Shown here: piece by piece, positions 1 through 64,000 of the stretch
Layout: the number at the start of each line of letters is the position of its first letter
How positions within the stretch are numbered: the stretch's first letter is position 1
NCBI GenBank assembly: GCA_028712895.1
Contig: JAQTPL010000005.1
Location: 1-64,000 of the forward strand
From: a bacterium
GTDB taxonomy: Bacteria; CAYTYR01; UBA6262
DNA: 64,000 bases
Direction of reading: 5' to 3'
Notes under the pieces: model-generated
Database searches by the model: none
Seen by the model: only the letters and a program-made list of their open reading frames with translations
What the model was told of the DNA's origin: nothing
Made by a program: the position numbers and the translations under genes

Positions 1-1674
1 AGCCAGGAAGATTTCTGTATTAAAAAGCGCAAAATACAAGATGATGAAGTGGAACAGGAAGTGACCCGTTTCCAGGAGGCGCTCAACAACACGAAAATGG
101 AGCTGATCGCGATCCGGGATAAGGTAAATGGCCGACTGGGATCAAAGCATGCGTCTATCTTTGAGGCTTACCTGCTGGTGCTGGACGACCCAATGCTGGT
201 TAAGGAAACTATCGACAAAGTCCGTAAAGAAAAAATGAATGTGGAATTTGTCTTTTCCCAGACCATCTCTAAATTTGTCCATGTCTTTACCACAATGGGT
301 GATGAATACCTGCGTGAACGCGGCCAGGACATCCAGGATTTGGGAAAAAGGGTATTGCACAACCTGCTGGGAGAAAAGAAAGAGAACCTGGCGCTGCTAA
401 AAAGTGAAGTTATTGTGGTAGCTAATGACCTGACACCTTCTGATACCGTACAAATGAGGGAGGAAAAAATACTCGGTTTTATTACTAATATGGGCGGAAA
501 AACCTCGCATACGGCGATCATGGCCCAGTCTCTCGGTATTCCGGCTATTGTCGGCTTGAAGGATATTACTAACAAAATACAGAACAATGACGAGATCATC
601 CTGGACGGGTACGAAGGCATAGTGATCATTAACCCGACCAAGAGCGTACTGGAAGAATATGAAAAAAGAAATAAGAAGTATACCGAGATCAAAAAACAAC
701 TGAATAAATTAAAAGATCTTCCGGCAGTGACCCAGGATGGCCGGGAAGTGCACTTAGTAGCCAATATAGAGATCCCGGATGAAGTGGATCTAGTCCTGGA
801 ATATGGGGCCAAGGGAATTGGTTTGTTCCGGACTGAATTCATTTTCCTGAACCGGACTGATCTTCCCAGTGAAGAAGAACAAACACACATCTACCGGAAT
901 ATAGCTAAAAAAGTGGCGCCATACAGCACTGTTTTGCGGACCCTGGACCTGGGTGGTGATAAACTGACTGACCAGCTGGGCACGACCACAGAGACTAATC
1001 CTTTCCTGGGCTTGCGGGGTATCCGGCTATGTTTAAAATATCCAGACGTGTTCCGGTCCCAGTTACGGGCGATCCTGCAAGCTTCAACCAGCGGCAAGCT
1101 TAAAATTATGTATCCTATGATCTCTACTGTTGAGGAAGTGAGGAAAGCGAACCATATCCTGGAACAGGTGAAAGAAGAATTAAAAAAGGAGCATATTGAT
1201 TTTGACGCTGATATAGAAGTCGGAGCCATGATCGAAACCCCTTCCGCAGCATTAACCGCGGATGTAATAGCGCGGGAAGTTGATTTCCTGAGTATCGGGA
1301 CCAATGATCTTATCCAGTATACGATCGCGGTTGACCGCGGTAATGAAAAGGTAGCTTATCTGTATGAACCGCTGCATCCGGCGATCCTGCGGCAGATCAA
1401 ATATGTCATTGAAGCAGGACACCGTGAGGGCAAGCAGGTTGGCATGTGCGGGGAAATGGCTGGTGAGCCTGAATTGACCCAGATCCTGCTGGGTATGGGC
1501 CTGGATGAATTCAGCATGGGTAGTGCAGCTGTACCGAAGATAAAGAAGATCATTCGGGAATCTACCATGAATCATGCCAAAGAGCTCGTTAACAAAATAC
1601 TGGAAATGCCTACGGTAGAGGCTATTAAAAAGTTCATTAAGCAGAATCATAATCACATAGACGACGAAGAATAA
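1..1674 (+). CDS. ptsI: Phosphoenolpyruvate-protein phosphotransferase (PTS enzyme I), 5' truncated by window edge
   Basis: Frame is open from base 1; phospho-His motif GGKTSHTAIMAQ and PEP-utilizing C-terminal domain (GLFRTEF, EVGAMIETPSAA, GTNDLIQYT, CGEMAG). Confidence 0.95.
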   Translation, partial: SQEDFCIKKRKIQDDEVEQEVTRFQEALNNTKMELIAIRDKVNGRLGSKHASIFEAYLLVLDDPMLVKETIDKVRKEKMNVEFVFSQTISKFVHVFTTMGDEYLRERGQDIQDLGKRVLHNLLGEKKENLALLKSEVIVVANDLTPSDTVQMREEKILGFITNMGGKTSHTAIMAQSLGIPAIVGLKDITNKIQNNDEIILDGYEGIVIINPTKSVLEEYEKRNKKYTEIKKQLNKLKDLPAVTQDGREVHLVANIEIPDEVDLVLEYGAKGIGLFRTEFIFLNRTDLPSEEEQTHIYRNIAKKVAPYSTVLRTLDLGGDKLTDQLGTTTETNPFLGLRGIRLCLKYPDVFRSQLRAILQASTSGKLKIMYPMISTVEEVRKANHILEQVKEELKKEHIDFDADIEVGAMIETPSAALTADVIAREVDFLSIGTNDLIQYTIAVDRGNEKVAYLYEPLHPAILRQIKYVIEAGHREGKQVGMCGEMAGEPELTQILLGMGLDEFSMGSAAVPKIKKIIRESTMNHAKELVNKILEMPTVEAIKKFIKQNHNHIDDEE

Positions 1675-1678
1675 AATA

Positions 1679-1764
1679 AGATTACACTGATTCTTAACCA
1701 AGATTACACCGATTAGAGCATTGGTATATAATCTGTGTAATCATCTTTTTAAATCTGTGTAAAC
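1679..1764. repeat. Word-hairpin repeat, GATTACAC family (A1)
   Basis: agattacactgatt / agattacaccgatt then inverted aatctgtgtaatc / aaatctgtgtaa. Confidence 0.8.
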
Positions 1765-1786
1765 ACTTAAAAAAAGCGAGGGATGA

Positions 1787-2845
1787 ATGGCATCAAAGAT
1801 CGATAATCTGGAATTTATCAATAAAATAGATAAACACGGCATGCTGGCGGAGCTGGAACGGTTTCCTGACCAATTACAGGAAGCTTGCCAGCTTGGTTCA
1901 GGCTTAAAATTGCCTGCTGATTACAAGAAAATAAACAAGATCCTTATTTGCGGTATGGGTGGTTCGGCTATTGTCGGGGATATCCTTATTGGCTACCTGA
2001 AATCAGAAAGCCATGTCCCGGTGATGGTGAACCGCGATCCATCACTGCCGGCTTTCGTGGATAACCAAACCCTGGTATTTATCATAACCTATTCCGGTAA
2101 TACTATTGAGACGTTCCATAACTATGAATATGCCCGGTCTAAAAAAGCGAAGTTAATCGTAGTGACGTCCGGCGGGAAAATGCATCAGGAAGCAGCCAGG
2201 AACAAGATCCCTTATGTAAAAGTACGGTCAGCCGGGTTGCCGCGCGCCAGCATAGGATTGCTGTTTTTCCCGGTGTTGAATATACTGCGGGATCTCGGTC
2301 TTATTGCTGATAAGAAAAAAGATATCCGTGAAACACTGCTCGTGATCACCAGGCTGAGCAAAAAATGGGGCAGGCATTCCAAACCACCGCAGAACAGGGC
2401 AAAAGCCCTGGCTCTTAGCCTCTGCGGCAAGATACCGGTTTTGTATGGCGCTACCGGCATGATGGACGGGATAAGCAGGCGTTGGAAGGGGATGCTCAAT
2501 GAGAATACCAAGTTGTTCGCTTCTCATAATACCTTTCCTGAAGTAACTCATAATGAAATTGAATGCTGGCAGAGCCTGAAAGAACTGCGCCCATATTTCA
2601 AAGTAGTGGTCCTGCAGGATATTATGGCCTATCCGGAAGATAAAAAGCGTTTAACATTGAGTGTGCGTATACTTGAAAAATATATCGGCAAAACTGAAAC
2701 CGTCGCACCTGTCGGGATATCCTCATTAGCCAGGGTATTCAGCATGATATATTTGGGCGATCTTATGAGCGTATACCTGGCTTTTCTCTACGCCACCGAT
2801 CCTTCCCTTATGCCGAACATCGATTATATTAAGAAAAACCTCTAG
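1787..2845 (+). CDS. Bifunctional phosphoglucose/phosphomannose isomerase-like SIS-domain protein
   Basis: SIS domain GMGGSAIVGDIL, ITYSGNTIET; C-terminal PGI/PMI features (NHNEIECW-like THNEIECW). Confidence 0.85.
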   Translation: MASKIDNLEFINKIDKHGMLAELERFPDQLQEACQLGSGLKLPADYKKINKILICGMGGSAIVGDILIGYLKSESHVPVMVNRDPSLPAFVDNQTLVFIITYSGNTIETFHNYEYARSKKAKLIVVTSGGKMHQEAARNKIPYVKVRSAGLPRASIGLLFFPVLNILRDLGLIADKKKDIRETLLVITRLSKKWGRHSKPPQNRAKALALSLCGKIPVLYGATGMMDGISRRWKGMLNENTKLFASHNTFPEVTHNEIECWQSLKELRPYFKVVVLQDIMAYPEDKKRLTLSVRILEKYIGKTETVAPVGISSLARVFSMIYLGDLMSVYLAFLYATDPSLMPNIDYIKKNL

Positions 2846-2850
2846 GGGGA

Positions 2851-2951
2851 TGATTACACCGATTAAATAAAAATGATTACACCGATTACAAGCTTAAAAA
2901 TCTGTGTAATTCCTGTCCGCCTCAGGCGGATCTTTTGAAATCTATGTAATC
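2851..2951. repeat. Word-hairpin repeat, GATTACAC family (A2), with nested palindrome TCCGCCTCAGGCGGA (2916-2930)
   Basis: tgattacaccgatta x2 then aatctgtgtaat ... aaatctatgtaatc; GC-rich palindrome in right half. Confidence 0.8.
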
Positions 2952-2959
2952 TAATTTAT

Positions 2960-4762
2960 ATGAAGATTGACCATATCAGGAATTTTTCTATTATTGCCCA
3001 TATTGACCATGGCAAAAGCACGCTGGCAGATACGCTTTTGGAGACTACCCATACTGTCCCGGAACGGAAAATGAAAGAACAGTTCCTCGATAAAATGGAG
3101 CTGGAACGGGAGCGCGGCATCACGATCAAAGCCAAAGCAGTCAGGATGCAATACCAGGCTGAAAACGGGGAGTCTTACCTGCTGAACCTGATCGATACTC
3201 CCGGCCATGTTGATTTTACTTATGAAGTTTCCCGCAGCCTCGCGGCCTGTGAAGGAACAATTTTAGTGGTTGATGCGTCTCAAGGAGTAGAAGCCCAGAC
3301 TTTAGCCAACGTCATGCTGGCCAAACAGAATAACCTGACCATTATTCCGGTGATCAATAAAATAGATTTGCCGAATGCTGATCCGGAGAAGGTTAAGAAC
3401 CAGATCCAGGATATTTTAAAAGTAGATACATCTGATATCATCCTGGCCAGTGCCAAGAACCGTATCGGTACCAAGGAAATATTGGAAGCGATAGTAGCCA
3501 AAGTCCCGCCGCCGCAAGGAAGCCGGGAAAATACCTTAAGCGCTTTGATCTTTGATTCTAACTATGATCCTTACCGTGGCGCCATTATCTATGTCCGGGT
3601 AGTGGATGGTGTGATAAGTAAAGAAAAAAAGATCATGATGTTTTCCAATAAAGCTGAATATGAAGTGGATGAAGTGGGATTTTTCCATCCGGAGATGGAG
3701 CAGGCCGAGGCTTTGGAAGCCGGGGATGTAGGCTATATTATCGCCGGCATCAAGAACTTGCAGGATGTCAAGATCGGTGATACTGTGACCTTGGCGGACC
3801 GGCCGACAGAAACCCCGTTCCATGGTTTTAAAGAACTAAAACCAATGGTTTATGCCGGATTTTTCCCGGTCAATCCCGGTGATTATGAACCTTTGCTTAC
3901 AGCCCTGGAAAAATTAAGGCTCAATGATACTTCTTTTGTCTATTCTCCTGAAAATTCAGTAGCCCTGGGCTTTGGTTTCCGCTGCGGGTTCCTGGGCTTG
4001 CTGCATATGGATATTATCAAAGAGCGTTTAACCCGGGAATATAACCTGGAAATGATCATTACCAGCCCCAATGTAATATACCAGATCTTTAAAACGAACG
4101 AAGATATCGTAGAAATTGAAAGTCCCGTAAAATTTCCGCCGCCGCAGGAGATCGCGGAGATCAATGAACCGTATATTAAGGGGATGATCATTACGCCCAA
4201 CGAATTTGTCGGTAATGTGATGCAGTTAAGCCAGGAAAAACGCGGTATTTTCAAAAATATGCATTACCTGGATACTTCGACAGTTGTCTTAAACTATGAG
4301 TTGCCTCTGGCTGAGATCATTATGGATTTTTATGATAAGTTAAAATCAGCAACCCGCGGTTATGCCTCTTTCGACTATGAATATATCGGTTACCGGCCGA
4401 GTGACCTGGTAAAGCTGGAGATCATGATCAATCATGAGCCGGTAGATGCTTTTTCCTCGATCGTACCCAGGGAAAAAGCGCCGTACCAGGGCCGGAGAGT
4501 TGCCGAAAAATTAAGGAAGCTCATACCGCGGCAGATGTTTGAGATACCGATACAGGCCAGTATTGATAACAAGATCATTGCCCGGGAAACTATCAGCGCT
4601 TTACGCAAAGACGTTATTGCCAAGTGTTATGGCGGCGATATCTCCCGCAAGCGCAAGCTATTGGAAAAACAACGTGAAGGTAAAAAGAAAATGAAACAGA
4701 TCGGCCAGGTAGAAATACCGCAGAAAGCCTTCCTATCTGTCTTAAGTATAGACGAAGATTAG
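2960..4762 (+). CDS. lepA: Elongation factor 4 (LepA)
   Basis: G1 [25 protein letters not shown]-terminal LepA domain. Confidence 0.98.
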
Positions 4763-4765
4763 ATC

Positions 4766-4881
4766 AGCGTACAGCGTACAGCGTACAGCGTACAGCGTAC
4801 AGCGTACAGCGTACAGCGTACAGCAACAACCATACTTACTAAAGTATTTCTGAACGCTGATAACTGACCGCTGACCGCTGA
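4766..4881. repeat. 7-bp tandem repeat (agcgtac x8, 4766-4821) followed by inverted 7-bp-periodic arm
   Basis: Eight exact agcgtac copies, then ctgataactgaccgctgaccgctg, whose complement has the same 7-bp cagcggt period. Confidence 0.9.
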
Positions 4882-4894
4882 AAAAGGAGTTGAG

Positions 4895-5509
4895 ATGAAA
4901 CCGGGAACTAAAGTAAAGATTAAAAAAGAACTAAGGGAGTGGTTGGAAACAATAGTAATTGCCATGGTCCTGGCATTCTTTATCCGCACTTATTTTATCC
5001 AGGCATTTAAAATACCATCAGGTTCAATGCTAGAAACCCTGCAATTGGGCGATCACCTATTTGTCAATAAATTCCTCTATGGGACCAAGGTGCCTTTTAC
5101 CAAGAAGATGATCTGGAAAGTGCGGGATGTACAGCGGGGAGATGTGGTGGTATTTAAGTATCCGGTGGAACCGAAAAAGGATTTTGTTAAGCGGGCTATC
5201 GGATTGCCTGGTGATGAAGTGGAAATACACAATAAAATCGTCTTTGTAAATAATGTGCAACTGAATGAACCATATTCCCAGCATAAAGACAGCCGGATCT
5301 TTCCCGATAACCCGGATATACCGGTTGAAGTCCGTTCCCGGGATAATTTGCCTAAATTTAAAGTTCCGCCTGGTCAATATTTTATGATGGGAGATAATCG
5401 CGATAATAGCCTGGATAGCCGCTTTTGGGGTTTATTGCCGGAGGAGAATATTAGAGGCAAGGCCTGGTTTATCTATTGGCCGCTAACGAGAATAAGGGTA
5501 ATAAAGTGA
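4895..5509 (+). CDS. lepB: Signal peptidase I
   Basis: PSGSMLETL catalytic Ser, VKRAIGLPGD catalytic Lys, MGDNRDNSLDSR. Confidence 0.97.
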   Translation: MKPGTKVKIKKELREWLETIVIAMVLAFFIRTYFIQAFKIPSGSMLETLQLGDHLFVNKFLYGTKVPFTKKMIWKVRDVQRGDVVVFKYPVEPKKDFVKRAIGLPGDEVEIHNKIVFVNNVQLNEPYSQHKDSRIFPDNPDIPVEVRSRDNLPKFKVPPGQYFMMGDNRDNSLDSRFWGLLPEENIRGKAWFIYWPLTRIRVIK

Positions 5510-5559
5510 TAAAGTGGTAGAGTGGTAGAGTGGTAGAGTAGAGTGGTAAAGTGGTAAAA
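5501..5559. repeat. Degenerate word repeat agtggtag family (G)
   Basis: aaagtgataaagtggtagagtggtagagtggtagagtagagtggtaaagtggtaaaag; overlaps lepB 3' end. Confidence 0.8.
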
Positions 5560-5574
5560 GAAGGGAGTTAAAAC

Positions 5575-6012
5575 ATGGATTGGAATAATCCGGTAATGGT
5601 CTGGATCATTGTGGCAGTAGCATTTTTTATAATTGAGATCGCTACTCCGACTGTTTTTGTTTTTGCCTGTTTTGGCCTTGGCGCTCTCGGCGCGAGCCTG
5701 GCATTCAAGCTTTTCAGCAATGTCTGGCTATCCTGGATAGTTTTTATTGCCATTTCCGTCCTGGGCATAGTTATTTCCCGGCCAATGGCCGAAAAATTTG
5801 CCGGTAAATCAGCCCGGTTAGCAAATACTGATGCCTTGATCGGGAAAAAAGGGAAGGTGATAATAACGATCGATCCTGAAAAAAATGAAGGCCGGGTCAT
5901 GGTCGACCGGGAAGATTGGCGGGCGGAAGCAGATAGCAGGATAGAACAAGGGGAGATCATAGAAGTACTGAAAGTCGAAGGAACGCATTTGTACGTTAAA
6001 AAGAGCAATTAA
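5575..6012 (+). CDS. NfeD-like membrane protein
   Basis: N-terminal TM segments plus OB-fold-like C-terminus (ALIGKKGKVIITIDPEKNEGRVMVDREDWRA); adjacent to SPFH gene. Confidence 0.85.
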   Translation: MDWNNPVMVWIIVAVAFFIIEIATPTVFVFACFGLGALGASLAFKLFSNVWLSWIVFIAISVLGIVISRPMAEKFAGKSARLANTDALIGKKGKVIITIDPEKNEGRVMVDREDWRAEADSRIEQGEIIEVLKVEGTHLYVKKSN

Positions 6013-6016
6013 GAGC

Positions 6017-6180
6017 AGTTTTGAGTGTTGAGTTTTCCCCTGCTGATCCCGATAAATCGGGATCAAAGAAGCGGGGACAGGTGAATTATGGAGAAAAGCT
6101 TTTTACCTAAACTCAAAACTTTCCGCCCTTAAGCTTGGCGGATCCGCCTCAGGCGGAAAAACTTATAACTTAAAATTGTA
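6017..6180. repeat. Word-hairpin repeat, AACTCAAAACT family (F1), with two nested palindromic inserts
   Basis: gttttgagtgttgagtttt ... aaactcaaaact ... aacttataacttaaaattg; nested TGATCCCGATaaATCGGGATCA (6044-6065) and TTCCGCC...GGCGGA (6121-6157). Confidence 0.75.
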
Positions 6181-6198
6181 GTTAAGAGGGGGTAATGT

Positions 6199-7086
6199 AT
6201 GGGTTTTGTATATTTTATCGTAGCTTTATTTGCTTTTGTTTTCGGTGTCAACGCGTTATGGCGGGTCAGGCCTTTTGAAAAAGGCCTGGTGGAAAGATTA
6301 GGCAAATTCAACCGTTTGCTGGATCCGGGACTTAATTTTGTGTTGCCGTTCATCGATACTGTCCGCAAAGTAGATATGCGTGAACAAGTGATCGACGTTC
6401 CGCCGCAGGAAGTGATTACCAAGGACAATGTAGGGGTAACTGTTGACGCCGTTATCTATTTTAAGGTAACCGATCCGTTCAAGGTAGCCTATAATGTGGC
6501 CAATTTCCAGTATGCTGCCTTGAAGCTGGCGCAAACTAACCTGCGTAATGAAATAGGTAATCTGGAGCTGGACCAAACCCTGACCAGCCGGGAAAAGATC
6601 AATGTCCAGCTGCGCCAGATGCTGGACGATGCTACTGATGCTTGGGGTGTGAAGGTTAGCCGGGTGGAAATACAGAGAATTGAGCCACCCCGCGATATTA
6701 CCGATGCTATGAGCCGCCAGATGAAAGCGGAACGCGATAAACGCGCCGCGATCCTTGATGCAGAAGGATTCAAACAGGCAGCGATCCTGAAGGCTGAAGG
6801 CGAGAAAACATCCAATATCTTGTCTGCAGAAGGCAAGAAGCAATCACAAGTCCTCATCGCCGAAGGCGAAGGAGCGGCTATTCAGACTGTGTTTAACGCT
6901 ATCCATACTGGCAAGCCCACCGCTGACTTGCTGGCAGTGAAATACCTGGAAGCTTTGGCGAAGATAGCTGACGGTAAGGCTACCAAAGTATTCCTGCCGA
7001 TCGAATCTGTTAAATCCCTGGGTAGCGTGGCAGCTATTGCTGAAATGTTCAAAGAAACCAAATCTGAAGAACCGCCAAAGAAGTAG
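6199..7086 (+). CDS. SPFH/band 7 (stomatin-like, QmcA-type) protein
   Basis: N-terminal TM, LGKFNRLLDPGLNFVLPFID, AEGEK repeats near C-terminus. Confidence 0.93.
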   Translation: MGFVYFIVALFAFVFGVNALWRVRPFEKGLVERLGKFNRLLDPGLNFVLPFIDTVRKVDMREQVIDVPPQEVITKDNVGVTVDAVIYFKVTDPFKVAYNVANFQYAALKLAQTNLRNEIGNLELDQTLTSREKINVQLRQMLDDATDAWGVKVSRVEIQRIEPPRDITDAMSRQMKAERDKRAAILDAEGFKQAAILKAEGEKTSNILSAEGKKQSQVLIAEGEGAAIQTVFNAIHTGKPTADLLAVKYLEALAKIADGKATKVFLPIESVKSLGSVAAIAEMFKETKSEEPPKK

Positions 7087-7176
7087 TTGCGTAACAGCAA
7101 TTCTTATGGCATTTTTATATAAAGCAATATAACTCTATCGGGTTCCTAACCGACTACCGTCAAACGAGGATTTTGT

Positions 7177-8301
7177 ATGGGTGTAGGACTGTATCTTCAT
7201 TTCCCTTTTTGCCAGCAAAAGTGTCATTACTGTGATTTTAACTCTTATGCCGGCATGGAACACCTTTTACCTAAGTACTTGTCGGCGATACAGCAAGAGC
7301 TTTTTATGTATAAGGTCCATGTCTCAGTAGTGGATACTATATATATAGGCGGGGGAACACCCAGCTTATTATCAATTAATGATGTTACCAGGCTATTTGA
7401 CTCTATCCGTCGCAACTTCTTTATTGCTGACCGGGCAGAAGTCACTATGGAAGTCAATCCTGGCAGCTGCTCTCTGGAGAAGCTGAAGGTGATCAGGATG
7501 AACGGGGTCAATCGCCTGAGTATTGGACTGCAGTCACTTAATAATGAATCGCTCAGAAAAATGGGCCGCATCCATTCGGTGGAAAATTTTGTCCAAACCT
7601 ATCAGGATGCTCGGCAGGCTGGATTTACCAATATTAATGTTGATTTGATATATGGCTTGCCTTGGCAGACCGGGGAAGAGTGGCAAGATACATTAGCCGG
7701 AGTGATAGATCTGAATCCGGAGCATATTTCCCTGTATTCACTGACCATTGAGCATGATACCCCTTTTGGACGGGATCTGAAAGCCGGCCGGATCACCAGG
7801 ATAAACGAAGATTTAGAAGCAGAAATGTACGAAAACGCAGTCAAACTGCTTAAAGCTAACGGTTATGACCATTATGAGATATCCAATTTTGCTAAACCAG
7901 GCAAGCGCTGCCGTCATAACCAGATCTACTGGCGCAATGAAGACTATGTGGGCATCGGCGCCGGGGCTACCTCCTATATGGGTAGGGTACGCTTTACCAA
8001 TGTGAAGGAAATACCGCAATACATAGAAAAAGTATTTGGCAATGTCTATGCTACGGTTGAAAAGGAAACCCTGAAACTGGAAAAAATAATTGGCGAGACC
8101 ATCATGCTGAACCTGAGAATGCTTGATGGTTTTAAGATGGAAGACCTGAGGAAACGGTTCAAAACAGATATTAATGAGATCTATGGACCGACCATAAAGG
8201 TATTGTCCACCCAGGGATTGCTGAAAGAAGAAGAAGGCAATGTAAAGCTTACAGAGCATGGCCTAATGATCGCCAACCAGGTATTCGAGCGGTTTGTCTA
8301 A
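7177..8301 (+). CDS. hemW: Radical SAM HemW-like protein (oxygen-independent coproporphyrinogen III oxidase family)
   Basis: CQQKCHYCDF radical-SAM motif, YIGGGTPS, HYEISNFAKPG. Confidence 0.93.
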   Translation: MGVGLYLHFPFCQQKCHYCDFNSYAGMEHLLPKYLSAIQQELFMYKVHVSVVDTIYIGGGTPSLLSINDVTRLFDSIRRNFFIADRAEVTMEVNPGSCSLEKLKVIRMNGVNRLSIGLQSLNNESLRKMGRIHSVENFVQTYQDARQAGFTNINVDLIYGLPWQTGEEWQDTLAGVIDLNPEHISLYSLTIEHDTPFGRDLKAGRITRINEDLEAEMYENAVKLLKANGYDHYEISNFAKPGKRCRHNQIYWRNEDYVGIGAGATSYMGRVRFTNVKEIPQYIEKVFGNVYATVEKETLKLEKIIGETIMLNLRMLDGFKMEDLRKRFKTDINEIYGPTIKVLSTQGLLKEEEGNVKLTEHGLMIANQVFERFV

Positions 8302-8380
8302 TGCTTGATAAGGCTTGAAAAAAGCTCATTTTCGTGGTATTTATATATAAGGTAAGACTATTATAGCGGGAGAAGGGCTT

Positions 8381-8722
8381 ATGAAACAGGTTAGTATCCT
8401 ATTGCTATGTATTTTGTTATGGGCTAATGTGGCTTTTGCTGTGCAGACGCATCAGATCTCACAGGAAGAACGCAAGTCCTTGCCCTGGTGGGATAAAGAC
8501 CGGCCGGTACGTGAAGAGGCTGTAGCCAATCCCTGGTGGGACAAGAGCAAGCCGGTCCGGCCTGCGGTAGCCGAAAGGCCGTGGTGGGATAAAGAACGTA
8601 TTGTCCGTCCGCCATCCCCTATAGATGCTGAAAGATCTGAAAAATATGCTAATAACCGCGGCAAGCAGAAAACCACCAATAGTGTCAAGATGTCTATAAA
8701 ATTGGATAAGCTGGAAGATTAG
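8381..8722 (+). CDS. Putative secreted protein with three 16-aa PWWDKxxxVR repeats
   Basis: Signal peptide-like N-terminus MKQVSILLLCILLWANVAFA; PWWDK at residues 35, 51 and 67. Confidence 0.7.
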   Translation: MKQVSILLLCILLWANVAFAVQTHQISQEERKSLPWWDKDRPVREEAVANPWWDKSKPVRPAVAERPWWDKERIVRPPSPIDAERSEKYANNRGKQKTTNSVKMSIKLDKLED

Positions 8723-8755
8723 TATAGTACGATCAATAACCTGTTTATTTTTTTC

Positions 8756-8784
8756 TTGACAGGTTTTCATAGTTATGATAAAAT
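8756..8784 (+). promoter_or_regulatory. sigma70-type promoter upstream of hrcA
   Basis: TTGACA (8756-8761)-N17-TAAAAT (8779-8784). Confidence 0.8.
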
Positions 8785-8810
8785 TAGCACTCTAGGTAAT
8801 AGAGTGCTAA
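8784..8810. promoter_or_regulatory. CIRCE operator (HrcA binding site)
   Basis: TTAGCACTC-N9-GAGTGCTAA exact consensus, upstream of hrcA. Confidence 0.98.
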
Positions 8811-8848
8811 TTTGTTTTTACCTTTAATTACAACTGTAAAGGATAGGT

Positions 8849-9919
8849 ATGTCCAGAATATCTTTGGAAGAACGCAAACAGAAAGTATTACAGATCGTTA
8901 TTCACCATTATATTCGCACTGGCAAGCCAGTAGGTTCAGAGACTATTATTGAAAAAAATAAGCTGGAAGTAAGTCCGGCTACAGTGCGTAATATCCTGGC
9001 TGCCTTGGAAAGGGAGGGCTATCTGACCCATCCGCATACTTCCAGCGGCCGGGTGCCTACTGATAAAGGATATCGTTTTTATGTAGACAGCCTGATGCAA
9101 CTGCAGCAGTTGACCCAGGAAGAAGAGCAGCGCATAGAAAAAGAATATGAATCCCAGCGCGGGGCCTTGGACTCAGTTATGCAGGAAACCAGCAAGATGT
9201 TATCTATGCTGTCCCATTATACAGGATTTGTCCTGACCCCGAGCCCGGCGGTGGACCACTTAAAACGCTTAGAGCTGGTCAAATTAGACCGGGACCGGAT
9301 ACTGGCTGTTCTGGTCACGGATGCCGGTTTGATTCGCCACAAGATCATGGAAATTGACCAGGATGTGAATTCCACTGAATTGGTCAGTATTAACCGCCTG
9401 CTCAATAAGAATGTTTATGGCATCAGTGTCAATGATATTGGCGCGGAAATATTCAAACGGTTGCAGCAAGAGAAGAATAAGCAGATCAAGTATGTCAACA
9501 TTATGGAAAAACTGGTACAGCAGGCGTTTGCCCTGGATGAAGAAGGGGAATTATACCTGGAAGGCGCCAGCAATATTCTCAGCCAGCCTGATTTTGCCGA
9601 TTATGATAAAGTCCGCAACATTTTTAAGGTGATTGACGAGAAAAAAATGCTCTGTGAGCTGCTGGAAGAAAAAGTAGGCCATGAAGGGACTAAAGTCATT
9701 ATCGGAGAAGAAACTCCCTGCAAGGAACTGCAGGAATGCAGTATTGTTACTTCCACCTATCGGGCCGGGGATCGGACCCTTGGCGCTTTAGGCATAATCG
9801 GGCCAAAGCGGATGGAGTATTCCAAAATGATCGCTCTGGTAGATTATTTTTCTAAGCTGATCAATAAGACCTTAAGCCGGCCGGCAAAGGAGTTAAAGCG
9901 TGAACCAAGAAAAAAATAA
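8849..9919 (+). CDS. hrcA: Heat-inducible transcription repressor HrcA
   Basis: HTH N-terminus, SSGRVPTDKGYRFYVD, downstream of CIRCE. Confidence 0.96.
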   Translation: MSRISLEERKQKVLQIVIHHYIRTGKPVGSETIIEKNKLEVSPATVRNILAALEREGYLTHPHTSSGRVPTDKGYRFYVDSLMQLQQLTQEEEQRIEKEYESQRGALDSVMQETSKMLSMLSHYTGFVLTPSPAVDHLKRLELVKLDRDRILAVLVTDAGLIRHKIMEIDQDVNSTELVSINRLLNKNVYGISVNDIGAEIFKRLQQEKNKQIKYVNIMEKLVQQAFALDEEGELYLEGASNILSQPDFADYDKVRNIFKVIDEKKMLCELLEEKVGHEGTKVIIGEETPCKELQECSIVTSTYRAGDRTLGALGIIGPKRMEYSKMIALVDYFSKLINKTLSRPAKELKREPRKK

Positions 9920-10457
9920 CGAAGAAAAAAGCCAGGAACAGCTGGCCCTGGAACAAAAACTGAATGAATTGGCTTTACTGCAGGAATCACTGGCAGAACA
10001 AAAGAAAAAAGCCACGGAATACTATGACCAGCTTTTGCGCCTGAAAGCGGAATTTGAGAATTACCGCCGGAGAGTGGAAAAAGAAAAGCTGGACCTGGTA
10101 AAATTCGGCCAGGAAGACGTGCTGCTAAAAATGCTGCCATTCATTGATAATGTTGACCGGGCCTTGAAAGCTGCCCGGGAGCATGATAATCATAAAACAA
10201 TTTTAGAAGGGTTGGTGATGATCGAAAAGGAATTCAAACAATTTTTAAAACAGGAAGGGGTTGAGCCGATCAAGACCCAGAAAGAGAAATTAGATCCCAG
10301 TTTACATCATGTGGTCAGCCAGGAGGAAAGCGTTGATCATGAGGATGATGAAATACTGGAAGAGATCCAGAAAGGGTATAATTTTAAAGGCAAAGTGATC
10401 CGTCCATCACTGGTAAAAGTGGCGAAAAAGAAGAAAAGCACGAATGACTCTAATTAA
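9900..10457 (+). CDS. grpE: GrpE nucleotide exchange factor (GTG start)
   Basis: RLKAEFENYRRRVEKEK, FIDNVDRAL, synteny. Confidence 0.95.
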   Translation: MNQEKNNEEKSQEQLALEQKLNELALLQESLAEQKKKATEYYDQLLRLKAEFENYRRRVEKEKLDLVKFGQEDVLLKMLPFIDNVDRALKAAREHDNHKTILEGLVMIEKEFKQFLKQEGVEPIKTQKEKLDPSLHHVVSQEESVDHEDDEILEEIQKGYNFKGKVIRPSLVKVAKKKKSTNDSN

Positions 10458-10462
10458 AAGAA

Positions 10463-10519
10463 GCGAATCCCTCGAATTTTTATATTCGAGATATTAGCTA
10501 TCATTCGCGTAATTCGCAT
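10463..10519. repeat. Word-hairpin repeat, ATTCG family (B1)
   Basis: gcgaatccctcgaat...attcgagatattagctatcattcgcgtaattcgc. Confidence 0.8.
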
Positions 10520-10547
10520 ATAAACAAAAAAGAAGAAGGAGGATTTT

Positions 10548-12449
10548 ATGAGCAAGATAATTGGTATTGACTTAGGAACATCCAATTCTGCTGCGGCAGT
10601 ATTGGAAGGAGGCAAGGCAACGATCATTCCCAGCGCAGAGGGGACCAGTATCGGGGGGAAAGCTTTCCCGTCATACGTAGCGTTCACCAAAGATAACGAC
10701 CTGCTGGTTGGCGAACCGGCGAAAAGGCAGTTGGTATCCAATCCAGAGGGCACTATTTACGCGGCCAAACGCAAAATGGGCACAGACCACAAATATAAGA
10801 TCTTTGGCAAGGAATATACTCCCCAGCAGATATCCGCGTTCATCCTGCAAAAGATCAAACGTGATGCTGAAGCGTTCTTAGGGGATAAGGTAGAAAAAGC
10901 AGTGATCACGGTGCCGGCCTATTTTAATGACAACCAGCGGCAAGCGACCAAGGATGCCGGTACTATTGCTGGATTGGATGTGATCCGTATTATCAATGAA
11001 CCGACCGCAGCTTGCCTGGCTTATGGTGTAGACAAAAAAGGCAAGGAAGAGAAGATCCTGGTATTCGACCTGGGTGGCGGCACCCTGGACGTGACCATTA
11101 TGGATTTCGGCAAGGGTGTTTTTGAGGTAATTTCCACGTCCGGAGATACGCAGCTTGGCGGTACTGATATGGATAATTCCCTGATCGATCATATTGCCAA
11201 TGAATTCAAAAAGAATGTAGGCGTTGACCTGCGCAACGATAATATGGCGGTACAGCGGTTGAAAGAAGCAGCGGAAAAAGCCAAGATCGAGCTTTCCAAT
11301 GTTATGGAAACTGATATCAATCTGCCGTTTATAACTGCTGACAGCACCGGTCCAAAGCATTTGACCATGAAGCTGACCCGCAGCACGCTGGACAATATTG
11401 TCCAGCCGATCGTCCAAAAGTGCAAACATTCCATAGAACTGGCGCTTAATGACGCGAAACTGACTCCCAATGATATTGCCAGGGTGATCCTGGTCGGCGG
11501 GCCGACCCGTATGCCGATCGTGCAGAAATTCGTGGAAGATTATGTCGGCAAAAAAGTGGAACGTGGCGTTGACCCTATGGAGTGCGTAGCTATGGGCGCG
11601 GCGATCCAGGGCGGCGTGCTTGGCGGCGAAGTAAAGGACATCTTGCTGCTGGACGTCACTCCGTTATCATTAGGGATCGAAACCTTAGGCGCTGTGTTTA
11701 CCAAATTGATCGACCGCAATACCACGATCCCGGTCAAAAAAAGCCAGGTTTTCAGCACTGCTGCCGATAACCAGCCTGCCGTGGATATCCATGTCCTGCA
11801 AGGCGAGCGGCCAATGGCTAAAGATAATGTCACGCTGGGACGTTTTGAATTAGTGGGCATTCCCCCGGCGCCGCGCGGCTTGCCGCAAATTGAAGTGACG
11901 TTTGATATCGATGCCAATGGTATCCTGCATGTATTAGCTAAGGACCTGGGCACGGGTAAAGAACAGTCGATCAAGATAACTGCTCCTAACAAATTGTCTA
12001 AAGAAGATATAGATAAGATGGTGAAACAAGCTGAGCAGTTTGCGGATGAAGATAAGAAACGCAAAGAAGAGATCGAAGTCAAGAATGAAGCAGATACGCT
12101 GGTGTATTCAGTGGAAAAAACCCTGCGTGAACAAGGTGATAAAGTCAGCCAGGAAGAACGGCTGAAAATAGACCAGGCCTTAGCTGACGCTAAAGAGGCG
12201 CTGAAAGGCACTGATATTGAAAAGATCAAACAGACCAAAGAAAAGCTGATGACTGCCAGCCATAAATTAGCTGAAGAAGTTTACAAGCAGGCTAATGCCA
12301 ATAAAGGCCAGCCGGGTGGCGGTGCCGCAGGAAATCAGGATACCAGTGGATCAGGTAATCAGGCAGGGGCTCAGGGAGCCGGACCAGAAAAATCAGAGGA
12401 TAAAGTAGTTGATGCCGAAATAGTGGACGACGATAAGAAGAAAGAATAG
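10548..12449 (+). CDS. dnaK: Chaperone DnaK
   Basis: [33 protein letters not shown]. Confidence 0.98.
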
Positions 12450-12540
12450 CAGCTTAGCTCATAGTTCATGGCAACCTAGCATAGCTTACTATAAATGATT
12501 TAGAGTTGTTTGTTGATGAATTCTAAAAGGAGAAAAACTT

Positions 12541-13686
12541 TTGGCTAATGGCAAAAGAGATTACTATGAAGTATTAGGCGTCTCCCGGTCAACAAATGAA
12601 AGGGAGATTAAGGATGCTTATCGGCAATTAGCCTTGAAGTACCATCCGGATAAGAATCAGGGCAATAAAGAAGCTGAAGAAAAATTCAAAGAGATCAATG
12701 AAGCCTACGAGGTTCTCAGTGATTCTAAGAAAAAGCAATTATATGACCAGTATGGTCATGCGGGTGTCGGCGCCGGAGGTCCCGGAGCCGGCCCTGGTTT
12801 TGGCGGCTTTGATTTTTCCGGCTTTGGCGGAGGCGGCGGAGCGCAAGGTGATCTCGGAGATATTTTTGGAGATATTTTGGAAGGCGTATTCGGTGGCCAG
12901 CAGCGCGCCGGCCGTTCCAGCCGGAACAGTGGCGCAGTTCGGGGGTCTGATCTGCAGTATGATGCCCAGCTGGAATTCAGGGATGCTGTATTCGGTACCG
13001 AGTTAACCTTGAAAGTGCCGCGACATGAAGCTTGCACCCGTTGCGGCGGCAGCGGTGCTAAGCCTGGTTCTACTAAAAAAACCTGTCCTACTTGCAAAGG
13101 CGCGGGAAAAGTGCGTATGAGCCAGGGATTTTTCAGTATGGTCCAAACCTGTCCAAAATGCCAGGGCCTGGGGACGGTTATTGAAACTCCCTGCACTGAC
13201 TGCCGGGGTACCGGCAAAGTAGCTAAGACCGGTACGATTAAAGTGAAAATACCGGCGGGAGTGGACGAAGGTTCAAGCCTCAGGGTCCGGGGCGAAGGGG
13301 AAGCCGGGGAACGCGGCGGCCCGAACGGCGACCTGTATGTTATGATCCATGTCCGGAGAGACCCTAATTTTGAACGCGAAGGCAACGACCTGGTAGCGGA
13401 AAAACATATTTCTTTCGTCCAGGCTGCTTTAGGCGCGGAAATATCCGTGTCCACACTGGAAGGCAATGTCACCATGAAGGTGCCTGCCGGTACGCAAGGG
13501 CATACCATTTTCAAATTAAAACAAAAAGGGGTCCCGTATCTTTCGAGCAGGGGACGGGGTGATTTATTGGTGAAAGTTATAGTAGATGTGCCAAAAAGCC
13601 TGAATGAAAAAGAAAAACAGCTGCTGCGGGAATTGGACCAAATAAGTAATAAATCAAGCGCTGGGGTTAAAGGATTTTGGAAATAA
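12541..13686 (+). CDS. dnaJ: Chaperone DnaJ (TTG start)
   Basis: J-domain HPD, four CxxCxGxG zinc motifs. Confidence 0.98.
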
Positions 13687-13704
13687 AAATAAGCAAAAAA
13701 AGCC

Positions 13705-13733
13705 TTGAAACTTAAAGAGGTTTGTGGTATATT
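13705..13733 (+). promoter_or_regulatory. sigma70-type promoter for rpsU-nif3-dnaG-rpoD operon
   Basis: TTGAAA-N17-TATATT with TGG extended -10. Confidence 0.7.
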
Positions 13734-13800
13734 TAAATTCTTATCAAGTCGTTTGATCAGGATAAATTAAATTTGGCACCACTAAGGAGGGTTGATTAGA

Positions 13801-13995
13801 GTGACAGGAGTAAAAATCAGGGACCACGAGACCATTGATGAAGCCTTAAAAAGATTCAAAAAGGAATGTGAAAAAGACGGGGTAATGACGGAAATAAAAA
13901 AACGGGAATATTATGAAAGCCCCGGAGTCAGGCGCCGTAAAAAACAAAAAGAAGCAGATCGGAAACGCCGGCGGAGAGAAAGAAAATCCTATTAA
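13801..13995 (+). CDS. rpsU: 30S ribosomal protein S21 (GTG start after AAGGAGG preferred over upstream TTG 13792)
   Basis: S21-like sequence with basic C-terminus RRRKKQKEADRKRRRRERKSY; upstream of dnaG-rpoD. Confidence 0.9.
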   Translation: MTGVKIRDHETIDEALKRFKKECEKDGVMTEIKKREYYESPGVRRRKKQKEADRKRRRRERKSY

Positions 13996-14010
13996 TTATG
14001 GAGACTGGCG

Positions 14011-14970
14011 ATGCGCTTGCAAGAATTCTATGATTTCCTGGTGAAAGCTGGAGCTAAACAGGATCCACGCGGTCAAAAAGCGGTGGAGGCGATACTGGAA
14101 AAAACCAGGCAAAAATACCAGAAAATGGAAGCTAAGGCAAAAAATGGTTTTGACCGGGATAAATTGACCAACCCTTATGCTGATACCAGGATCTTGTACG
14201 GCAATCCCCAAGCTGTGATTAAGAATATTTTAGTCGGTGTGGATATTGATGTTGCTGAATTATTGCTGGCAGACCGCTTGCGAACCAAAGGTGAAAAAAT
14301 TGATTTAGTCATGTCGCATCACCCGGCGGGGAAAGCATACGCGAATTTCTACGAAGTCATGGGCATGCAGGCCGATATCCTGCAGCAGTTTGGCATACCT
14401 ATTAATGTGGCTGAGCAGATGCTGGAAAAAAGGATCAAGGAAGTAGAAAAAAAAGTAATGCCTGCCAACCATATGAGAGCTTCTGACGCAGCCAGGCTGC
14501 TGGATATCCCTTTTATGTGCGCTCATACTGTGGCTGATAATCATGTAGCCAGTTACCTGCAAAAAAAGCTGGACCAGGCAAAGGTCCAGACCGTAGATGA
14601 GGTCATGAAGGTCATTAACGGTATTCCCGAGTACAAAATAGCCGCTGAAAACAATAATCCCCCGCGCATCCTGATCGGCCGGGAATCGAACCGGGCCGGT
14701 AAAGTATTTGTCGATATGACTGGCGGCACCGAAGGATCAACGGACATTTTTGAAAAGATGGCCCAGGCCGGGATCGGCACCCTGGTGTGCATGCATTTGA
14801 GCGAGAAACATGCTGAAAATGCGGAAAAAGCCCATCTTAACGCGGTGATTGCCGGCCATATTTCCAGCGATAACCTGGGACTAAACCTGATGCTGGACAG
14901 CGTGACCAAACAATTCGGGGACCTGAAGATCATTCCATGTTCCGGATTTGTCCGGGTAAAACATAACTAA
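14011..14970 (+). CDS. NIF3-like (putative dinuclear metal centre) protein
   Basis: SHHPAGK, AHTVADNHV, AGHISSDNLGLN resemble NIF3 metal-binding motifs. Confidence 0.6.
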   Translation: MRLQEFYDFLVKAGAKQDPRGQKAVEAILEKTRQKYQKMEAKAKNGFDRDKLTNPYADTRILYGNPQAVIKNILVGVDIDVAELLLADRLRTKGEKIDLVMSHHPAGKAYANFYEVMGMQADILQQFGIPINVAEQMLEKRIKEVEKKVMPANHMRASDAARLLDIPFMCAHTVADNHVASYLQKKLDQAKVQTVDEVMKVINGIPEYKIAAENNNPPRILIGRESNRAGKVFVDMTGGTEGSTDIFEKMAQAGIGTLVCMHLSEKHAENAEKAHLNAVIAGHISSDNLGLNLMLDSVTKQFGDLKIIPCSGFVRVKHN

Positions 14971-14982
14971 GTTAAGGTATGT

Positions 14983-16758
14983 ATGGCCGTCAGTAATGAA
15001 TTCATTGAAGAAGTCCGCAGCCGCAATGACATCGTTGCCGTAGCCGGCGAATATATAAACCTTAAAAAATCCGGCCGCAATTACAACGCTCTTTGCCCGT
15101 TCCATAACGAAAAAACGCCTTCTTTCATGGTTAGTCCGGAAAAGCAGATCTTTCATTGTTTCGGCTGCCAGTTAGGGGGCAATGTTTTTACGTTCGTTAT
15201 GAAGCTGGAAAACCTCTCTTTTATGGAAGCTGTGGAAAAGCTGGCCAAGAGGGTGGGTTTGACCGTACCGGCAGCGGCGCGTTCAAAGGAAGCAGCGGAA
15301 AAGAATAAAGAACGGGAAAGCCTTTACGCGGCTAATGAATTAGCAGCTAAATATTATGAATATGGCCTCAAAGAATTGAGTGAGGCAAAAATAGCACAAA
15401 GTTATCTGCAGCAGCGCGGATTAAGCGCTGAAGTTATCAAAAAATTCAGGATCGGCTATGCCCCGCAAAGCGGGGACAAATTTTTAAAAGCGGCGCTCAG
15501 CAAAGGTCTAAACCCGGAAGTACTGCAAAAAGCCGGTTTAGTTAATTATAATGAGCGGTATTATGATTATTTCCGCGGCCGGGTAATGTATCCGATCTGT
15601 GATGCCAAAGGCAAGGTTGTCGCTTTTGGCGCCAGGACCCTGGATGATGCTAAACAGCCAAAATACCTGAATTCAGCTGAAACCCCTTTATTTTCCAAAA
15701 GCAAACTGCTCTATGGCTTGAACCTGGCTAGTAACGCTATCCGTAAAACCGGACAGGTCCTGTTGCTGGAAGGGTATATGGATGTGATCGCTTGTCACCA
15801 GTTTGGACTGGAGAATAGCATTGCGTCTATGGGCGTAGCTTTGACCCCGGAACAGATAGAGTTAGTCAAAAGATATTGCGGCAAAATAGTGATAATTTAT
15901 GATTCTGACCAGGCTGGTGTAGCGGCTACGCTCAGGGGGTTGGATCTCCTGGTAGATAGCGGCCTGGAAGTGAAAGTCGCAGTACAGACAGCGGCTAAAG
16001 ACCCGGATGAGTTCTTACACAAACAGGGCTGTGAGGCTTTTGAAGCTATAGTGCAAAATGCATTATCCCTGATCGAATACCGGCTGGAACAATCGATTTT
16101 AATGGCTGACCTGAAAACAGTACAGGGAAAAGTATTTGTCGTCAATGAGATTTTACCCTTGATCGCCAGGATCAGGAATATTGTCGAACAGAAAGCTGAA
16201 GTTCATAGGCTGGCCCAACGGCTAAATTTAAATGAAGAAACCTTATTTTCGCAATTGGAGAAAATAGCGGATAAAGGCTTCCGTAAAAAAGTAAGCCAGA
16301 GCATTCAGGAAGAAACTAGCGCGGAAAATGGTTTCATTAAGGCCCAGCATAACCTGGTCCAGCTGTTTTTAAGTGACGCCAGAGCATACCAGCAGTGGCA
16401 AGACCAAATTTCACCTGAAGACATTACCGATCCTAACCTGAAAATTATCCTGGCCGCCATGGCTGTACTTAACCAGAAGCAGCAAGCTATTACACCTTCA
16501 GAAATAATTGATTATCTGCAAAATGAACTTTTGACCGGTATTATTGCCAAGCTTGCTTTCAGCCCGGCAGAAGGCCTTGATGTTTCTAAACTGGCCGGCG
16601 AATTGATCCATTCGATCAAAAACTGGCATAAAAAAGAGCGCTATAAAATATTGGCGGAAGAGATTTCCCGTAAGTTGGATGCCGAAGGAACCGTAGATCC
16701 GGAATTAATGAAGGAATATAAGGATCTGACTCAGATCTTCAAAGGTTCCAGGAATTAA
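14983..16758 (+). CDS. dnaG: DNA primase
   Basis: Zinc motif CPFHNEKTPSF...CFGC; Toprim EGYMD / YDSDQAG. Confidence 0.97.
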   Translation: MAVSNEFIEEVRSRNDIVAVAGEYINLKKSGRNYNALCPFHNEKTPSFMVSPEKQIFHCFGCQLGGNVFTFVMKLENLSFMEAVEKLAKRVGLTVPAAARSKEAAEKNKERESLYAANELAAKYYEYGLKELSEAKIAQSYLQQRGLSAEVIKKFRIGYAPQSGDKFLKAALSKGLNPEVLQKAGLVNYNERYYDYFRGRVMYPICDAKGKVVAFGARTLDDAKQPKYLNSAETPLFSKSKLLYGLNLASNAIRKTGQVLLLEGYMDVIACHQFGLENSIASMGVALTPEQIELVKRYCGKIVIIYDSDQAGVAATLRGLDLLVDSGLEVKVAVQTAAKDPDEFLHKQGCEAFEAIVQNALSLIEYRLEQSILMADLKTVQGKVFVVNEILPLIARIRNIVEQKAEVHRLAQRLNLNEETLFSQLEKIADKGFRKKVSQSIQEETSAENGFIKAQHNLVQLFLSDARAYQQWQDQISPEDITDPNLKIILAAMAVLNQKQQAITPSEIIDYLQNELLTGIIAKLAFSPAEGLDVSKLAGELIHSIKNWHKKERYKILAEEISRKLDAEGTVDPELMKEYKDLTQIFKGSRN

Positions 16759-16770
16759 CAGGGAGGCGTT

Positions 16771-18525
16771 GTGTCGACACGTCACGAATTTGTAGAAAGA
16801 GAACCGACACCGAAAGAACTGGCTAAGCTAGTCTCAGCAGGCCGGGAAACCGGTCATCTGACCTACCAGGAAGTAAATGAACTACTCCCTGATGATATAG
16901 TTTCAGCTGACGAGATTGATGATATATATACGATGTTGACCGACTTGGGCATCGAGGTCGGTGATGAAGTTGAGGAAAAAGCAGTACCACCCGGCCCGCT
17001 GGCCGAAGCGGCAGAAGAAGTGGCTGTGGTGCCTTCATTGATGGACCTGAAGACCAGCGATTCTGTGCGGTTGTACTTAAAAGAAATGGGCCAAATCCCG
17101 CTGCTGACCCCTGATGAAGAAATGGAATTGGCTAAGCGGATCGAAGACGGCAACAAGAAGATCAAGACAATGATCCTGGAAACGCCGCTGATTTTCAAGG
17201 AAATTACCAATATCGATGAACTGCTCAAAGAAGGAGAGTCGCATACCCCGGAAATATTAAAGATCAAAAAGATCAGCCCGTCAGTGCTGCGCAAAAGAGC
17301 CAAACGCTTAAAAAGTATTATCGGTAAGATCAAAAAATCCCTGAAAAACGTGAATGAGCTAAACGCCAGGCTGCAGAAGAAAAAACTGTTGCCGCGATCC
17401 AGAGTAGCTTTGGAAAAACGTTTGATCCGGGGGAAAAAGAATATTAATAAGCTGATCTTAAGCTTAAATTTGAGTAGTTACCGGATACGCAAAGTCATCC
17501 ATAAGATCAAAAATATCGCTTTGCGGATAGAGCAAAGCGACCAGGAAGTGGCTGTCTTAGCACACCGGTTAAGGATGTCTCCACAGGACTTGTGGCAGCT
17601 GAATAAGCGGGTCGCCCGGCGAGAGATCCGGCTTAAAGATATACAAAAGAAAGTACGGATGACACCCAATGAAATGCGGAGAATACTGCGCGGTTTTAAA
17701 AATATTAAGCAAAGACTGCGCCGGATCGTGCGCAGTAACAATATGCAGATAGAAGAACTGCGCGCATTGAATGAAAAGATTATCCAGATACAACACCAGA
17801 TAGGCGAAGATAAAACCCGGTTGATCAAGGCCAACCTGAGGCTGGTAGTGAGCATCGCCAAGAAACATGTCCATCGCGGCTTGCAGCTATTAGACCTGAT
17901 CCAGGAAGGGAACCTGGGATTAATGAAAGCCGTGGACAAATTTGAGTATAAACGGGGTAATAAGATATCTACCTATGCCACCTGGTGGATCAGGCAGGCC
18001 ATCACCAGGGCGATCGCTGACCAGGCGCGGACCATCAGGATCCCGGTGCATATGACCGAGACGATCAATAAGGTTAAAAGGGTTTCTAATTTCCATCGCC
18101 AGGAATTCGGCGGGGATCCTACCCTGGAAAAGATCGCCAAAGAGACAAAATTATCCACTGACAAGGTGAAAGGCGTATTAAAGATAATACCCCAGCCTAT
18201 TTCCCTGGAAACCCCGATCGGGGAAGAGGAAGATTCCCGTCTGGGTGATTTCATAGAAGACAAACAGGATCTTTCTCCGGTCAATTCCGCTATCAGGATC
18301 ATGAGGCGGAAGGAAATAGAAAAAATACTGAATACTTTGACGCCAAAAGAAGGCAAGATCATAAAACTGCGTTTTGGCATAGGTGATGGCTATCCCCGGA
18401 CTCTCGAAGAAGTGGGTAAAATATTTAATGTGACCCGCGAGCGTATCCGGCAGATAGAAAGCAAGGCACTGCGGAAACTGCGCCACCCATCCCGCAGTAA
18501 GATGTTAAAAGACTACGTTGAATAA
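16771..18525 (+). CDS. rpoD: RNA polymerase sigma factor RpoD (sigma70)
   Basis: Region 2 [38 protein letters not shown]; region 4.2 [10 protein letters not shown]; region 1.1 present. Confidence 0.98.
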
Positions 18526-18527
18526 CT

Positions 18528-18612
18528 AGCTCATAGCTCTTGGCTCATAGCTGGTAGGAAATAAAAAGAACTACCTAAGGCTACGAGCTATGAACTACGA
18601 GCTACGAGCTGT
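18528..18612. repeat. Word-hairpin repeat, AGCTACG family (D1), immediately 5' of tRNA-Ile2
   Basis: agctcatagctcttggctcatagctggtagg ... gctacgagctatgaactacgagctacgagctgt. Confidence 0.85.
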
Positions 18613-18618
18613 ATTTAG

Positions 18619-18692
18619 GGGCCCTTAGCTCAGTTGGTTAGAGCAGCTGACTCATAATCAGCTGGTCGCAGGTTCAAGTCCTGCAGGGCCCA
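18619..18692 (+). tRNA. tRNA-Ile2 (CAU anticodon; elongator Met is the alternative); CCA not encoded
   Basis: Cloverleaf GGGCCCT...AGGGCCC, anticodon loop CTCATAA, overall similarity to bacterial Ile2 tRNAs. Confidence 0.85.
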
Positions 18693-18693
18693 T

Positions 18694-18714
18694 AAAATCT
18701 GCTATGCAGATTTT
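18694..18714 (+). terminator. Perfect hairpin AAAATCTGC-TAT-GCAGATTTT directly 3' of tRNA-Ile2
   Basis: 9-bp perfect stem, 3-nt loop, arm ends in TTTT. Confidence 0.55.
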
Positions 18715-18715
18715 A

Positions 18716-18811
18716 GCAGTTAGCTGGTAGCTCATAGCTGATAGGAAAGGCTAAAAACAGAAATATATTATTCTTAAAGCTACGAGCTATGAACTACGAG
18801 CTACGAGCTGT
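18716..18811. repeat. Word-hairpin repeat, AGCTACG family (D2), immediately 5' of tRNA-Val
   Basis: 33-nt right arm identical to D1 (18779-18811 vs 18580-18612). Confidence 0.9.
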
Positions 18812-18818
18812 GTTTTGT

Positions 18819-18893
18819 GGGCAATTAGCTCAGCGGGAGAGCACTACCTTCACACGGTAGGGGTCACAGGTTCAATCCCTGTATTGCCCACCA
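18819..18893 (+). tRNA. tRNA-Val (CAC anticodon), CCA encoded
   Basis: GGGCAAT/ATTGCCC acceptor, TTCACAC anticodon loop, GGTTCAATCC T arm, ACCA 3' end. Confidence 0.93.
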
Positions 18894-18911
18894 TGAAATT
18901 TGCTGCGCGAC

Positions 18912-18945
18912 TTTAGCGTATAGCGGGTAGCGTTTAGCGTATAGT
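18912..18945. repeat. Word repeat AGCGTAT family (E2)
   Basis: tagcgtatagcgggtagcgtttagcgtatag, 7-bp period. Confidence 0.75.
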
Positions 18946-18976
18946 AAAAATGCAATTAATAAAAGGATGGTAGATC

Positions 18977-19687
18977 TTGAATCAGGAAATTGAGACATTG
19001 ATCAAGCTGCAAAAAATGGATATCAGTATTGATAGCTTGAAAAATAAAGCTAAGGAAATACCCTTATGCATAGAAAAAACAAAAACCGACTTTGAAACAA
19101 AGAATACAAACCTGGAAAGCTTAAAACAGGAGCTGGCCAGGATCCAATTGGATAAAAAGCAAAAAGAAATGGACTTGCATACTAAGGAAGAAGAAAGAAA
19201 GAAACACCAGTCAGAGTTGAATAAGGTCAAGAAAAATGATCAGTATTTTGCCTTGCAGAAGGAAATTGATCAGCTTGGCAAGGATATTTCCGTCATCGAA
19301 GATGGCATACTGAATATGATGGATTCGATCGAAACCGTCAATACAAAAATGAAGCAGGAGCAGGATTTATTAAAACAGGAAGAAGGGAAATTAGGGCAGG
19401 AAATTAATCGGTTTACCGGGGAATTAGAGTCTATTAATAAAGCAATTGCCGACCAGGAAACGCAGCGCCGGGAAATAACGGCAACGATTCCAGCTGAATC
19501 CTTGACTCTCTATGAACGGATCAGAAAAAGCAAAAAAGGAATGGCTGTGGCAGAGGTCATGAAAAATAACTCCTGCGGAGGTTGTCATATGACTTTACCA
19601 CCGCAGGTAGTCAATGAAGTCAGGAAGCTGGACCGGCTGGTGCTATGTGAAAGCTGCTCCCGGATCTTGTTTTGGAAGGGCGAATGA
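18977..19687 (+). CDS. Coiled-coil protein with C-terminal C4 zinc ribbon
   Basis: Long coiled coil; CGGCHMTLPP...LCESCSRILFW. Confidence 0.85.
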   Translation: MNQEIETLIKLQKMDISIDSLKNKAKEIPLCIEKTKTDFETKNTNLESLKQELARIQLDKKQKEMDLHTKEEERKKHQSELNKVKKNDQYFALQKEIDQLGKDISVIEDGILNMMDSIETVNTKMKQEQDLLKQEEGKLGQEINRFTGELESINKAIADQETQRREITATIPAESLTLYERIRKSKKGMAVAEVMKNNSCGGCHMTLPPQVVNEVRKLDRLVLCESCSRILFWKGE

Positions 19688-19690
19688 GCA

Positions 19691-20257
19691 GTGCATAACA
19701 ATGAAGATATCGTAAAAGTACTGCGCATGTTTGCGCAAGGATTGAATATAAGAGATATCGTACAAAAATTCCCAGCCTATGACCACGCCAAGATAGTTCA
19801 CTTGCTGCATGATTTAGTGGAGGAGTTGCAGCCAAAGAGAAAGCACCAGGTTGTAGCTGGCCAATACATTGCTAATATTGACGGAGCCAGCCGGGGTAAT
19901 CCAGGGCCCGGAGCATTGGGTTTGGTAATATATGACAACCAGGGAAAGATAATCTCTAAACACAAAAAGACGCTGGGAATTTGCACTAATAATTTTGCTG
20001 AATATCAGGCCTTGGTCAAAACCCTGGAAATAGCCCAAGAGTTAGGGCTAGATAAGTTGTTAATACGCAGTGATTCCCAATTACTGGTCAGGCAAATGCA
20101 AGGCCACTATAAGATCAAGGATGAAAAAATTAAAACTTTGAATCATAAAGTGCAGGAATTTCTTAAATCTTTTGAATCTGTTGAGTTTTGTCATATACCA
20201 AGGACAGAAAATCAGCTGGCAGACCAGCTGGCCAATGAAGCGCTGGATGAAGTTTAG
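19691..20257 (+). CDS. Ribonuclease HI-family protein with N-terminal helical extension (GTG start)
   Basis: IDGASRGNPGPGALG, NNFAEYQAL, RSDSQLLVRQ, NQLADQLANEAL. Confidence 0.9.
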   Translation: MHNNEDIVKVLRMFAQGLNIRDIVQKFPAYDHAKIVHLLHDLVEELQPKRKHQVVAGQYIANIDGASRGNPGPGALGLVIYDNQGKIISKHKKTLGICTNNFAEYQALVKTLEIAQELGLDKLLIRSDSQLLVRQMQGHYKIKDEKIKTLNHKVQEFLKSFESVEFCHIPRTENQLADQLANEALDEV

Positions 20258-20289
20258 ATATTAGTATTTCAAAATTGTTCTTTAAATGC

Positions 20290-20737
20290 AGGATAGAATG
20301 GACAAGATGATCGCTCTGTAACTCCGATGTGAATCGGAGCCAGGGAGGAAAGTCCGAGCTCCAGAGGGCAGGGTGCCTCATAACGTGAGGGGGTCTGATG
20401 CAAATCGGATCACGGAAAGTGCCACAGAAAATTACCGCCCACCGTTGCTCTGCAACGAGGTAAGGTTGAAAACGCGGGGTAAGAGCCCACGGCCCGATGT
20501 AGTAATACATGGGGAGGGTAAACCCCACCTGGTGCAAGACTAAAAGTTCTATTTAAGAAGCCTCTGAAAAGAGACTTCTTGTGAGTTGCTCGCTCATATC
20601 CCGGGAGAAATCGAGGGGTAATAGATAAGTTGGTCGCTAGATCCCGTTGGTGACATCGGGACCAGACAAATGATCATCACCCTGCTGCGCGTAAGTTCAG
20701 CGGGGAACAGAACTCGGCTTATCGTCTGTTCTATCCT
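20290..20737 (+). ncRNA. rnpB: RNase P RNA, bacterial type A
   Basis: P1 AGGATAGAA/TTCTATCCT; GAGGAAAGTCCGAGCTCC, GGAAAGTGCCACAGAAA, ACAGAACTCGGCTTA conserved regions. Confidence 0.97.
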
Positions 20738-20770
20738 GTCTTTTAAATCGCTCAATGCGATTTAAAAGAC
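20738..20770 (+). other. 14-bp perfect inverted repeat immediately after rnpB
   Basis: GTCTTTTAAATCGC-TCAAT-GCGATTTAAAAGAC. Confidence 0.85.
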
Positions 20771-20808
20771 TGATTACACAGATTTCAAAAGGAGATTACA
20801 CAGATACA

Positions 20809-20837
20809 ACATTTGCTAAAACAGCGAGTGTTTTTTT
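20809..20837 (+). terminator. Rho-independent terminator downstream of rnpB
   Basis: ACATTTGCT-AAAAC-AGCGAGTGT (9 pairs, two G-U) then T7ATTTT. Confidence 0.8.
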
Positions 20838-20977
20838 ATTTTAGCGGAGTTTATCCCCGCCTAAGCTTTTGTGGCGGATAAAAGACTCACTCTAGAGACT
20901 TAATCTGGGAGTATAAGAATTAGGAAATCCGCAAAAACGAATTCGCATATCATATGTTGGGAGAATAAAAATATCAA

Positions 20978-21538
20978 ATGAATAACACCAGATTAACATT
21001 CACCGAATCATTCAAAATAATAAAACAACAATTCGAGGGTCTTGTTACTGGAATAGATGGTGAACCTTATATGCCTCCTGGAATCCCTAATTTTGACGAT
21101 GAAAAGTTAGGAATTGGCTTTTTCCGAGGCCAGTTCAAAGATAACCGCTTAGATAATCTAACAATACCAAGAACTTATTTTGGACGTTCAGAATTAAACA
21201 ATATTTCATTCAAAAATACCGATCTTAACGAATCGCGAATGTGCTGGAATGATTGGGCTGAATGTGATTTCTCTGAGTCTAGTCTTAAATGTTGCGATTT
21301 GCGAAATTCTATTTTCAAAGACTGTAGTTTTAAAAATGCTAATCTTGAGGATGCTGATTTACGCCATGCTACTTTTGAAAATTGCGATTTTTCCGGTGCA
21401 TCCATGAAGGGCACAAAAATAAAAAAGGCATCTGGTATACTCACGAGGTTTTCTCCTAAAACAATTAAGACAGATAAAAAACAAAACTTGGAAATCGATT
21501 GGCAAAAAGAAAATGGGCCAGAAGCACCCGGCGGCTGA
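20978..21538 (+). CDS. Pentapeptide-repeat protein
   Basis: NISFKNTDLNESRM...CDLRNSIFKDCSFKNANLEDADLRHATFENCDFSGASMKG. Confidence 0.85.
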   Translation: MNNTRLTFTESFKIIKQQFEGLVTGIDGEPYMPPGIPNFDDEKLGIGFFRGQFKDNRLDNLTIPRTYFGRSELNNISFKNTDLNESRMCWNDWAECDFSESSLKCCDLRNSIFKDCSFKNANLEDADLRHATFENCDFSGASMKGTKIKKASGILTRFSPKTIKTDKKQNLEIDWQKENGPEAPGG

Positions 21539-21610
21539 AAGGCTAAAGGGGCGGAGTTGGGTAATAAGGTTATTAAAATGTTTAACTGATCTATTAATAA
21601 GAGGGAAATA

Positions 21611-22153
21611 ATGATAAAAAGAAAAATATCAGCTGCCGCAATTGAAAAAGAACCATACATTGTATGGAATGCATATATTGATCTGTTAGCAATGGAAGAT
21701 GAAGCAAAATTGTCAGAAATATAAAAAATAGCGCAACATGCATTTTAGTATGAATCTGAAATTCAAAATGGTGGACATTTGCAATATTTTGAAAACAAAA
21801 GGAAGAAAGACTACTCTGAAGTAATAAACGCATTAAAAACAATTGGCGCAAATAAACATGCAGAAGTACTGGAAAAAGCTGAAAATGAATTTAGAAAGAA
21901 AAATAGGAAAATGATCGAATCTGTAGAGGAATATGTTGAAATTGCATTAGAAGGCGAGTCGTTAGAAATAAATATCATACCGGAGGTAATAATGAGTCTA
22001 GAATGGCTATTTACAATGATGATATTCTTTAGTGGATATCTATTTTTTAAGCATCCTCAAACAACGACCGCGTCATTAATCTTTCGTATAACTCTTTTAG
22101 CAGTAGGAGTAGTTGGTCTGATTGCGATAAAAATAATTAAGAAAAATAATTAG
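21611..22153 (+). pseudogene. DMP19/DUF4375-family gene interrupted by two in-frame stops (TAA 21722-21724, TAG 21746-21748)
   Basis: Continuous frame: MIKRKISAAAIEKEPYIVWNAYIDLLAMEDEAKLSEI*KIAQHAF*YESEIQNGGHLQYFENKRKKDYSEVINALKTIGANKHAEVLEKAE; last part may be a separate small membrane ORF (GGAGG then ATG within the same frame). Confidence 0.75.
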
Positions 22154-22211
22154 GTGACCCAAACATTTAGTAGTAATTAAAGTGTCGGAGGGAGTCAGGT
22201 GATAAAGTTTA

Positions 22212-22236
22212 ACAGCTCACTTTAGCCGTGAGCTGT
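22212..22236 (+). other. Perfect 9-bp hairpin
   Basis: ACAGCTCAC-TTTAGCC-GTGAGCTGT. Confidence 0.7.
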
Positions 22237-22297
22237 ATATTTGAAGAGGCACAAAAAGCGAAATTGCATATTATATATTTGGCCATATGGAGGGATA

Positions 22298-22912
22298 ATG
22301 GGAATTTTTAATATCTTCCGAAAACGGATAGAGTCTCCACATATTCCTGCTGGGACGGGGATTTTGTCTATTCTATTTGGAGAAACAACAGAATTAGAAA
22401 ATCAATTCAAAGAAGACGTTTCAATTTATGGTGAAACCGGTATAACCGTTCACTCCTATAGAGTATCGAGTACCCAGGAAATAAGTGATCTTTTGTCTTC
22501 ACAAAGACCAGGTCTTTTTCATTTACTTGCAACATTTACGAATAGAGGTTCACTTATTGATTCAATGGGTAAGGAAATATTCTTAAATGATTTAATGAAG
22601 CTAGGAGAATCAAGAGGGGTTCGGTTATTTATCATAGCCAGTGAGAATAATTTTAATAATATAAAGGAACATATTTACAGTTCTCAAATTATGAACTTTC
22701 TAACTATTTTAACTAGAAATAAGCATTTTCCAAGTTTTTTAAGAGGAATTATTTCCGGACTATCCAAGAATCCAAACTTTGCTCTTGCTTATGTGAAATT
22801 GGCTCCCCAACACCAATCAGCACAAGTGGGATTGCCCTTGCCTGGCTCTATCGCTATATGTCCATCCAAAAGTGGAAGAAGCTTAGTGCTATGGTCTGAT
22901 GCACAGCTTTAA
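22298..22912 (+). CDS. Hypothetical protein
   Basis: ORF with AGGG-ATA-ATG start; no family assigned with confidence. Confidence 0.6.
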   Translation: MGIFNIFRKRIESPHIPAGTGILSILFGETTELENQFKEDVSIYGETGITVHSYRVSSTQEISDLLSSQRPGLFHLLATFTNRGSLIDSMGKEIFLNDLMKLGESRGVRLFIIASENNFNNIKEHIYSSQIMNFLTILTRNKHFPSFLRGIISGLSKNPNFALAYVKLAPQHQSAQVGLPLPGSIAICPSKSGRSLVLWSDAQL

Positions 22913-22975
22913 AAAGGAGAATATGCTTCATTAGATAGCGATTTTACAATAAGATTATAAAGATTGATATATTAA

Positions 22976-23011
22976 AACATCTACTAAAATAGTAGGTGTT
23001 TTTTTATTTTT
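22976..23011 (+). terminator. Rho-independent terminator
   Basis: AACATCTACTA-AAA-TAGTAGGTGTT then TTTTTATTTTT. Confidence 0.85.
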
Positions 23012-23040
23012 ACTCCGCGTAATTTAATTAGCAAAAATAC

Positions 23041-23069
23041 TTGACAAGAAAAGCCCAGAGTGATAATAT
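23041..23069 (+). promoter_or_regulatory. sigma70-type promoter of mraZ/dcw operon
   Basis: TTGACA-N17-TAATAT. Confidence 0.75.
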
Positions 23070-23073
23070 CAGA

Positions 23074-23090
23074 GTGGGGAAAAGTGGGGA
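23074..23090 (+). promoter_or_regulatory. Putative MraZ boxes
   Basis: GTGGGGAAAA GTGGGGAAAA: TGGGG direct repeats spaced 10 bp just downstream of the -10. Confidence 0.75.
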
Positions 23091-23095
23091 AAAAG

Positions 23096-23125
23096 AGCTC
23101 GTAGTTCGTAGCTCATAGCTCGTAG
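23096..23125. repeat. Word repeat AGCTACG family, opposite orientation, single arm (D3)
   Basis: gagctcgtagttcgtagctcatagctcgtag, near reverse complement of D1/D2 right arm. Confidence 0.75.
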
Positions 23126-23150
23126 TAAAAACTAAGATAAAGGAAAGATA

Positions 23151-23579
23151 ATGTTCATTGGGCAGTACGAACATGCGTTAGATGAAAAAAATAGGTTGTT
23201 TATCCCGGCAAAATTCCGGCACGGGCAACAGGAATTTATCGTCACCCGCGGCTTGGAGAGTTGCTTGTTTTTATTTACTAAGGAATCGTGGCAGCAGATA
23301 ACCGAAAAGCTGAATGCCTTGCCCCTGACCAAGCACGAAGCCAGGTCTTTCATCAGGCTCTTTGCCTCCGGTGCCCAGGACTGCGAAGTGGACGACCAGG
23401 GCCGGATCCTGGTCCCTAAGATCCTTAAAGAATATGCCGCTATCGGAAAAAAGGTCACTGTCATTGGTGTAATGAACAGGATTGAGATCTGGGACACCCA
23501 AAAATGGAACAAGTTCTATAAAACAACTAAACCAAAATATGAACATATAGCTGAAAAACTGACCGATTTGGGAATTTAA
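23151..23579 (+). CDS. mraZ: Transcriptional regulator MraZ
   Basis: MFIGQYEHALDEKNRLFIPAKFR; first gene of dcw cluster. Confidence 0.97.
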   Translation: MFIGQYEHALDEKNRLFIPAKFRHGQQEFIVTRGLESCLFLFTKESWQQITEKLNALPLTKHEARSFIRLFASGAQDCEVDDQGRILVPKILKEYAAIGKKVTVIGVMNRIEIWDTQKWNKFYKTTKPKYEHIAEKLTDLGI

Positions 23580-23589
23580 GGTCTATCTT

Positions 23590-24537
23590 ATGTTAAAAAG
23601 ACAGTATCATCAGCCTGTTATGCTTAAAGAAGCCATTATGCTGCTGGATATCAAAAAAGGCGGCATATATGTAGATGCTACTCTTGGAGGTGGTGGTCAT
23701 GCGCAAAAGGTATTGGAAGAAATCGGTAGTCATGGCACACTTATCGGAATGGATCAAGACCAGGCCGCAATTGAGCATTGCCGGGAGTTATTCCGGAATC
23801 AAAAAAATATCATCCTGGAACAAGCTAACTTTAGAGACCTTTCCAGAATCCTTGATCAAAGAAAGATCAAAGAAATAGACGGTATACTATTTGATTTAGG
23901 AGTTTCCAGCTACCAGCTGGAAACCGCTGAGCGGGGTTTCAGTTTTAGCCAGGACGGCCCTTTAGATATGCGTATGGACCGTAGCCAGGGATTGACCGCT
24001 GCTGACCTGGTAAATTCGATAGGCTTGAAAGATTTAGCGCAGGTCATCGAGGATTACGGCGAGGAGCGGTGGGCCAAAAAAATCGCCAGGAATATTGTCT
24101 CAGCCAGGGAACACTGTCGCATTGATTCAACATCTGCATTAGCTGATATCGTCGCGGGCAGTATCCCCAGGAGCAAATGGCCTGACAATATTCACCCGGC
24201 GACCAGGACCTTCCAGGCTCTACGCATTACAGTTAATAATGAACTTTCGGTCTTAAAGCCGGCTTTATCAACAGCTATAAGATTTTTAAAAAATAGGGGC
24301 AGGATCGTGGTCATCTCTTTCCATTCCCTGGAGGACAGGATCGTAAAGAACACCTTAGTTGATTTTAGCCGGGGCTGTATTTGCCCTCCGAAACTGCCTA
24401 TCTGCGTTTGCGGCCATACCGCCGAGATCAGGATCCTGACCAAGAAGCCGTTACAGGCCCAGGATGAAGAAATAGTAAGTAATCCCCGGTCGCGGAGTGC
24501 TAAGATGCGGGCGGGGGAAAGAATAGCCAATGGCTAA
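23590..24537 (+). CDS. rsmH: 16S rRNA (cytosine1402-N4)-methyltransferase
   Basis: HQPVMLKEA, VDATLGGGGHA, GPLDMRMD, NPRSRSAKMRAGER. Confidence 0.97.
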   Translation: MLKRQYHQPVMLKEAIMLLDIKKGGIYVDATLGGGGHAQKVLEEIGSHGTLIGMDQDQAAIEHCRELFRNQKNIILEQANFRDLSRILDQRKIKEIDGILFDLGVSSYQLETAERGFSFSQDGPLDMRMDRSQGLTAADLVNSIGLKDLAQVIEDYGEERWAKKIARNIVSAREHCRIDSTSALADIVAGSIPRSKWPDNIHPATRTFQALRITVNNELSVLKPALSTAIRFLKNRGRIVVISFHSLEDRIVKNTLVDFSRGCICPPKLPICVCGHTAEIRILTKKPLQAQDEEIVSNPRSRSAKMRAGERIANG

Positions 24538-24814
24538 ACGAAATAATCGCGGCGCCATTCACCGTTTTTTGTTCCTGGTGCTGTTGTTTTGCACAGCGCT
24601 GGCCTATGTGTGGCAGCAGATACAAGTTATGAAAGTTGGTTATGCCATAAACCAGTTGAAAGTGCAGATCGAAGAACGTGAAAATGAAAACCGGTTTTTG
24701 CGCATGAGAATAAGCAATTTAGGCTCACTGGAACGGGTGGAGAAGATAGCTAAAGAACGGTTGAAAATGGTCAATCCGCCACCGGAAAACATTATTTATC
24801 TACCAACCCAATAG
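24530..24814 (+). CDS. ftsL: FtsL-like septum protein
   Basis: Single TM plus coiled coil, position between rsmH and ftsI. Confidence 0.7.
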   Translation: MAKRNNRGAIHRFLFLVLLFCTALAYVWQQIQVMKVGYAINQLKVQIEERENENRFLRMRISNLGSLERVEKIAKERLKMVNPPPENIIYLPTQ

Positions 24815-24825
24815 AGGGGTGATTA

Positions 24826-26526
24826 ATGTACCATAGACGCGCAGCCTTAGTCGCTTTTTGTGTTTTACTGCTTTTCTTTGGCGTGGTATGCCGCCTCTAT
24901 TTTATTCAGGTCCTGCAATACCGTAAATTTGCCGGCTTGAAAGAAAAACAATATATTCAAACTGTCGAAATAAAGCCTAAGCGGGGAACTATTTTTGATT
25001 GCCAGGGCAGGGAATTGGCTTTAAGCGTTGATGTTGATTCGGTATGCGCTTTCCCGCGGCAGATCGAAAATGTCCAGGAAACAGCGGCAAAATTAGCCAA
25101 AGCTCTTGACCTGGACCAGGAAGTGATCAAGGAGAAACTGAAAACTGATAAGTATTTTGTCTGGATCGATCGCAAAATAGACGCAGAGCAAGCCAAGGCG
25201 GTTAAACTATATAAGTTGAAAGGAGTAGGCTTTGTCAAAGAAAGTAAAAGATGTTATCCTGATGAGCATTTGGCCAACCAGTTACTCGGATTTGTTGGTA
25301 TTGATAATGATGGACTGACTGGAATAGAAAAATATTATGATGAGTATATTAAGGGTGAATCAAGTTTTGTTACCCAGGGAAAGGACGCCAAAGGCCGCAG
25401 CGTACTGAACGATACAGAAACCTGTTATAACAGCAGTAATTCAAATGATCTTATCTTGACTATTGATAAAACCATTCAATATATCGCTGAACGTGAGCTA
25501 GATGCGGCCTGGGCCAAATATAGCGGGCGGAATGCCCTGATCATCGTACAAAAAACCAAGACTGGAGAGATCCTGGCTTTAGCCGGCCGGCCTACTTTTT
25601 CTTACCATAAAATAAAGGAAAGCAGCATTAGTGAAATGCGCCTTCGGGCTATCACCGATTTCTATGAACCAGGATCAACCTTTAAGATAATTACCGCAGC
25701 CGCAGCATTAGAAGAAAAGGTCGTAAAACCGGAAGACCGCTATTTTTGCGAAAATGGTTCTTATAAAGTAGGGCCAACAGTGATCAGGGACCATGAAAAA
25801 GAAGGCTGGTTGACCTTTGCCCAGGTTGTAGAGCGTTCCTCCAATATAGGGACGGCCAAAGTTGCTAATAAAATCGGTCGGGATAAGCTGTTTTATTACT
25901 CTAAAATGTTCGGCTTTGGCAGTATGACTGGCATTGGTTTGCCGGGAGAAATTCAGGGGCTGTTGCGCAAACCTAAAGACTGGTCCAGTATTTCACTTGG
26001 CCGTATTTCCTTTGGCCAGGAAATAGGTGTGACTCCGCTGCAGCTGTTGAATGCGGTCAATGCCGTAGCTAACGGCGGGATGTTGATGCAACCGATGATA
26101 GTTAAGGCTATACGTAATAAGCAAGGGACCATAATCAAGGAATATGATCCACAGATAATGAGGAAAGTTATTTCTCCGGAAACAGCCCAGACATTAACCA
26201 CGATCCTGCAAGGCGTAGTTGAGAATGGTACCGGCGCCATGGCCCAGGTAAAAGGCTATGATGTTGCCGGCAAAACAGGAACCGCGCAGAAGATCGATCC
26301 CAGTATCAAGAAATATTCTGATACAAAATATGTGGCCAGTTTTGTCGGTTATTTGCCGGCTGACGATCCGGAAGTAACTATCCTGGTGATTATTGATGAG
26401 CCCAAAGAAATATATTGGGGCGGCAGTGTCTGCGCTCCGGTCTTTGCCAATGTAGCCAGGGATATTATGCGCTATCTCAATATACCGGCAAAAACAACTT
26501 TGTTAGCCAGCAACAAAAAAATATAA
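24826..26526 (+). CDS. ftsI: Penicillin-binding protein / FtsI transpeptidase
   Basis: STFK, SSN, KTGTAQ motifs. Confidence 0.95.
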   Translation: MYHRRAALVAFCVLLLFFGVVCRLYFIQVLQYRKFAGLKEKQYIQTVEIKPKRGTIFDCQGRELALSVDVDSVCAFPRQIENVQETAAKLAKALDLDQEVIKEKLKTDKYFVWIDRKIDAEQAKAVKLYKLKGVGFVKESKRCYPDEHLANQLLGFVGIDNDGLTGIEKYYDEYIKGESSFVTQGKDAKGRSVLNDTETCYNSSNSNDLILTIDKTIQYIAERELDAAWAKYSGRNALIIVQKTKTGEILALAGRPTFSYHKIKESSISEMRLRAITDFYEPGSTFKIITAAAALEEKVVKPEDRYFCENGSYKVGPTVIRDHEKEGWLTFAQVVERSSNIGTAKVANKIGRDKLFYYSKMFGFGSMTGIGLPGEIQGLLRKPKDWSSISLGRISFGQEIGVTPLQLLNAVNAVANGGMLMQPMIVKAIRNKQGTIIKEYDPQIMRKVISPETAQTLTTILQGVVENGTGAMAQVKGYDVAGKTGTAQKIDPSIKKYSDTKYVASFVGYLPADDPEVTILVIIDEPKEIYWGGSVCAPVFANVARDIMRYLNIPAKTTLLASNKKI

Positions 26527-26530
26527 GAAG

Positions 26531-26610
26531 ACGAATTACTCGAATTATAGCGAATATCACGAATAAAAACCATCCATTCGCGTAATTAGCTGTCATTCGA
26601 GACATTCGCA
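26531..26610. repeat. Word-hairpin repeat, ATTCG family (B2)
   Basis: cgaattactcgaattatagcgaatatcacgaat ... attcgcgtaattagctgtcattcgagacattcgc. Confidence 0.8.
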
Positions 26611-26623
26611 AAAGGATTTTAGC

Positions 26624-28120
26624 ATGTTACTCAGGGAAGTATTAGCGATAATTGATGTACAGCACATCAGCGGCACGGTTGATAGCGTTGAAGTAAATGG
26701 GGTCACCTACGATTCCCGCAAAGTTCAGAATAAGCATAATCGCTATATATTTGTCTGCATTGAAGGCTTCAAGGAAAGCGGCACTAAATATATCGCTCAG
26801 GCCTTGGAAAAGGGAGCAGTGGCCATTGTCAGCCAGGAAAAACCAGCTATGGATATTAAAGTGCCTTTTATCCAGGTAGATAATGCCAGAAGCGCTTTAG
26901 CCAAAATAGCGGCCAAAATATACAATTACCCTTCTGATAAACTCAAAGTGATTGGCATCACCGGTACTAATGGCAAAACTACGATCACCTATCTGCTGGA
27001 GGCCATTTTACAGGAACATGGGCAGCATACCGGTGTCTTAGGAACTATAGAATACCGTCTTGGCCAGAAAGTCCTGCCAGCGCCAACCACCACCCCCCAG
27101 GCTAGCGATTTGCAGGAATTTCTGGCTGAGATGGTTAAACAAAAGTTTGATTATGTGGTAATGGAAGTGTCTTCCCATGCTTTGGAATTGAATCGGACAG
27201 AGGGGTGTGAATATGATACCGCTGTTTTTACAAACCTGACCAGGGATCACCTTGATTTTCATAAAGATTTTGAACATTATCTGGCTGCCAAAGCCAAGCT
27301 CTTTACCGGTTTAGGCAGTAACCAGCGCAAAAAAAGTAAAACTAGTGCCGTGATCAATATCGATGACCCAGCCGGGGCTAAAATAGTGCAGCTGATCCCG
27401 GCAGGAGTAGAAGTATTTACTTATGGATTTAATGAAAAGAATGCTTTCTTAAAGGGCGAGGAAATTGCCCTGTTTCCTGGAAAAACAACTTTTTCATGCT
27501 TGATAAACCAAAAAAAGTATCAAGTCCAGCTAAACCTGACTGGCAAGCATAATGCCTATAATGCTTTGGCGGCGATCGGGACAGCTATTAGCCAGGGAAT
27601 CCCGCCGGAAACGATCCTAAAGGGATTAGCCAAAGTCAATTCTGTGCCGGGGAGATTTGAACTCGTGGAATGTGGACAAAAGTTCACTGTTGTGGTAGAC
27701 TATGCCCATACAGATGACGCCTTATATAATGTCCTGACCGCTGCCCGGGAATTGCATCCGAAAAGATTGATCACTGTTTTTGGGGCTGGCGGTGACCGTG
27801 ACCGCTTTAAACGTCCCTTAATGGGCCAGGTGGCAGCTACGCTCAGCGATTATTGTATTGTCACCAGCGATAATCCACGCAGCGAGGACCCAGAAAAGAT
27901 CGCTCTGGATATAGAGATCGGGATCAAGAAAGCAGGCAAGACTAATTATAGTATTATTATTGACCGGCACGAGGCCTTAGTCAAAGCGTTGGAAATGGCT
28001 GAGCCAGGTGATTTGGTCATGATCGCGGGGAAAGGGCATGAAAATTACCAGATCTTCAAGGACAAGGTGATCCATTGCGATGACCGGGAAACAGCCAGGA
28101 AAATCTTAAAGAAGCGTTGA
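26624..28120 (+). CDS. murE: UDP-MurNAc-L-Ala-D-Glu ligase (MurE)
   Basis: GITGTNGKTT; DNPRSEDP motif suggesting diaminopimelate type. Confidence 0.95.
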   Translation: MLLREVLAIIDVQHISGTVDSVEVNGVTYDSRKVQNKHNRYIFVCIEGFKESGTKYIAQALEKGAVAIVSQEKPAMDIKVPFIQVDNARSALAKIAAKIYNYPSDKLKVIGITGTNGKTTITYLLEAILQEHGQHTGVLGTIEYRLGQKVLPAPTTTPQASDLQEFLAEMVKQKFDYVVMEVSSHALELNRTEGCEYDTAVFTNLTRDHLDFHKDFEHYLAAKAKLFTGLGSNQRKKSKTSAVINIDDPAGAKIVQLIPAGVEVFTYGFNEKNAFLKGEEIALFPGKTTFSCLINQKKYQVQLNLTGKHNAYNALAAIGTAISQGIPPETILKGLAKVNSVPGRFELVECGQKFTVVVDYAHTDDALYNVLTAARELHPKRLITVFGAGGDRDRFKRPLMGQVAATLSDYCIVTSDNPRSEDPEKIALDIEIGIKKAGKTNYSIIIDRHEALVKALEMAEPGDLVMIAGKGHENYQIFKDKVIHCDDRETARKILKKR

Positions 28121-28130
28121 GAATAATTGG

Positions 28131-29525
28131 ATGGAAAATATATCATTAGGTGAGATAATAAAAGCTACCAGCGGCACTTTATTAAAAGGAAGTGCCGCTC
28201 TTTATTTGCCTGATATTTGTACCGACACCAGGGCGATAAAAAAAGGAAATACCTTCCTGGCGCTTAAAGGGCCGAATTTCAACGCCAATGACTTATTGGC
28301 AGAAGCCGTGAAAAAGGGAGCCGCCGGAGTGATCTGTGAAAAGAAACCCGCTCCAGCCTTACTGCGCAAAGTGCGTTTTGCTATTGTGGTCAAGAATAGT
28401 TTAGCCGCCTTGCAGCAGATCGCCGGTGCCTATCGCGGCAAATTCGATATACCAGTGATCGCTATCACGGGATCCAATGGCAAAACAACCACCAAGGAAA
28501 TGATCGGGAAAATATTATCCCGCTGTTTTCGCACCCTGGTGACACCCGGGAATCTAAATAACCAGATTGGCCTACCCCTAACCCTCTTACAGTTGCGCCA
28601 GGATCATCAGGCTGCGGTCTTGGAACTCGGGACGTCGGCTTTAGGAGAAATAGACACGTTAGCCAGGATCGCTAAACCTACTATCGGTGTGATCACCTGC
28701 ATTGGACATTCCCACCTGCAGGGACTCAAGAACTTGTCTACCGTATTGCGCGCAAAAATGGAGCTGATCGATAATTTGGGGCCAGCCGGTACCGCTGTCA
28801 TGAACAATGATGATCATTGGTTGCGAAAAAAGCTGCCCGGCATTACTAGCCAGGTGGTAACTTTCGGAGTGATACATAAGTCTGATGTAACAGCGCATAG
28901 AATAGCCAGCCAGCCTGACAAAAATAAAATAATATTTACCCTGGGCCAAAAGGCACAAAGACGGAAAGTTACCCTTAATATATTGGGAAAACATAATGTA
29001 TATAATGCCCTGGCTGCTGCAGGGACAGGACTGGCATTAGGGATACCGCTGGCCGATATCGTAAAAGGATTGTCCAGCTTTCACGCTGTATCCGGCCGCA
29101 TGAAAATGGTGAAGAAAAAAGGAATAACTATCCTTGATGACAGTTACAATGCTAACCCGGATTCCATGAAAGCAGCCTTACTTACCCTGGAAAGCTTTAG
29201 CTGTAATAGGAGAAAGATCGCTGTTTTGGGAGATATGCTGGAACTGGGGCAGGAAAGCGGCAATAAACACTGGGAAATAGGGGAATTTATTGGACAATTG
29301 GGTCTCGATATGCTATATACAATAGGACCGCAAAGCCAGCTCTTAGCCCAGGCAGCCCTGCAATCTGGCCTATCCCTGGAAAAGATCAATCGTTTTAGTA
29401 CTGGCCAGGAGCAATTGCTAGTACGTTCCCTAAAAGCCAATATGCGTCGCAGGGACATTATGTTATTTAAGGCTTCCCATGGCATGTGTTTGGAAAAAAT
29501 AGTAGCCAGTATTTTAGACAAGTAG
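28131..29525 (+). CDS. murF: UDP-MurNAc-tripeptide-D-Ala-D-Ala ligase
   Basis: [24 protein letters not shown]. Confidence 0.96.
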
Positions 29526-29533
29526 AGGGTGGA

Positions 29534-30613
29534 ATGTTCTATCATCTCCTGTATCCATTGCATAACATCTTCAGTCCATTTAATATTTTCCAATATATCA
29601 CTTTCCGGTCAGTAGGGGCAGCTTTGACCGCCCTGGTGGTCAGCCTGTTCATCACCCCTGGTGTCATCCGCAAGTTAAGGAATTTCCATATCGGACAGCA
29701 TATCCGCGTAGATGGTCCGCAAACACATTTAAAAAAAGAAGGAACCCCGACCATGGGTGGGGTCATTATCCTGGTTTCCATGCTCTTCAGTACTTTGTTA
29801 TGGGCCCGCCTCAACAATCGTTTTATTATTATTGGTATTTTCTCCGCGCTGTGGCTGGGACTGCTTGGGTTTTATGATGATTACCTTAAACTGGTGAAAA
29901 GAAATCCACGGGGCTTGTCTGCTAATTATAAATTATTGGGACAAGTCGTCCTGGCTTTGATCGTGGCCTGTTATTTATACCTGTTCCCGGTAAATTCATT
30001 TTATACGACCAAAGTGAATGTGCCGCTGATCAAGATGCTCAATTTAGGCATTTTGTATATCCCTTTTGTGGTCCTGATGATCGTGGGTGCTTCAAATGCC
30101 GTTAATCTCACCGATGGCCTGGATGGACTGGCTATCGGCAATATTATTTTTGCAGCATTGACCTATGCGGTTCTGACTTATGTTGCCGGTAACTTTAAAT
30201 TTGCCTCATACCTGAAAATTATTTATGCTCCGGGGACCGGAGAGCTTACTGTATTACTAGCGGCCATGATCGGGGCCGGCCTGGGCTTCCTTTGGTACAA
30301 TGCCTATCCAGCCGAGATCTTCATGGGGGATACTGGTTCTCTCTTCCTGGGCGGTACCTTGGGAGTGGTGGCAGTATGCATCAAACATGAAGTATTACTG
30401 GGTGTGGTTGGCGGTATTTTTGTGCTTGAAGCGTTATCTGTTATCCTGCAAGTTGGTTCATTCCGGTTGCGGGCCAAACGTATCTTTAAGATGGCTCCGA
30501 TCCATCATCACTTTGAGTTAAAAGGCTGGTCTGAACCGAAAGTAGTAGTCAGGTTTTGGATCGTCGGTATTATTCTGGCCTTCCTGGCCATTGCCACTTT
30601 AAAGCTAAGATAA
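29534..30613 (+). CDS. mraY: Phospho-MurNAc-pentapeptide transferase
   Basis: [36 protein letters not shown] 29534 preferred. Confidence 0.97.
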
Positions 30614-30627
30614 GGATAGAAATATAC

Positions 30628-31977
30628 GTGTTCGTATTCAGCGGCAAAAGAGTCTTAATATTAGGTGCTGCTCGCAGCGGTATAGCGTGTGCCAGTCTTT
30701 TATTGCAAAACGGCGCTCATGTTACTATCAGTGACAATAGCGCTAAACCTCTGCTGCAAAAAGAACTGGCCCATCTGCGGAGCAAAGGGGCAATAGTCAA
30801 GACTGGCGGCCACCCGCTCTCCTTGCTGTCTGGAATTGATTATGTAATTATATCTCCCGGGATCCGCTCTGACCTGGCGATACTGCAAAAAGCCCGTCTA
30901 CACAAAATCCGTGTCTTAAGTGAAATAGAAGTCGCCTACACCTACATCTCTGGTCCCGTTATTGGAATTACCGGTACTAATGGCAAAACTACTACCACCA
31001 GCCTTGTTGGCGAGATCTTCCGCCAGGCCGGCCGGAAAACGCTGGTTTGCGGCAACATTGGTTTGCCCATTTCAGCGATCGCCGCGAAAACTGATAAGCG
31101 TTCAATAGTGATTGCTGAGATCAGCAGTTTTCAGCTGGAAAATATAGTTGATTTCCGGCCGCATATTTCAGTAATGCTGAATATTACGCCTGATCACCTG
31201 GACCGCTATCCTGGCTTTGCCGCGTATGCCATGGCCAAAAAGCAAATTTACCGCAATCAGGAACAGGATGATTATGCGGTCATAAATTATGACGATCTGG
31301 TGAGCCGGAAAAGCGCCGGCAGAGTTAGAGCGAAAGTGGTATTTTTCTCCCGCAAAAAAATATTAGCCGCGGGCGTGTTCGTCAAAGACGGAATAATTAT
31401 TGCCAAAATAGGCGGCCGGCTGCAGAAAATAATCAAAATAGCAGAATTAAGAATACCGGGACCGCATAATTTAGAAAATGCCCTGGCGGCTATTGCCTGC
31501 GGCGTACTGGGAAAGATAGCTTTGCCCAGTATGAAAAAGACCTTGAAGACTTTCCACGGGGTAGAACACAGGTTGGAGCAGGTAAAAACAGTAGGGGAAG
31601 TACAGTATATCAATGATTCAAAAGCTACGAATGTTGATTCTGTCGTCAAAGCCTTGGAAAGCTTTGAGGATAATATAATCCTGATCGCCGGCGGCAGGGA
31701 TAAGGGAAGCCCTTACCTGCCTTTGGCCCGGCTCGTCCGGCAAAAAGTAAAAGCGCTCATTGTGCTGGGAGAAGCAAAAAACAAAATTAAAAAAGAACTG
31801 GGATCTTTGACTAAAACTTTTACCGTGAAAAGTCTGGCTGAGGCCGTCAAACTGGGGCAACAGCTGGCTGCTCCCGGGGATACAGTGCTATTGTCTCCAG
31901 CCTGCGCCAGTTTTGATATGTTCCGTAATTATGAAGAACGCGGCCGTGTTTTTAAAGAAGAGGTAAAAAAACTTTAG
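30628..31977 (+). CDS. murD: UDP-MurNAc-L-Ala--D-Glu ligase
   Basis: GITGTNGKTTTT, LNITPDHLDRY, INDSKATN; GTG 30628 preferred. Confidence 0.96.
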   Translation: MFVFSGKRVLILGAARSGIACASLLLQNGAHVTISDNSAKPLLQKELAHLRSKGAIVKTGGHPLSLLSGIDYVIISPGIRSDLAILQKARLHKIRVLSEIEVAYTYISGPVIGITGTNGKTTTTSLVGEIFRQAGRKTLVCGNIGLPISAIAAKTDKRSIVIAEISSFQLENIVDFRPHISVMLNITPDHLDRYPGFAAYAMAKKQIYRNQEQDDYAVINYDDLVSRKSAGRVRAKVVFFSRKKILAAGVFVKDGIIIAKIGGRLQKIIKIAELRIPGPHNLENALAAIACGVLGKIALPSMKKTLKTFHGVEHRLEQVKTVGEVQYINDSKATNVDSVVKALESFEDNIILIAGGRDKGSPYLPLARLVRQKVKALIVLGEAKNKIKKELGSLTKTFTVKSLAEAVKLGQQLAAPGDTVLLSPACASFDMFRNYEERGRVFKEEVKKL

Positions 31978-31986
31978 GGGTTTCTT

Positions 31987-33093
31987 TTGAAGCAGCTTCA
32001 CCAGTTACATCATCCGGATTTACATATGCTGGGCGTTACCGTGGCTTTGGTCGTTTTCGGGCTGATGATGATCTATTCCTCCAGCGCTATTTTTGCTTCC
32101 CAGCAATATAACAATAGCTGGTATTTTTTCCAGAAGCAGCTGCTCTGGGCGCTGGTCGGATTGGGCGCTTGTTACCTTTTGATGAAAGCTGATTATCATA
32201 TCTTACAGCGCTATTCCCGGGCCTTGATCATTATTTCTATTGTTTTATTAGTTTTAGTGCTGACCGGGATATTTGGCCGGGAAGTAGGAGGAGCCAAACG
32301 CTGGATCATGCTGGGGCCGGCCAGCTTCCAGCCGTCAGAACTGGCCAAGATCAGCCTGCTTATTTATATCGCTGATTATCTTGACCGCAAACAAAGTAAA
32401 TTAAGTAAAGTAATTAAAGGTGTGGCCCCAATTCTCATGGTCATATGCATAGTGTGTGGTTTAATACTAGTGGAACCGGATATGGGGACTAGTGTTACTC
32501 TGGGAGCTGTTTCGCTGGGAATGTTATTTGTAGGAGGGTTGAGTTTCTGGTATATTGGTAGCCTGCTGCTTATGAGCATTCCCTTATTTTTTGTTTTAGT
32601 AAAGTTGAAACCTTATCGTATGCGCCGTCTGGCAGTTTTCCTTGATCCCTGGGCTGATCCGCAAGGCAAAGGTTACCAGATCATCCAATCGCTGATAGCC
32701 CTTGGTTCCGGTGGTTTTTTTGGAGTAGGATTGGGCAATAGCAAGCAGAAATTGCTCTATTTGCCGGCCGCCCACACAGATTTTATTTTTCCCATTATCG
32801 GCGAGGAACTGGGTTTTATCGGTACTTTAAGTATTGTTGTCTTGTTTTTTATCTTTGCCTGGCGCGGCCTGAAGATATCGTTCCATGCTCCTGATCTTTT
32901 TGGCAGCATGCTGGCCGGAGGGATCACCCTGATGATAGTCCTGCAGGCATTGATCAATATCGGGGTTTCCTGCGCTTTTTTCCCGACCAAGGGATTGCCT
33001 TTGCCTTTAGTCAGTTATGGCGGTTCTAGCCTGGCTTTTACCCTGGTCAGTATAGGTATATTATTGAATATATCACGACAAACAACAAAGTAA
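31987..33093 (+). CDS. ftsW: FtsW SEDS glycosyltransferase (TTG start)
   Basis: SEDS topology, PSELAKI, GLPLPLVSYGGSS. Confidence 0.97.
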   Translation: MKQLHQLHHPDLHMLGVTVALVVFGLMMIYSSSAIFASQQYNNSWYFFQKQLLWALVGLGACYLLMKADYHILQRYSRALIIISIVLLVLVLTGIFGREVGGAKRWIMLGPASFQPSELAKISLLIYIADYLDRKQSKLSKVIKGVAPILMVICIVCGLILVEPDMGTSVTLGAVSLGMLFVGGLSFWYIGSLLLMSIPLFFVLVKLKPYRMRRLAVFLDPWADPQGKGYQIIQSLIALGSGGFFGVGLGNSKQKLLYLPAAHTDFIFPIIGEELGFIGTLSIVVLFFIFAWRGLKISFHAPDLFGSMLAGGITLMIVLQALINIGVSCAFFPTKGLPLPLVSYGGSSLAFTLVSIGILLNISRQTTK

Positions 33094-33177
33094 AGCGGCG
33101 TAAAGCGGATAGCGGGTAGCGTGTAGAAAAACGGAGATAATATTTTCCTCTACGCTATACGCTTAACGCTAAACGCC
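33090..33177. repeat. Word-hairpin repeat, AGCGTAT family (E3)
   Basis: gcgtaaagcggatagcgggtagcgtgtag ... ctacgctatacgcttaacgctaaacgc. Confidence 0.88.
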
Positions 33178-33192
33178 CAAGAGGGTTTTCCC

Positions 33193-34269
33193 ATGAGAGT
33201 TCTAATCGTAGCTGGCGGCACCGGCGGGCACTTATACCCGGGTGTCAGCGTAGCTAAAAAGCTAAAGGAAAAGAACCATCAGGTTTTAATGGTGATTCGT
33301 GATAAAGACATGGAAAAAGAGATTGTTAACAAATATCAGCTGGAATTCGCCACTATCGCCGGGATCGGCTTGAAAAAAAGCATCAGCGGATTGTTAAAGT
33401 TTGGCTGGCAATTCCTGAAGGGATTAAACGAGGCACACAGTATCCTGGATAGATTTAAGCCGGAGGTGATCCTGGCACTGGGGAATTACCTTTCCCTGCC
33501 TATTGCCCTGGCTGGCCAGCGGAAAAATATCCCGGTTGTATTGCATGAACAAAATTGCCTGCCCGGAAAAGCGACCAGGTTTCTGGCTAAGAAAGCCTCA
33601 AAGATATGTATCAGTTTTAAAGAGTCTTTAGCTTACCTGGAAAAATTCAAGTCAAAAATAATCATAACTGGGAATCCCTTACGGCCGGAGATGGTATCTG
33701 CTCCAGCGGTCATAACCGGCAAACCGATAAGAAATATATTAGTGTTTGGCGGCAGCCAGGGTGCGCATAGTATCAACCTGGCAATGCTTTCTGCATTGGA
33801 CCGGTTGGAACTGGTGCGGGCAAAAGTGACGATCACCCATCTGGCCGGAGTGCAAGACCTGCCTTTGGTAGAAAACGGCTACCGGGAACGTAATTTTGAT
33901 GTTATGCTGGCTTCTTATCTTCATGATATGCAAGAAGCCTACGCTAAAGCCAGCCTGGTAGTAGCCAGGGCAGGGGCAGCGACTCTGGCTGAATTGGCAT
34001 TTTTCGGACTACCTTCAATATTGATACCGTATCCTTTTGCCGCGGAAGATCACCAGCGGATAAACGCTGCCGTACTGGTCAATGCCGGAGCAGCCAGGAT
34101 GATCATGGATAAAGATCTCAATGGTGAAATATTGGCCAGTAGTATTATAGAAATAATCCAGAATGGGACTGTGTTGCAGTATATGTCTGCCGCTGCCAGG
34201 AAACTGGCTCAACCGCAGGCAGCAGAGAATATTGTAAGGGTTTTAAATGAAATCATAAGCTCTAAATAA
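33193..34269 (+). CDS. murG: UDP-GlcNAc:MurNAc-pentapeptide GlcNAc transferase
   Basis: GGTGGHLYPGVSVA, HEQNCLPGKAT, GGSQGAHSIN. Confidence 0.97.
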   Translation: MRVLIVAGGTGGHLYPGVSVAKKLKEKNHQVLMVIRDKDMEKEIVNKYQLEFATIAGIGLKKSISGLLKFGWQFLKGLNEAHSILDRFKPEVILALGNYLSLPIALAGQRKNIPVVLHEQNCLPGKATRFLAKKASKICISFKESLAYLEKFKSKIIITGNPLRPEMVSAPAVITGKPIRNILVFGGSQGAHSINLAMLSALDRLELVRAKVTITHLAGVQDLPLVENGYRERNFDVMLASYLHDMQEAYAKASLVVARAGAATLAELAFFGLPSILIPYPFAAEDHQRINAAVLVNAGAARMIMDKDLNGEILASSIIEIIQNGTVLQYMSAAARKLAQPQAAENIVRVLNEIISSK

Positions 34270-34270
34270 T

Positions 34271-34356
34271 ATTAAATTATCAAATCTCAAATTTTAAATT
34301 TCCAATATTCAGAACATTAGAAATTCGATATTAGAATTTGTATTTCAGAATTGGGG
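34271..34356. repeat. AT-rich word-hairpin repeat (F3)
   Basis: tcaaatctcaaattttaaatttccaatattcag ... agaaattcgatattagaatttgtatttcagaattgg. Confidence 0.6.
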
Positions 34357-34361
34357 AAATC

Positions 34362-35750
34362 ATGTTTAAAAAGTTCCAGCATATTCACTTTGTAGGTATT
34401 GGCGGCTCAGGCATGAGCGGCATTGCTGAAGTATTATTGAACCTGGGGTATAAAGTATCAGGATCTGACCTTAAGGAAACAGAAATTGTCGGCCGGCTCA
34501 AGTCGTTGGGTGGAGAAATATTCATCGGTCACCGGGAATCAAATGTTAATCATGCCGATGTCGTGGTAGTGTCTACGGCAATTGATGTAAGTAACGTGGA
34601 AGTAACTGCGGCCATCAGGGAAAAGATACCCGTCATACCGCGGATAGAAATGCTGGCTGAGCTCATGCGGCTTAAATATGGCGTGGCTATAGCCGGCACC
34701 CATGGTAAAACTACGACAACCTCACTTATAGCCCTGGTCTTGGCTAAAGGCGGGCTGGACCCTACGGCCATTATTGGCGGTAAATTAAATAATATCGGTA
34801 GTCATGCCAAGCTGGGACAAGGAGAATATTTGGTCGCAGAAGCAGATGAAAGCGATGGTTCTTTCCTGAAACTCACCCCGACCATTGGCGTAATCACCAA
34901 TATCGATAATGACCATCTTGATTATTGGAAATCCACTGAAAAATTGCACCAGGGTTTTATCGATTTTGCAAATAAAGTGCCATTCTATGGCAGTACGATA
35001 ATTTGTGGTGATGATCCTGGCGTACGCCAGATCATGACGCAGATAAAGCGCCGCTATATTACCTATGGCTTGGCGGTAAACAAGATGAGCAACCACGACT
35101 TGGTCGCTCATTCGATAGAGTTTGCCGGTTTTGGCACCCAGTTTGAAGTAGTTTATAACGAAAATAATTTAGGTCAAATTAAACTGCAAGTGCCTGGGCT
35201 GCATAATGTGTATAATGCTTTGGCTGCAATCGGGGTTGGATTGGAGCTGGAGGTGCCTTTTGCAGTCATTAAGGAAGGATTAGGCGAATTTAAGGGAGTA
35301 GTCAGGCGGCTGCAGTTAAAGGGTGAGATCAACAAGATCGTGGTTATGGATGATTATGGACATCATCCGACAGAGATTAAAGCTACCCTGGATGCTATTA
35401 AGCGATTCTGGAAAGGACGGCTCCTGGTGGTCTTCCAACCGCATCGGTTTTCCAGGACCAAATTGCTGGCTGAAGAATTTGGCCGGGTTTTTGGACAGGC
35501 AGATGAACTTTTTATTTTAGATATTTATTCTGCCGGGGAAAAATTCATTCCCGGTGTTGATGCCCAACTGCTGGTCGATACGATCAAAAGGACCAGCAAT
35601 GACCGGGTCCAGCATCTGCCTGGCCGTAAAGAAGTGTTGGCCTTTTTAGCTGCTAATGCCAAGCCTGGTGACCTGATCCTGACCCTGGGGGCGGGAGATG
35701 TTTGGAAAACCGGGGAAGAACTTTTAGAGCAGTTAGCCAGAAAAGGGTAA
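34362..35750 (+). CDS. murC: UDP-MurNAc--L-Ala ligase
   Basis: GIGGSGMSG, GTHGKTTTTS, ATG 34362 preferred. Confidence 0.96.
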   Translation: MFKKFQHIHFVGIGGSGMSGIAEVLLNLGYKVSGSDLKETEIVGRLKSLGGEIFIGHRESNVNHADVVVVSTAIDVSNVEVTAAIREKIPVIPRIEMLAELMRLKYGVAIAGTHGKTTTTSLIALVLAKGGLDPTAIIGGKLNNIGSHAKLGQGEYLVAEADESDGSFLKLTPTIGVITNIDNDHLDYWKSTEKLHQGFIDFANKVPFYGSTIICGDDPGVRQIMTQIKRRYITYGLAVNKMSNHDLVAHSIEFAGFGTQFEVVYNENNLGQIKLQVPGLHNVYNALAAIGVGLELEVPFAVIKEGLGEFKGVVRRLQLKGEINKIVVMDDYGHHPTEIKATLDAIKRFWKGRLLVVFQPHRFSRTKLLAEEFGRVFGQADELFILDIYSAGEKFIPGVDAQLLVDTIKRTSNDRVQHLPGRKEVLAFLAANAKPGDLILTLGAGDVWKTGEELLEQLARKG

Positions 35751-35860
35751 CAGGTAATCAGGAGACCAGGAAGAGGATATCAGGAAATCAGAATATCAGG
35801 TACTTGCCTGATACCCTGATAACCTGATCACCACTACCTGATACCCTGATATACTGATAG
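35751..35860. repeat. Word-hairpin repeat, ATCAGG family (C1)
   Basis: aggtaatcaggagaccaggaagaggatatcaggaaatcagaatatcagg ... cctgataccctgataacctgatcaccactacctgataccctgatatactgat. Confidence 0.88.
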
Positions 35861-35889
35861 ACGTATTTAATTTTAGACAAGGAAAAACT

Positions 35890-36735
35890 ATGGAGTTGAA
35901 GAACCTAACTACTTTCCATATTGGCGGGAAAGCCCAGCACTATTTTATAGTTAATTCACTCCCGGAGTTGCAGGAGAAACTGGCCGCTATCAGGCGCAAA
36001 AAAGTGAAGTATTATATTCTCGGGAGCGGCTCTAATATTCTGGTTCAAGACCAAGTCTTAAAAGGAGCGGTTATTAAACTGGGACCGGGATTCACGAAGA
36101 TAAGAAGGAAAAATAATACTTTGATCGCCGGCGGGGCTGTGACCATCTCCAGGTTATTATCATATTGCCGCGCGCACAACTTAACAGGAGCTGAATTTCT
36201 CTGGGGTATACCTGGTACAGTAGGTGGCGCAGTGAAAGGTAATGCCGGGACCGGTGATAAGAGCATAGCTGATATTATCAAAGGAGTGTCCGGTATCTCT
36301 GGCCTGGGTAATCTGGAACAATTACCTGTTGAAAAGCTGTTTTTTAGTTATCGCGGATCAAATATCGGCGATATTTTTATTATCACTGAAGTGGAATTGG
36401 CTTTACATAAAAGTTCTAAACATGTTATAAAGAAAAATACAGATAAATACCGGCAGCTGCGCAGCAGTCAGCCCAGGGGTTATTCCGCCGGGTGCATTTT
36501 TAAAAACCCTTCAGGCCAAATCGCCGGGGCACTTATTGAATTTGCCGGGTTAAAAGGCAAAACCAGCGGCAGTGCGATAATTTCCCCAAAACATGCAAAT
36601 TTTATACTCAATAAAAATGGCCGGGCCAAAGCCAGGAATGTCTGGGATCTGATTGTCCTGATCCGTAAGACCGTACAGCAAACAAGCGGCATAACCCTGG
36701 AGTTGGAAATAAAAACCTGGGGAGAATTTAAATAA
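35890..36735 (+). CDS. murB: UDP-N-acetylenolpyruvoylglucosamine reductase
   Basis: NLTTFHIGG, LGSGSNILV, GIPGTVGGA, SAGCIFKNP. Confidence 0.96.
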   Translation: MELKNLTTFHIGGKAQHYFIVNSLPELQEKLAAIRRKKVKYYILGSGSNILVQDQVLKGAVIKLGPGFTKIRRKNNTLIAGGAVTISRLLSYCRAHNLTGAEFLWGIPGTVGGAVKGNAGTGDKSIADIIKGVSGISGLGNLEQLPVEKLFFSYRGSNIGDIFIITEVELALHKSSKHVIKKNTDKYRQLRSSQPRGYSAGCIFKNPSGQIAGALIEFAGLKGKTSGSAIISPKHANFILNKNGRAKARNVWDLIVLIRKTVQQTSGITLELEIKTWGEFK

Positions 36736-36738
36736 AAC

Positions 36739-36769
36739 AGATGGCGGACGGCAGATGGCGGTTAGCGGC
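36739..36769. repeat. Short word repeat GATGGCG family (H)
   Basis: gatggcggacggcagatggcggttagcgg, 7-bp period, single arm. Confidence 0.65.
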
Positions 36770-36792
36770 AAAATATTTTGGAGGATGGATAA

Positions 36793-37707
36793 GTGAAATT
36801 GGCAGAGTTGAAACATAAAACGATTGGCGTGCTGATGGGCGGTACATCAAGTGAGCGGGAGGTTTCCTTAAAGACTGGCCGGTCCATATATAAAGCATTA
36901 AGAGAAGAAGGGTATAAAGCCGTAGCTATTGACGTTGGAAAGGATATTGTTACAGACCTGAAAAAGAAGAAGATCAGCCTGGCTTTTGTTGCCTTGCATG
37001 GTCCTCTGGGAGAAGACGGCACTATCCAGGGATTATTGGAAGTGCTGGGCATTCCCTATACTTCGAGCGGGGTATTGGCCAGCTCCCTGGCCATGGATAA
37101 AGAAAAAACAAAAGAAGTATTCCTGGCTTATAAGATCCCTACGCCAGCCTGGCAAGTCGTGAAAAAAGGACAAAACACAAAGGTACGTAATTTCCCCGTG
37201 GTAGTGAAACCTGTGCGACAAGGTTCGGCAGTCGGAGTGAGTATTATAGATAAACCAGGACAGTTGTCCCGGGCTTTGCGGCAAAGCTTCCGCTATGACG
37301 ATAAGGCTATGATAGAGCAGTATATCCCGGGCATAGAGCTGACGGTAGGCGTGTTGAATGATAAACCGCTGCCAGTGATCCGGATCATCCCCCAGAACAA
37401 GTTTTATGATTTTGAATCTAAGTATGCGCCTGGCGGCAGCAGGCATCTTATTCCGCCGGGAATTCCAGCCGTGGCAGAGAAAAAGGCCGGGATCTTGGGC
37501 CTGGCAGCGCATCAGGCGCTGGGTTGCCGCGGAGCTACCAGGGTGGATATGATCCTGGATAAACAAGGCAGGCTATTTGTCCTGGAAGTTAATACTATCC
37601 CCGGTATGACGGAAACAAGCTTATTGCCTGATGCCGCTAAAGCAGCTGGTTACAGTTTTAACGCTCTGGTCTTGGCCATAGCCCAAGACGCGGATTTGAA
37701 TAAGTGA
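36793..37707 (+). CDS. ddl: D-alanine--D-alanine ligase
   Basis: GGTSSEREVSL, HGPLGEDGTIQG, EVNTIPGMTETS. Confidence 0.96.
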   Translation: MKLAELKHKTIGVLMGGTSSEREVSLKTGRSIYKALREEGYKAVAIDVGKDIVTDLKKKKISLAFVALHGPLGEDGTIQGLLEVLGIPYTSSGVLASSLAMDKEKTKEVFLAYKIPTPAWQVVKKGQNTKVRNFPVVVKPVRQGSAVGVSIIDKPGQLSRALRQSFRYDDKAMIEQYIPGIELTVGVLNDKPLPVIRIIPQNKFYDFESKYAPGGSRHLIPPGIPAVAEKKAGILGLAAHQALGCRGATRVDMILDKQGRLFVLEVNTIPGMTETSLLPDAAKAAGYSFNALVLAIAQDADLNK

Positions 37708-37725
37708 TTTCGAGGAGCGGGGCGC

Positions 37726-38523
37726 ATGCCTGCTAAAAAAATCGGTAAAAAAAGAAAATGGAATTCACGCGTTAAGAAACGCCGTAAACAGACGCTGCAC
37801 TTTAATAACCAGCTTAAAAAGGGCGCCTTGAGTATAGGAGCCGCGGTAATTTTGCTGGCGGCTGGATGGTATGGATACCAAAAATTATTTTTTAGCCTGA
37901 CCAATAGCAAACGCTGCGTACTGACCAGGGTGGAAATAAAAAACCTGAAATATTTATCCCAGCATGAGATACTGCGTTTGGCCAATATCCCGTGCGGGGT
38001 GAGTATCTTTACCTTGCCGCTGGAAGATATAGAAGGGCGAATCAAAAGCAATCCCCTGGTCAAGAAAGCCCGGGTTATCCGGAAATGGCCCAGCATCCTG
38101 GTAATACATATCCAGGAACGTGATCCTGTAGTGAAGATCATAGATCAAGGACAGGAATATTTACTGGACAGCGAAGCGCGCGCGATCAAGAATCCATTAC
38201 TGCATCCAGTTGCCTTACCAGTCCTATCTGGTTTGTCCTTGCATGATATCCGCTTGCCCCTAATAATTAATTTCCTGTTTTCAATGCGTCAGCAAGGCCT
38301 GGATCTTTTCCAGCAAGCAGCCAGTTTCACCATGGACACAGCTAAGGGTTTGATCGTGCAGTTAAGCAGTGGCCTGACTTTATATTGGGGAGAGCTTGAT
38401 AATAAAATGATCGCAGGAAATATTCACCGGCTTCAGCAAGTGCAGCATGACTCTGAGAACAAAGGAATATCACTGCAATATATTGACTTGCGTTTCAAAA
38501 ATGTGGTAATAAAACCATTGTAG
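37726..38523 (+). CDS. ftsQ: FtsQ/DivIB-type cell division protein
   Basis: POTRA-like domain after a TM, ddl-ftsQ-ftsA synteny. Confidence 0.88.
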   Translation: MPAKKIGKKRKWNSRVKKRRKQTLHFNNQLKKGALSIGAAVILLAAGWYGYQKLFFSLTNSKRCVLTRVEIKNLKYLSQHEILRLANIPCGVSIFTLPLEDIEGRIKSNPLVKKARVIRKWPSILVIHIQERDPVVKIIDQGQEYLLDSEARAIKNPLLHPVALPVLSGLSLHDIRLPLIINFLFSMRQQGLDLFQQAASFTMDTAKGLIVQLSSGLTLYWGELDNKMIAGNIHRLQQVQHDSENKGISLQYIDLRFKNVVIKPL

Positions 38524-38528
38524 AAGAA

Positions 38529-38611
38529 TGATTACACCGATTACAGAAGCGATTTACACCGATTACTTAAAGGTTTGAATCTGTGTAATCTTATTTGAAA
38601 TCTGTGTAATC
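38529..38611. repeat. Word-hairpin repeat, GATTACAC family (A4)
   Basis: gattacaccgattac ... gatttacaccgattac ... aatctgtgtaatc ... aatctgtgtaatc. Confidence 0.85.
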
Positions 38612-38631
38612 GTACTACTAGGAGGAATTAA

Positions 38632-39867
38632 TTGGGCAAGAATAATTTTGTGGTTGGTTTGGATGTAGGTACGAGTAAAATATCCGCCTGCATTGGACAG
38701 TTGAATGATAATGACCAGATCCAGATCATCGGGGTCGGGCAGGCAGTCAGTGAAGGAGTTAAGCAGGGCATGATCACTGACCTGGAAAGAGCGACCAAAG
38801 CAGTCAGTAAGGCAGTAGAGGAAGCTGAAAAAATATCAGGTTTGGATATTAGCGAAGTATCCCTGGGCGTAGGCGGGAGTCACATTAAAAGCCAGCATAG
38901 CCGCGGGGTGATAGCTATTTCGCGCACCGACAAGGAAATAACACCAAAGGATGTAGAAAGGGTCATTGACCAGGCCCGGGCCATTCCCGTTCCGCTGGAA
39001 CAGGAAGTGATCGATGTTTTGCCCCAACGATATATCATTGATGACCAGGATGGCATTGTTGACCCGATAGGGATGTCCGGCATCAGGCTGGAAACAGAAG
39101 TCTTGATCATCTCCGGCGGTGTAGCCGCGATCCAAAATATGGTCAAAGTGGTAAATAAGGCAGGTCTACGGATAAAAGACCTGGTTGTAGGCAGCCTGGC
39201 AGTCAGTTCCAGCGTCTTACTGAAAGATGAAAAAGAACTGGGTGTGGCATTGGTAGATATAGGCGGCGGTAAAACTGATATTGCTGTATTTATAGAAGGG
39301 AATATCCGCTACCTGGGCAGTTTGCCGGTAGGTGGTGAACTTATCTCTAAGGACATAGCCTTTGGCTTGCGTACTTCCTTTAAGGAAGCTGAGGAAATAA
39401 AGAAGCAATACGGATGGGCGAAGAGAGATTTGATCACCAATGCCGGAGAAATATCCGTCACCGGTATTGGCCGGAGAGAAGCCCGCAAAGTACCGGTAGA
39501 AGCGCTGGTGGAAATAATCGAACCGAGAATGGAAGAGATCCTGAATATTATTAACCGGGAGATCCAGAAAAGCAATTTAGCAGATCTTATTCCTAGTGGC
39601 TTGATCATTACCGGCGGAGCTTCCCAGCTACGGGGACTGGAGCAGTTTGCCGAACAGGTTTTTGGCATGCCTACCAGGATCGGGGCGCCGCAGGAGATGC
39701 TGGGCATGTCCTCCCAATCACAGAATTCAGGCCTGGCTTTAAGCATGGGGCTGGTGCAGTTATCATTGCAGGAAGCTATGGAAAGCGGACGTTACTACAA
39801 AAAGGGAAAAACCAGGTTGTTTGAACCCTTGGAGCGTTGGAAACACTGGCTGGAAGATATCTTTTAA
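38632..39867 (+). CDS. ftsA: Cell division protein FtsA (TTG start)
   Basis: GLDVGTSKISA, VDIGGGKTDIAV, ITGGASQLRG. Confidence 0.97.
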   Translation: MGKNNFVVGLDVGTSKISACIGQLNDNDQIQIIGVGQAVSEGVKQGMITDLERATKAVSKAVEEAEKISGLDISEVSLGVGGSHIKSQHSRGVIAISRTDKEITPKDVERVIDQARAIPVPLEQEVIDVLPQRYIIDDQDGIVDPIGMSGIRLETEVLIISGGVAAIQNMVKVVNKAGLRIKDLVVGSLAVSSSVLLKDEKELGVALVDIGGGKTDIAVFIEGNIRYLGSLPVGGELISKDIAFGLRTSFKEAEEIKKQYGWAKRDLITNAGEISVTGIGRREARKVPVEALVEIIEPRMEEILNIINREIQKSNLADLIPSGLIITGGASQLRGLEQFAEQVFGMPTRIGAPQEMLGMSSQSQNSGLALSMGLVQLSLQEAMESGRYYKKGKTRLFEPLERWKHWLEDIF

Positions 39868-39870
39868 AAA

Positions 39871-39968
39871 CACGAATAAAAACCGAATGAAAAGCGCGAA
39901 TAGCTCGAATAAGTACAATAAATAGTTTGCTTTATTCGCGTAATTCGCTATCATTCGCTTAATTCGCA
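39871..39968. repeat. Word-hairpin repeat, ATTCG family (B3)
   Basis: cgaataaaaaccgaatgaaaagcgcgaatagctcgaat ... attcgcgtaattcgctatcattcgcttaattcgc. Confidence 0.85.
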
Positions 39969-39986
39969 ACAGAAGGAGTATGCTGA

Positions 39987-41141
39987 GTGTCTTCATTGAA
40001 GTTTCGGGAAACATTTGCTCAATCTGCGAACATTAAAGTGATTGGTGTCGGCGGCGGCGGCGGGAATGCAGTCAACCGGATGGTCATGGCCAATATAAAG
40101 GGTGTTGATTTTATTGCTGCCAATACCGATGCGCAAGCCTTAAAATATTCCCTGGCCACTCAACGGCTGCAGCTGGGAGAGAAAGCCACCCGGGGCCTGG
40201 GAGTGGGCGGCGATCCGGCCATTGGCAAAAAAGCGGCGGAAGAATCTAAAGCCTTGATCAAGGAAACCCTGCGCGGCGCGGATATGGTGTTTGTTACTGC
40301 CGGATTAGGCGGCGGGACAGGTACTGGCGGCGCGCCGGTGGTGGCAGATATTGCTAAGAGCATTGGCGCCTTAACCGTTGCCGTAGTTACCAAGCCATTC
40401 ATGTTTGAGGGCAAGGTCCGGGCTAAACAGGCCGAGGAAGGGCTAAATGAACTCAGGAGCAAAGTAGATACGCTACTGGTGATCCCTAATCAAAAATTAT
40501 TTTCCGTGATCGATAAGAATACTTCCCTGCTGGATACCTTTAAAAAAGTTGATGAGGTTTTACAGCGCGCCGTGCAAAGCATTAGTGATATTATTACCCA
40601 GCACGGAGTGGTCAACGTGGATTTTGCCGATGTGCGGACGATCATGCAAAGCTCCGGCAATGCCTTAATGGGTGCGGGTATGGCCAATGGCCAGAACCGG
40701 GCCCGCATTGCCGCGGAGAAGGCGGTTACCTCGCCGCTGCTGGAAGATGTCAGTATTAATGGGGCGAATAAAGTATTAGTTAATATTACCGGCGGTTTGA
40801 ACCTGACCATGTATGAAACTGAACAGATCATGACCGTCATGCATAATTACATTTCTTCCGATGCCAATGTGATCTTCGGGGCGGTATTTGATGATAAATT
40901 GCAGGAAGAACTTAAAGTCACGGTTATTGCTACGGGATTTTCTGCACACAAGGAAACAGCGCGCCACCATTATATGCAGGGATTCACCCAGGAAAAACAG
41001 CGTCCATTGCCATTGGAGGAAGACGAAGATCCTTCGGTCCCTGAGCCGAGAGAAAAAGTATATAGCAAAGTTGATATTAATGTTCCCGCTTTTATACGCA
41101 AACAAAAAGGCATAAGGGAGGAATCTGAAAGTGAAGCTTGA
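39987..41141 (+). CDS. ftsZ: Cell division protein FtsZ
   Basis: GGGTGTGGAP; C-terminal peptide INVPAFIRKQ. Confidence 0.98.
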   Translation: MSSLKFRETFAQSANIKVIGVGGGGGNAVNRMVMANIKGVDFIAANTDAQALKYSLATQRLQLGEKATRGLGVGGDPAIGKKAAEESKALIKETLRGADMVFVTAGLGGGTGTGGAPVVADIAKSIGALTVAVVTKPFMFEGKVRAKQAEEGLNELRSKVDTLLVIPNQKLFSVIDKNTSLLDTFKKVDEVLQRAVQSISDIITQHGVVNVDFADVRTIMQSSGNALMGAGMANGQNRARIAAEKAVTSPLLEDVSINGANKVLVNITGGLNLTMYETEQIMTVMHNYISSDANVIFGAVFDDKLQEELKVTVIATGFSAHKETARHHYMQGFTQEKQRPLPLEEDEDPSVPEPREKVYSKVDINVPAFIRKQKGIREESESEA

Positions 41142-42234
41142 TAATCTCGAAAATCTGTTAAGGTATATGGTTGAACGAAAAGCCAGTGACCTTCATTTGC
41201 GGGTAGGATTGCATCCTATTTTGCGGATTAACGAAGAATTAGTGCATACTGAATTCGATCCGATGAAAAAAGAAGATATTGAAGGATTAGCCATGGGGAT
41301 CATGAGTGATGAACAGAAACAAATGTTCAAACATGATCATGAGCTGGATATGGCCTATAGTGTTAGCGGCCTGGCCAGGTTCAGGCTGAATATATTCTAT
41401 CAGCGCGGTTCAGTCAGTATCGCTCTCAGGATGGTGCCGATCCAGATCCTGGGATATGAAGAATTAAATTTGCCACCGATCATTGCTACCCTCGCGGAAA
41501 AGCAGAGAGGCCTGGTGTTGGTCACAGGAACTACCGGCAGCGGTAAATCGACAACCTTGGCCGCGATGGTGGATCATATAAATACTACCCGGAAAGCCCA
41601 TATCATCACGATCGAAGATCCGATAGAGTTCTTGCATAAAGATAAATTGAGCATCTTGAGCCAGAGAGAAGTAGGGTTAGACACCCGTAATTTCGTCACA
41701 GCCCTGCGTCACGTGATGAGGCAAGATCCGAATGTGGTTCTGATCGGTGAAATGCGTGATTTGGAGACGATGGCCTCAGCTATGACCGCGGCCCAACTTG
41801 GTCACCTGGTCATGAGTACCTTGCACACAGTCGATGCTGTCCAGACCATTTCCCGTATTATCGACTTGTTCCCTCCTTATCAGCAGGCGCAGGTCCGCTT
41901 GCAGATGGCTAATACTTTACAGGGTGTGATTTCACAGCGTTTATTACCCAGGATCGACCAGCCGGGCCTGATCCCGGCGGTAGAAATATTGATTGCTACG
42001 CCTTATGTTAAAAAACTGATCGAGGAAAATAACATTAGCGATCTCCGTAAGGCTATTAATGAAGGCGGATACTACGGGATGCAATCATTTAACCAGGCCT
42101 TAGTAGCCCTGTATAAAGGCGGCAAAGTGTCGTTGGAAGAAGCTTTAGCCGCAGCTTCCAATCCTGAAGAACTGATGCTGAACATCAGGGGTATATATTC
42201 AGGCAGTGATATGAATATAGGCAAGGATAAATGA
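41131..42234 (+). CDS. PilT/PilU-type ATPase
   Basis: GTTGSGKSTTLAAM, EDPIEFLHK, GEMRDLETMASAMTAAQLGHLVMSTLHT. Confidence 0.92.
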   Translation: MKLDNLENLLRYMVERKASDLHLRVGLHPILRINEELVHTEFDPMKKEDIEGLAMGIMSDEQKQMFKHDHELDMAYSVSGLARFRLNIFYQRGSVSIALRMVPIQILGYEELNLPPIIATLAEKQRGLVLVTGTTGSGKSTTLAAMVDHINTTRKAHIITIEDPIEFLHKDKLSILSQREVGLDTRNFVTALRHVMRQDPNVVLIGEMRDLETMASAMTAAQLGHLVMSTLHTVDAVQTISRIIDLFPPYQQAQVRLQMANTLQGVISQRLLPRIDQPGLIPAVEILIATPYVKKLIEENNISDLRKAINEGGYYGMQSFNQALVALYKGGKVSLEEALAAASNPEELMLNIRGIYSGSDMNIGKDK

Positions 42235-42944
42235 GGAAGGGGATATTCACTCTGCCCCGTTTTTCAAAGAACCATACTATCCTCCAGGGAACTACTTCTG
42301 TTTCCCTGGGGGATTTTAATTTTTTCCACGGCCATCACCGGATATTGGTCCGTGAGGATATAAAAATCCTGAAAAAACTGCTATGTTGTGAAAAAGCTCC
42401 TCTAGTACTCGTGGAGCAGGTTCATGGCTGCCGGATCAAAGCTGTCCGGACGAAACCTAAAACAGGAATATCTTATTTTTCGGGTTTCGATGCCTTAATG
42501 ACCGCAGAACGAGGTTTGTTGATCGGTATCCTTACTGCCGATTGCCTGCCGGTTTTCCTCTTTGACCGCCGCCAGAACGTCATTGGACTGGCACATGCCG
42601 GTTGGCGGGGAATTGCAAAAAAAATAGTGCCGGCAACCATAAATAGAATGATAAAACTGTATGGCACCTGTCCCGCCGATATAATAGCCGGCATCGGACC
42701 GCATATCTCTGCCAAACACTACGAAATAGATTCCGGGACTGCCCGTCAGCTTGGATTACCGGCCAAAAATAGTACCCCAGCTGACCTGGCCAAATTAGTC
42801 AGGGATCAATTGCGCGGGAACGGGGTGCCTGGATCAGCTATAGAAATATCCCCGCTTTGTACTTATTCTTCCCGGCAGTGTTACTCCTATCGCCGCCAAG
42901 GGAAAAAAGCCGGCCGCCTGCTATCTTTTCTATTGCTAAAATAG
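42231..42944 (+). CDS. pgeF: Multicopper polyphenol oxidase-like purine nucleosidase (YfiH/PgeF family)
   Basis: LTADCLPVFLFD, AHAGWRGI, AGIGPHISAKHYEI. Confidence 0.92.
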   Translation: MRKGIFTLPRFSKNHTILQGTTSVSLGDFNFFHGHHRILVREDIKILKKLLCCEKAPLVLVEQVHGCRIKAVRTKPKTGISYFSGFDALMTAERGLLIGILTADCLPVFLFDRRQNVIGLAHAGWRGIAKKIVPATINRMIKLYGTCPADIIAGIGPHISAKHYEIDSGTARQLGLPAKNSTPADLAKLVRDQLRGNGVPGSAIEISPLCTYSSRQCYSYRRQGKKAGRLLSFLLLK

Positions 42945-42961
42945 CTATTTTTTGATATAAT
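42933..42961 (+). promoter_or_regulatory. Promoter for yggS homolog
   Basis: TTGCTA-N17-TATAAT, -10 ends 11 nt before the ATG. Confidence 0.6.
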
Positions 42962-42972
42962 AAAACTTTAAT

Positions 42973-43659
42973 ATGAGTGCTATTTATGATAATGTACAGC
43001 AAGTGCGGTCAATAATTTCCCGGCAGGCGGCAGCAACTGGCCGTAATCCAGGGGAAATTACCCTGGTCGCAGTGACAAAAACTGTTGCTCCGGAACTTGT
43101 GCAGGAAGCCTTAGCCGCAGGAGTGACTGATATTGGTGAGAATAAGGTACAGGAAGCCCTGTCTAAAAGTACCTGTCTCGGCAGCGGCTTTAACTGGCAC
43201 TTAATAGGTCATTTGCAGACTAATAAAGTCAAAGCAGCTGTACAGCTGTTTGCATTGATCCACTCCGTGGATTCACTGAAGTTAATAGAAGCTATAGACC
43301 GGGAAGCTGGCTGGATCGGCAAGCAACAGCAGATCCTGATCGAAATCAATATCTCAGGCGAGGAAAGCAAGTACGGTTGTACACCGGCAGATGCTTTGGA
43401 CATGATAAGAGCAGCCAGCTTGAAAAGTAATGTGCACGTAGCAGGGCTGATGACTATGGCCCCGTTCACTGCTGATAAAGACCGGATCCAGGCAGTATTC
43501 AGGGGACTAAGGGAATTAAAAGATACCATCGCCGGGTACCACCTGCCGAATATTGAAATGAAACATCTTTCCATGGGTATGTCCCATGACTTTGAAATTG
43601 CTATCGCTGAAGGAGCCACCCTCGTGCGTATCGGCACGGCGATATTTGGCAAAAGATAA
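42973..43659 (+). CDS. yggS: YggS family PLP homeostasis protein
   Basis: LVAVTKTV, DIGENKVQEAL, HLIGHLQTNK, LSMGMSHDFEIAI. Confidence 0.95.
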   Translation: MSAIYDNVQQVRSIISRQAAATGRNPGEITLVAVTKTVAPELVQEALAAGVTDIGENKVQEALSKSTCLGSGFNWHLIGHLQTNKVKAAVQLFALIHSVDSLKLIEAIDREAGWIGKQQQILIEINISGEESKYGCTPADALDMIRAASLKSNVHVAGLMTMAPFTADKDRIQAVFRGLRELKDTIAGYHLPNIEMKHLSMGMSHDFEIAIAEGATLVRIGTAIFGKR

Positions 43660-43662
43660 AGT

Positions 43663-43744
43663 AAAAACAGTTTTAAGTTTTGAATTAATGTAAGTAGATA
43701 ATTTACCATAACTCAACACTCAAAACTTATAACTCAAAATTGCT
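43663..43744. repeat. Word-hairpin repeat, AACTCAAAACT family (F2)
   Basis: cagttttaagttttgaatt ... aactcaacactcaaaacttataactcaaaattg. Confidence 0.75.
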
Positions 43745-43756
43745 TTTAAACTAGGA

Positions 43757-44569
43757 GTGAATATGATCAACAAGAAAATTGGGATAATTGGTTGCGGGAA
43801 TATGGGCGGGACCATTGCTAAGGGCCTGGTCAAGAATAATTTATTCAGTAAACAGAATGTCCTTATTTGCGACAAAGACAAAAAAAAGGTAGCGCATTTA
43901 AGAAAAGAAATAAAAGTAAAAAGTGTCTGTCCCAGCAATGAACTGGCTAAAAAGGCGGAGATTATTATTTTGGCGGTCAAGCCAAAGGATTTCGACCGGA
44001 TTTTGCAAAAAATAAGCAAAACAGTTGGTACCAGAAAACTGGTGATCTCGGTTGCTGCCGGTATTTCGACCAGCCATATAGAATATTATCTCGGGCATGC
44101 GCCTGTAGTTCGGGTCATGCCAAATTTGGCCGTGATCGTGTCTACGGGTATGTCCGCCATTTGCAAAGGCAAGTTTGCTAAAAAACAACATCTGGCCTTG
44201 ACTGAAAAGGTATTTCGCAGTATCGGCAAGACAGTCGTTGTGCCGGAACCGTTAATGAACGCGGTCACCGCAGTTTCCGGCAGTGGCCCGGCCTATATCT
44301 TTGAAGTTATGGAAGATATGATCAAGGCGGCAATGAAAGCAGGTATATCCAAGGATGTCAGTGAAGAACTGGTAAAACAAACTGTTTTCGGTTCAGCCAA
44401 AATGGTTATCGAAGGGAAAGACGGTCCGGCTGTATTACGGGACAGGGTCACTTCTCCCGGAGGTACGACAGAGGCGGCACTTAAACACATGAAACAACAC
44501 CATTTTTCTGCCGTCCTCATTGAAGCGATCCAGAAAGCAAAACGCCGGGCCAAGGAATTAGGAAGGTAA
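43757..44569 (+). CDS. proC: Pyrroline-5-carboxylate reductase
   Basis: GIIGCGNMGGTIAKGL, VRVMPNLA, VSGSGPAYIFE. Confidence 0.96.
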   Translation: MNMINKKIGIIGCGNMGGTIAKGLVKNNLFSKQNVLICDKDKKKVAHLRKEIKVKSVCPSNELAKKAEIIILAVKPKDFDRILQKISKTVGTRKLVISVAAGISTSHIEYYLGHAPVVRVMPNLAVIVSTGMSAICKGKFAKKQHLALTEKVFRSIGKTVVVPEPLMNAVTAVSGSGPAYIFEVMEDMIKAAMKAGISKDVSEELVKQTVFGSAKMVIEGKDGPAVLRDRVTSPGGTTEAALKHMKQHHFSAVLIEAIQKAKRRAKELGR

Positions 44570-44570
44570 A

Positions 44571-45539
44571 ATGTATAAGTTTAAAAAGATATTAGCGCTC
44601 CCAGCCGCAGTTTTACTGCTATTGGTATCCGTCCAGGGGTGGTCGGATGACCTGGATCCTGATTGGCCAAGCCAGTCACCGCTTATGTTTACAGCCAAAG
44701 CCTTGGCTATACATTCAGGATTTTTACAAGGTCATACCAAGTATCATATTAATTTTAACGGTGGGGCCAGTGAGCTGGAATTCCCTCTGGATGTGCCGGT
44801 TTGGGGAGTTAAAGGCATATTAGGATATAAGCAATCAGAAAGCAATATGAATGAGACTGCCAGGTTAACTTTTACCTATCTCACCAATACCAGCCAGGAT
44901 GCGGGAAAGATGAAAGATTCAGACTGGATCGATGATGATAATCATGACGGGGTGGATATTTATTCAGAGTCAGATACTGAACTAAAGGCTGAGGTTTATG
45001 CGTTTGATTACCTTTACAATATGTACCCAAATCAGACGATCAGCTTTGGCCCGTTGCTCGGTTACCAGGTACATAAATTTAAATACCGGATCTATAATAC
45101 GGTCCAGGTAGGGTATGGTCCTTACAGCTCGGAAACCGCTTCTGTCACCAGTAAAACCATGGATTATAACGTAAGATATGAAGCAATTTATCTGGGAGTC
45201 GGTTCGTTCAGCGGGGATATAGATAAGCTGACCTTTAATGCCGGATTTGGCTATTCCCCCTGGGCTAAAGCCAGTGACCGGGACGATCACGTGCTGAGAT
45301 ACAAATTAAGCGAAGGAGAGGCTAAAGGATCTGCTTATATCTTTAAAGGGGACGCAGAATGGCATTTTACCAGCCAATGGTCCCTGCAAGCTGCCGGGCA
45401 ATACCAGAAATTCGATACTGACGGCAATCAGCACCAGACTTTTTATGATCCATCCCTAGCTGACTTTGCTTTTGATGTTGATGATAATATTTCCGCCCAA
45501 TATTATTTTATGACTATTGGCATTATTTATTATTTTTAG
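44571..45539 (+). CDS. Omptin-family outer-membrane aspartyl protease-like beta-barrel
   Basis: Signal peptide; DSDW (residues 116-119) and DRDDH (236-240) match OmpT catalytic Asp83/Asp85 and Asp210/His212 contexts; C-terminal YYF. Confidence 0.78.
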   Translation: MYKFKKILALPAAVLLLLVSVQGWSDDLDPDWPSQSPLMFTAKALAIHSGFLQGHTKYHINFNGGASELEFPLDVPVWGVKGILGYKQSESNMNETARLTFTYLTNTSQDAGKMKDSDWIDDDNHDGVDIYSESDTELKAEVYAFDYLYNMYPNQTISFGPLLGYQVHKFKYRIYNTVQVGYGPYSSETASVTSKTMDYNVRYEAIYLGVGSFSGDIDKLTFNAGFGYSPWAKASDRDDHVLRYKLSEGEAKGSAYIFKGDAEWHFTSQWSLQAAGQYQKFDTDGNQHQTFYDPSLADFAFDVDDNISAQYYFMTIGIIYYF

Positions 45540-45565
45540 ATTAGAACAGTCCCAGGAGAATTTTA

Positions 45566-46600
45566 GTGCCCGTGAAAACACTTTTTTACCGTAATCATAC
45601 TTTGTATGTACTGGACCAGTTACAATTGCCGCAAAGAAAAAAATATATTGCCTGCCGGGATTGGCAGCAGGTAGCCCAGGTAATCAAAAAAATGAATATA
45701 CGGGGCGCTCCGGCTATCGGCCTGGCGGCGGCATTCGGGATCGCCCTGGCAGCCGAGACACAGGAAGCGCGGGATAAGCGGCGTTTCCTGGATCAGATCC
45801 GTAAAGCGGCAGGGGAATTGAAAGCTACCAGGCCTACCGCGACAAACCTGATCTGGGCTCTCCGGCAAATGCTTGATCATCTGGCAAAGATCAAAGATCA
45901 GGATATAAATAGTATTAAAGTGTTATTGGAAAAAAAGGCACAGCAGATTTGGCATGAAGATGTACTCATTAACAAAAAACTGGCAGTTCATGGCGAAAAA
46001 TTAATTCACCGGAAGGACAGGATCCTTACTCACTGCAATACCGGAGCCCTGGCAACAGCCGGTTATGGCACTGCCTTGGGAGTGGTCCGTGAAGCGCATA
46101 AGCGCGGCAAGCAGGTCAGCGTGCTGGTAGATGAAACCAGGCCTTATCTGCAAGGTGCCCGTCTCACGGCCTGGGAATTAAAGGAAGAAAATATACCGTT
46201 CCACCTGATCAGCGATAATATGGCCGGGCATTTTATTTCCCGCGGTGAGGTTGATTGCATTATTACCGGCGCTGATTGCGTCACTGCCAATGGCGATACT
46301 GCTAATAAAATAGGCACATATATCCTGGCTGTTCTGGCTAAAGAGAATAAGATACCGTTTTACATAGCCGCGCCTTTATCGACTATTGATACACATATCA
46401 AGACCGGGTCGGATATCACTATTGAAGAACGCCCTGCTGATGAAATCACGATGATCGCTGGCATCAGGATCGCGCCTGAAGGTATTAAGGTAAAAAATCC
46501 GGCTTTTGATATCACTCCCCATAAATATATCACCGCGATCATTACTGAAAAAGGGATAGTAAAGAAACCGTATTTAAAGAACTTGAAAAAATTAAAATAG
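45566..46600 (+). CDS. mtnA: S-methyl-5-thioribose-1-phosphate isomerase
   Basis: RGAPAIGLAAAFG, THCNTGALATAGYGTALG, GADCVTANGDTANKIGTY. Confidence 0.96.
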   Translation: MPVKTLFYRNHTLYVLDQLQLPQRKKYIACRDWQQVAQVIKKMNIRGAPAIGLAAAFGIALAAETQEARDKRRFLDQIRKAAGELKATRPTATNLIWALRQMLDHLAKIKDQDINSIKVLLEKKAQQIWHEDVLINKKLAVHGEKLIHRKDRILTHCNTGALATAGYGTALGVVREAHKRGKQVSVLVDETRPYLQGARLTAWELKEENIPFHLISDNMAGHFISRGEVDCIITGADCVTANGDTANKIGTYILAVLAKENKIPFYIAAPLSTIDTHIKTGSDITIEERPADEITMIAGIRIAPEGIKVKNPAFDITPHKYITAIITEKGIVKKPYLKNLKKLK

Positions 46601-46632
46601 CTGCAAATAAGAGGCAGCCTCAGGATTACTCA

Positions 46633-47169
46633 ATGAAATACCCGACAATTTTCCATTTAATCGCTGATTTGACTGAAAAGAATAAAATATCATGTGTGCT
46701 TATCGGCGGATTTGCCGTCAATTATTATAAAGTCAGCCGGCAGACGGCAGATGTAGATATGCTGATCACCAAAGAAGATTTTGAGGAAATCACCATTGTC
46801 TTGCATAAAGCTGGCTACAAAAAGGACTATATTCAGGAAACATTTGCAAGGTTTACGGATAGTAAAAGAAATCTTATGGATGTTGATTTTATGTTCGTAA
46901 ATAAGGAAACTCTGGATAGAATTATCACTGCTGGCAAAAAAATAAGTATTGCCGGACAGAAAGTGATAGTGCCTTCGTTAAATAATCTAATTGCTCTTAA
47001 ATTGCATTCTCTTAAACATAACTATAAAATCAGAGAAATTAAGGATCTGCCGGATATAGTAAGTCTGATACGGGTAAATCATTTTCCTTATAGAGGGAAA
47101 GAGTTTAAGGAATTATGCCTGAAATATGGCACGGCCAAAATCTATGAGAGGATTTTAAAAGCTTTATAA
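46633..47169 (+). CDS. Nucleotidyltransferase-superfamily protein (AbiEii/MNT-like)
   Basis: LIGGFAVNYYKVSRQTADVDMLI (GG...DxD), DVDFMF. Confidence 0.75.
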   Translation: MKYPTIFHLIADLTEKNKISCVLIGGFAVNYYKVSRQTADVDMLITKEDFEEITIVLHKAGYKKDYIQETFARFTDSKRNLMDVDFMFVNKETLDRIITAGKKISIAGQKVIVPSLNNLIALKLHSLKHNYKIREIKDLPDIVSLIRVNHFPYRGKEFKELCLKYGTAKIYERILKAL

Positions 47170-47173
47170 CAAT

Positions 47174-47350
47174 ATGAAAAAGCTAATTTTACCCATACTA
47201 AAAAACCAACCTTTTAAAGCTAAATGTTTATCGATGAATGAATATTTGAAATTTGTAGAGTTTAATCTTAAATATACATCTAATAATCGAAAAGCCCGTA
47301 ACTATTGGCGCCGGATTTCCGCTGTTAATGTGTCTTTTGCTCTAAAATAA
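47174..47350 (+). CDS. 58-aa hypothetical protein paired with the nucleotidyltransferase (below ORF-track cutoff)
   Basis: ATG 4 nt after upstream stop; MKKLILPILKNQPFKAKCLSMNEYLKFVEFNLKYTSNNRKARNYWRRISAVNVSFALK. Confidence 0.5.
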   Translation: MKKLILPILKNQPFKAKCLSMNEYLKFVEFNLKYTSNNRKARNYWRRISAVNVSFALK

Positions 47351-47462
47351 GAGACGACAAACAGTGTCCCCTGATGCAACAGGGAGATTTGACCATGACC
47401 AGGAAAAGTGTAAAAAGGTTATAGGAAATAAGTTAATACATAATTTATGCTTGGAGGAATAG

Positions 47463-50252
47463 GTGGACTATAGTAAGACAGTTAATTTACCGCATACTGA
47501 TTTTCCCATGAAAGCAGACTTGCCCAGGCGTGAGCCTGAAATACTTAAGACCTGGGAAGAATCAAAGCTATATCAGCAGACCCGCCAAAATGCCCAGAAT
47601 AAGCCTAAATTCATATTGCATGACGGGCCGCCTTACGCTAACGGCCATATTCATTTAGGACATGCCTTGAATAAGATCCTGAAGGACATAGTGGTAAAGT
47701 ACAAGATCATGCAAGGGTTCGATGTGCCTTTTAATCCTGGCTGGGATTGCCATGGTCTGCCAGTCGAACACCAGTTATTCAAAGAATTGAAGATCACCAA
47801 ACATGAGATAGACCAGGTAACCTTCCGGCAAAAAGCCCGGGTCTATGCAAAAAAGTTCATTGATATCCAGCGAGAAGAGTTCAAGCGCTTGGGCTTGCTG
47901 GCAGACTGGGATAATCCCTATATCACTATGACCAATGAATATGAATCTGCCATCATCGGGGTATTTAAGGAACTGGTACGCAAAGATTACATTTATAAAG
48001 GCCTGAAACCGGTACATTGGTGTGCCACGTGCGAGACTGCCCTGGCTGAAGCAGAAGTGGAATACGCAGACCATACTTCTCCATCGGTTTATGTCAAATT
48101 TCCCGTAAAAAATGAAAAAGACACTTATGTCTTGATCTGGACTACCACTCCCTGGACTTTGCCGGCCAACGTGGCTGTAGCTTTCCATCCGGAAAGCGAA
48201 TATGCCTATGTTAAGACCGGTAATGAGACCTGGATCATGGCTGAACAACTGGTCGAGCGGGTAATGTCCAAGGCCAAGCTCAGCGGTCAAACTATCTTGA
48301 AAAAAGTATCAGGAAAAACACTGGAAGGTTTAAAACTAGATCATCCTTTTATTGAACGGGAAGTGGTTGGTATCCTGGGTGATTTTGTCACTATGGAAGA
48401 CGGTACCGGGGTAGTGCATATCGCTCCGGGACATGGCGAAGAAGATTACCTGGCCGGCAAGAAATATAACCTGCCGATCATTGCTCCGGTCAATGACCAG
48501 GGTAAATTTACGAGTGATGTTAAAGACTTTGCCGGACAGTTTGTTTTTAAGGCCAATGAACCGATCAAAGAATTATTAAAGAGTAAGAACCTCTTAGTTC
48601 ATACGGAAGAAATCACTCATTCCTATCCGCATTGCTGGCGCTGTAAGAGACCGGTGATATTCCGGGCTACTGAACAATGGTTCCTGGGAGTGGACAGGCA
48701 GGGATTGCGTCAGGAATTACTGGCCAATATCAAGAAAGTAACCTGGGTACCCGAACTCGGGGAAAAGCGCATTGCCAGTATGGTCGAACAACGGCCAGAC
48801 TGGTGTCTCTCCAGGCAACGCTACTGGGGCATGCCGATACCTATTTTTTATTGTAAGGAATGCAATACTGACTTGATGGATGTGGAAGCGATAGAAGCAG
48901 TAGAGAACATGGTGCGCAAAGAGGGCAGTGACAGCTGGTATATCAAATCAGCGGAAGAGATCCTGCCGGCAAAAATAAAATGTCCCAAATGCGGTAACCG
49001 CAATTTCCGCAAGGAAACCGATATTCTCGATGTCTGGTTTGATTCCGGGGTGAGCCACACGGCAGTCTTGAAGCATCCGGAAATATTTCCCGGAGTGACC
49101 TGGCCCAGTGATATGTACCTGGAAGGCAGTGACCAGCACCGTGGCTGGTTCCAGACTTCGCTCATAACGTCCGTAGCTACTACCGGGCAAGCTCCGTATA
49201 AGACTGTCTTAACGCATGGGTTTACCGTTGATGGTGAAGGCAAAAAGCAGAGCAAATCCCTGGGTAATGTGATCAGCCCGCAAGATATTTATTCGCAACA
49301 GGGAGCGGATATCATTCGTTTATGGGTATCCAGCGTGGATTATACTGAAGACGCGCGCCTGTCACCTGATATTATTAAGAGATTGACGGAAGCATACCGC
49401 AAGATCAGGAATACGGTCAGGTATTTCCTGGCTAACACTTCTGATTTTGACGCGACCAAGGATACTGTATCATACGCGCAGTTGACGGATATAGATAAAT
49501 GGGCCCTGCATAAACTGCAGGAACTCATCATCGATGTTACCAAGGCGTATGATTCATACCAATTCCATCAGGTATATTCCAAAGTCTATAATTTTTGTGT
49601 CGTAGCTATGAGTTCTTTTTACCTGGATGTGCTTAAGGACCGTTTATATACCTTTAAGAGCGACGGATTGTCCAGAAGGTCTGCCCAGACAGTGCTCCAC
49701 GAAATACTGGGGACCCTGGCCCGGCTGCTGGCCCCGGTACTTTCTTTTACGGCAGAAGAGATCTGGCGTTATATCCCGGGACAGAATAAGGAGGAAAGCA
49801 TTCTCCTGGCGGCGTTCCCCTTAGCGAAGAAGGAATACCTGAACAATGATCTGGTCGCGGAATGGGATAAAGTGTTATTGCTGCGCGGCGAAATATCCAA
49901 AGCCTTGGAAATAGCCAGGCGGGATAAAGTCATCAACAGTTCTTTAGAAGCAAAGGTGCATATTTATTTGCCGGCTAACCATGAATTGGCCGGAGTGCTG
50001 AAGAAGTTTGATCATTCCTGGCCAGCGATCATGATTGTTTCGCAGGCTGAATTGCCACTGGCGCCGCTGGCTGGTGAAAAAGTGTTCACCTCTCCTGAAA
50101 TGACTGGGTTGCAGGTTTTGGTGACTAAAGCAGAGGGGACGAAGTGCGCCCGCTGCTGGAATTATAGCAAAGCGGTCGGCCAGGATCAGGAACATCCTGA
50201 AATATGCGAGCGTTGCCTGCCGGTGGTGACGGGACAGGAGCCTAGCGCGTGA
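47463..50252 (+). CDS. ileS: Isoleucyl-tRNA synthetase
   Basis: PPYANGHIHLGHALNK, GKKQSKSLGN, C-terminal zinc CARCW...CERC. Confidence 0.98.
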   Translation: MDYSKTVNLPHTDFPMKADLPRREPEILKTWEESKLYQQTRQNAQNKPKFILHDGPPYANGHIHLGHALNKILKDIVVKYKIMQGFDVPFNPGWDCHGLPVEHQLFKELKITKHEIDQVTFRQKARVYAKKFIDIQREEFKRLGLLADWDNPYITMTNEYESAIIGVFKELVRKDYIYKGLKPVHWCATCETALAEAEVEYADHTSPSVYVKFPVKNEKDTYVLIWTTTPWTLPANVAVAFHPESEYAYVKTGNETWIMAEQLVERVMSKAKLSGQTILKKVSGKTLEGLKLDHPFIEREVVGILGDFVTMEDGTGVVHIAPGHGEEDYLAGKKYNLPIIAPVNDQGKFTSDVKDFAGQFVFKANEPIKELLKSKNLLVHTEEITHSYPHCWRCKRPVIFRATEQWFLGVDRQGLRQELLANIKKVTWVPELGEKRIASMVEQRPDWCLSRQRYWGMPIPIFYCKECNTDLMDVEAIEAVENMVRKEGSDSWYIKSAEEILPAKIKCPKCGNRNFRKETDILDVWFDSGVSHTAVLKHPEIFPGVTWPSDMYLEGSDQHRGWFQTSLITSVATTGQAPYKTVLTHGFTVDGEGKKQSKSLGNVISPQDIYSQQGADIIRLWVSSVDYTEDARLSPDIIKRLTEAYRKIRNTVRYFLANTSDFDATKDTVSYAQLTDIDKWALHKLQELIIDVTKAYDSYQFHQVYSKVYNFCVVAMSSFYLDVLKDRLYTFKSDGLSRRSAQTVLHEILGTLARLLAPVLSFTAEEIWRYIPGQNKEESILLAAFPLAKKEYLNNDLVAEWDKVLLLRGEISKALEIARRDKVINSSLEAKVHIYLPANHELAGVLKKFDHSWPAIMIVSQAELPLAPLAGEKVFTSPEMTGLQVLVTKAEGTKCARCWNYSKAVGQDQEHPEICERCLPVVTGQEPSA

Positions 50253-50719
50253 TCTTAATTATATTTTTCCTACTAATTCTGTTGGCTGACCAGTACACTA
50301 AGCTGATCGTACAGCAGGATATGATCGTTGGCCAGAGTATTCCGGTCATCCATAAGATTTTTCATTTTACCTATGTGCAAAACAGCGGCGGGGCTTTCGG
50401 CATCCTGCGCGGCCGGACTAACCTTTTTATTATTATTTCTATAATCGTGATCCTGTTCATAGTTTATTTCATGTTCAAGGAAGAAAAGAAAGATTACTTT
50501 GTCAAAGTAGTCTGTGCTTTTGTCTTGGGCGGTGCGATCAGCAACCTGATCGACCGCATCAGGTTAGGTTATGTGGTTGATTTCGTAGATTTCCAGGTCT
50601 GGCCGGTGTTTGATATAGCTGATTCCGCGATCAGTATCGGCATGGTATTATTGTTCATTCGCCTATTTTTTAAAAAAGATGAACAGCCAATAAATCGTCA
50701 AGTAGAAGGAGAAAAATAA
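50249..50719 (+). CDS. lspA: Lipoprotein signal peptidase
   Basis: SNLIDRIRLGYVVDFVDF, FDIADSAISIG. Confidence 0.96.
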   Translation: MILIIFFLLILLADQYTKLIVQQDMIVGQSIPVIHKIFHFTYVQNSGGAFGILRGRTNLFIIISIIVILFIVYFMFKEEKKDYFVKVVCAFVLGGAISNLIDRIRLGYVVDFVDFQVWPVFDIADSAISIGMVLLFIRLFFKKDEQPINRQVEGEK

Positions 50720-51481
50720 GTGCATCCTATTTTCCTGCAAATAGGTTCCTTGGTTATTCACACGTACGGTATACTGGTAGCGCTGGGCTTTCTGGCGGCT
50801 ATCATCCTAGCCAGTGCTAAAGCGAGGGAATTCCACGTTGACCGGGACTTTGTATATGATCTGAGTTTCTGGATATTGTTAGCTGCCTTAACCGGGGCCC
50901 GTACCTTGGAAGTGCTAGCCAATTTTTCATATTACCGGTTGGAGCCAATAAGAATATTGAAGATTTGGGAAGGCGGACTAAGTTTTTTCGGCGGCCTGAT
51001 CGGCGGTGTTCTGGCTGGTGTGGCTTATGTTAAGTACAAGAAATTATCAGTCTGGCACGTCGGCGATCTTATTGTCCCGTATTTAGCGTTAGGCCAGGCA
51101 ATAGGCAGGATCGGTTGTTTCTTCGCTGGTTGTTGTTATGGCAAAGTATGTACTGAGTCCTGGGCGGTACACTTTGCTCATTCCCAATCACTGGCTCCCA
51201 CAGGGCTTCCTTTACATCCAACCCAGATATATGAATCCCTGGCTGACTTTTTAATTTTTCTTATATTGCTTAATGCCGGCAAAAGGCGGGCGTTCTCAGG
51301 ACAGGTTTTCCTGCTGTATTTTATATTGTACGGCGCCGTCAGGTTTATCGTTGAATTTTATCGGGGAGACAACCCGGCTGTCTGGCACACCTATACCTTG
51401 TACCAGATCTTTAGCATCGTGATCCTGGCTGTAGCAGGGACTATATATACCATAAAATGGAAAAAACAAAAGAACAAATAA
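50720..51481 (+). CDS. lgt: Prolipoprotein diacylglyceryl transferase
   Basis: GGLSFFGGLIGG, GQAIGRIGCFFAGCCYG. Confidence 0.97.
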   Translation: MHPIFLQIGSLVIHTYGILVALGFLAAIILASAKAREFHVDRDFVYDLSFWILLAALTGARTLEVLANFSYYRLEPIRILKIWEGGLSFFGGLIGGVLAGVAYVKYKKLSVWHVGDLIVPYLALGQAIGRIGCFFAGCCYGKVCTESWAVHFAHSQSLAPTGLPLHPTQIYESLADFLIFLILLNAGKRRAFSGQVFLLYFILYGAVRFIVEFYRGDNPAVWHTYTLYQIFSIVILAVAGTIYTIKWKKQKNK

Positions 51482-52386
51482 TAGAATTCACTGCCAGTAA
51501 AAATAGCCGTCTGGATATGTTACTGGCGGAAAAATTATCCCAGTCCAGGGCTTTGGCGCAGAAAATTATCCGCGAGCAGGGGGTTTGCCGGATAGCGCCC
51601 AGCCGGAAAATGATAAATAAGACCGGTTATAAAACCAGCGTTGGGGAAATGTTCCGTGTTAACCTGCCGGAGCTTAAGGAATTACCGCTGGCTGCTGAAA
51701 AAATATTATTATCCATCTTATATGAAGATAAAAGCCTGATCGTACTTGACAAGCCAGCCGGCATGATGGTCCATCCTGTAGGCCGGATAAAGACCGGGAC
51801 TCTGGTAAATGCTCTTTTAGACCACTGCCAGGGACTGTCGCAGATCGGTGGCTGCATCCGTCCGGGAATCGTGCATCGGCTGGATAAGGATACCAGCGGC
51901 GTGATGGTCATAGCTAAGAGCGATGCTGCCCACCGGCATCTTTCCAGGCAGTTTGCCCGCGGCCAGATAAAAAAGACTTATTTGGCTTTAGTACACGGCC
52001 GGGTTTCTAGCCGTCACGGGGTGATCAATGCCAGGATCGTGCGCGGCCGTACTGACCGCACTAAAATGAAGGTATCTGCCACTGCCGGCCGGCCAGCAGT
52101 TACAGAGTATGAAGTTGTGAAACAGTACCCGGATATGGCCTTGCTCCGGTTATTTCCCAGAACCGGACGCACCCATCAAATACGGGTACATCTGGTTTTC
52201 ATCGGCCATCCGATAGTCGGGGACTGGAAGTATGGGCCTAAATTACCAACCAGCAGGTCAGCGCGGCAGCTATTGCATGCTGAAAGTATCTCTTTTATCC
52301 ATCCGGAGACAAAAGAACATCTCCGGTTCCAAGCCGATTTACCGGCAGATATTAAAGGAGCTATAACTGTCAATGAGATGGCTTAA
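51457..52386 (+). CDS. rluD: RluD-family pseudouridine synthase
   Basis: VHRLDKDTSGVMV, GRTHQIRVH. Confidence 0.93.
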   Translation: MEKTKEQIIEFTASKNSRLDMLLAEKLSQSRALAQKIIREQGVCRIAPSRKMINKTGYKTSVGEMFRVNLPELKELPLAAEKILLSILYEDKSLIVLDKPAGMMVHPVGRIKTGTLVNALLDHCQGLSQIGGCIRPGIVHRLDKDTSGVMVIAKSDAAHRHLSRQFARGQIKKTYLALVHGRVSSRHGVINARIVRGRTDRTKMKVSATAGRPAVTEYEVVKQYPDMALLRLFPRTGRTHQIRVHLVFIGHPIVGDWKYGPKLPTSRSARQLLHAESISFIHPETKEHLRFQADLPADIKGAITVNEMA

Positions 52387-52759
52387 AAAATTATTTAACC
52401 AGGAACCGAAACAAGTTACGGTCAGCGGCTTTATCAGCGATATAGAAACTAAGCTGGAAAAGTTCAAGCTGAATGAAAAAACCGTGAGCAAAATGGCTGA
52501 CCGGGTCAAGGAACTGGATACTGGTATCAAATCTTTTAAAGAAAGAATAGAAGAGTTTTCCCGGGAAAATGAGCGTATGGATGACCTGGCCCAGAAGATC
52601 ATCGAGGTAGTCTCGCACATTTACAGCATGGATACGCGCCTGGCGCAATTGGAAAAGAAAATCGAACAAATACAGAAAGAAGTAGGTTTGGAAGAGCACG
52701 GCCCAGCAGGGGAACTAAAGAAGAAACCTTCTGAAAAACAATCCACTTTCGAGTTGTAA
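52373..52759 (+). CDS. Hypothetical coiled-coil protein
   Basis: 128-aa ORF with heptad-like pattern. Confidence 0.7.
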   Translation: MRWLKKLFNQEPKQVTVSGFISDIETKLEKFKLNEKTVSKMADRVKELDTGIKSFKERIEEFSRENERMDDLAQKIIEVVSHIYSMDTRLAQLEKKIEQIQKEVGLEEHGPAGELKKKPSEKQSTFEL

Positions 52760-52920
52760 CCCAAGAGCCGGGATTGGTTATGAGAACCAAGACGAGAAAG
52801 CTCAAAATATTTGTCTGTTAAAATATGCGAGCATACTCGCAGTAGTCTGTAAGCAGATTTTTGTAGAGAAATATGAAGAGATTTTTCGTCGAACTCCATA
52901 AATCAATTCCGGTTCTTGGG
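52760..52920. repeat. 161-bp imperfect foldback (long hairpin) filling the intergenic space
   Basis: cccaagagccgggattggttatgag... pairs with ...ctccataaatcaattccggttcttggg; centre TGCGAG-CATA-CTCGCA. Confidence 0.8.
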
Positions 52921-52927
52921 TGTTAAT

Positions 52928-53659
52928 ATGTACCAGAAACGATTTTATCGCGACCAGTTTAAAAAGAATGAAATGGAATATTTTGAACTGGCGATCAAAG
53001 AGAGTGATTTGTTTATCGGCGTGAGCAAGGCAACGGCTGAAATTAAGGAATTAGCCAGGGAAAAGCTGATGCAATTCAGGCTGGACCTGGAAAATTATAT
53101 TAAAGAAAACCCGTTATTTGAAATAACTTTTAAACCATTCAAGATAAGTGACGGAGTCCCGGAAATTATCCAGCGGATGGCCCAAGCTGCGCAGCAGGCT
53201 GGTGTCGGGCCGATGGCCAGTGTTGCCGGCTGCCTGGCAGAAATGGTGGGAGAATCACTGCGCCGGTTATCCACGGAAGTGATCGTTGAAAATGGGGGAG
53301 ACATTTACTTGGCTTCGACTAAAACCAGGATCATCGGGGTATATGCCGGCGATTCCAAGTTCAACGGAAAATTATCACTGGAGATCGCTCCGGGAGAAAC
53401 ACCGGTAGGCATTTGTTCTTCCAGCGGCACGATCGGGCACTCGGTGAGCTTGGGAAAAGCTGATACTTGCCTGGTTAAAAGCCGATCAGCGGGCTTGGCT
53501 GATGCTTATGCTTCAACTATCGGGAATATGGTCAGGAATAAAGCAGATTTGCCGGCAGCGCTGGAAAAGGCAAAATCATTACCAGGCCTGGATGGGGTAC
53601 TGATCGTGATAGAAAATGAAATGGGAGTATGGGGAGATCTATGCATCAAGGGAAACTGA
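52928..53659 (+). CDS. UPF0280 family protein (ApbE-like fold)
   Basis: GPMASVAGCLAE, IVENGGDIYL, GICSSSGTIGHS; ATG 52928 preferred. Confidence 0.85.
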   Translation: MYQKRFYRDQFKKNEMEYFELAIKESDLFIGVSKATAEIKELAREKLMQFRLDLENYIKENPLFEITFKPFKISDGVPEIIQRMAQAAQQAGVGPMASVAGCLAEMVGESLRRLSTEVIVENGGDIYLASTKTRIIGVYAGDSKFNGKLSLEIAPGETPVGICSSSGTIGHSVSLGKADTCLVKSRSAGLADAYASTIGNMVRNKADLPAALEKAKSLPGLDGVLIVIENEMGVWGDLCIKGN

Positions 53660-54207
53660 TAGTATTGTCTGGACCGTCGGGGACTGGGAAAACAACATTA
53701 TGTCGTGAGTTGGTAAAACGTATTCCCGGCTTGGTATTTTCTATTTCCGCTACTACCCGGGACAAAAGGCCCGGCGAAAGAGACGCCTATGATTATTATT
53801 TTCTGACCCCAGCGGAATTTAAAAGAAAAATAAAAGCCGGTGAATTCCTGGAGTGGGCCAAAGTATACAGCCATTATTATGGCACTATTAAAAAGCCGAT
53901 CACCGATAACCTGGCTAAAGGAGTAAGTGTCCTGCTGGATATAGATATGCAGGGAGCGTTGCAAGTGAAGAATAAATTTTCCCAGGCGGTCTTAATATTC
54001 ATCCTGCCGCCCAGCTTGGAAGAATTGCGTCAGCGTTTAATACGCCGCAAGAGAGATTCGCTGGACACTATCGCCAGGCGGATGAAACAAATAGAGGAGG
54101 AGATGAAATACATCCCGCAATATGACCAGGTGGTTACTAATAAAGACCTGGTCAACACTGTCAAATGTTTGCAAACCATAATAAAGCAACGAATGAAAAC
54201 CGAATGA
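53641..54207 (+). CDS. gmk: Guanylate kinase
   Basis: LSGPSGTGKTTLCREL, SATTRDKRPGE; ATG 53641 preferred. Confidence 0.96.
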   Translation: MHQGKLIVLSGPSGTGKTTLCRELVKRIPGLVFSISATTRDKRPGERDAYDYYFLTPAEFKRKIKAGEFLEWAKVYSHYYGTIKKPITDNLAKGVSVLLDIDMQGALQVKNKFSQAVLIFILPPSLEELRQRLIRRKRDSLDTIARRMKQIEEEMKYIPQYDQVVTNKDLVNTVKCLQTIIKQRMKTE

Positions 54208-54294
54208 AAAGAGCTAATTACTCGAATAGAGATAAAATTCGAGATATTCGCTATCCTGCCTATCGGCAGGCAGGCATTCGCTTAATTCGTAATT
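54190..54294. repeat. Word-hairpin repeat, ATTCG family (B4), overlapping gmk 3' end; nested palindrome CCTGCC-TATC-GGCAGG (54255-54270)
   Basis: cgaatgaaaaccgaatgaaaagagctaattactcgaat ... attcgctat[..]cattcgcttaattcg. Confidence 0.85.
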
Positions 54295-54315
54295 CAATAA
54301 AAGGAGAGTGCACCC

Positions 54316-54552
54316 GTGACTGAGCAGAAGCAAATCGAAGTAACAGAACAACCAACGCAGAATATAGTAGGCAATAAATACAAAGTAGTATTGGCTTCAT
54401 CTGAGGAAGCCAAAAAAATGAAACAACTGGATAAAGATAATAGCGCCAGCCTGGGCAAAATATCGATTGAAGCCATGAATAAGGTCCTTATTAAAGCCAA
54501 TAAGAAAAAAGATAAAGCTGATGCAGAAGAAGTAGCCGAAGAGGAAAAATAA
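54316..54552 (+). CDS. rpoZ: RNA polymerase omega subunit-like protein
   Basis: NKYKVVLASSEEAKKM; gmk-rpoZ-coaBC synteny. Confidence 0.75.
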   Translation: MTEQKQIEVTEQPTQNIVGNKYKVVLASSEEAKKMKQLDKDNSASLGKISIEAMNKVLIKANKKKDKADAEEVAEEEK

Positions 54553-55727
54553 TGCTCAAAGGCAAGGAAATAGTCGTCGGGATCACCGGTGGCATTGCCG
54601 CATATAAGGCAGCTTATATTGTCAGCCGGCTGAAAAAAGAGCAGGCTGGTGTGACGGTAGTAATGACCAGGATGGCCCAGGAGTTCGTAACCCCGCTGAC
54701 TTTCCAATCATTAACTGCTAACCAGGTTATTACTGATCTGGTCATGACTCCAAAACAATGGGAGATCGAGCATATTGCCTTGGCCAAAAAAGCTGATATT
54801 GTGCTCATTGCGCCGGCTACGGCTAATTTTATCGACAAATGCGCCGCTGGTATTGCTGATGATTTCCTAAGTACGCTGGTACTGGCGACTAAGGCGCCCA
54901 TATTGATTTGCCCGGCGATGAACAAGAATATGTATGAAAATCAGCTGGTGCAGGAAAATATTCAGAAGCTGGCTAAACGAAAAATAACCATCATTGAGCC
55001 GGAAACCGGGCGGTTGGCCTGCGGAGACGAAGGGGCCGGCCGTTTAGCCGGCGAGGAAAGGATATTGGCCGCTATCCGTTCGATTCTCGTCCCGCACGCT
55101 GATTTCCAGGATAAAACCATTCTGATTACAGCTGGTCCTACGCAGGAACCCCTGGATGATATCCGTTTCATTTCCAACCGGTCAAGCGGTAAAATGGGCT
55201 ATGCCCTGGCCAGGGAGGCTGCATTACGCGGTGCGGAAGTGATCCTGGTCACCGGCCCGACTACCTTAACACCGCCGAAAGAAGCTACGGTAATTAACGT
55301 TCAGACGGCATTGGAAATGTATGAACAAGTATTAGCCCATTACCAGGCTGCGGACATTGTCATTGCCGCCAGTGCCGTGGGTGATTTCCGGCCGCGGAAT
55401 TTGGTTTCGGGAAAGATAAAGAAAAAAAATAAATTAAACCTGGAATTGATCGGTAATCCTGACATCTTGCAAGAATTAGGAAAACGCAAAAAGAAGCAAT
55501 TGTTAGTTGGTTTTGCCGCAGAAAGCGGCAATCTTGAAGTTAATGCCAGAAAAAAAATGCAAGCCAAGGGCCTGAATTTGATCATTGCCAATAAAATTAA
55601 AGATGGATTCAGTAAAAATACCAATAAAGTAATACTGCTCTGGGGTAAGAATGGCCGGAAAGCTTTACCTGTATTGCCAAAAGAAAAAGTAGCCAAAGAA
55701 ATTCTGGATAAGATAAGCGCTATTTAA
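54552..55727 (+). CDS. coaBC: Phosphopantothenoylcysteine decarboxylase / ligase
   Basis: GITGGIAAYKA, APATANFIDKCAAGIADD, PAMNKNMYEN, TAGPTQEPLDDIRFISNRSSGKMG. Confidence 0.96.
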   Translation: MLKGKEIVVGITGGIAAYKAAYIVSRLKKEQAGVTVVMTRMAQEFVTPLTFQSLTANQVITDLVMTPKQWEIEHIALAKKADIVLIAPATANFIDKCAAGIADDFLSTLVLATKAPILICPAMNKNMYENQLVQENIQKLAKRKITIIEPETGRLACGDEGAGRLAGEERILAAIRSILVPHADFQDKTILITAGPTQEPLDDIRFISNRSSGKMGYALAREAALRGAEVILVTGPTTLTPPKEATVINVQTALEMYEQVLAHYQAADIVIAASAVGDFRPRNLVSGKIKKKNKLNLELIGNPDILQELGKRKKKQLLVGFAAESGNLEVNARKKMQAKGLNLIIANKIKDGFSKNTNKVILLWGKNGRKALPVLPKEKVAKEILDKISAI

Positions 55728-55735
55728 GGTGAAAT

Positions 55736-56473
55736 ATGGACACTGAATTACAGCAAGTGATCAGGGATTTTAAGGCTTATCTGGAACAGGAGCAAAGAAA
55801 AGGATTGAAAGCCGTGCCGCTGTCTACCCGGATAATTAACCCTGGAAAAAAGACGACTGCCGCTGACCCAGCCAACAGTAAAACACTGGAACAATTGCAT
55901 CAACAATTCGCTAATTGCCAGAATTGCCCGTTAGGGAGTACCAGGAATAATTTTGTATTTGGCGAGGGGAATGCGCAGGCCCGATTGATGTTCATCGGGG
56001 AAGGGCCGGGATTCGATGAGGACCAGACCGGGCGGCCATTTATCGGCAAGGCTGGCCAGCTCCTCACCAAAGCAATAGAAACCACCATTAACCTGAAACG
56101 TGAAGAAGTCTATATTGGCAATATAGTAAAATGTCATCCGATGAAAGATCCAGGCCAACCTGCCTTGCGCGGCAATGACCGCCCGCCAACAGCGGAAGAA
56201 ATGGCTGCCTGCTTGCAGATAATTACCCGGCAGATAGAGATAATTAAACCGGATATAATCTGCCTTTTGGGCCGGACCGCCGCCCAGGCTATTCTCCGCT
56301 CCAATGCCGGCATTCATGAATTACGCAATAAATTCCATACCCTGAACTTTGCCGGTAAAGATATTGAGTTAATTGCTACCGTCCATCCTGCCAGTTGCCT
56401 GTATGATCCTGCCAATAAGAAATATGTCTGGGAAGATTTCAAGAAAATAAGAGATTTTTTAAAAAAGGTCTAA
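55736..56473 (+). CDS. Family 4-type uracil-DNA glycosylase
   Basis: FANCQNCPLG, GEGPGFDEDQTGRPFIGKAG, NIVKCHP, Fe-S cysteines. Confidence 0.92.
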   Translation: MDTELQQVIRDFKAYLEQEQRKGLKAVPLSTRIINPGKKTTAADPANSKTLEQLHQQFANCQNCPLGSTRNNFVFGEGNAQARLMFIGEGPGFDEDQTGRPFIGKAGQLLTKAIETTINLKREEVYIGNIVKCHPMKDPGQPALRGNDRPPTAEEMAACLQIITRQIEIIKPDIICLLGRTAAQAILRSNAGIHELRNKFHTLNFAGKDIELIATVHPASCLYDPANKKYVWEDFKKIRDFLKKV

Positions 56474-56476
56474 AGC

Positions 56477-58429
56477 ATGAATAATTTTGCCAAAGTAATA
56501 ATTCCCGGCATTGCCCTCGACCGGCTATTTGATTATGCGGTGCCGCCGGAATTAAGGGATAGCATCCAGGCCGGGCAGCTCGTTAAAGTCAATTTCGGCC
56601 ACCGGGACATCCAGGTTGTCGTCGCTGAATTATTGCCAAAAAGTAAAATTCCCAAAGCCAAAAATATTATCAGCATTATATCGACGCAACCGGCAGTGAG
56701 CGGGCCCATGTTAATACTTACCCGCTGGATAGCAGACCACTATTTTTGTTCCTGGGGTGAGGCTATAGAACCATGCTTGACAAGGCCGGTGAAAAAACAA
56801 GTTAAGACTAAGATTGCGGTGGCTAAAGAACCGGAACAGAAGAATATAGAATTACCGGGATTATTGTCCGGAGAACAGAACAGGATTCTGGAACAATTAA
56901 AAACCTTGTTGCGAGACCCGAATAATAAGCCGGTCTTGTTATGGGGCGGGTTGGCCAGCGAGCGGATCAGGATGTACCTGGAATTGGTTGAGGACTTATT
57001 AAAAAACCAGCAGCAGGTAATGATCATTGTCCCGCAAATAGAGAATTTGGCTTTATGGCAGCAGCATTTTGGATCGCGGTATCCTGGCCGGGTAGTTACT
57101 TTGCATAGCGGACTTTCAGATGGGGAAAAGTACCAGTCAGGGGAGAGAATAAAGGCCGGGGAAGCTGCCGTTATCCTGGGGACCAGGATGGCGTTATTCT
57201 ATCAATGTAAAAATCTTGGCCTTATGATCATGGAAGATGAGCAGGATACTGCCTACAAGTCAGACCAAAAACCAATGTATCATACCCGCGCGGTGGTCGG
57301 GAAAAAAGCCGAGTTGGAAAAAATACCCCTGATCTTATCGACATCCGCCCCTTCGGTGGAGACCTATCATAAAGCTATTACTGATGATTACAATTTCCTG
57401 AAAATCGGAAATCTTTTTGACCGGGAAGCAGTCAAAATACAGGTTCAGGAGCTACCTAAGCGCATCCAGAAAGACACTTTGGTTTATTTTAGCCAATCCT
57501 TTATCCAAGCCATTGAGTTGAGATTGAAAAAACAGGAGCACGCGGCTTTTTTTGTCAATATGCGCGGTTATTCCACGTATGTATATTGCCGCATGTGCAA
57601 GTTTGTAATGAAATGCCCTGATTGTGATGTGGCTTTAACCATGAGTGCGGAAAAGAACAAACTATATTGCCGTTACTGCTCGCATACCCAGACGCAAACC
57701 ACAGAATGCCCATCATGCCATACTCAGCATTTGAGAACGATCGGGATTGGAACAGAGACAGTGACCGCAGCACTGCAAGATATTTTCCCGCAGGCCAGGA
57801 TCAAACGTATTGACTCGCAGACATATGGGCAGAGCAAGAACCTGAAAGAAGTTGATATTATTGTCGGGACGCAACTCCTGAATAAATATGATTATTTTCC
57901 GAAAACTACGTTATTAGGAGTTTTGCTCATAGATCTATTGCTGAACCTGCCGGATTTCCGGGCAGCTGAGCATACTTTTCAAAACCTGATCGGATTGGTA
58001 CAGCGGCTGGATAGTTCCAAAGGAGACAGAGAAGTGATCATCCAGGCGGAGAATGTGGACCATTACCTAATAGAGTCAATAAGGAACCAGGATTGGGCCA
58101 GTTTTTACCGGCATGAATTGGAATTCCGCAAACAACTTAAATATCCGCCATTCGGGAGCCTGGTCCAGGTAGAGGTGAGGGGAGCTGATAAGGAAAAAGT
58201 TGAAAAAGCGGCGCTGGAACTGGCTGAGAAGTTCAGAAAATCAACGATTAAAGTATATGGCCCGGCGCCGTCATTCAGGGCCAAATTACGGGGGCAATAC
58301 CGCCAGCATATTATGTTGAAATCAGCCAGCCATAACGCCTTGATCAAGGTATTACAAAAAGTGAAACCGAATAAGCGCACCGCAGCTATCACTATTAGCA
58401 CTGATGTCGATCCAATGGACGTCCTTTAA
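56477..58429 (+). CDS. priA: PriA-family primosomal protein with degenerate helicase motifs
   Basis: Full-length PriA architecture and four CxxC zinc pairs; Walker A position reads GGLASERI. Confidence 0.93.
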   Translation: MNNFAKVIIPGIALDRLFDYAVPPELRDSIQAGQLVKVNFGHRDIQVVVAELLPKSKIPKAKNIISIISTQPAVSGPMLILTRWIADHYFCSWGEAIEPCLTRPVKKQVKTKIAVAKEPEQKNIELPGLLSGEQNRILEQLKTLLRDPNNKPVLLWGGLASERIRMYLELVEDLLKNQQQVMIIVPQIENLALWQQHFGSRYPGRVVTLHSGLSDGEKYQSGERIKAGEAAVILGTRMALFYQCKNLGLMIMEDEQDTAYKSDQKPMYHTRAVVGKKAELEKIPLILSTSAPSVETYHKAITDDYNFLKIGNLFDREAVKIQVQELPKRIQKDTLVYFSQSFIQAIELRLKKQEHAAFFVNMRGYSTYVYCRMCKFVMKCPDCDVALTMSAEKNKLYCRYCSHTQTQTTECPSCHTQHLRTIGIGTETVTAALQDIFPQARIKRIDSQTYGQSKNLKEVDIIVGTQLLNKYDYFPKTTLLGVLLIDLLLNLPDFRAAEHTFQNLIGLVQRLDSSKGDREVIIQAENVDHYLIESIRNQDWASFYRHELEFRKQLKYPPFGSLVQVEVRGADKEKVEKAALELAEKFRKSTIKVYGPAPSFRAKLRGQYRQHIMLKSASHNALIKVLQKVKPNKRTAAITISTDVDPMDVL

Positions 58430-58432
58430 ATA

Positions 58433-58575
58433 AGGAAATCAGGTCATCAGGAAACCAGGTTGTGGGGATCAGTATATCAGGTTATCAGGGAATCAGGAAA
58501 TAAAAATACTAAGCACTTCCTGATGTCCTGATCTTCTGATATCCACCTCCTGATACCCTGAAACTCTGATAACCG
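58433..58575. repeat. Word-hairpin repeat, ATCAGG family (C2)
   Basis: gaaatcaggtcatcaggaaaccagg...atcaggttatcagggaatcagg ... cctgatgtcctgatcttctgatatccacctcctgataccctgaaactctgat. Confidence 0.88.
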
Positions 58576-58607
58576 TAATGCCAAGATATTAATAAAAGGG
58601 GACGTAA

Positions 58608-58895
58608 ATGCACAAATATCTGCCTATATTGAAAGTAGCGGCGCGGACCTTCCTGGTCATCCTGTTGCTGAGTTGTATCGGCCAGTTTGTGTTTGACCGT
58701 GTTTATGGCCAGGGGGCGCCATTCGCATACGATAATAAGTTCTACTTCTTTAACCGGGCCAGATCATTATTGCCGATAGCTCCTGAATTGTACGCCAAAG
58801 CCAAAATACTTGAGGAATTGTTCGCGTCTTTGCTGTTCCTGGCTCTTATCCTGAACGTATTATATGAATACGAAACTCGCAAGATGAAATTATAG
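58608..58895 (+). CDS. Small membrane protein, hypothetical
   Basis: Two predicted TM segments, 95 aa. Confidence 0.7.
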   Translation: MHKYLPILKVAARTFLVILLLSCIGQFVFDRVYGQGAPFAYDNKFYFFNRARSLLPIAPELYAKAKILEELFASLLFLALILNVLYEYETRKMKL

Positions 58896-58944
58896 GATAA
58901 TATAGCTCTAATATAAGGCATTTTTAAAATTAATTAACAAACTA

Positions 58945-59107
58945 TAAGGTTTCTGGAGAGGGTCTTTTACGTAGCGAGAAGGCATATTTTTGAGCGAGAC
59001 AATGAATGAGTGACGAAGCTTATCAGCGATAAGTCAGGAACGAATGAAACAGTCGGAGCCAAAAAGATGGCTTCGAAGTAGTAAAAAGATCCTGTCCAGA
59101 GACCTTA
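58945..59107. repeat. 163-bp imperfect foldback element
   Basis: TAAGGTTTCTGGAGAGGGTCTTTTAC pairs with GTAAAAAGATCCTGTCCAGAGACCTTA; internal CTTATC-AGC-GATAAG hairpin. Confidence 0.82.
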
Positions 59108-59111
59108 AAGC

Positions 59112-59140
59112 TTGACAAAAACAAATATTTCTGCTAAATT
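59112..59140 (+). promoter_or_regulatory. sigma70-type promoter of putative ncRNA
   Basis: TTGACA-N17-TAAATT. Confidence 0.75.
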
Positions 59141-59146
59141 TATGTT

Positions 59147-59290
59147 AGTCATATGAAAGACGTACAGTCACGGAGACTGCCACGGCGTCAAAGATATGAC
59201 TAAACTTGGGAAGGTACCAGCGTGATTTTCCCAGGTTTCCTAGCCAGGGAACCGGGTCTACTCTAACCAGTAGACCCGATTCATTTAGAT
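59147..59290 (+). ncRNA. Putative structured small RNA or riboswitch-like element of unknown family
   Basis: Nested helices AGTCATAT/ATATGACT, GACG/CGTC, CAGTC/GACTG, then CTTGGGAA/TTCCCAGG-type hairpin and GGGTCTACT/AGTAGACCC hairpin; starts about 6 nt after a -10 box. Confidence 0.55.
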
Positions 59291-59296
59291 GAGGGA

Positions 59297-59371
59297 CGAT
59301 TACACCGATTCTAAGAGAGATTCCACAGATTTCTTAATCGGTCTAATCTATTTTGAAATCAGTGTAATCAG
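59297..59371. repeat. Word-hairpin repeat, GATTACAC family (A5)
   Basis: gattacaccgatt ... gattccacagatt ... aatcggtctaatc ... aatcagtgtaatc. Confidence 0.75.
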
Positions 59372-59383
59372 TATTGTTTTTAA

Positions 59384-59412
59384 TTGACATTTAGGTTAAA
59401 ATAGTATATATT
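59384..59412 (+). promoter_or_regulatory. sigma70-type promoter upstream of def
   Basis: TTGACA-N17-TATATT. Confidence 0.75.
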
Positions 59413-59416
59413 TAAA

Positions 59417-59462
59417 AAGGCAATCCCTTATAATAAGGCGATTGCCTTAAATTATTTTTTTT
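59417..59462 (+). terminator. Terminator/attenuator-like hairpin at the predicted transcription start upstream of def
   Basis: AAGGCAATC-CCTTA-TAA-TAAGG-C-GATTGCCTT then AAATTATTTTTTT. Confidence 0.65.
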
Positions 59463-59485
59463 ATGTTCCACGCTAAGGGTGTTTT

Positions 59486-59989
59486 ATGAGTATAATGGCC
59501 ATAAAAACCTACGGGGATCCATGTCTCCGTAAGAAAAATGAAGATATTAAAGAAGTCACGCCTGAAGTGCTTAAGCTGGTAAATGATATGCTAGAAACCA
59601 TGTATGCGCACAAAGGGGTTGGCCTGGCTGCTCCGCAAGTAGGCGTCAATAAGAATTTATTAGTTGTTGATATCGGAGATATGTCTGGCAAGCATGAACT
59701 GGTAGTATTGATCAACCCTGAGTTACTGTCTAAAGAAGGGGCAGAGATAATGGAAGAGGGCTGTCTGTCCTGTCCCCAGGCTTCTGTAAAGGTGAAGCGG
59801 GCTAAGAAAACAGTAGTCCAGGCCATAAATCAGAAGGGTGAGAAGATCATCCGTGAAGACAGCGGATTTTTATCGCGGGCGATCCAGCATGAGATGGACC
59901 ATTTAAAGGGTAAATTGATCGTTGATTTTGCCGGGTTCTTCGAAAAGATCAAGCTTAAAAGCAAAATGAAAAAAAAAGCTCGGACCTAA
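59486..59989 (+). CDS. def: Peptide deformylase
   Basis: GVGLAAPQVG, EEGCLSCP, QHEMDHLKG. Confidence 0.97.
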   Translation: MSIMAIKTYGDPCLRKKNEDIKEVTPEVLKLVNDMLETMYAHKGVGLAAPQVGVNKNLLVVDIGDMSGKHELVVLINPELLSKEGAEIMEEGCLSCPQASVKVKRAKKTVVQAINQKGEKIIREDSGFLSRAIQHEMDHLKGKLIVDFAGFFEKIKLKSKMKKKART

Positions 59990-59998
59990 GGTGATTTT

Positions 59999-60958
59999 AT
60001 GCGGGTTATTTTCATGGGTACGCCCAGATACGCGGTGCCATTCCTGCAGTCACTGTTGGATATGGGAGAGGATATAGTCGGCGTAGTGACCATGCCTGAT
60101 AAGCCGGTAGGACGGAAGCAGGAAATACAGGAACCTCCGGTAAAAGTTCTGGCCCAAAAAAAGAATATCCCGGTTTTCCAGCCGGCAAAAATAAATGAAA
60201 CCAGTTCTTTGGAAGCATTAAAAAACCTAAATCCCGACCTGGCAGTTGTCGTTGGTTTTGGACAAATATTGAGCCAGAAATTATTAGACCTGCCTAAACA
60301 GGGCACGATCAATGTCCATTTTTCTCTTTTGCCAAAATATCGCGGCGCCAGCCCGATCCAGGCTGCTATCATCAACGGGGAAGAAAAGACCGGCATTTCG
60401 ACGATGTTCCTGGTGAGAAAATTAGACAGTGGCCCGGTGCTCTTGCAAAGGGAAGTGCCCATCGACCAGAAAGATACATCTGTTACTCTGACTGAAAAGC
60501 TGACCAAGGTTGGCGTAGAAGTTTTACAAGAGACTGTAGCGCTGATCAGGCAAGGGAAGGCAGAAGCAAAACCGCAGGAAGAAGCGCGATCTTCTTACGC
60601 CGCCTTGCTGGTGAAGGAAAGCGGCTTAATAGACTGGCAAAAGAATTCTCGGGAATTATATAATTTTGTCCGTGGCCTGTATCCCTGGCCGGGTGCATAT
60701 ACGTTTTATACGCACAGCGGCAAAAAACATATGCTTAAGATTTGGGAAGCGGAAGAAATTCACAGAATTGAATTGAATCATAATGAAGCTGTCAGCGGTA
60801 CGATCCTGGACGTGCTGAAAAATCATGGTTTTGCCATCAAGTGCGGTCAGGGCGGATTGCTGTTGACTAAAGTGCAATCCGAAGGCGGTAAAGTTATGCC
60901 GGCTTATAATTTTGTCATTGGCCATCATCTCAAGAAGGGTGATATCCTAGGGAAATAA
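59999..60958 (+). CDS. fmt: Methionyl-tRNA formyltransferase
   Basis: MGTPRYAVPFL, HFSLLPKYRGASPIQAAI. Confidence 0.97.
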   Translation: MRVIFMGTPRYAVPFLQSLLDMGEDIVGVVTMPDKPVGRKQEIQEPPVKVLAQKKNIPVFQPAKINETSSLEALKNLNPDLAVVVGFGQILSQKLLDLPKQGTINVHFSLLPKYRGASPIQAAIINGEEKTGISTMFLVRKLDSGPVLLQREVPIDQKDTSVTLTEKLTKVGVEVLQETVALIRQGKAEAKPQEEARSSYAALLVKESGLIDWQKNSRELYNFVRGLYPWPGAYTFYTHSGKKHMLKIWEAEEIHRIELNHNEAVSGTILDVLKNHGFAIKCGQGGLLLTKVQSEGGKVMPAYNFVIGHHLKKGDILGK

Positions 60959-60959
60959 A

Positions 60960-61466
60960 ATGACCTGGTTGATTTATAATATCTATTTCCCGGTGATACT
61001 GTTAGCCGGTAAGATATTCCGGATCGCTCCGGATAAGACAGAACTCTACCTGATCAAGCTGAATAACCGTTTGCGCGGCCAGGAAAAAGGAAAAGCGGGG
61101 AAAATATTAATTCTGACTCCCCGCTGCCTGCAAAACAAAGATTGCCGGAATAATGTGGTTGAAGATGTGACAAATTGCCTGAAGTGCGGCAAATGCAAGG
61201 TCAAAGATCTCCTGGCTTTAAGTGAAAAATATCAAATTAAGCTGGCAGTAGCGACTGGTGGAAGATTGGCACGGCAGGTCCTGGCTGAAACCAGGGCCGA
61301 TACTGTGATCGCCGTAGCCTGTGAAAAGGAATTGGCCAGCGGTATTATCGATACCTATCCCGTAGTAGTGCATGCCGTGCTCAACCAGCGGCCTTTTGGC
61401 CAGTGCGTGAACACGGATGTGAAAATAGAAGAAGTGGAACAGATTATTCAGGGTATTTTAAAGTAA
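60960..61466 (+). CDS. DUF116-like protein
   Basis: [28 protein letters not shown]; adjacent to fmt. Confidence 0.8.
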
Positions 61467-61488
61467 GTCAGCAGGAGGATTAAATTAC

Positions 61489-62370
61489 ATGAATTCAATT
61501 AAAACCTTCGGGTTGATGTTTGTCTTAATATTATTATTTACCTGGGCTGGCCGGGCGATCGGCGGGCAGCAGGGTATGGTACTGGCTTTTGTCTTCGCCG
61601 TAGGGACAAATTATTTCATGTACTGGTTCAGTGATTCCATAGTGCTGATGATGTATAAGGCTAAACTCGTGAAGGAAGAAAAAGCAGTTGATCTTTACAA
61701 AGTGATCAGGAACCTGACCATAAAAGCCAATCTGCCGATGCCGAAAGTATATATCATTGAAAATCCGACACCCAATGCTTTTGCCACTGGCCGGGACCCG
61801 GCTCATGCGGCAGTAGCTGTAACCAGGGGTATCCTGGATATTTTAAACCAGTCAGAGCTGGAAGGTGTCCTGGCCCATGAGTTGAGCCATGTCAAGCACC
61901 GTGATATCCTGCTATCGACTATAGCCGCCACCTTTGCCGGGGCGATCACCATGCTGGCAAGGATAGGGCAATTCGGTTTGATGTTCGGCGGTATGGGCCG
62001 GGATAGGGATAATGAGGGCGGTGGCGGATTAGGGGCCCTGCTGATAATCCTGCTGGCTCCCCTGGCGGCGATATTGATCCAGATGTCCATTTCCCGTTCA
62101 CGGGAATATATGGCTGACGAAGGCGGAGCTAAGATTACCAGACATCCATTGGCGCTGGCTAATGCCCTAAAAAAACTGGCTGAAGCAGGCAAACAGATAC
62201 CCATGGCTGCTAATCCCAGCACGGCGCATATGTTTATAGTTAATCCCTTAACTGGCGGCGGACTGGTCAGCCTATTCAGCACGCATCCACCCATGGCTAA
62301 ACGCATAGAAATACTGGAAAAAATGGAACAGGATTTTAAAATGTCGGGGATGCCTAAAATAATCTCATGA
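61489..62370 (+). CDS. htpX: HtpX-like M48 membrane metalloprotease
   Basis: [18 protein letters not shown] segments, [11 protein letters not shown]. Confidence 0.95.
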
Positions 62371-63314
62371 AAAAGAAAAAAATTATCCGGATCAGTATAT
62401 ACATAGTCATTACTTTGGCGGTATTGTATTTTTTAGTCAACCTGGTGATGCTCCTGTTGATCAGGAATGATGCCGATCTGGAAGTGCCAGACTTGACCGG
62501 TATTACGGTCGCTGACGGATATGACCGTTTAACCGCTCTGCACTTGTTCCTGGTGAAAGACGGTGAACAATATAATGCGGTAATATCATCCGGGGCGATC
62601 GTTTCCCAGGTACCTTTGCCTGGCAGCAAAGTAAAAGCCGGGCGTAAAATAAAAGTGATCGTGAGCCGGGGTTCGGAAAAAGTGGACACCCCGAATGTGA
62701 CTTATAAATCATGGCGGGATGCAGAAATAGTTTTGCGCCAGGCCGGTCTGATCGTCGGAGAAACTTTACGTATCTACTCTGACCGGGAACAAGACACGGT
62801 TATTATACAGGATCCTATGGCTGGGATTTCCCTGGAAAAGGGCAGCAGCGTTAATCTTATTGTCAGTGCCGGGCGGATCGGGGAAGGGGCCATCATGCCC
62901 AACCTGTTGAGCCGTCCTTATGAGCAGGTAGGCCAGATCATCAGGCTCATGGGATTGCAGGTTTCCCAGGTAACCACTGAAGTGAATGATAATATTGCTT
63001 CCGGAACAGTGATCGCCCAAATACCGGAAGCTAACAATCCATTGACGAAAGACACAGTGGTCTCCCTGGTCATCAGTGTCAGGTCAGGCGAAGAACTGGT
63101 CTCGCCAGAGGTGAAGATTATCCATTATGAAGTCGCGCAGGGATTACTGGGAAAACGAGTGCGGATCACGATTACTGATGAAGAAGGGGAAAGAGAAGTT
63201 TTTGACCAGACACAAGCGCCAGGCACGAAGCTGAATGTAGCGGCCAGCGTGAAGGGCCAGGGCAAAGCCAAAATATATGTAAATGAACTATTAGTTGAAG
63301 AAAGGCAGTTATAA
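62367..63314 (+). CDS. Membrane-anchored PASTA-domain protein without kinase domain
   Basis: N-terminal TM then PASTA units ([58 protein letters not shown]). Confidence 0.88.
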
Positions 63315-63970
63315 TGATCAGGATCGCTCCGTCCATCTTAAATTGTGACCTGAGTCGTCTGGCGGAGGAAGTTATACTGCTGGAGCAAGGCGGGGCAGAT
63401 TGGCTGCATTTGGACATCATGGATGGCGTATTCGTTCCTAACCTGACCCTCGGCCCGCCGGTGATCAAATCATTGCGCCGGCAAACAAAACTGCCGTTTG
63501 ACGCCCACTTAATGATTACCGAACCAGAACGGTACATCCAGGATTATGTTGATGCCGGGTGCGATATGATCACTGTCCATACAGAAGCAGTTAAGAACCT
63601 GGGGAACACTTTAGCCAAGATCAAGAAGGCCGGGCTGAAAGCCGGTATTTCGATCAAACCTAAAACAGCTCCGGAGATCATTACTCCCTGGTTAAAAAAA
63701 GTTGACCTGGTGCTGGTCATGACCGTAGAACCTGGTTTTGGCGGCCAGGAGTTCATGCCGGCCATGCTGCCTAAGATCAGGACTATCAAAAACATGATCA
63801 GCAGGGAGAGGAAGAAAATAGAGCTGGCTGTAGACGGCGGGATCAATGATAAAAATATAGCCGGGGTAGTGGCGGCAGGCGCTGGCTTTATCGTTGCCGG
63901 GAGTTTTGTGTTTAAAAGCAATAATGTAAAAAAGGCCATTCAGGATTTAAGAGCAAAAGCAGAAGCATAG
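63314..63970 (+). CDS. rpe: Ribulose-phosphate 3-epimerase
   Basis: APSILNCDLSRL, HLDIMDGVFVPNL, MTVEPGFGGQEF, VDGGI. Confidence 0.97.
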   Translation: MIRIAPSILNCDLSRLAEEVILLEQGGADWLHLDIMDGVFVPNLTLGPPVIKSLRRQTKLPFDAHLMITEPERYIQDYVDAGCDMITVHTEAVKNLGNTLAKIKKAGLKAGISIKPKTAPEIITPWLKKVDLVLVMTVEPGFGGQEFMPAMLPKIRTIKNMISRERKKIELAVDGGINDKNIAGVVAAGAGFIVAGSFVFKSNNVKKAIQDLRAKAEA

Positions 63971-64000
63971 ACTATAAAGAAAACGAGGTGTTCACAGTGG

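Follow-up and report, generated by a model that had tools for sequence, protein, structure and literature searches.

What can a PriA still do when the ATPase motifs of its helicase are decayed? PriA restarts DNA copying that has stalled, and a priA-like gene of this kind lies in the window that we analyzed, a whole stretch of 64,000 nucleotides (positions 1 to 64,000 of contig JAQTPL010000005.1, assembly GCA_028712895.1) from an uncultured bacterium of UBA6262, a candidate phylum. The reading that we prefer, at a probability of roughly 0.8 and by comparison of sequences and analogy with a characterized protein, is that the product is a PriA orthologue turned pseudohelicase, which would bind forks and recruit DnaB/DciA, with RecG most likely unwinding.

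Family assignment and state of the ATPase motifs

The gene runs from an ATG start over 650 amino acids with zero internal stops (Table 1), the single uninterrupted frame that the original prediction had described. Its product scored 409.5 bits against the TIGR00595 (priA) profile (cut-off 230.35), which places it in the PriA family, and 500 bits against PRK05580 (PRK05580.1-3), and its residue alignment to the solved PriA chains (phmmer) had an E value of 1.5e-73. PriA chains were also the best match in a fold search with a weak AF2 model, built from four sequences (mean pLDDT 55.5) and of too low a quality to judge ATP-site geometry. The eight zinc cysteines (residues 371, 374, 380, 383, 398, 401, 411, and 414) are all present even though the Zn_ribbon_PriA profile (PF18319) scored 21.8 bits, slightly below its cut-off of 26. 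With PF17764 and PF18074 both over their cut-offs, the earlier statement that the CxxC pairs, the DNA-binding N-terminus, and the C-terminus are intact agrees with our analysis. These comparisons of sequence identify the protein as an orthologue of PriA. With canonical PriA (E. coli, K. pneumoniae; TIGR00595/PRK05580) it shares the domain order, the zinc domain, the 3′BD, the C-terminal domain, and most lobe residues, whereas it lacks the Walker A Lys, the Walker B Asp-Glu, the final Arg of motif VI, and a stretch of winged-helix size. The linker seems too short for a winged-helix domain of the E. coli PriA type; since several canonical relatives (660-680 aa) are equally short, the short linker is not tied to the loss of the motifs.

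Table 1. Features of the priA locus, in positions of the window.
Feature	Position	Strand	Basis
Uracil-DNA glycosylase gene (presumed), family-4 type, directly upstream of priA	55736..56473	+	Sequence
ATPase-motif-less priA-like gene (putative pseudohelicase)	56477..58429	+	ORF, PriA profiles, domains, PriA-chain alignment
3′ DNA-binding domain (3′BD, PriA_3primeBD, PF17764; residues 7-100)	56477..56791	+	72.6 bits, cut-off 22.7
Linker, ~45 aa	56792..56926	+	Alignments; inference
Decayed Walker A (motif I) GGLASERI, aa 157-164, Arg at the Lys position	56945..56968	+	Alignment
Decayed Walker B (motif II) EDEQ for DEEH, aa 253-256	57233..57244	+	Alignment
Altered motif III TSAPSVET for SATPSLES, aa 289-296	57341..57364	+	Alignment
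Eight zinc cysteines, four CxxC pairs (CRMC, CPDC, CRYC, CPSC), complete	57587..57718	+	Sequence, alignment
Motif V GTQLLNKYDYFP, aa 464-475, partly kept (GTQ stays, Gly of KG lost)	57866..57901	+	Alignment
Decayed motif VI GLVQRLDS for QVAGRAGR, aa 506-513, last Arg lost	57992..58015	+	Alignment
PriA C-terminal domain (PriA_C, PF18074)	58148..58414	+	Domain match above cut-off

The motifs were placed against the solved PriA chains and 106 canonical PriA proteins, and these alignments confirmed the motif substitutions and positions first proposed from the letters alone. The original prediction had conceded that a better alignment might bring the motifs back; none among those made (solved chains, 106 canonical PriA) did so. 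The signature of an active SF2 PriA helicase (Walker A GxxGxGKT, DEEH, QxxGRxGR) is absent from the protein. We then defined as invariant the 95 columns that are at least 90% identical in the 106 canonical proteins, 24 within the ATPase motifs and 71 elsewhere; the UBA6262 family keeps 8/24 of the former as against 51/71 of the latter (Fisher p=0.0013). The window protein does retain part of motif Ia (PQI), GTR, NMRGY, the motif III AP, the motif V GTQ, and a single motif VI Arg. The claim that every recognisable motif had been lost is thus right for the catalytic residues and overstated in its “every”.

Because the Gly (157) and Ser (161) of Walker A, Glu255, and GTQ are still present at the ATP site, residual nucleotide binding is possible. 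Conceivably, the remodelled site (Arg for Lys, EDEQ for DEEH) could even bind or slowly hydrolyze ATP, and the altered motifs are themselves conserved across the genus. We consider this improbable, since K230R alone abolishes the ATPase and helicase activity of E. coli PriA (PMC4504706), the D. radiodurans PriA, which likewise has the Walker A Lys->Arg change, has no measurable ATPase (PMC4504706), and the window protein also lacks the terminal Arg of motif VI.

Conservation in relatives and neighbouring genes

Our sample of the UBA6262 phylum comprised five genomes (G000, which carries the window, to G004). In G000-G003, four species at 54-82% identity, the decayed PriA is encoded in full open frames with the same altered motifs, with some variation in Walker B (DE to ED, but EE in G003) and in the last Arg of motif VI (to Ser or Thr). 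The recurrence of the same losses in three related genomes argues that they are not due to chance. The dN/dS between the window gene and that of G001 was 0.11 overall, 0.11 in lobe 1, and 0.10 in lobe 2 (C-terminal part); pairwise values were ~0.11 overall wherever dS was countable (it was saturated in pairs with G003), and the helicase lobes gave similar values, which is indicative that the lobes are kept despite a site that looks dead. Selection on a protein without its catalytic residues, as originally proposed, is therefore supported and is purifying. So many missing catalytic residues might also suggest a decaying pseudogene, or a frameshift or assembly damage that only looks open. The relatives refute this and we give it practically no weight: four species share the loss in full open frames, dN/dS is well under 1 in each domain with countable dS, and all eight zinc cysteines are kept.

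The fifth genome, G004, belongs to the same class and another family. Its priA is split over two contig ends, in pieces that we infer to be one gene, and it retains an intact Walker A (GVGGSGKT) while DEEH is changed to TDEH and the stretch QLIDLVNT replaces QVAGRAGR in motif VI. This PriA reads as an intermediate stage of motif loss, and the class offers a natural series, with a partly eroded PriA in G004 and fully eroded ones in G000-G003. The same combination, with Walker A kept and Walker B and motif VI eroded, was also found in G042 and G188, and in a milder form in G098.

Directly upstream of priA lies a gene whose product we take to be a uracil-DNA glycosylase, and it holds this place in 5/5 genomes of the class (G001-G004 included). 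One could imagine from so constant a neighbour that the protein has left replication restart for another job, e.g., with the glycosylase. We regard this as highly improbable: canonical PriA has the same neighbourhood in G213 and G257, and the window protein is the sole PriA found in its genome and keeps the DNA-binding, zinc, and C-terminal domains. More generally, a uracil-DNA glycosylase gene lies near priA in several genomes with canonical PriA (loci noted: L026, L041, and L044). Downstream, between priA and def, there is a 95-aa ORF (58608-58895) predicted to be of membrane type.

Proposed role and partners in replication restart

The preferred reading, a PriA pseudohelicase, draws on three features that the window protein combines: PriA orthology, decayed ATPase motifs, and retained fork-binding parts. 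Such a protein would neither hydrolyze ATP nor unwind DNA. It would still recognise abandoned forks via the 3′BD and the C-terminal domain, and DnaB, together with its loader DciA, would be reloaded by way of the zinc domain, which would serve as a platform. A lagging arm that has to be opened first would be handled by an intact helicase, likeliest RecG. There is a precedent in the D. radiodurans PriA, which lacks ATPase and unwinding activity but still interacts with DnaB, ssDNA, and forks (Lopper et al., 2015, PMC4504706), and in E. coli, ATPase-dead priA alleles are viable and primosomes are assembled (PMC4504706). Decay of both Walker motifs, with Lys->Arg in Walker A, is common to the D. 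radiodurans and window proteins, and by this analogy we would expect the window PriA to interact with forks and DnaB while lacking ATPase activity. Unlike its D. radiodurans counterpart, it comes from another phylum, has an altered motif VI as well, and is known from its sequence. The PriA pseudohelicase is hence a kind already known from Deinococcus, and UBA6262 adds a candidate phylum to its range.

The genome encodes DnaB, DciA, and RecG, the last with intact motifs. No second PriA, canonical or other, which the original prediction had suggested looking for, was found in it; as the assembly is still a draft, with a completeness of 94%, one could be missing. None was seen in three relatives either. 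A search with PF01695 brought out no DnaC/DnaI-like loader in the genome; the matches were short (up to 42.5 bits) and lay inside longer proteins of other kinds, and were rejected as loaders. In the same search G001 and G031 gave strong IstB-like matches, which are probably transposon ATPases.

RecG was present in 33/35 genomes with motif-less PriA versus 33/43 with canonical PriA (two-sided p=0.056, or 0.11 with families as the unit; kinship uncorrected), an association with motif loss that is suggestive only, and DciA had no association with it (p=1). In G188, recG is located just upstream of the motif-eroded priA (C81:41559-45940), and in G042 it is located ~1.6 kb upstream of such a gene on the same contig (C117:3002-8529). 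This proximity fits with RecG lending the unwinding step; the two cases are leads, not proof.

Origin of the motif loss and its recurrence

The original prediction also held that the loss might be independent of the one in Actinobacteria, whose PriA proteins it described as lacking helicase motifs; we found no usable literature on the actinobacterial case. Against the actinobacterial-type models (PRK14873, cut-off 812) the window protein scored at best 167.8 bits, as compared with 1183 and 1152 for the actinobacterial-type proteins L135 and L136, and matches to these models mark G113, G249, and G376 as carriers of this type. The actinobacterial-type proteins resemble the window PriA in lacking the ATPase motifs and keeping the eight zinc cysteines, but they keep ~40/71 of the non-motif invariants as against 51-52/71. 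Judged by these scores, the window PriA is not of the actinobacterial type.

In a fast tree of 147 proteins, computed without the motif columns, the window PriA stands beside the canonical PriA of G178 (SH-aLRT 96), and a careful mixture-model tree of 32 proteins, from which the longest branches were left out, groups its family with G004 and canonical PriA (support 95/90). The likelihood improved on that of the unconstrained quick tree when the family was constrained to join G004. An independent loss in the window family is likely, although not proven from one gene. The other possibility, compatible with a pseudohelicase, is that the loss was inherited, through common ancestry or gene transfer, with the actinobacterial-type lineage, the Deinococcus-like f21 group, or the G031/G042-type lineage. 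The f21 group is probably Deinococcota, to judge by its Walker A Arg, base composition, and genome size. The AU tests rejected none of these joins when forced (p 0.55 for the G031/G042 type, 0.55 for the actinobacterial type, 0.40 for f21). We nevertheless find a shared loss unlikely in view of the careful tree, the intact Walker A of the class-mate G004, the gap between the PRK05580 and PRK14873 scores (500 as against 168 bits, where actinobacterial-type proteins reach up to 1183), and the glycosylase-priA neighbourhood common to G004 and the canonical G213 and G257. A loss shared with D. radiodurans in particular is not favoured by the tree, and the AU test bearing on it rejects no join and involves a group that is only probably Deinococcota. 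Independence from the actinobacterial case is thus favoured by the profiles and the tree, while the AU tests are compatible with either origin.

The idea of a rare second case beside Actinobacteria finds no support, given the Deinococcus-Thermus precedent (PMC4504706) and the many motif-less lineages in our census. Taking one genome per family, we found motif-less PriA in 6/49 sampled families outside the UBA6262 phylum with a full PriA (G017, G023, G031, G040, G042, and G050). In a larger set that included low-scoring and other matches, 39/147 PriA proteins were motif-less, a share enriched by the choice of the sample. The tree of these 147 proteins requires at least 7 changes of motif state, a count lowered from 9 after inspection showed L155 and L076, motif-less by the strict pattern, to be canonical. 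The Walker A Lys is present in 108/108 canonical proteins; in 22/39 motif-less ones the column holds Arg, as in the inactive K230R mutant of E. coli PriA. All eight zinc cysteines are kept in 108/108 canonical and 37/39 motif-less proteins.

From this census we lean, by a small degree, towards the view that the helicase motor of PriA is evolutionarily dispensable, having been lost independently many times (~12% of the sampled families outside UBA6262), often by Lys->Arg and in some cases via forms that keep only Walker A, while the zinc platform was almost never lost. If so, what is conserved in PriA would be its recruiting role, and RecG or another helicase would supply the unwinding. The part of PriA that is indispensable then becomes testable as the zinc/DNA-binding platform rather than the motor. 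The published picture, of well conserved motifs with Deinococcus-Thermus as the exception, is moved towards one of recurrent loss. In the open-licence part of the literature we found no paper describing such recurrence, and its breadth across lineages is what goes beyond published work. Among the individual proteins, L085 (genome G069) is a PriA of 595 aa that lacks both the ATPase motifs and the entire zinc domain, and L091, from the 0.6 Mb genome G205, has half of the cysteines left.
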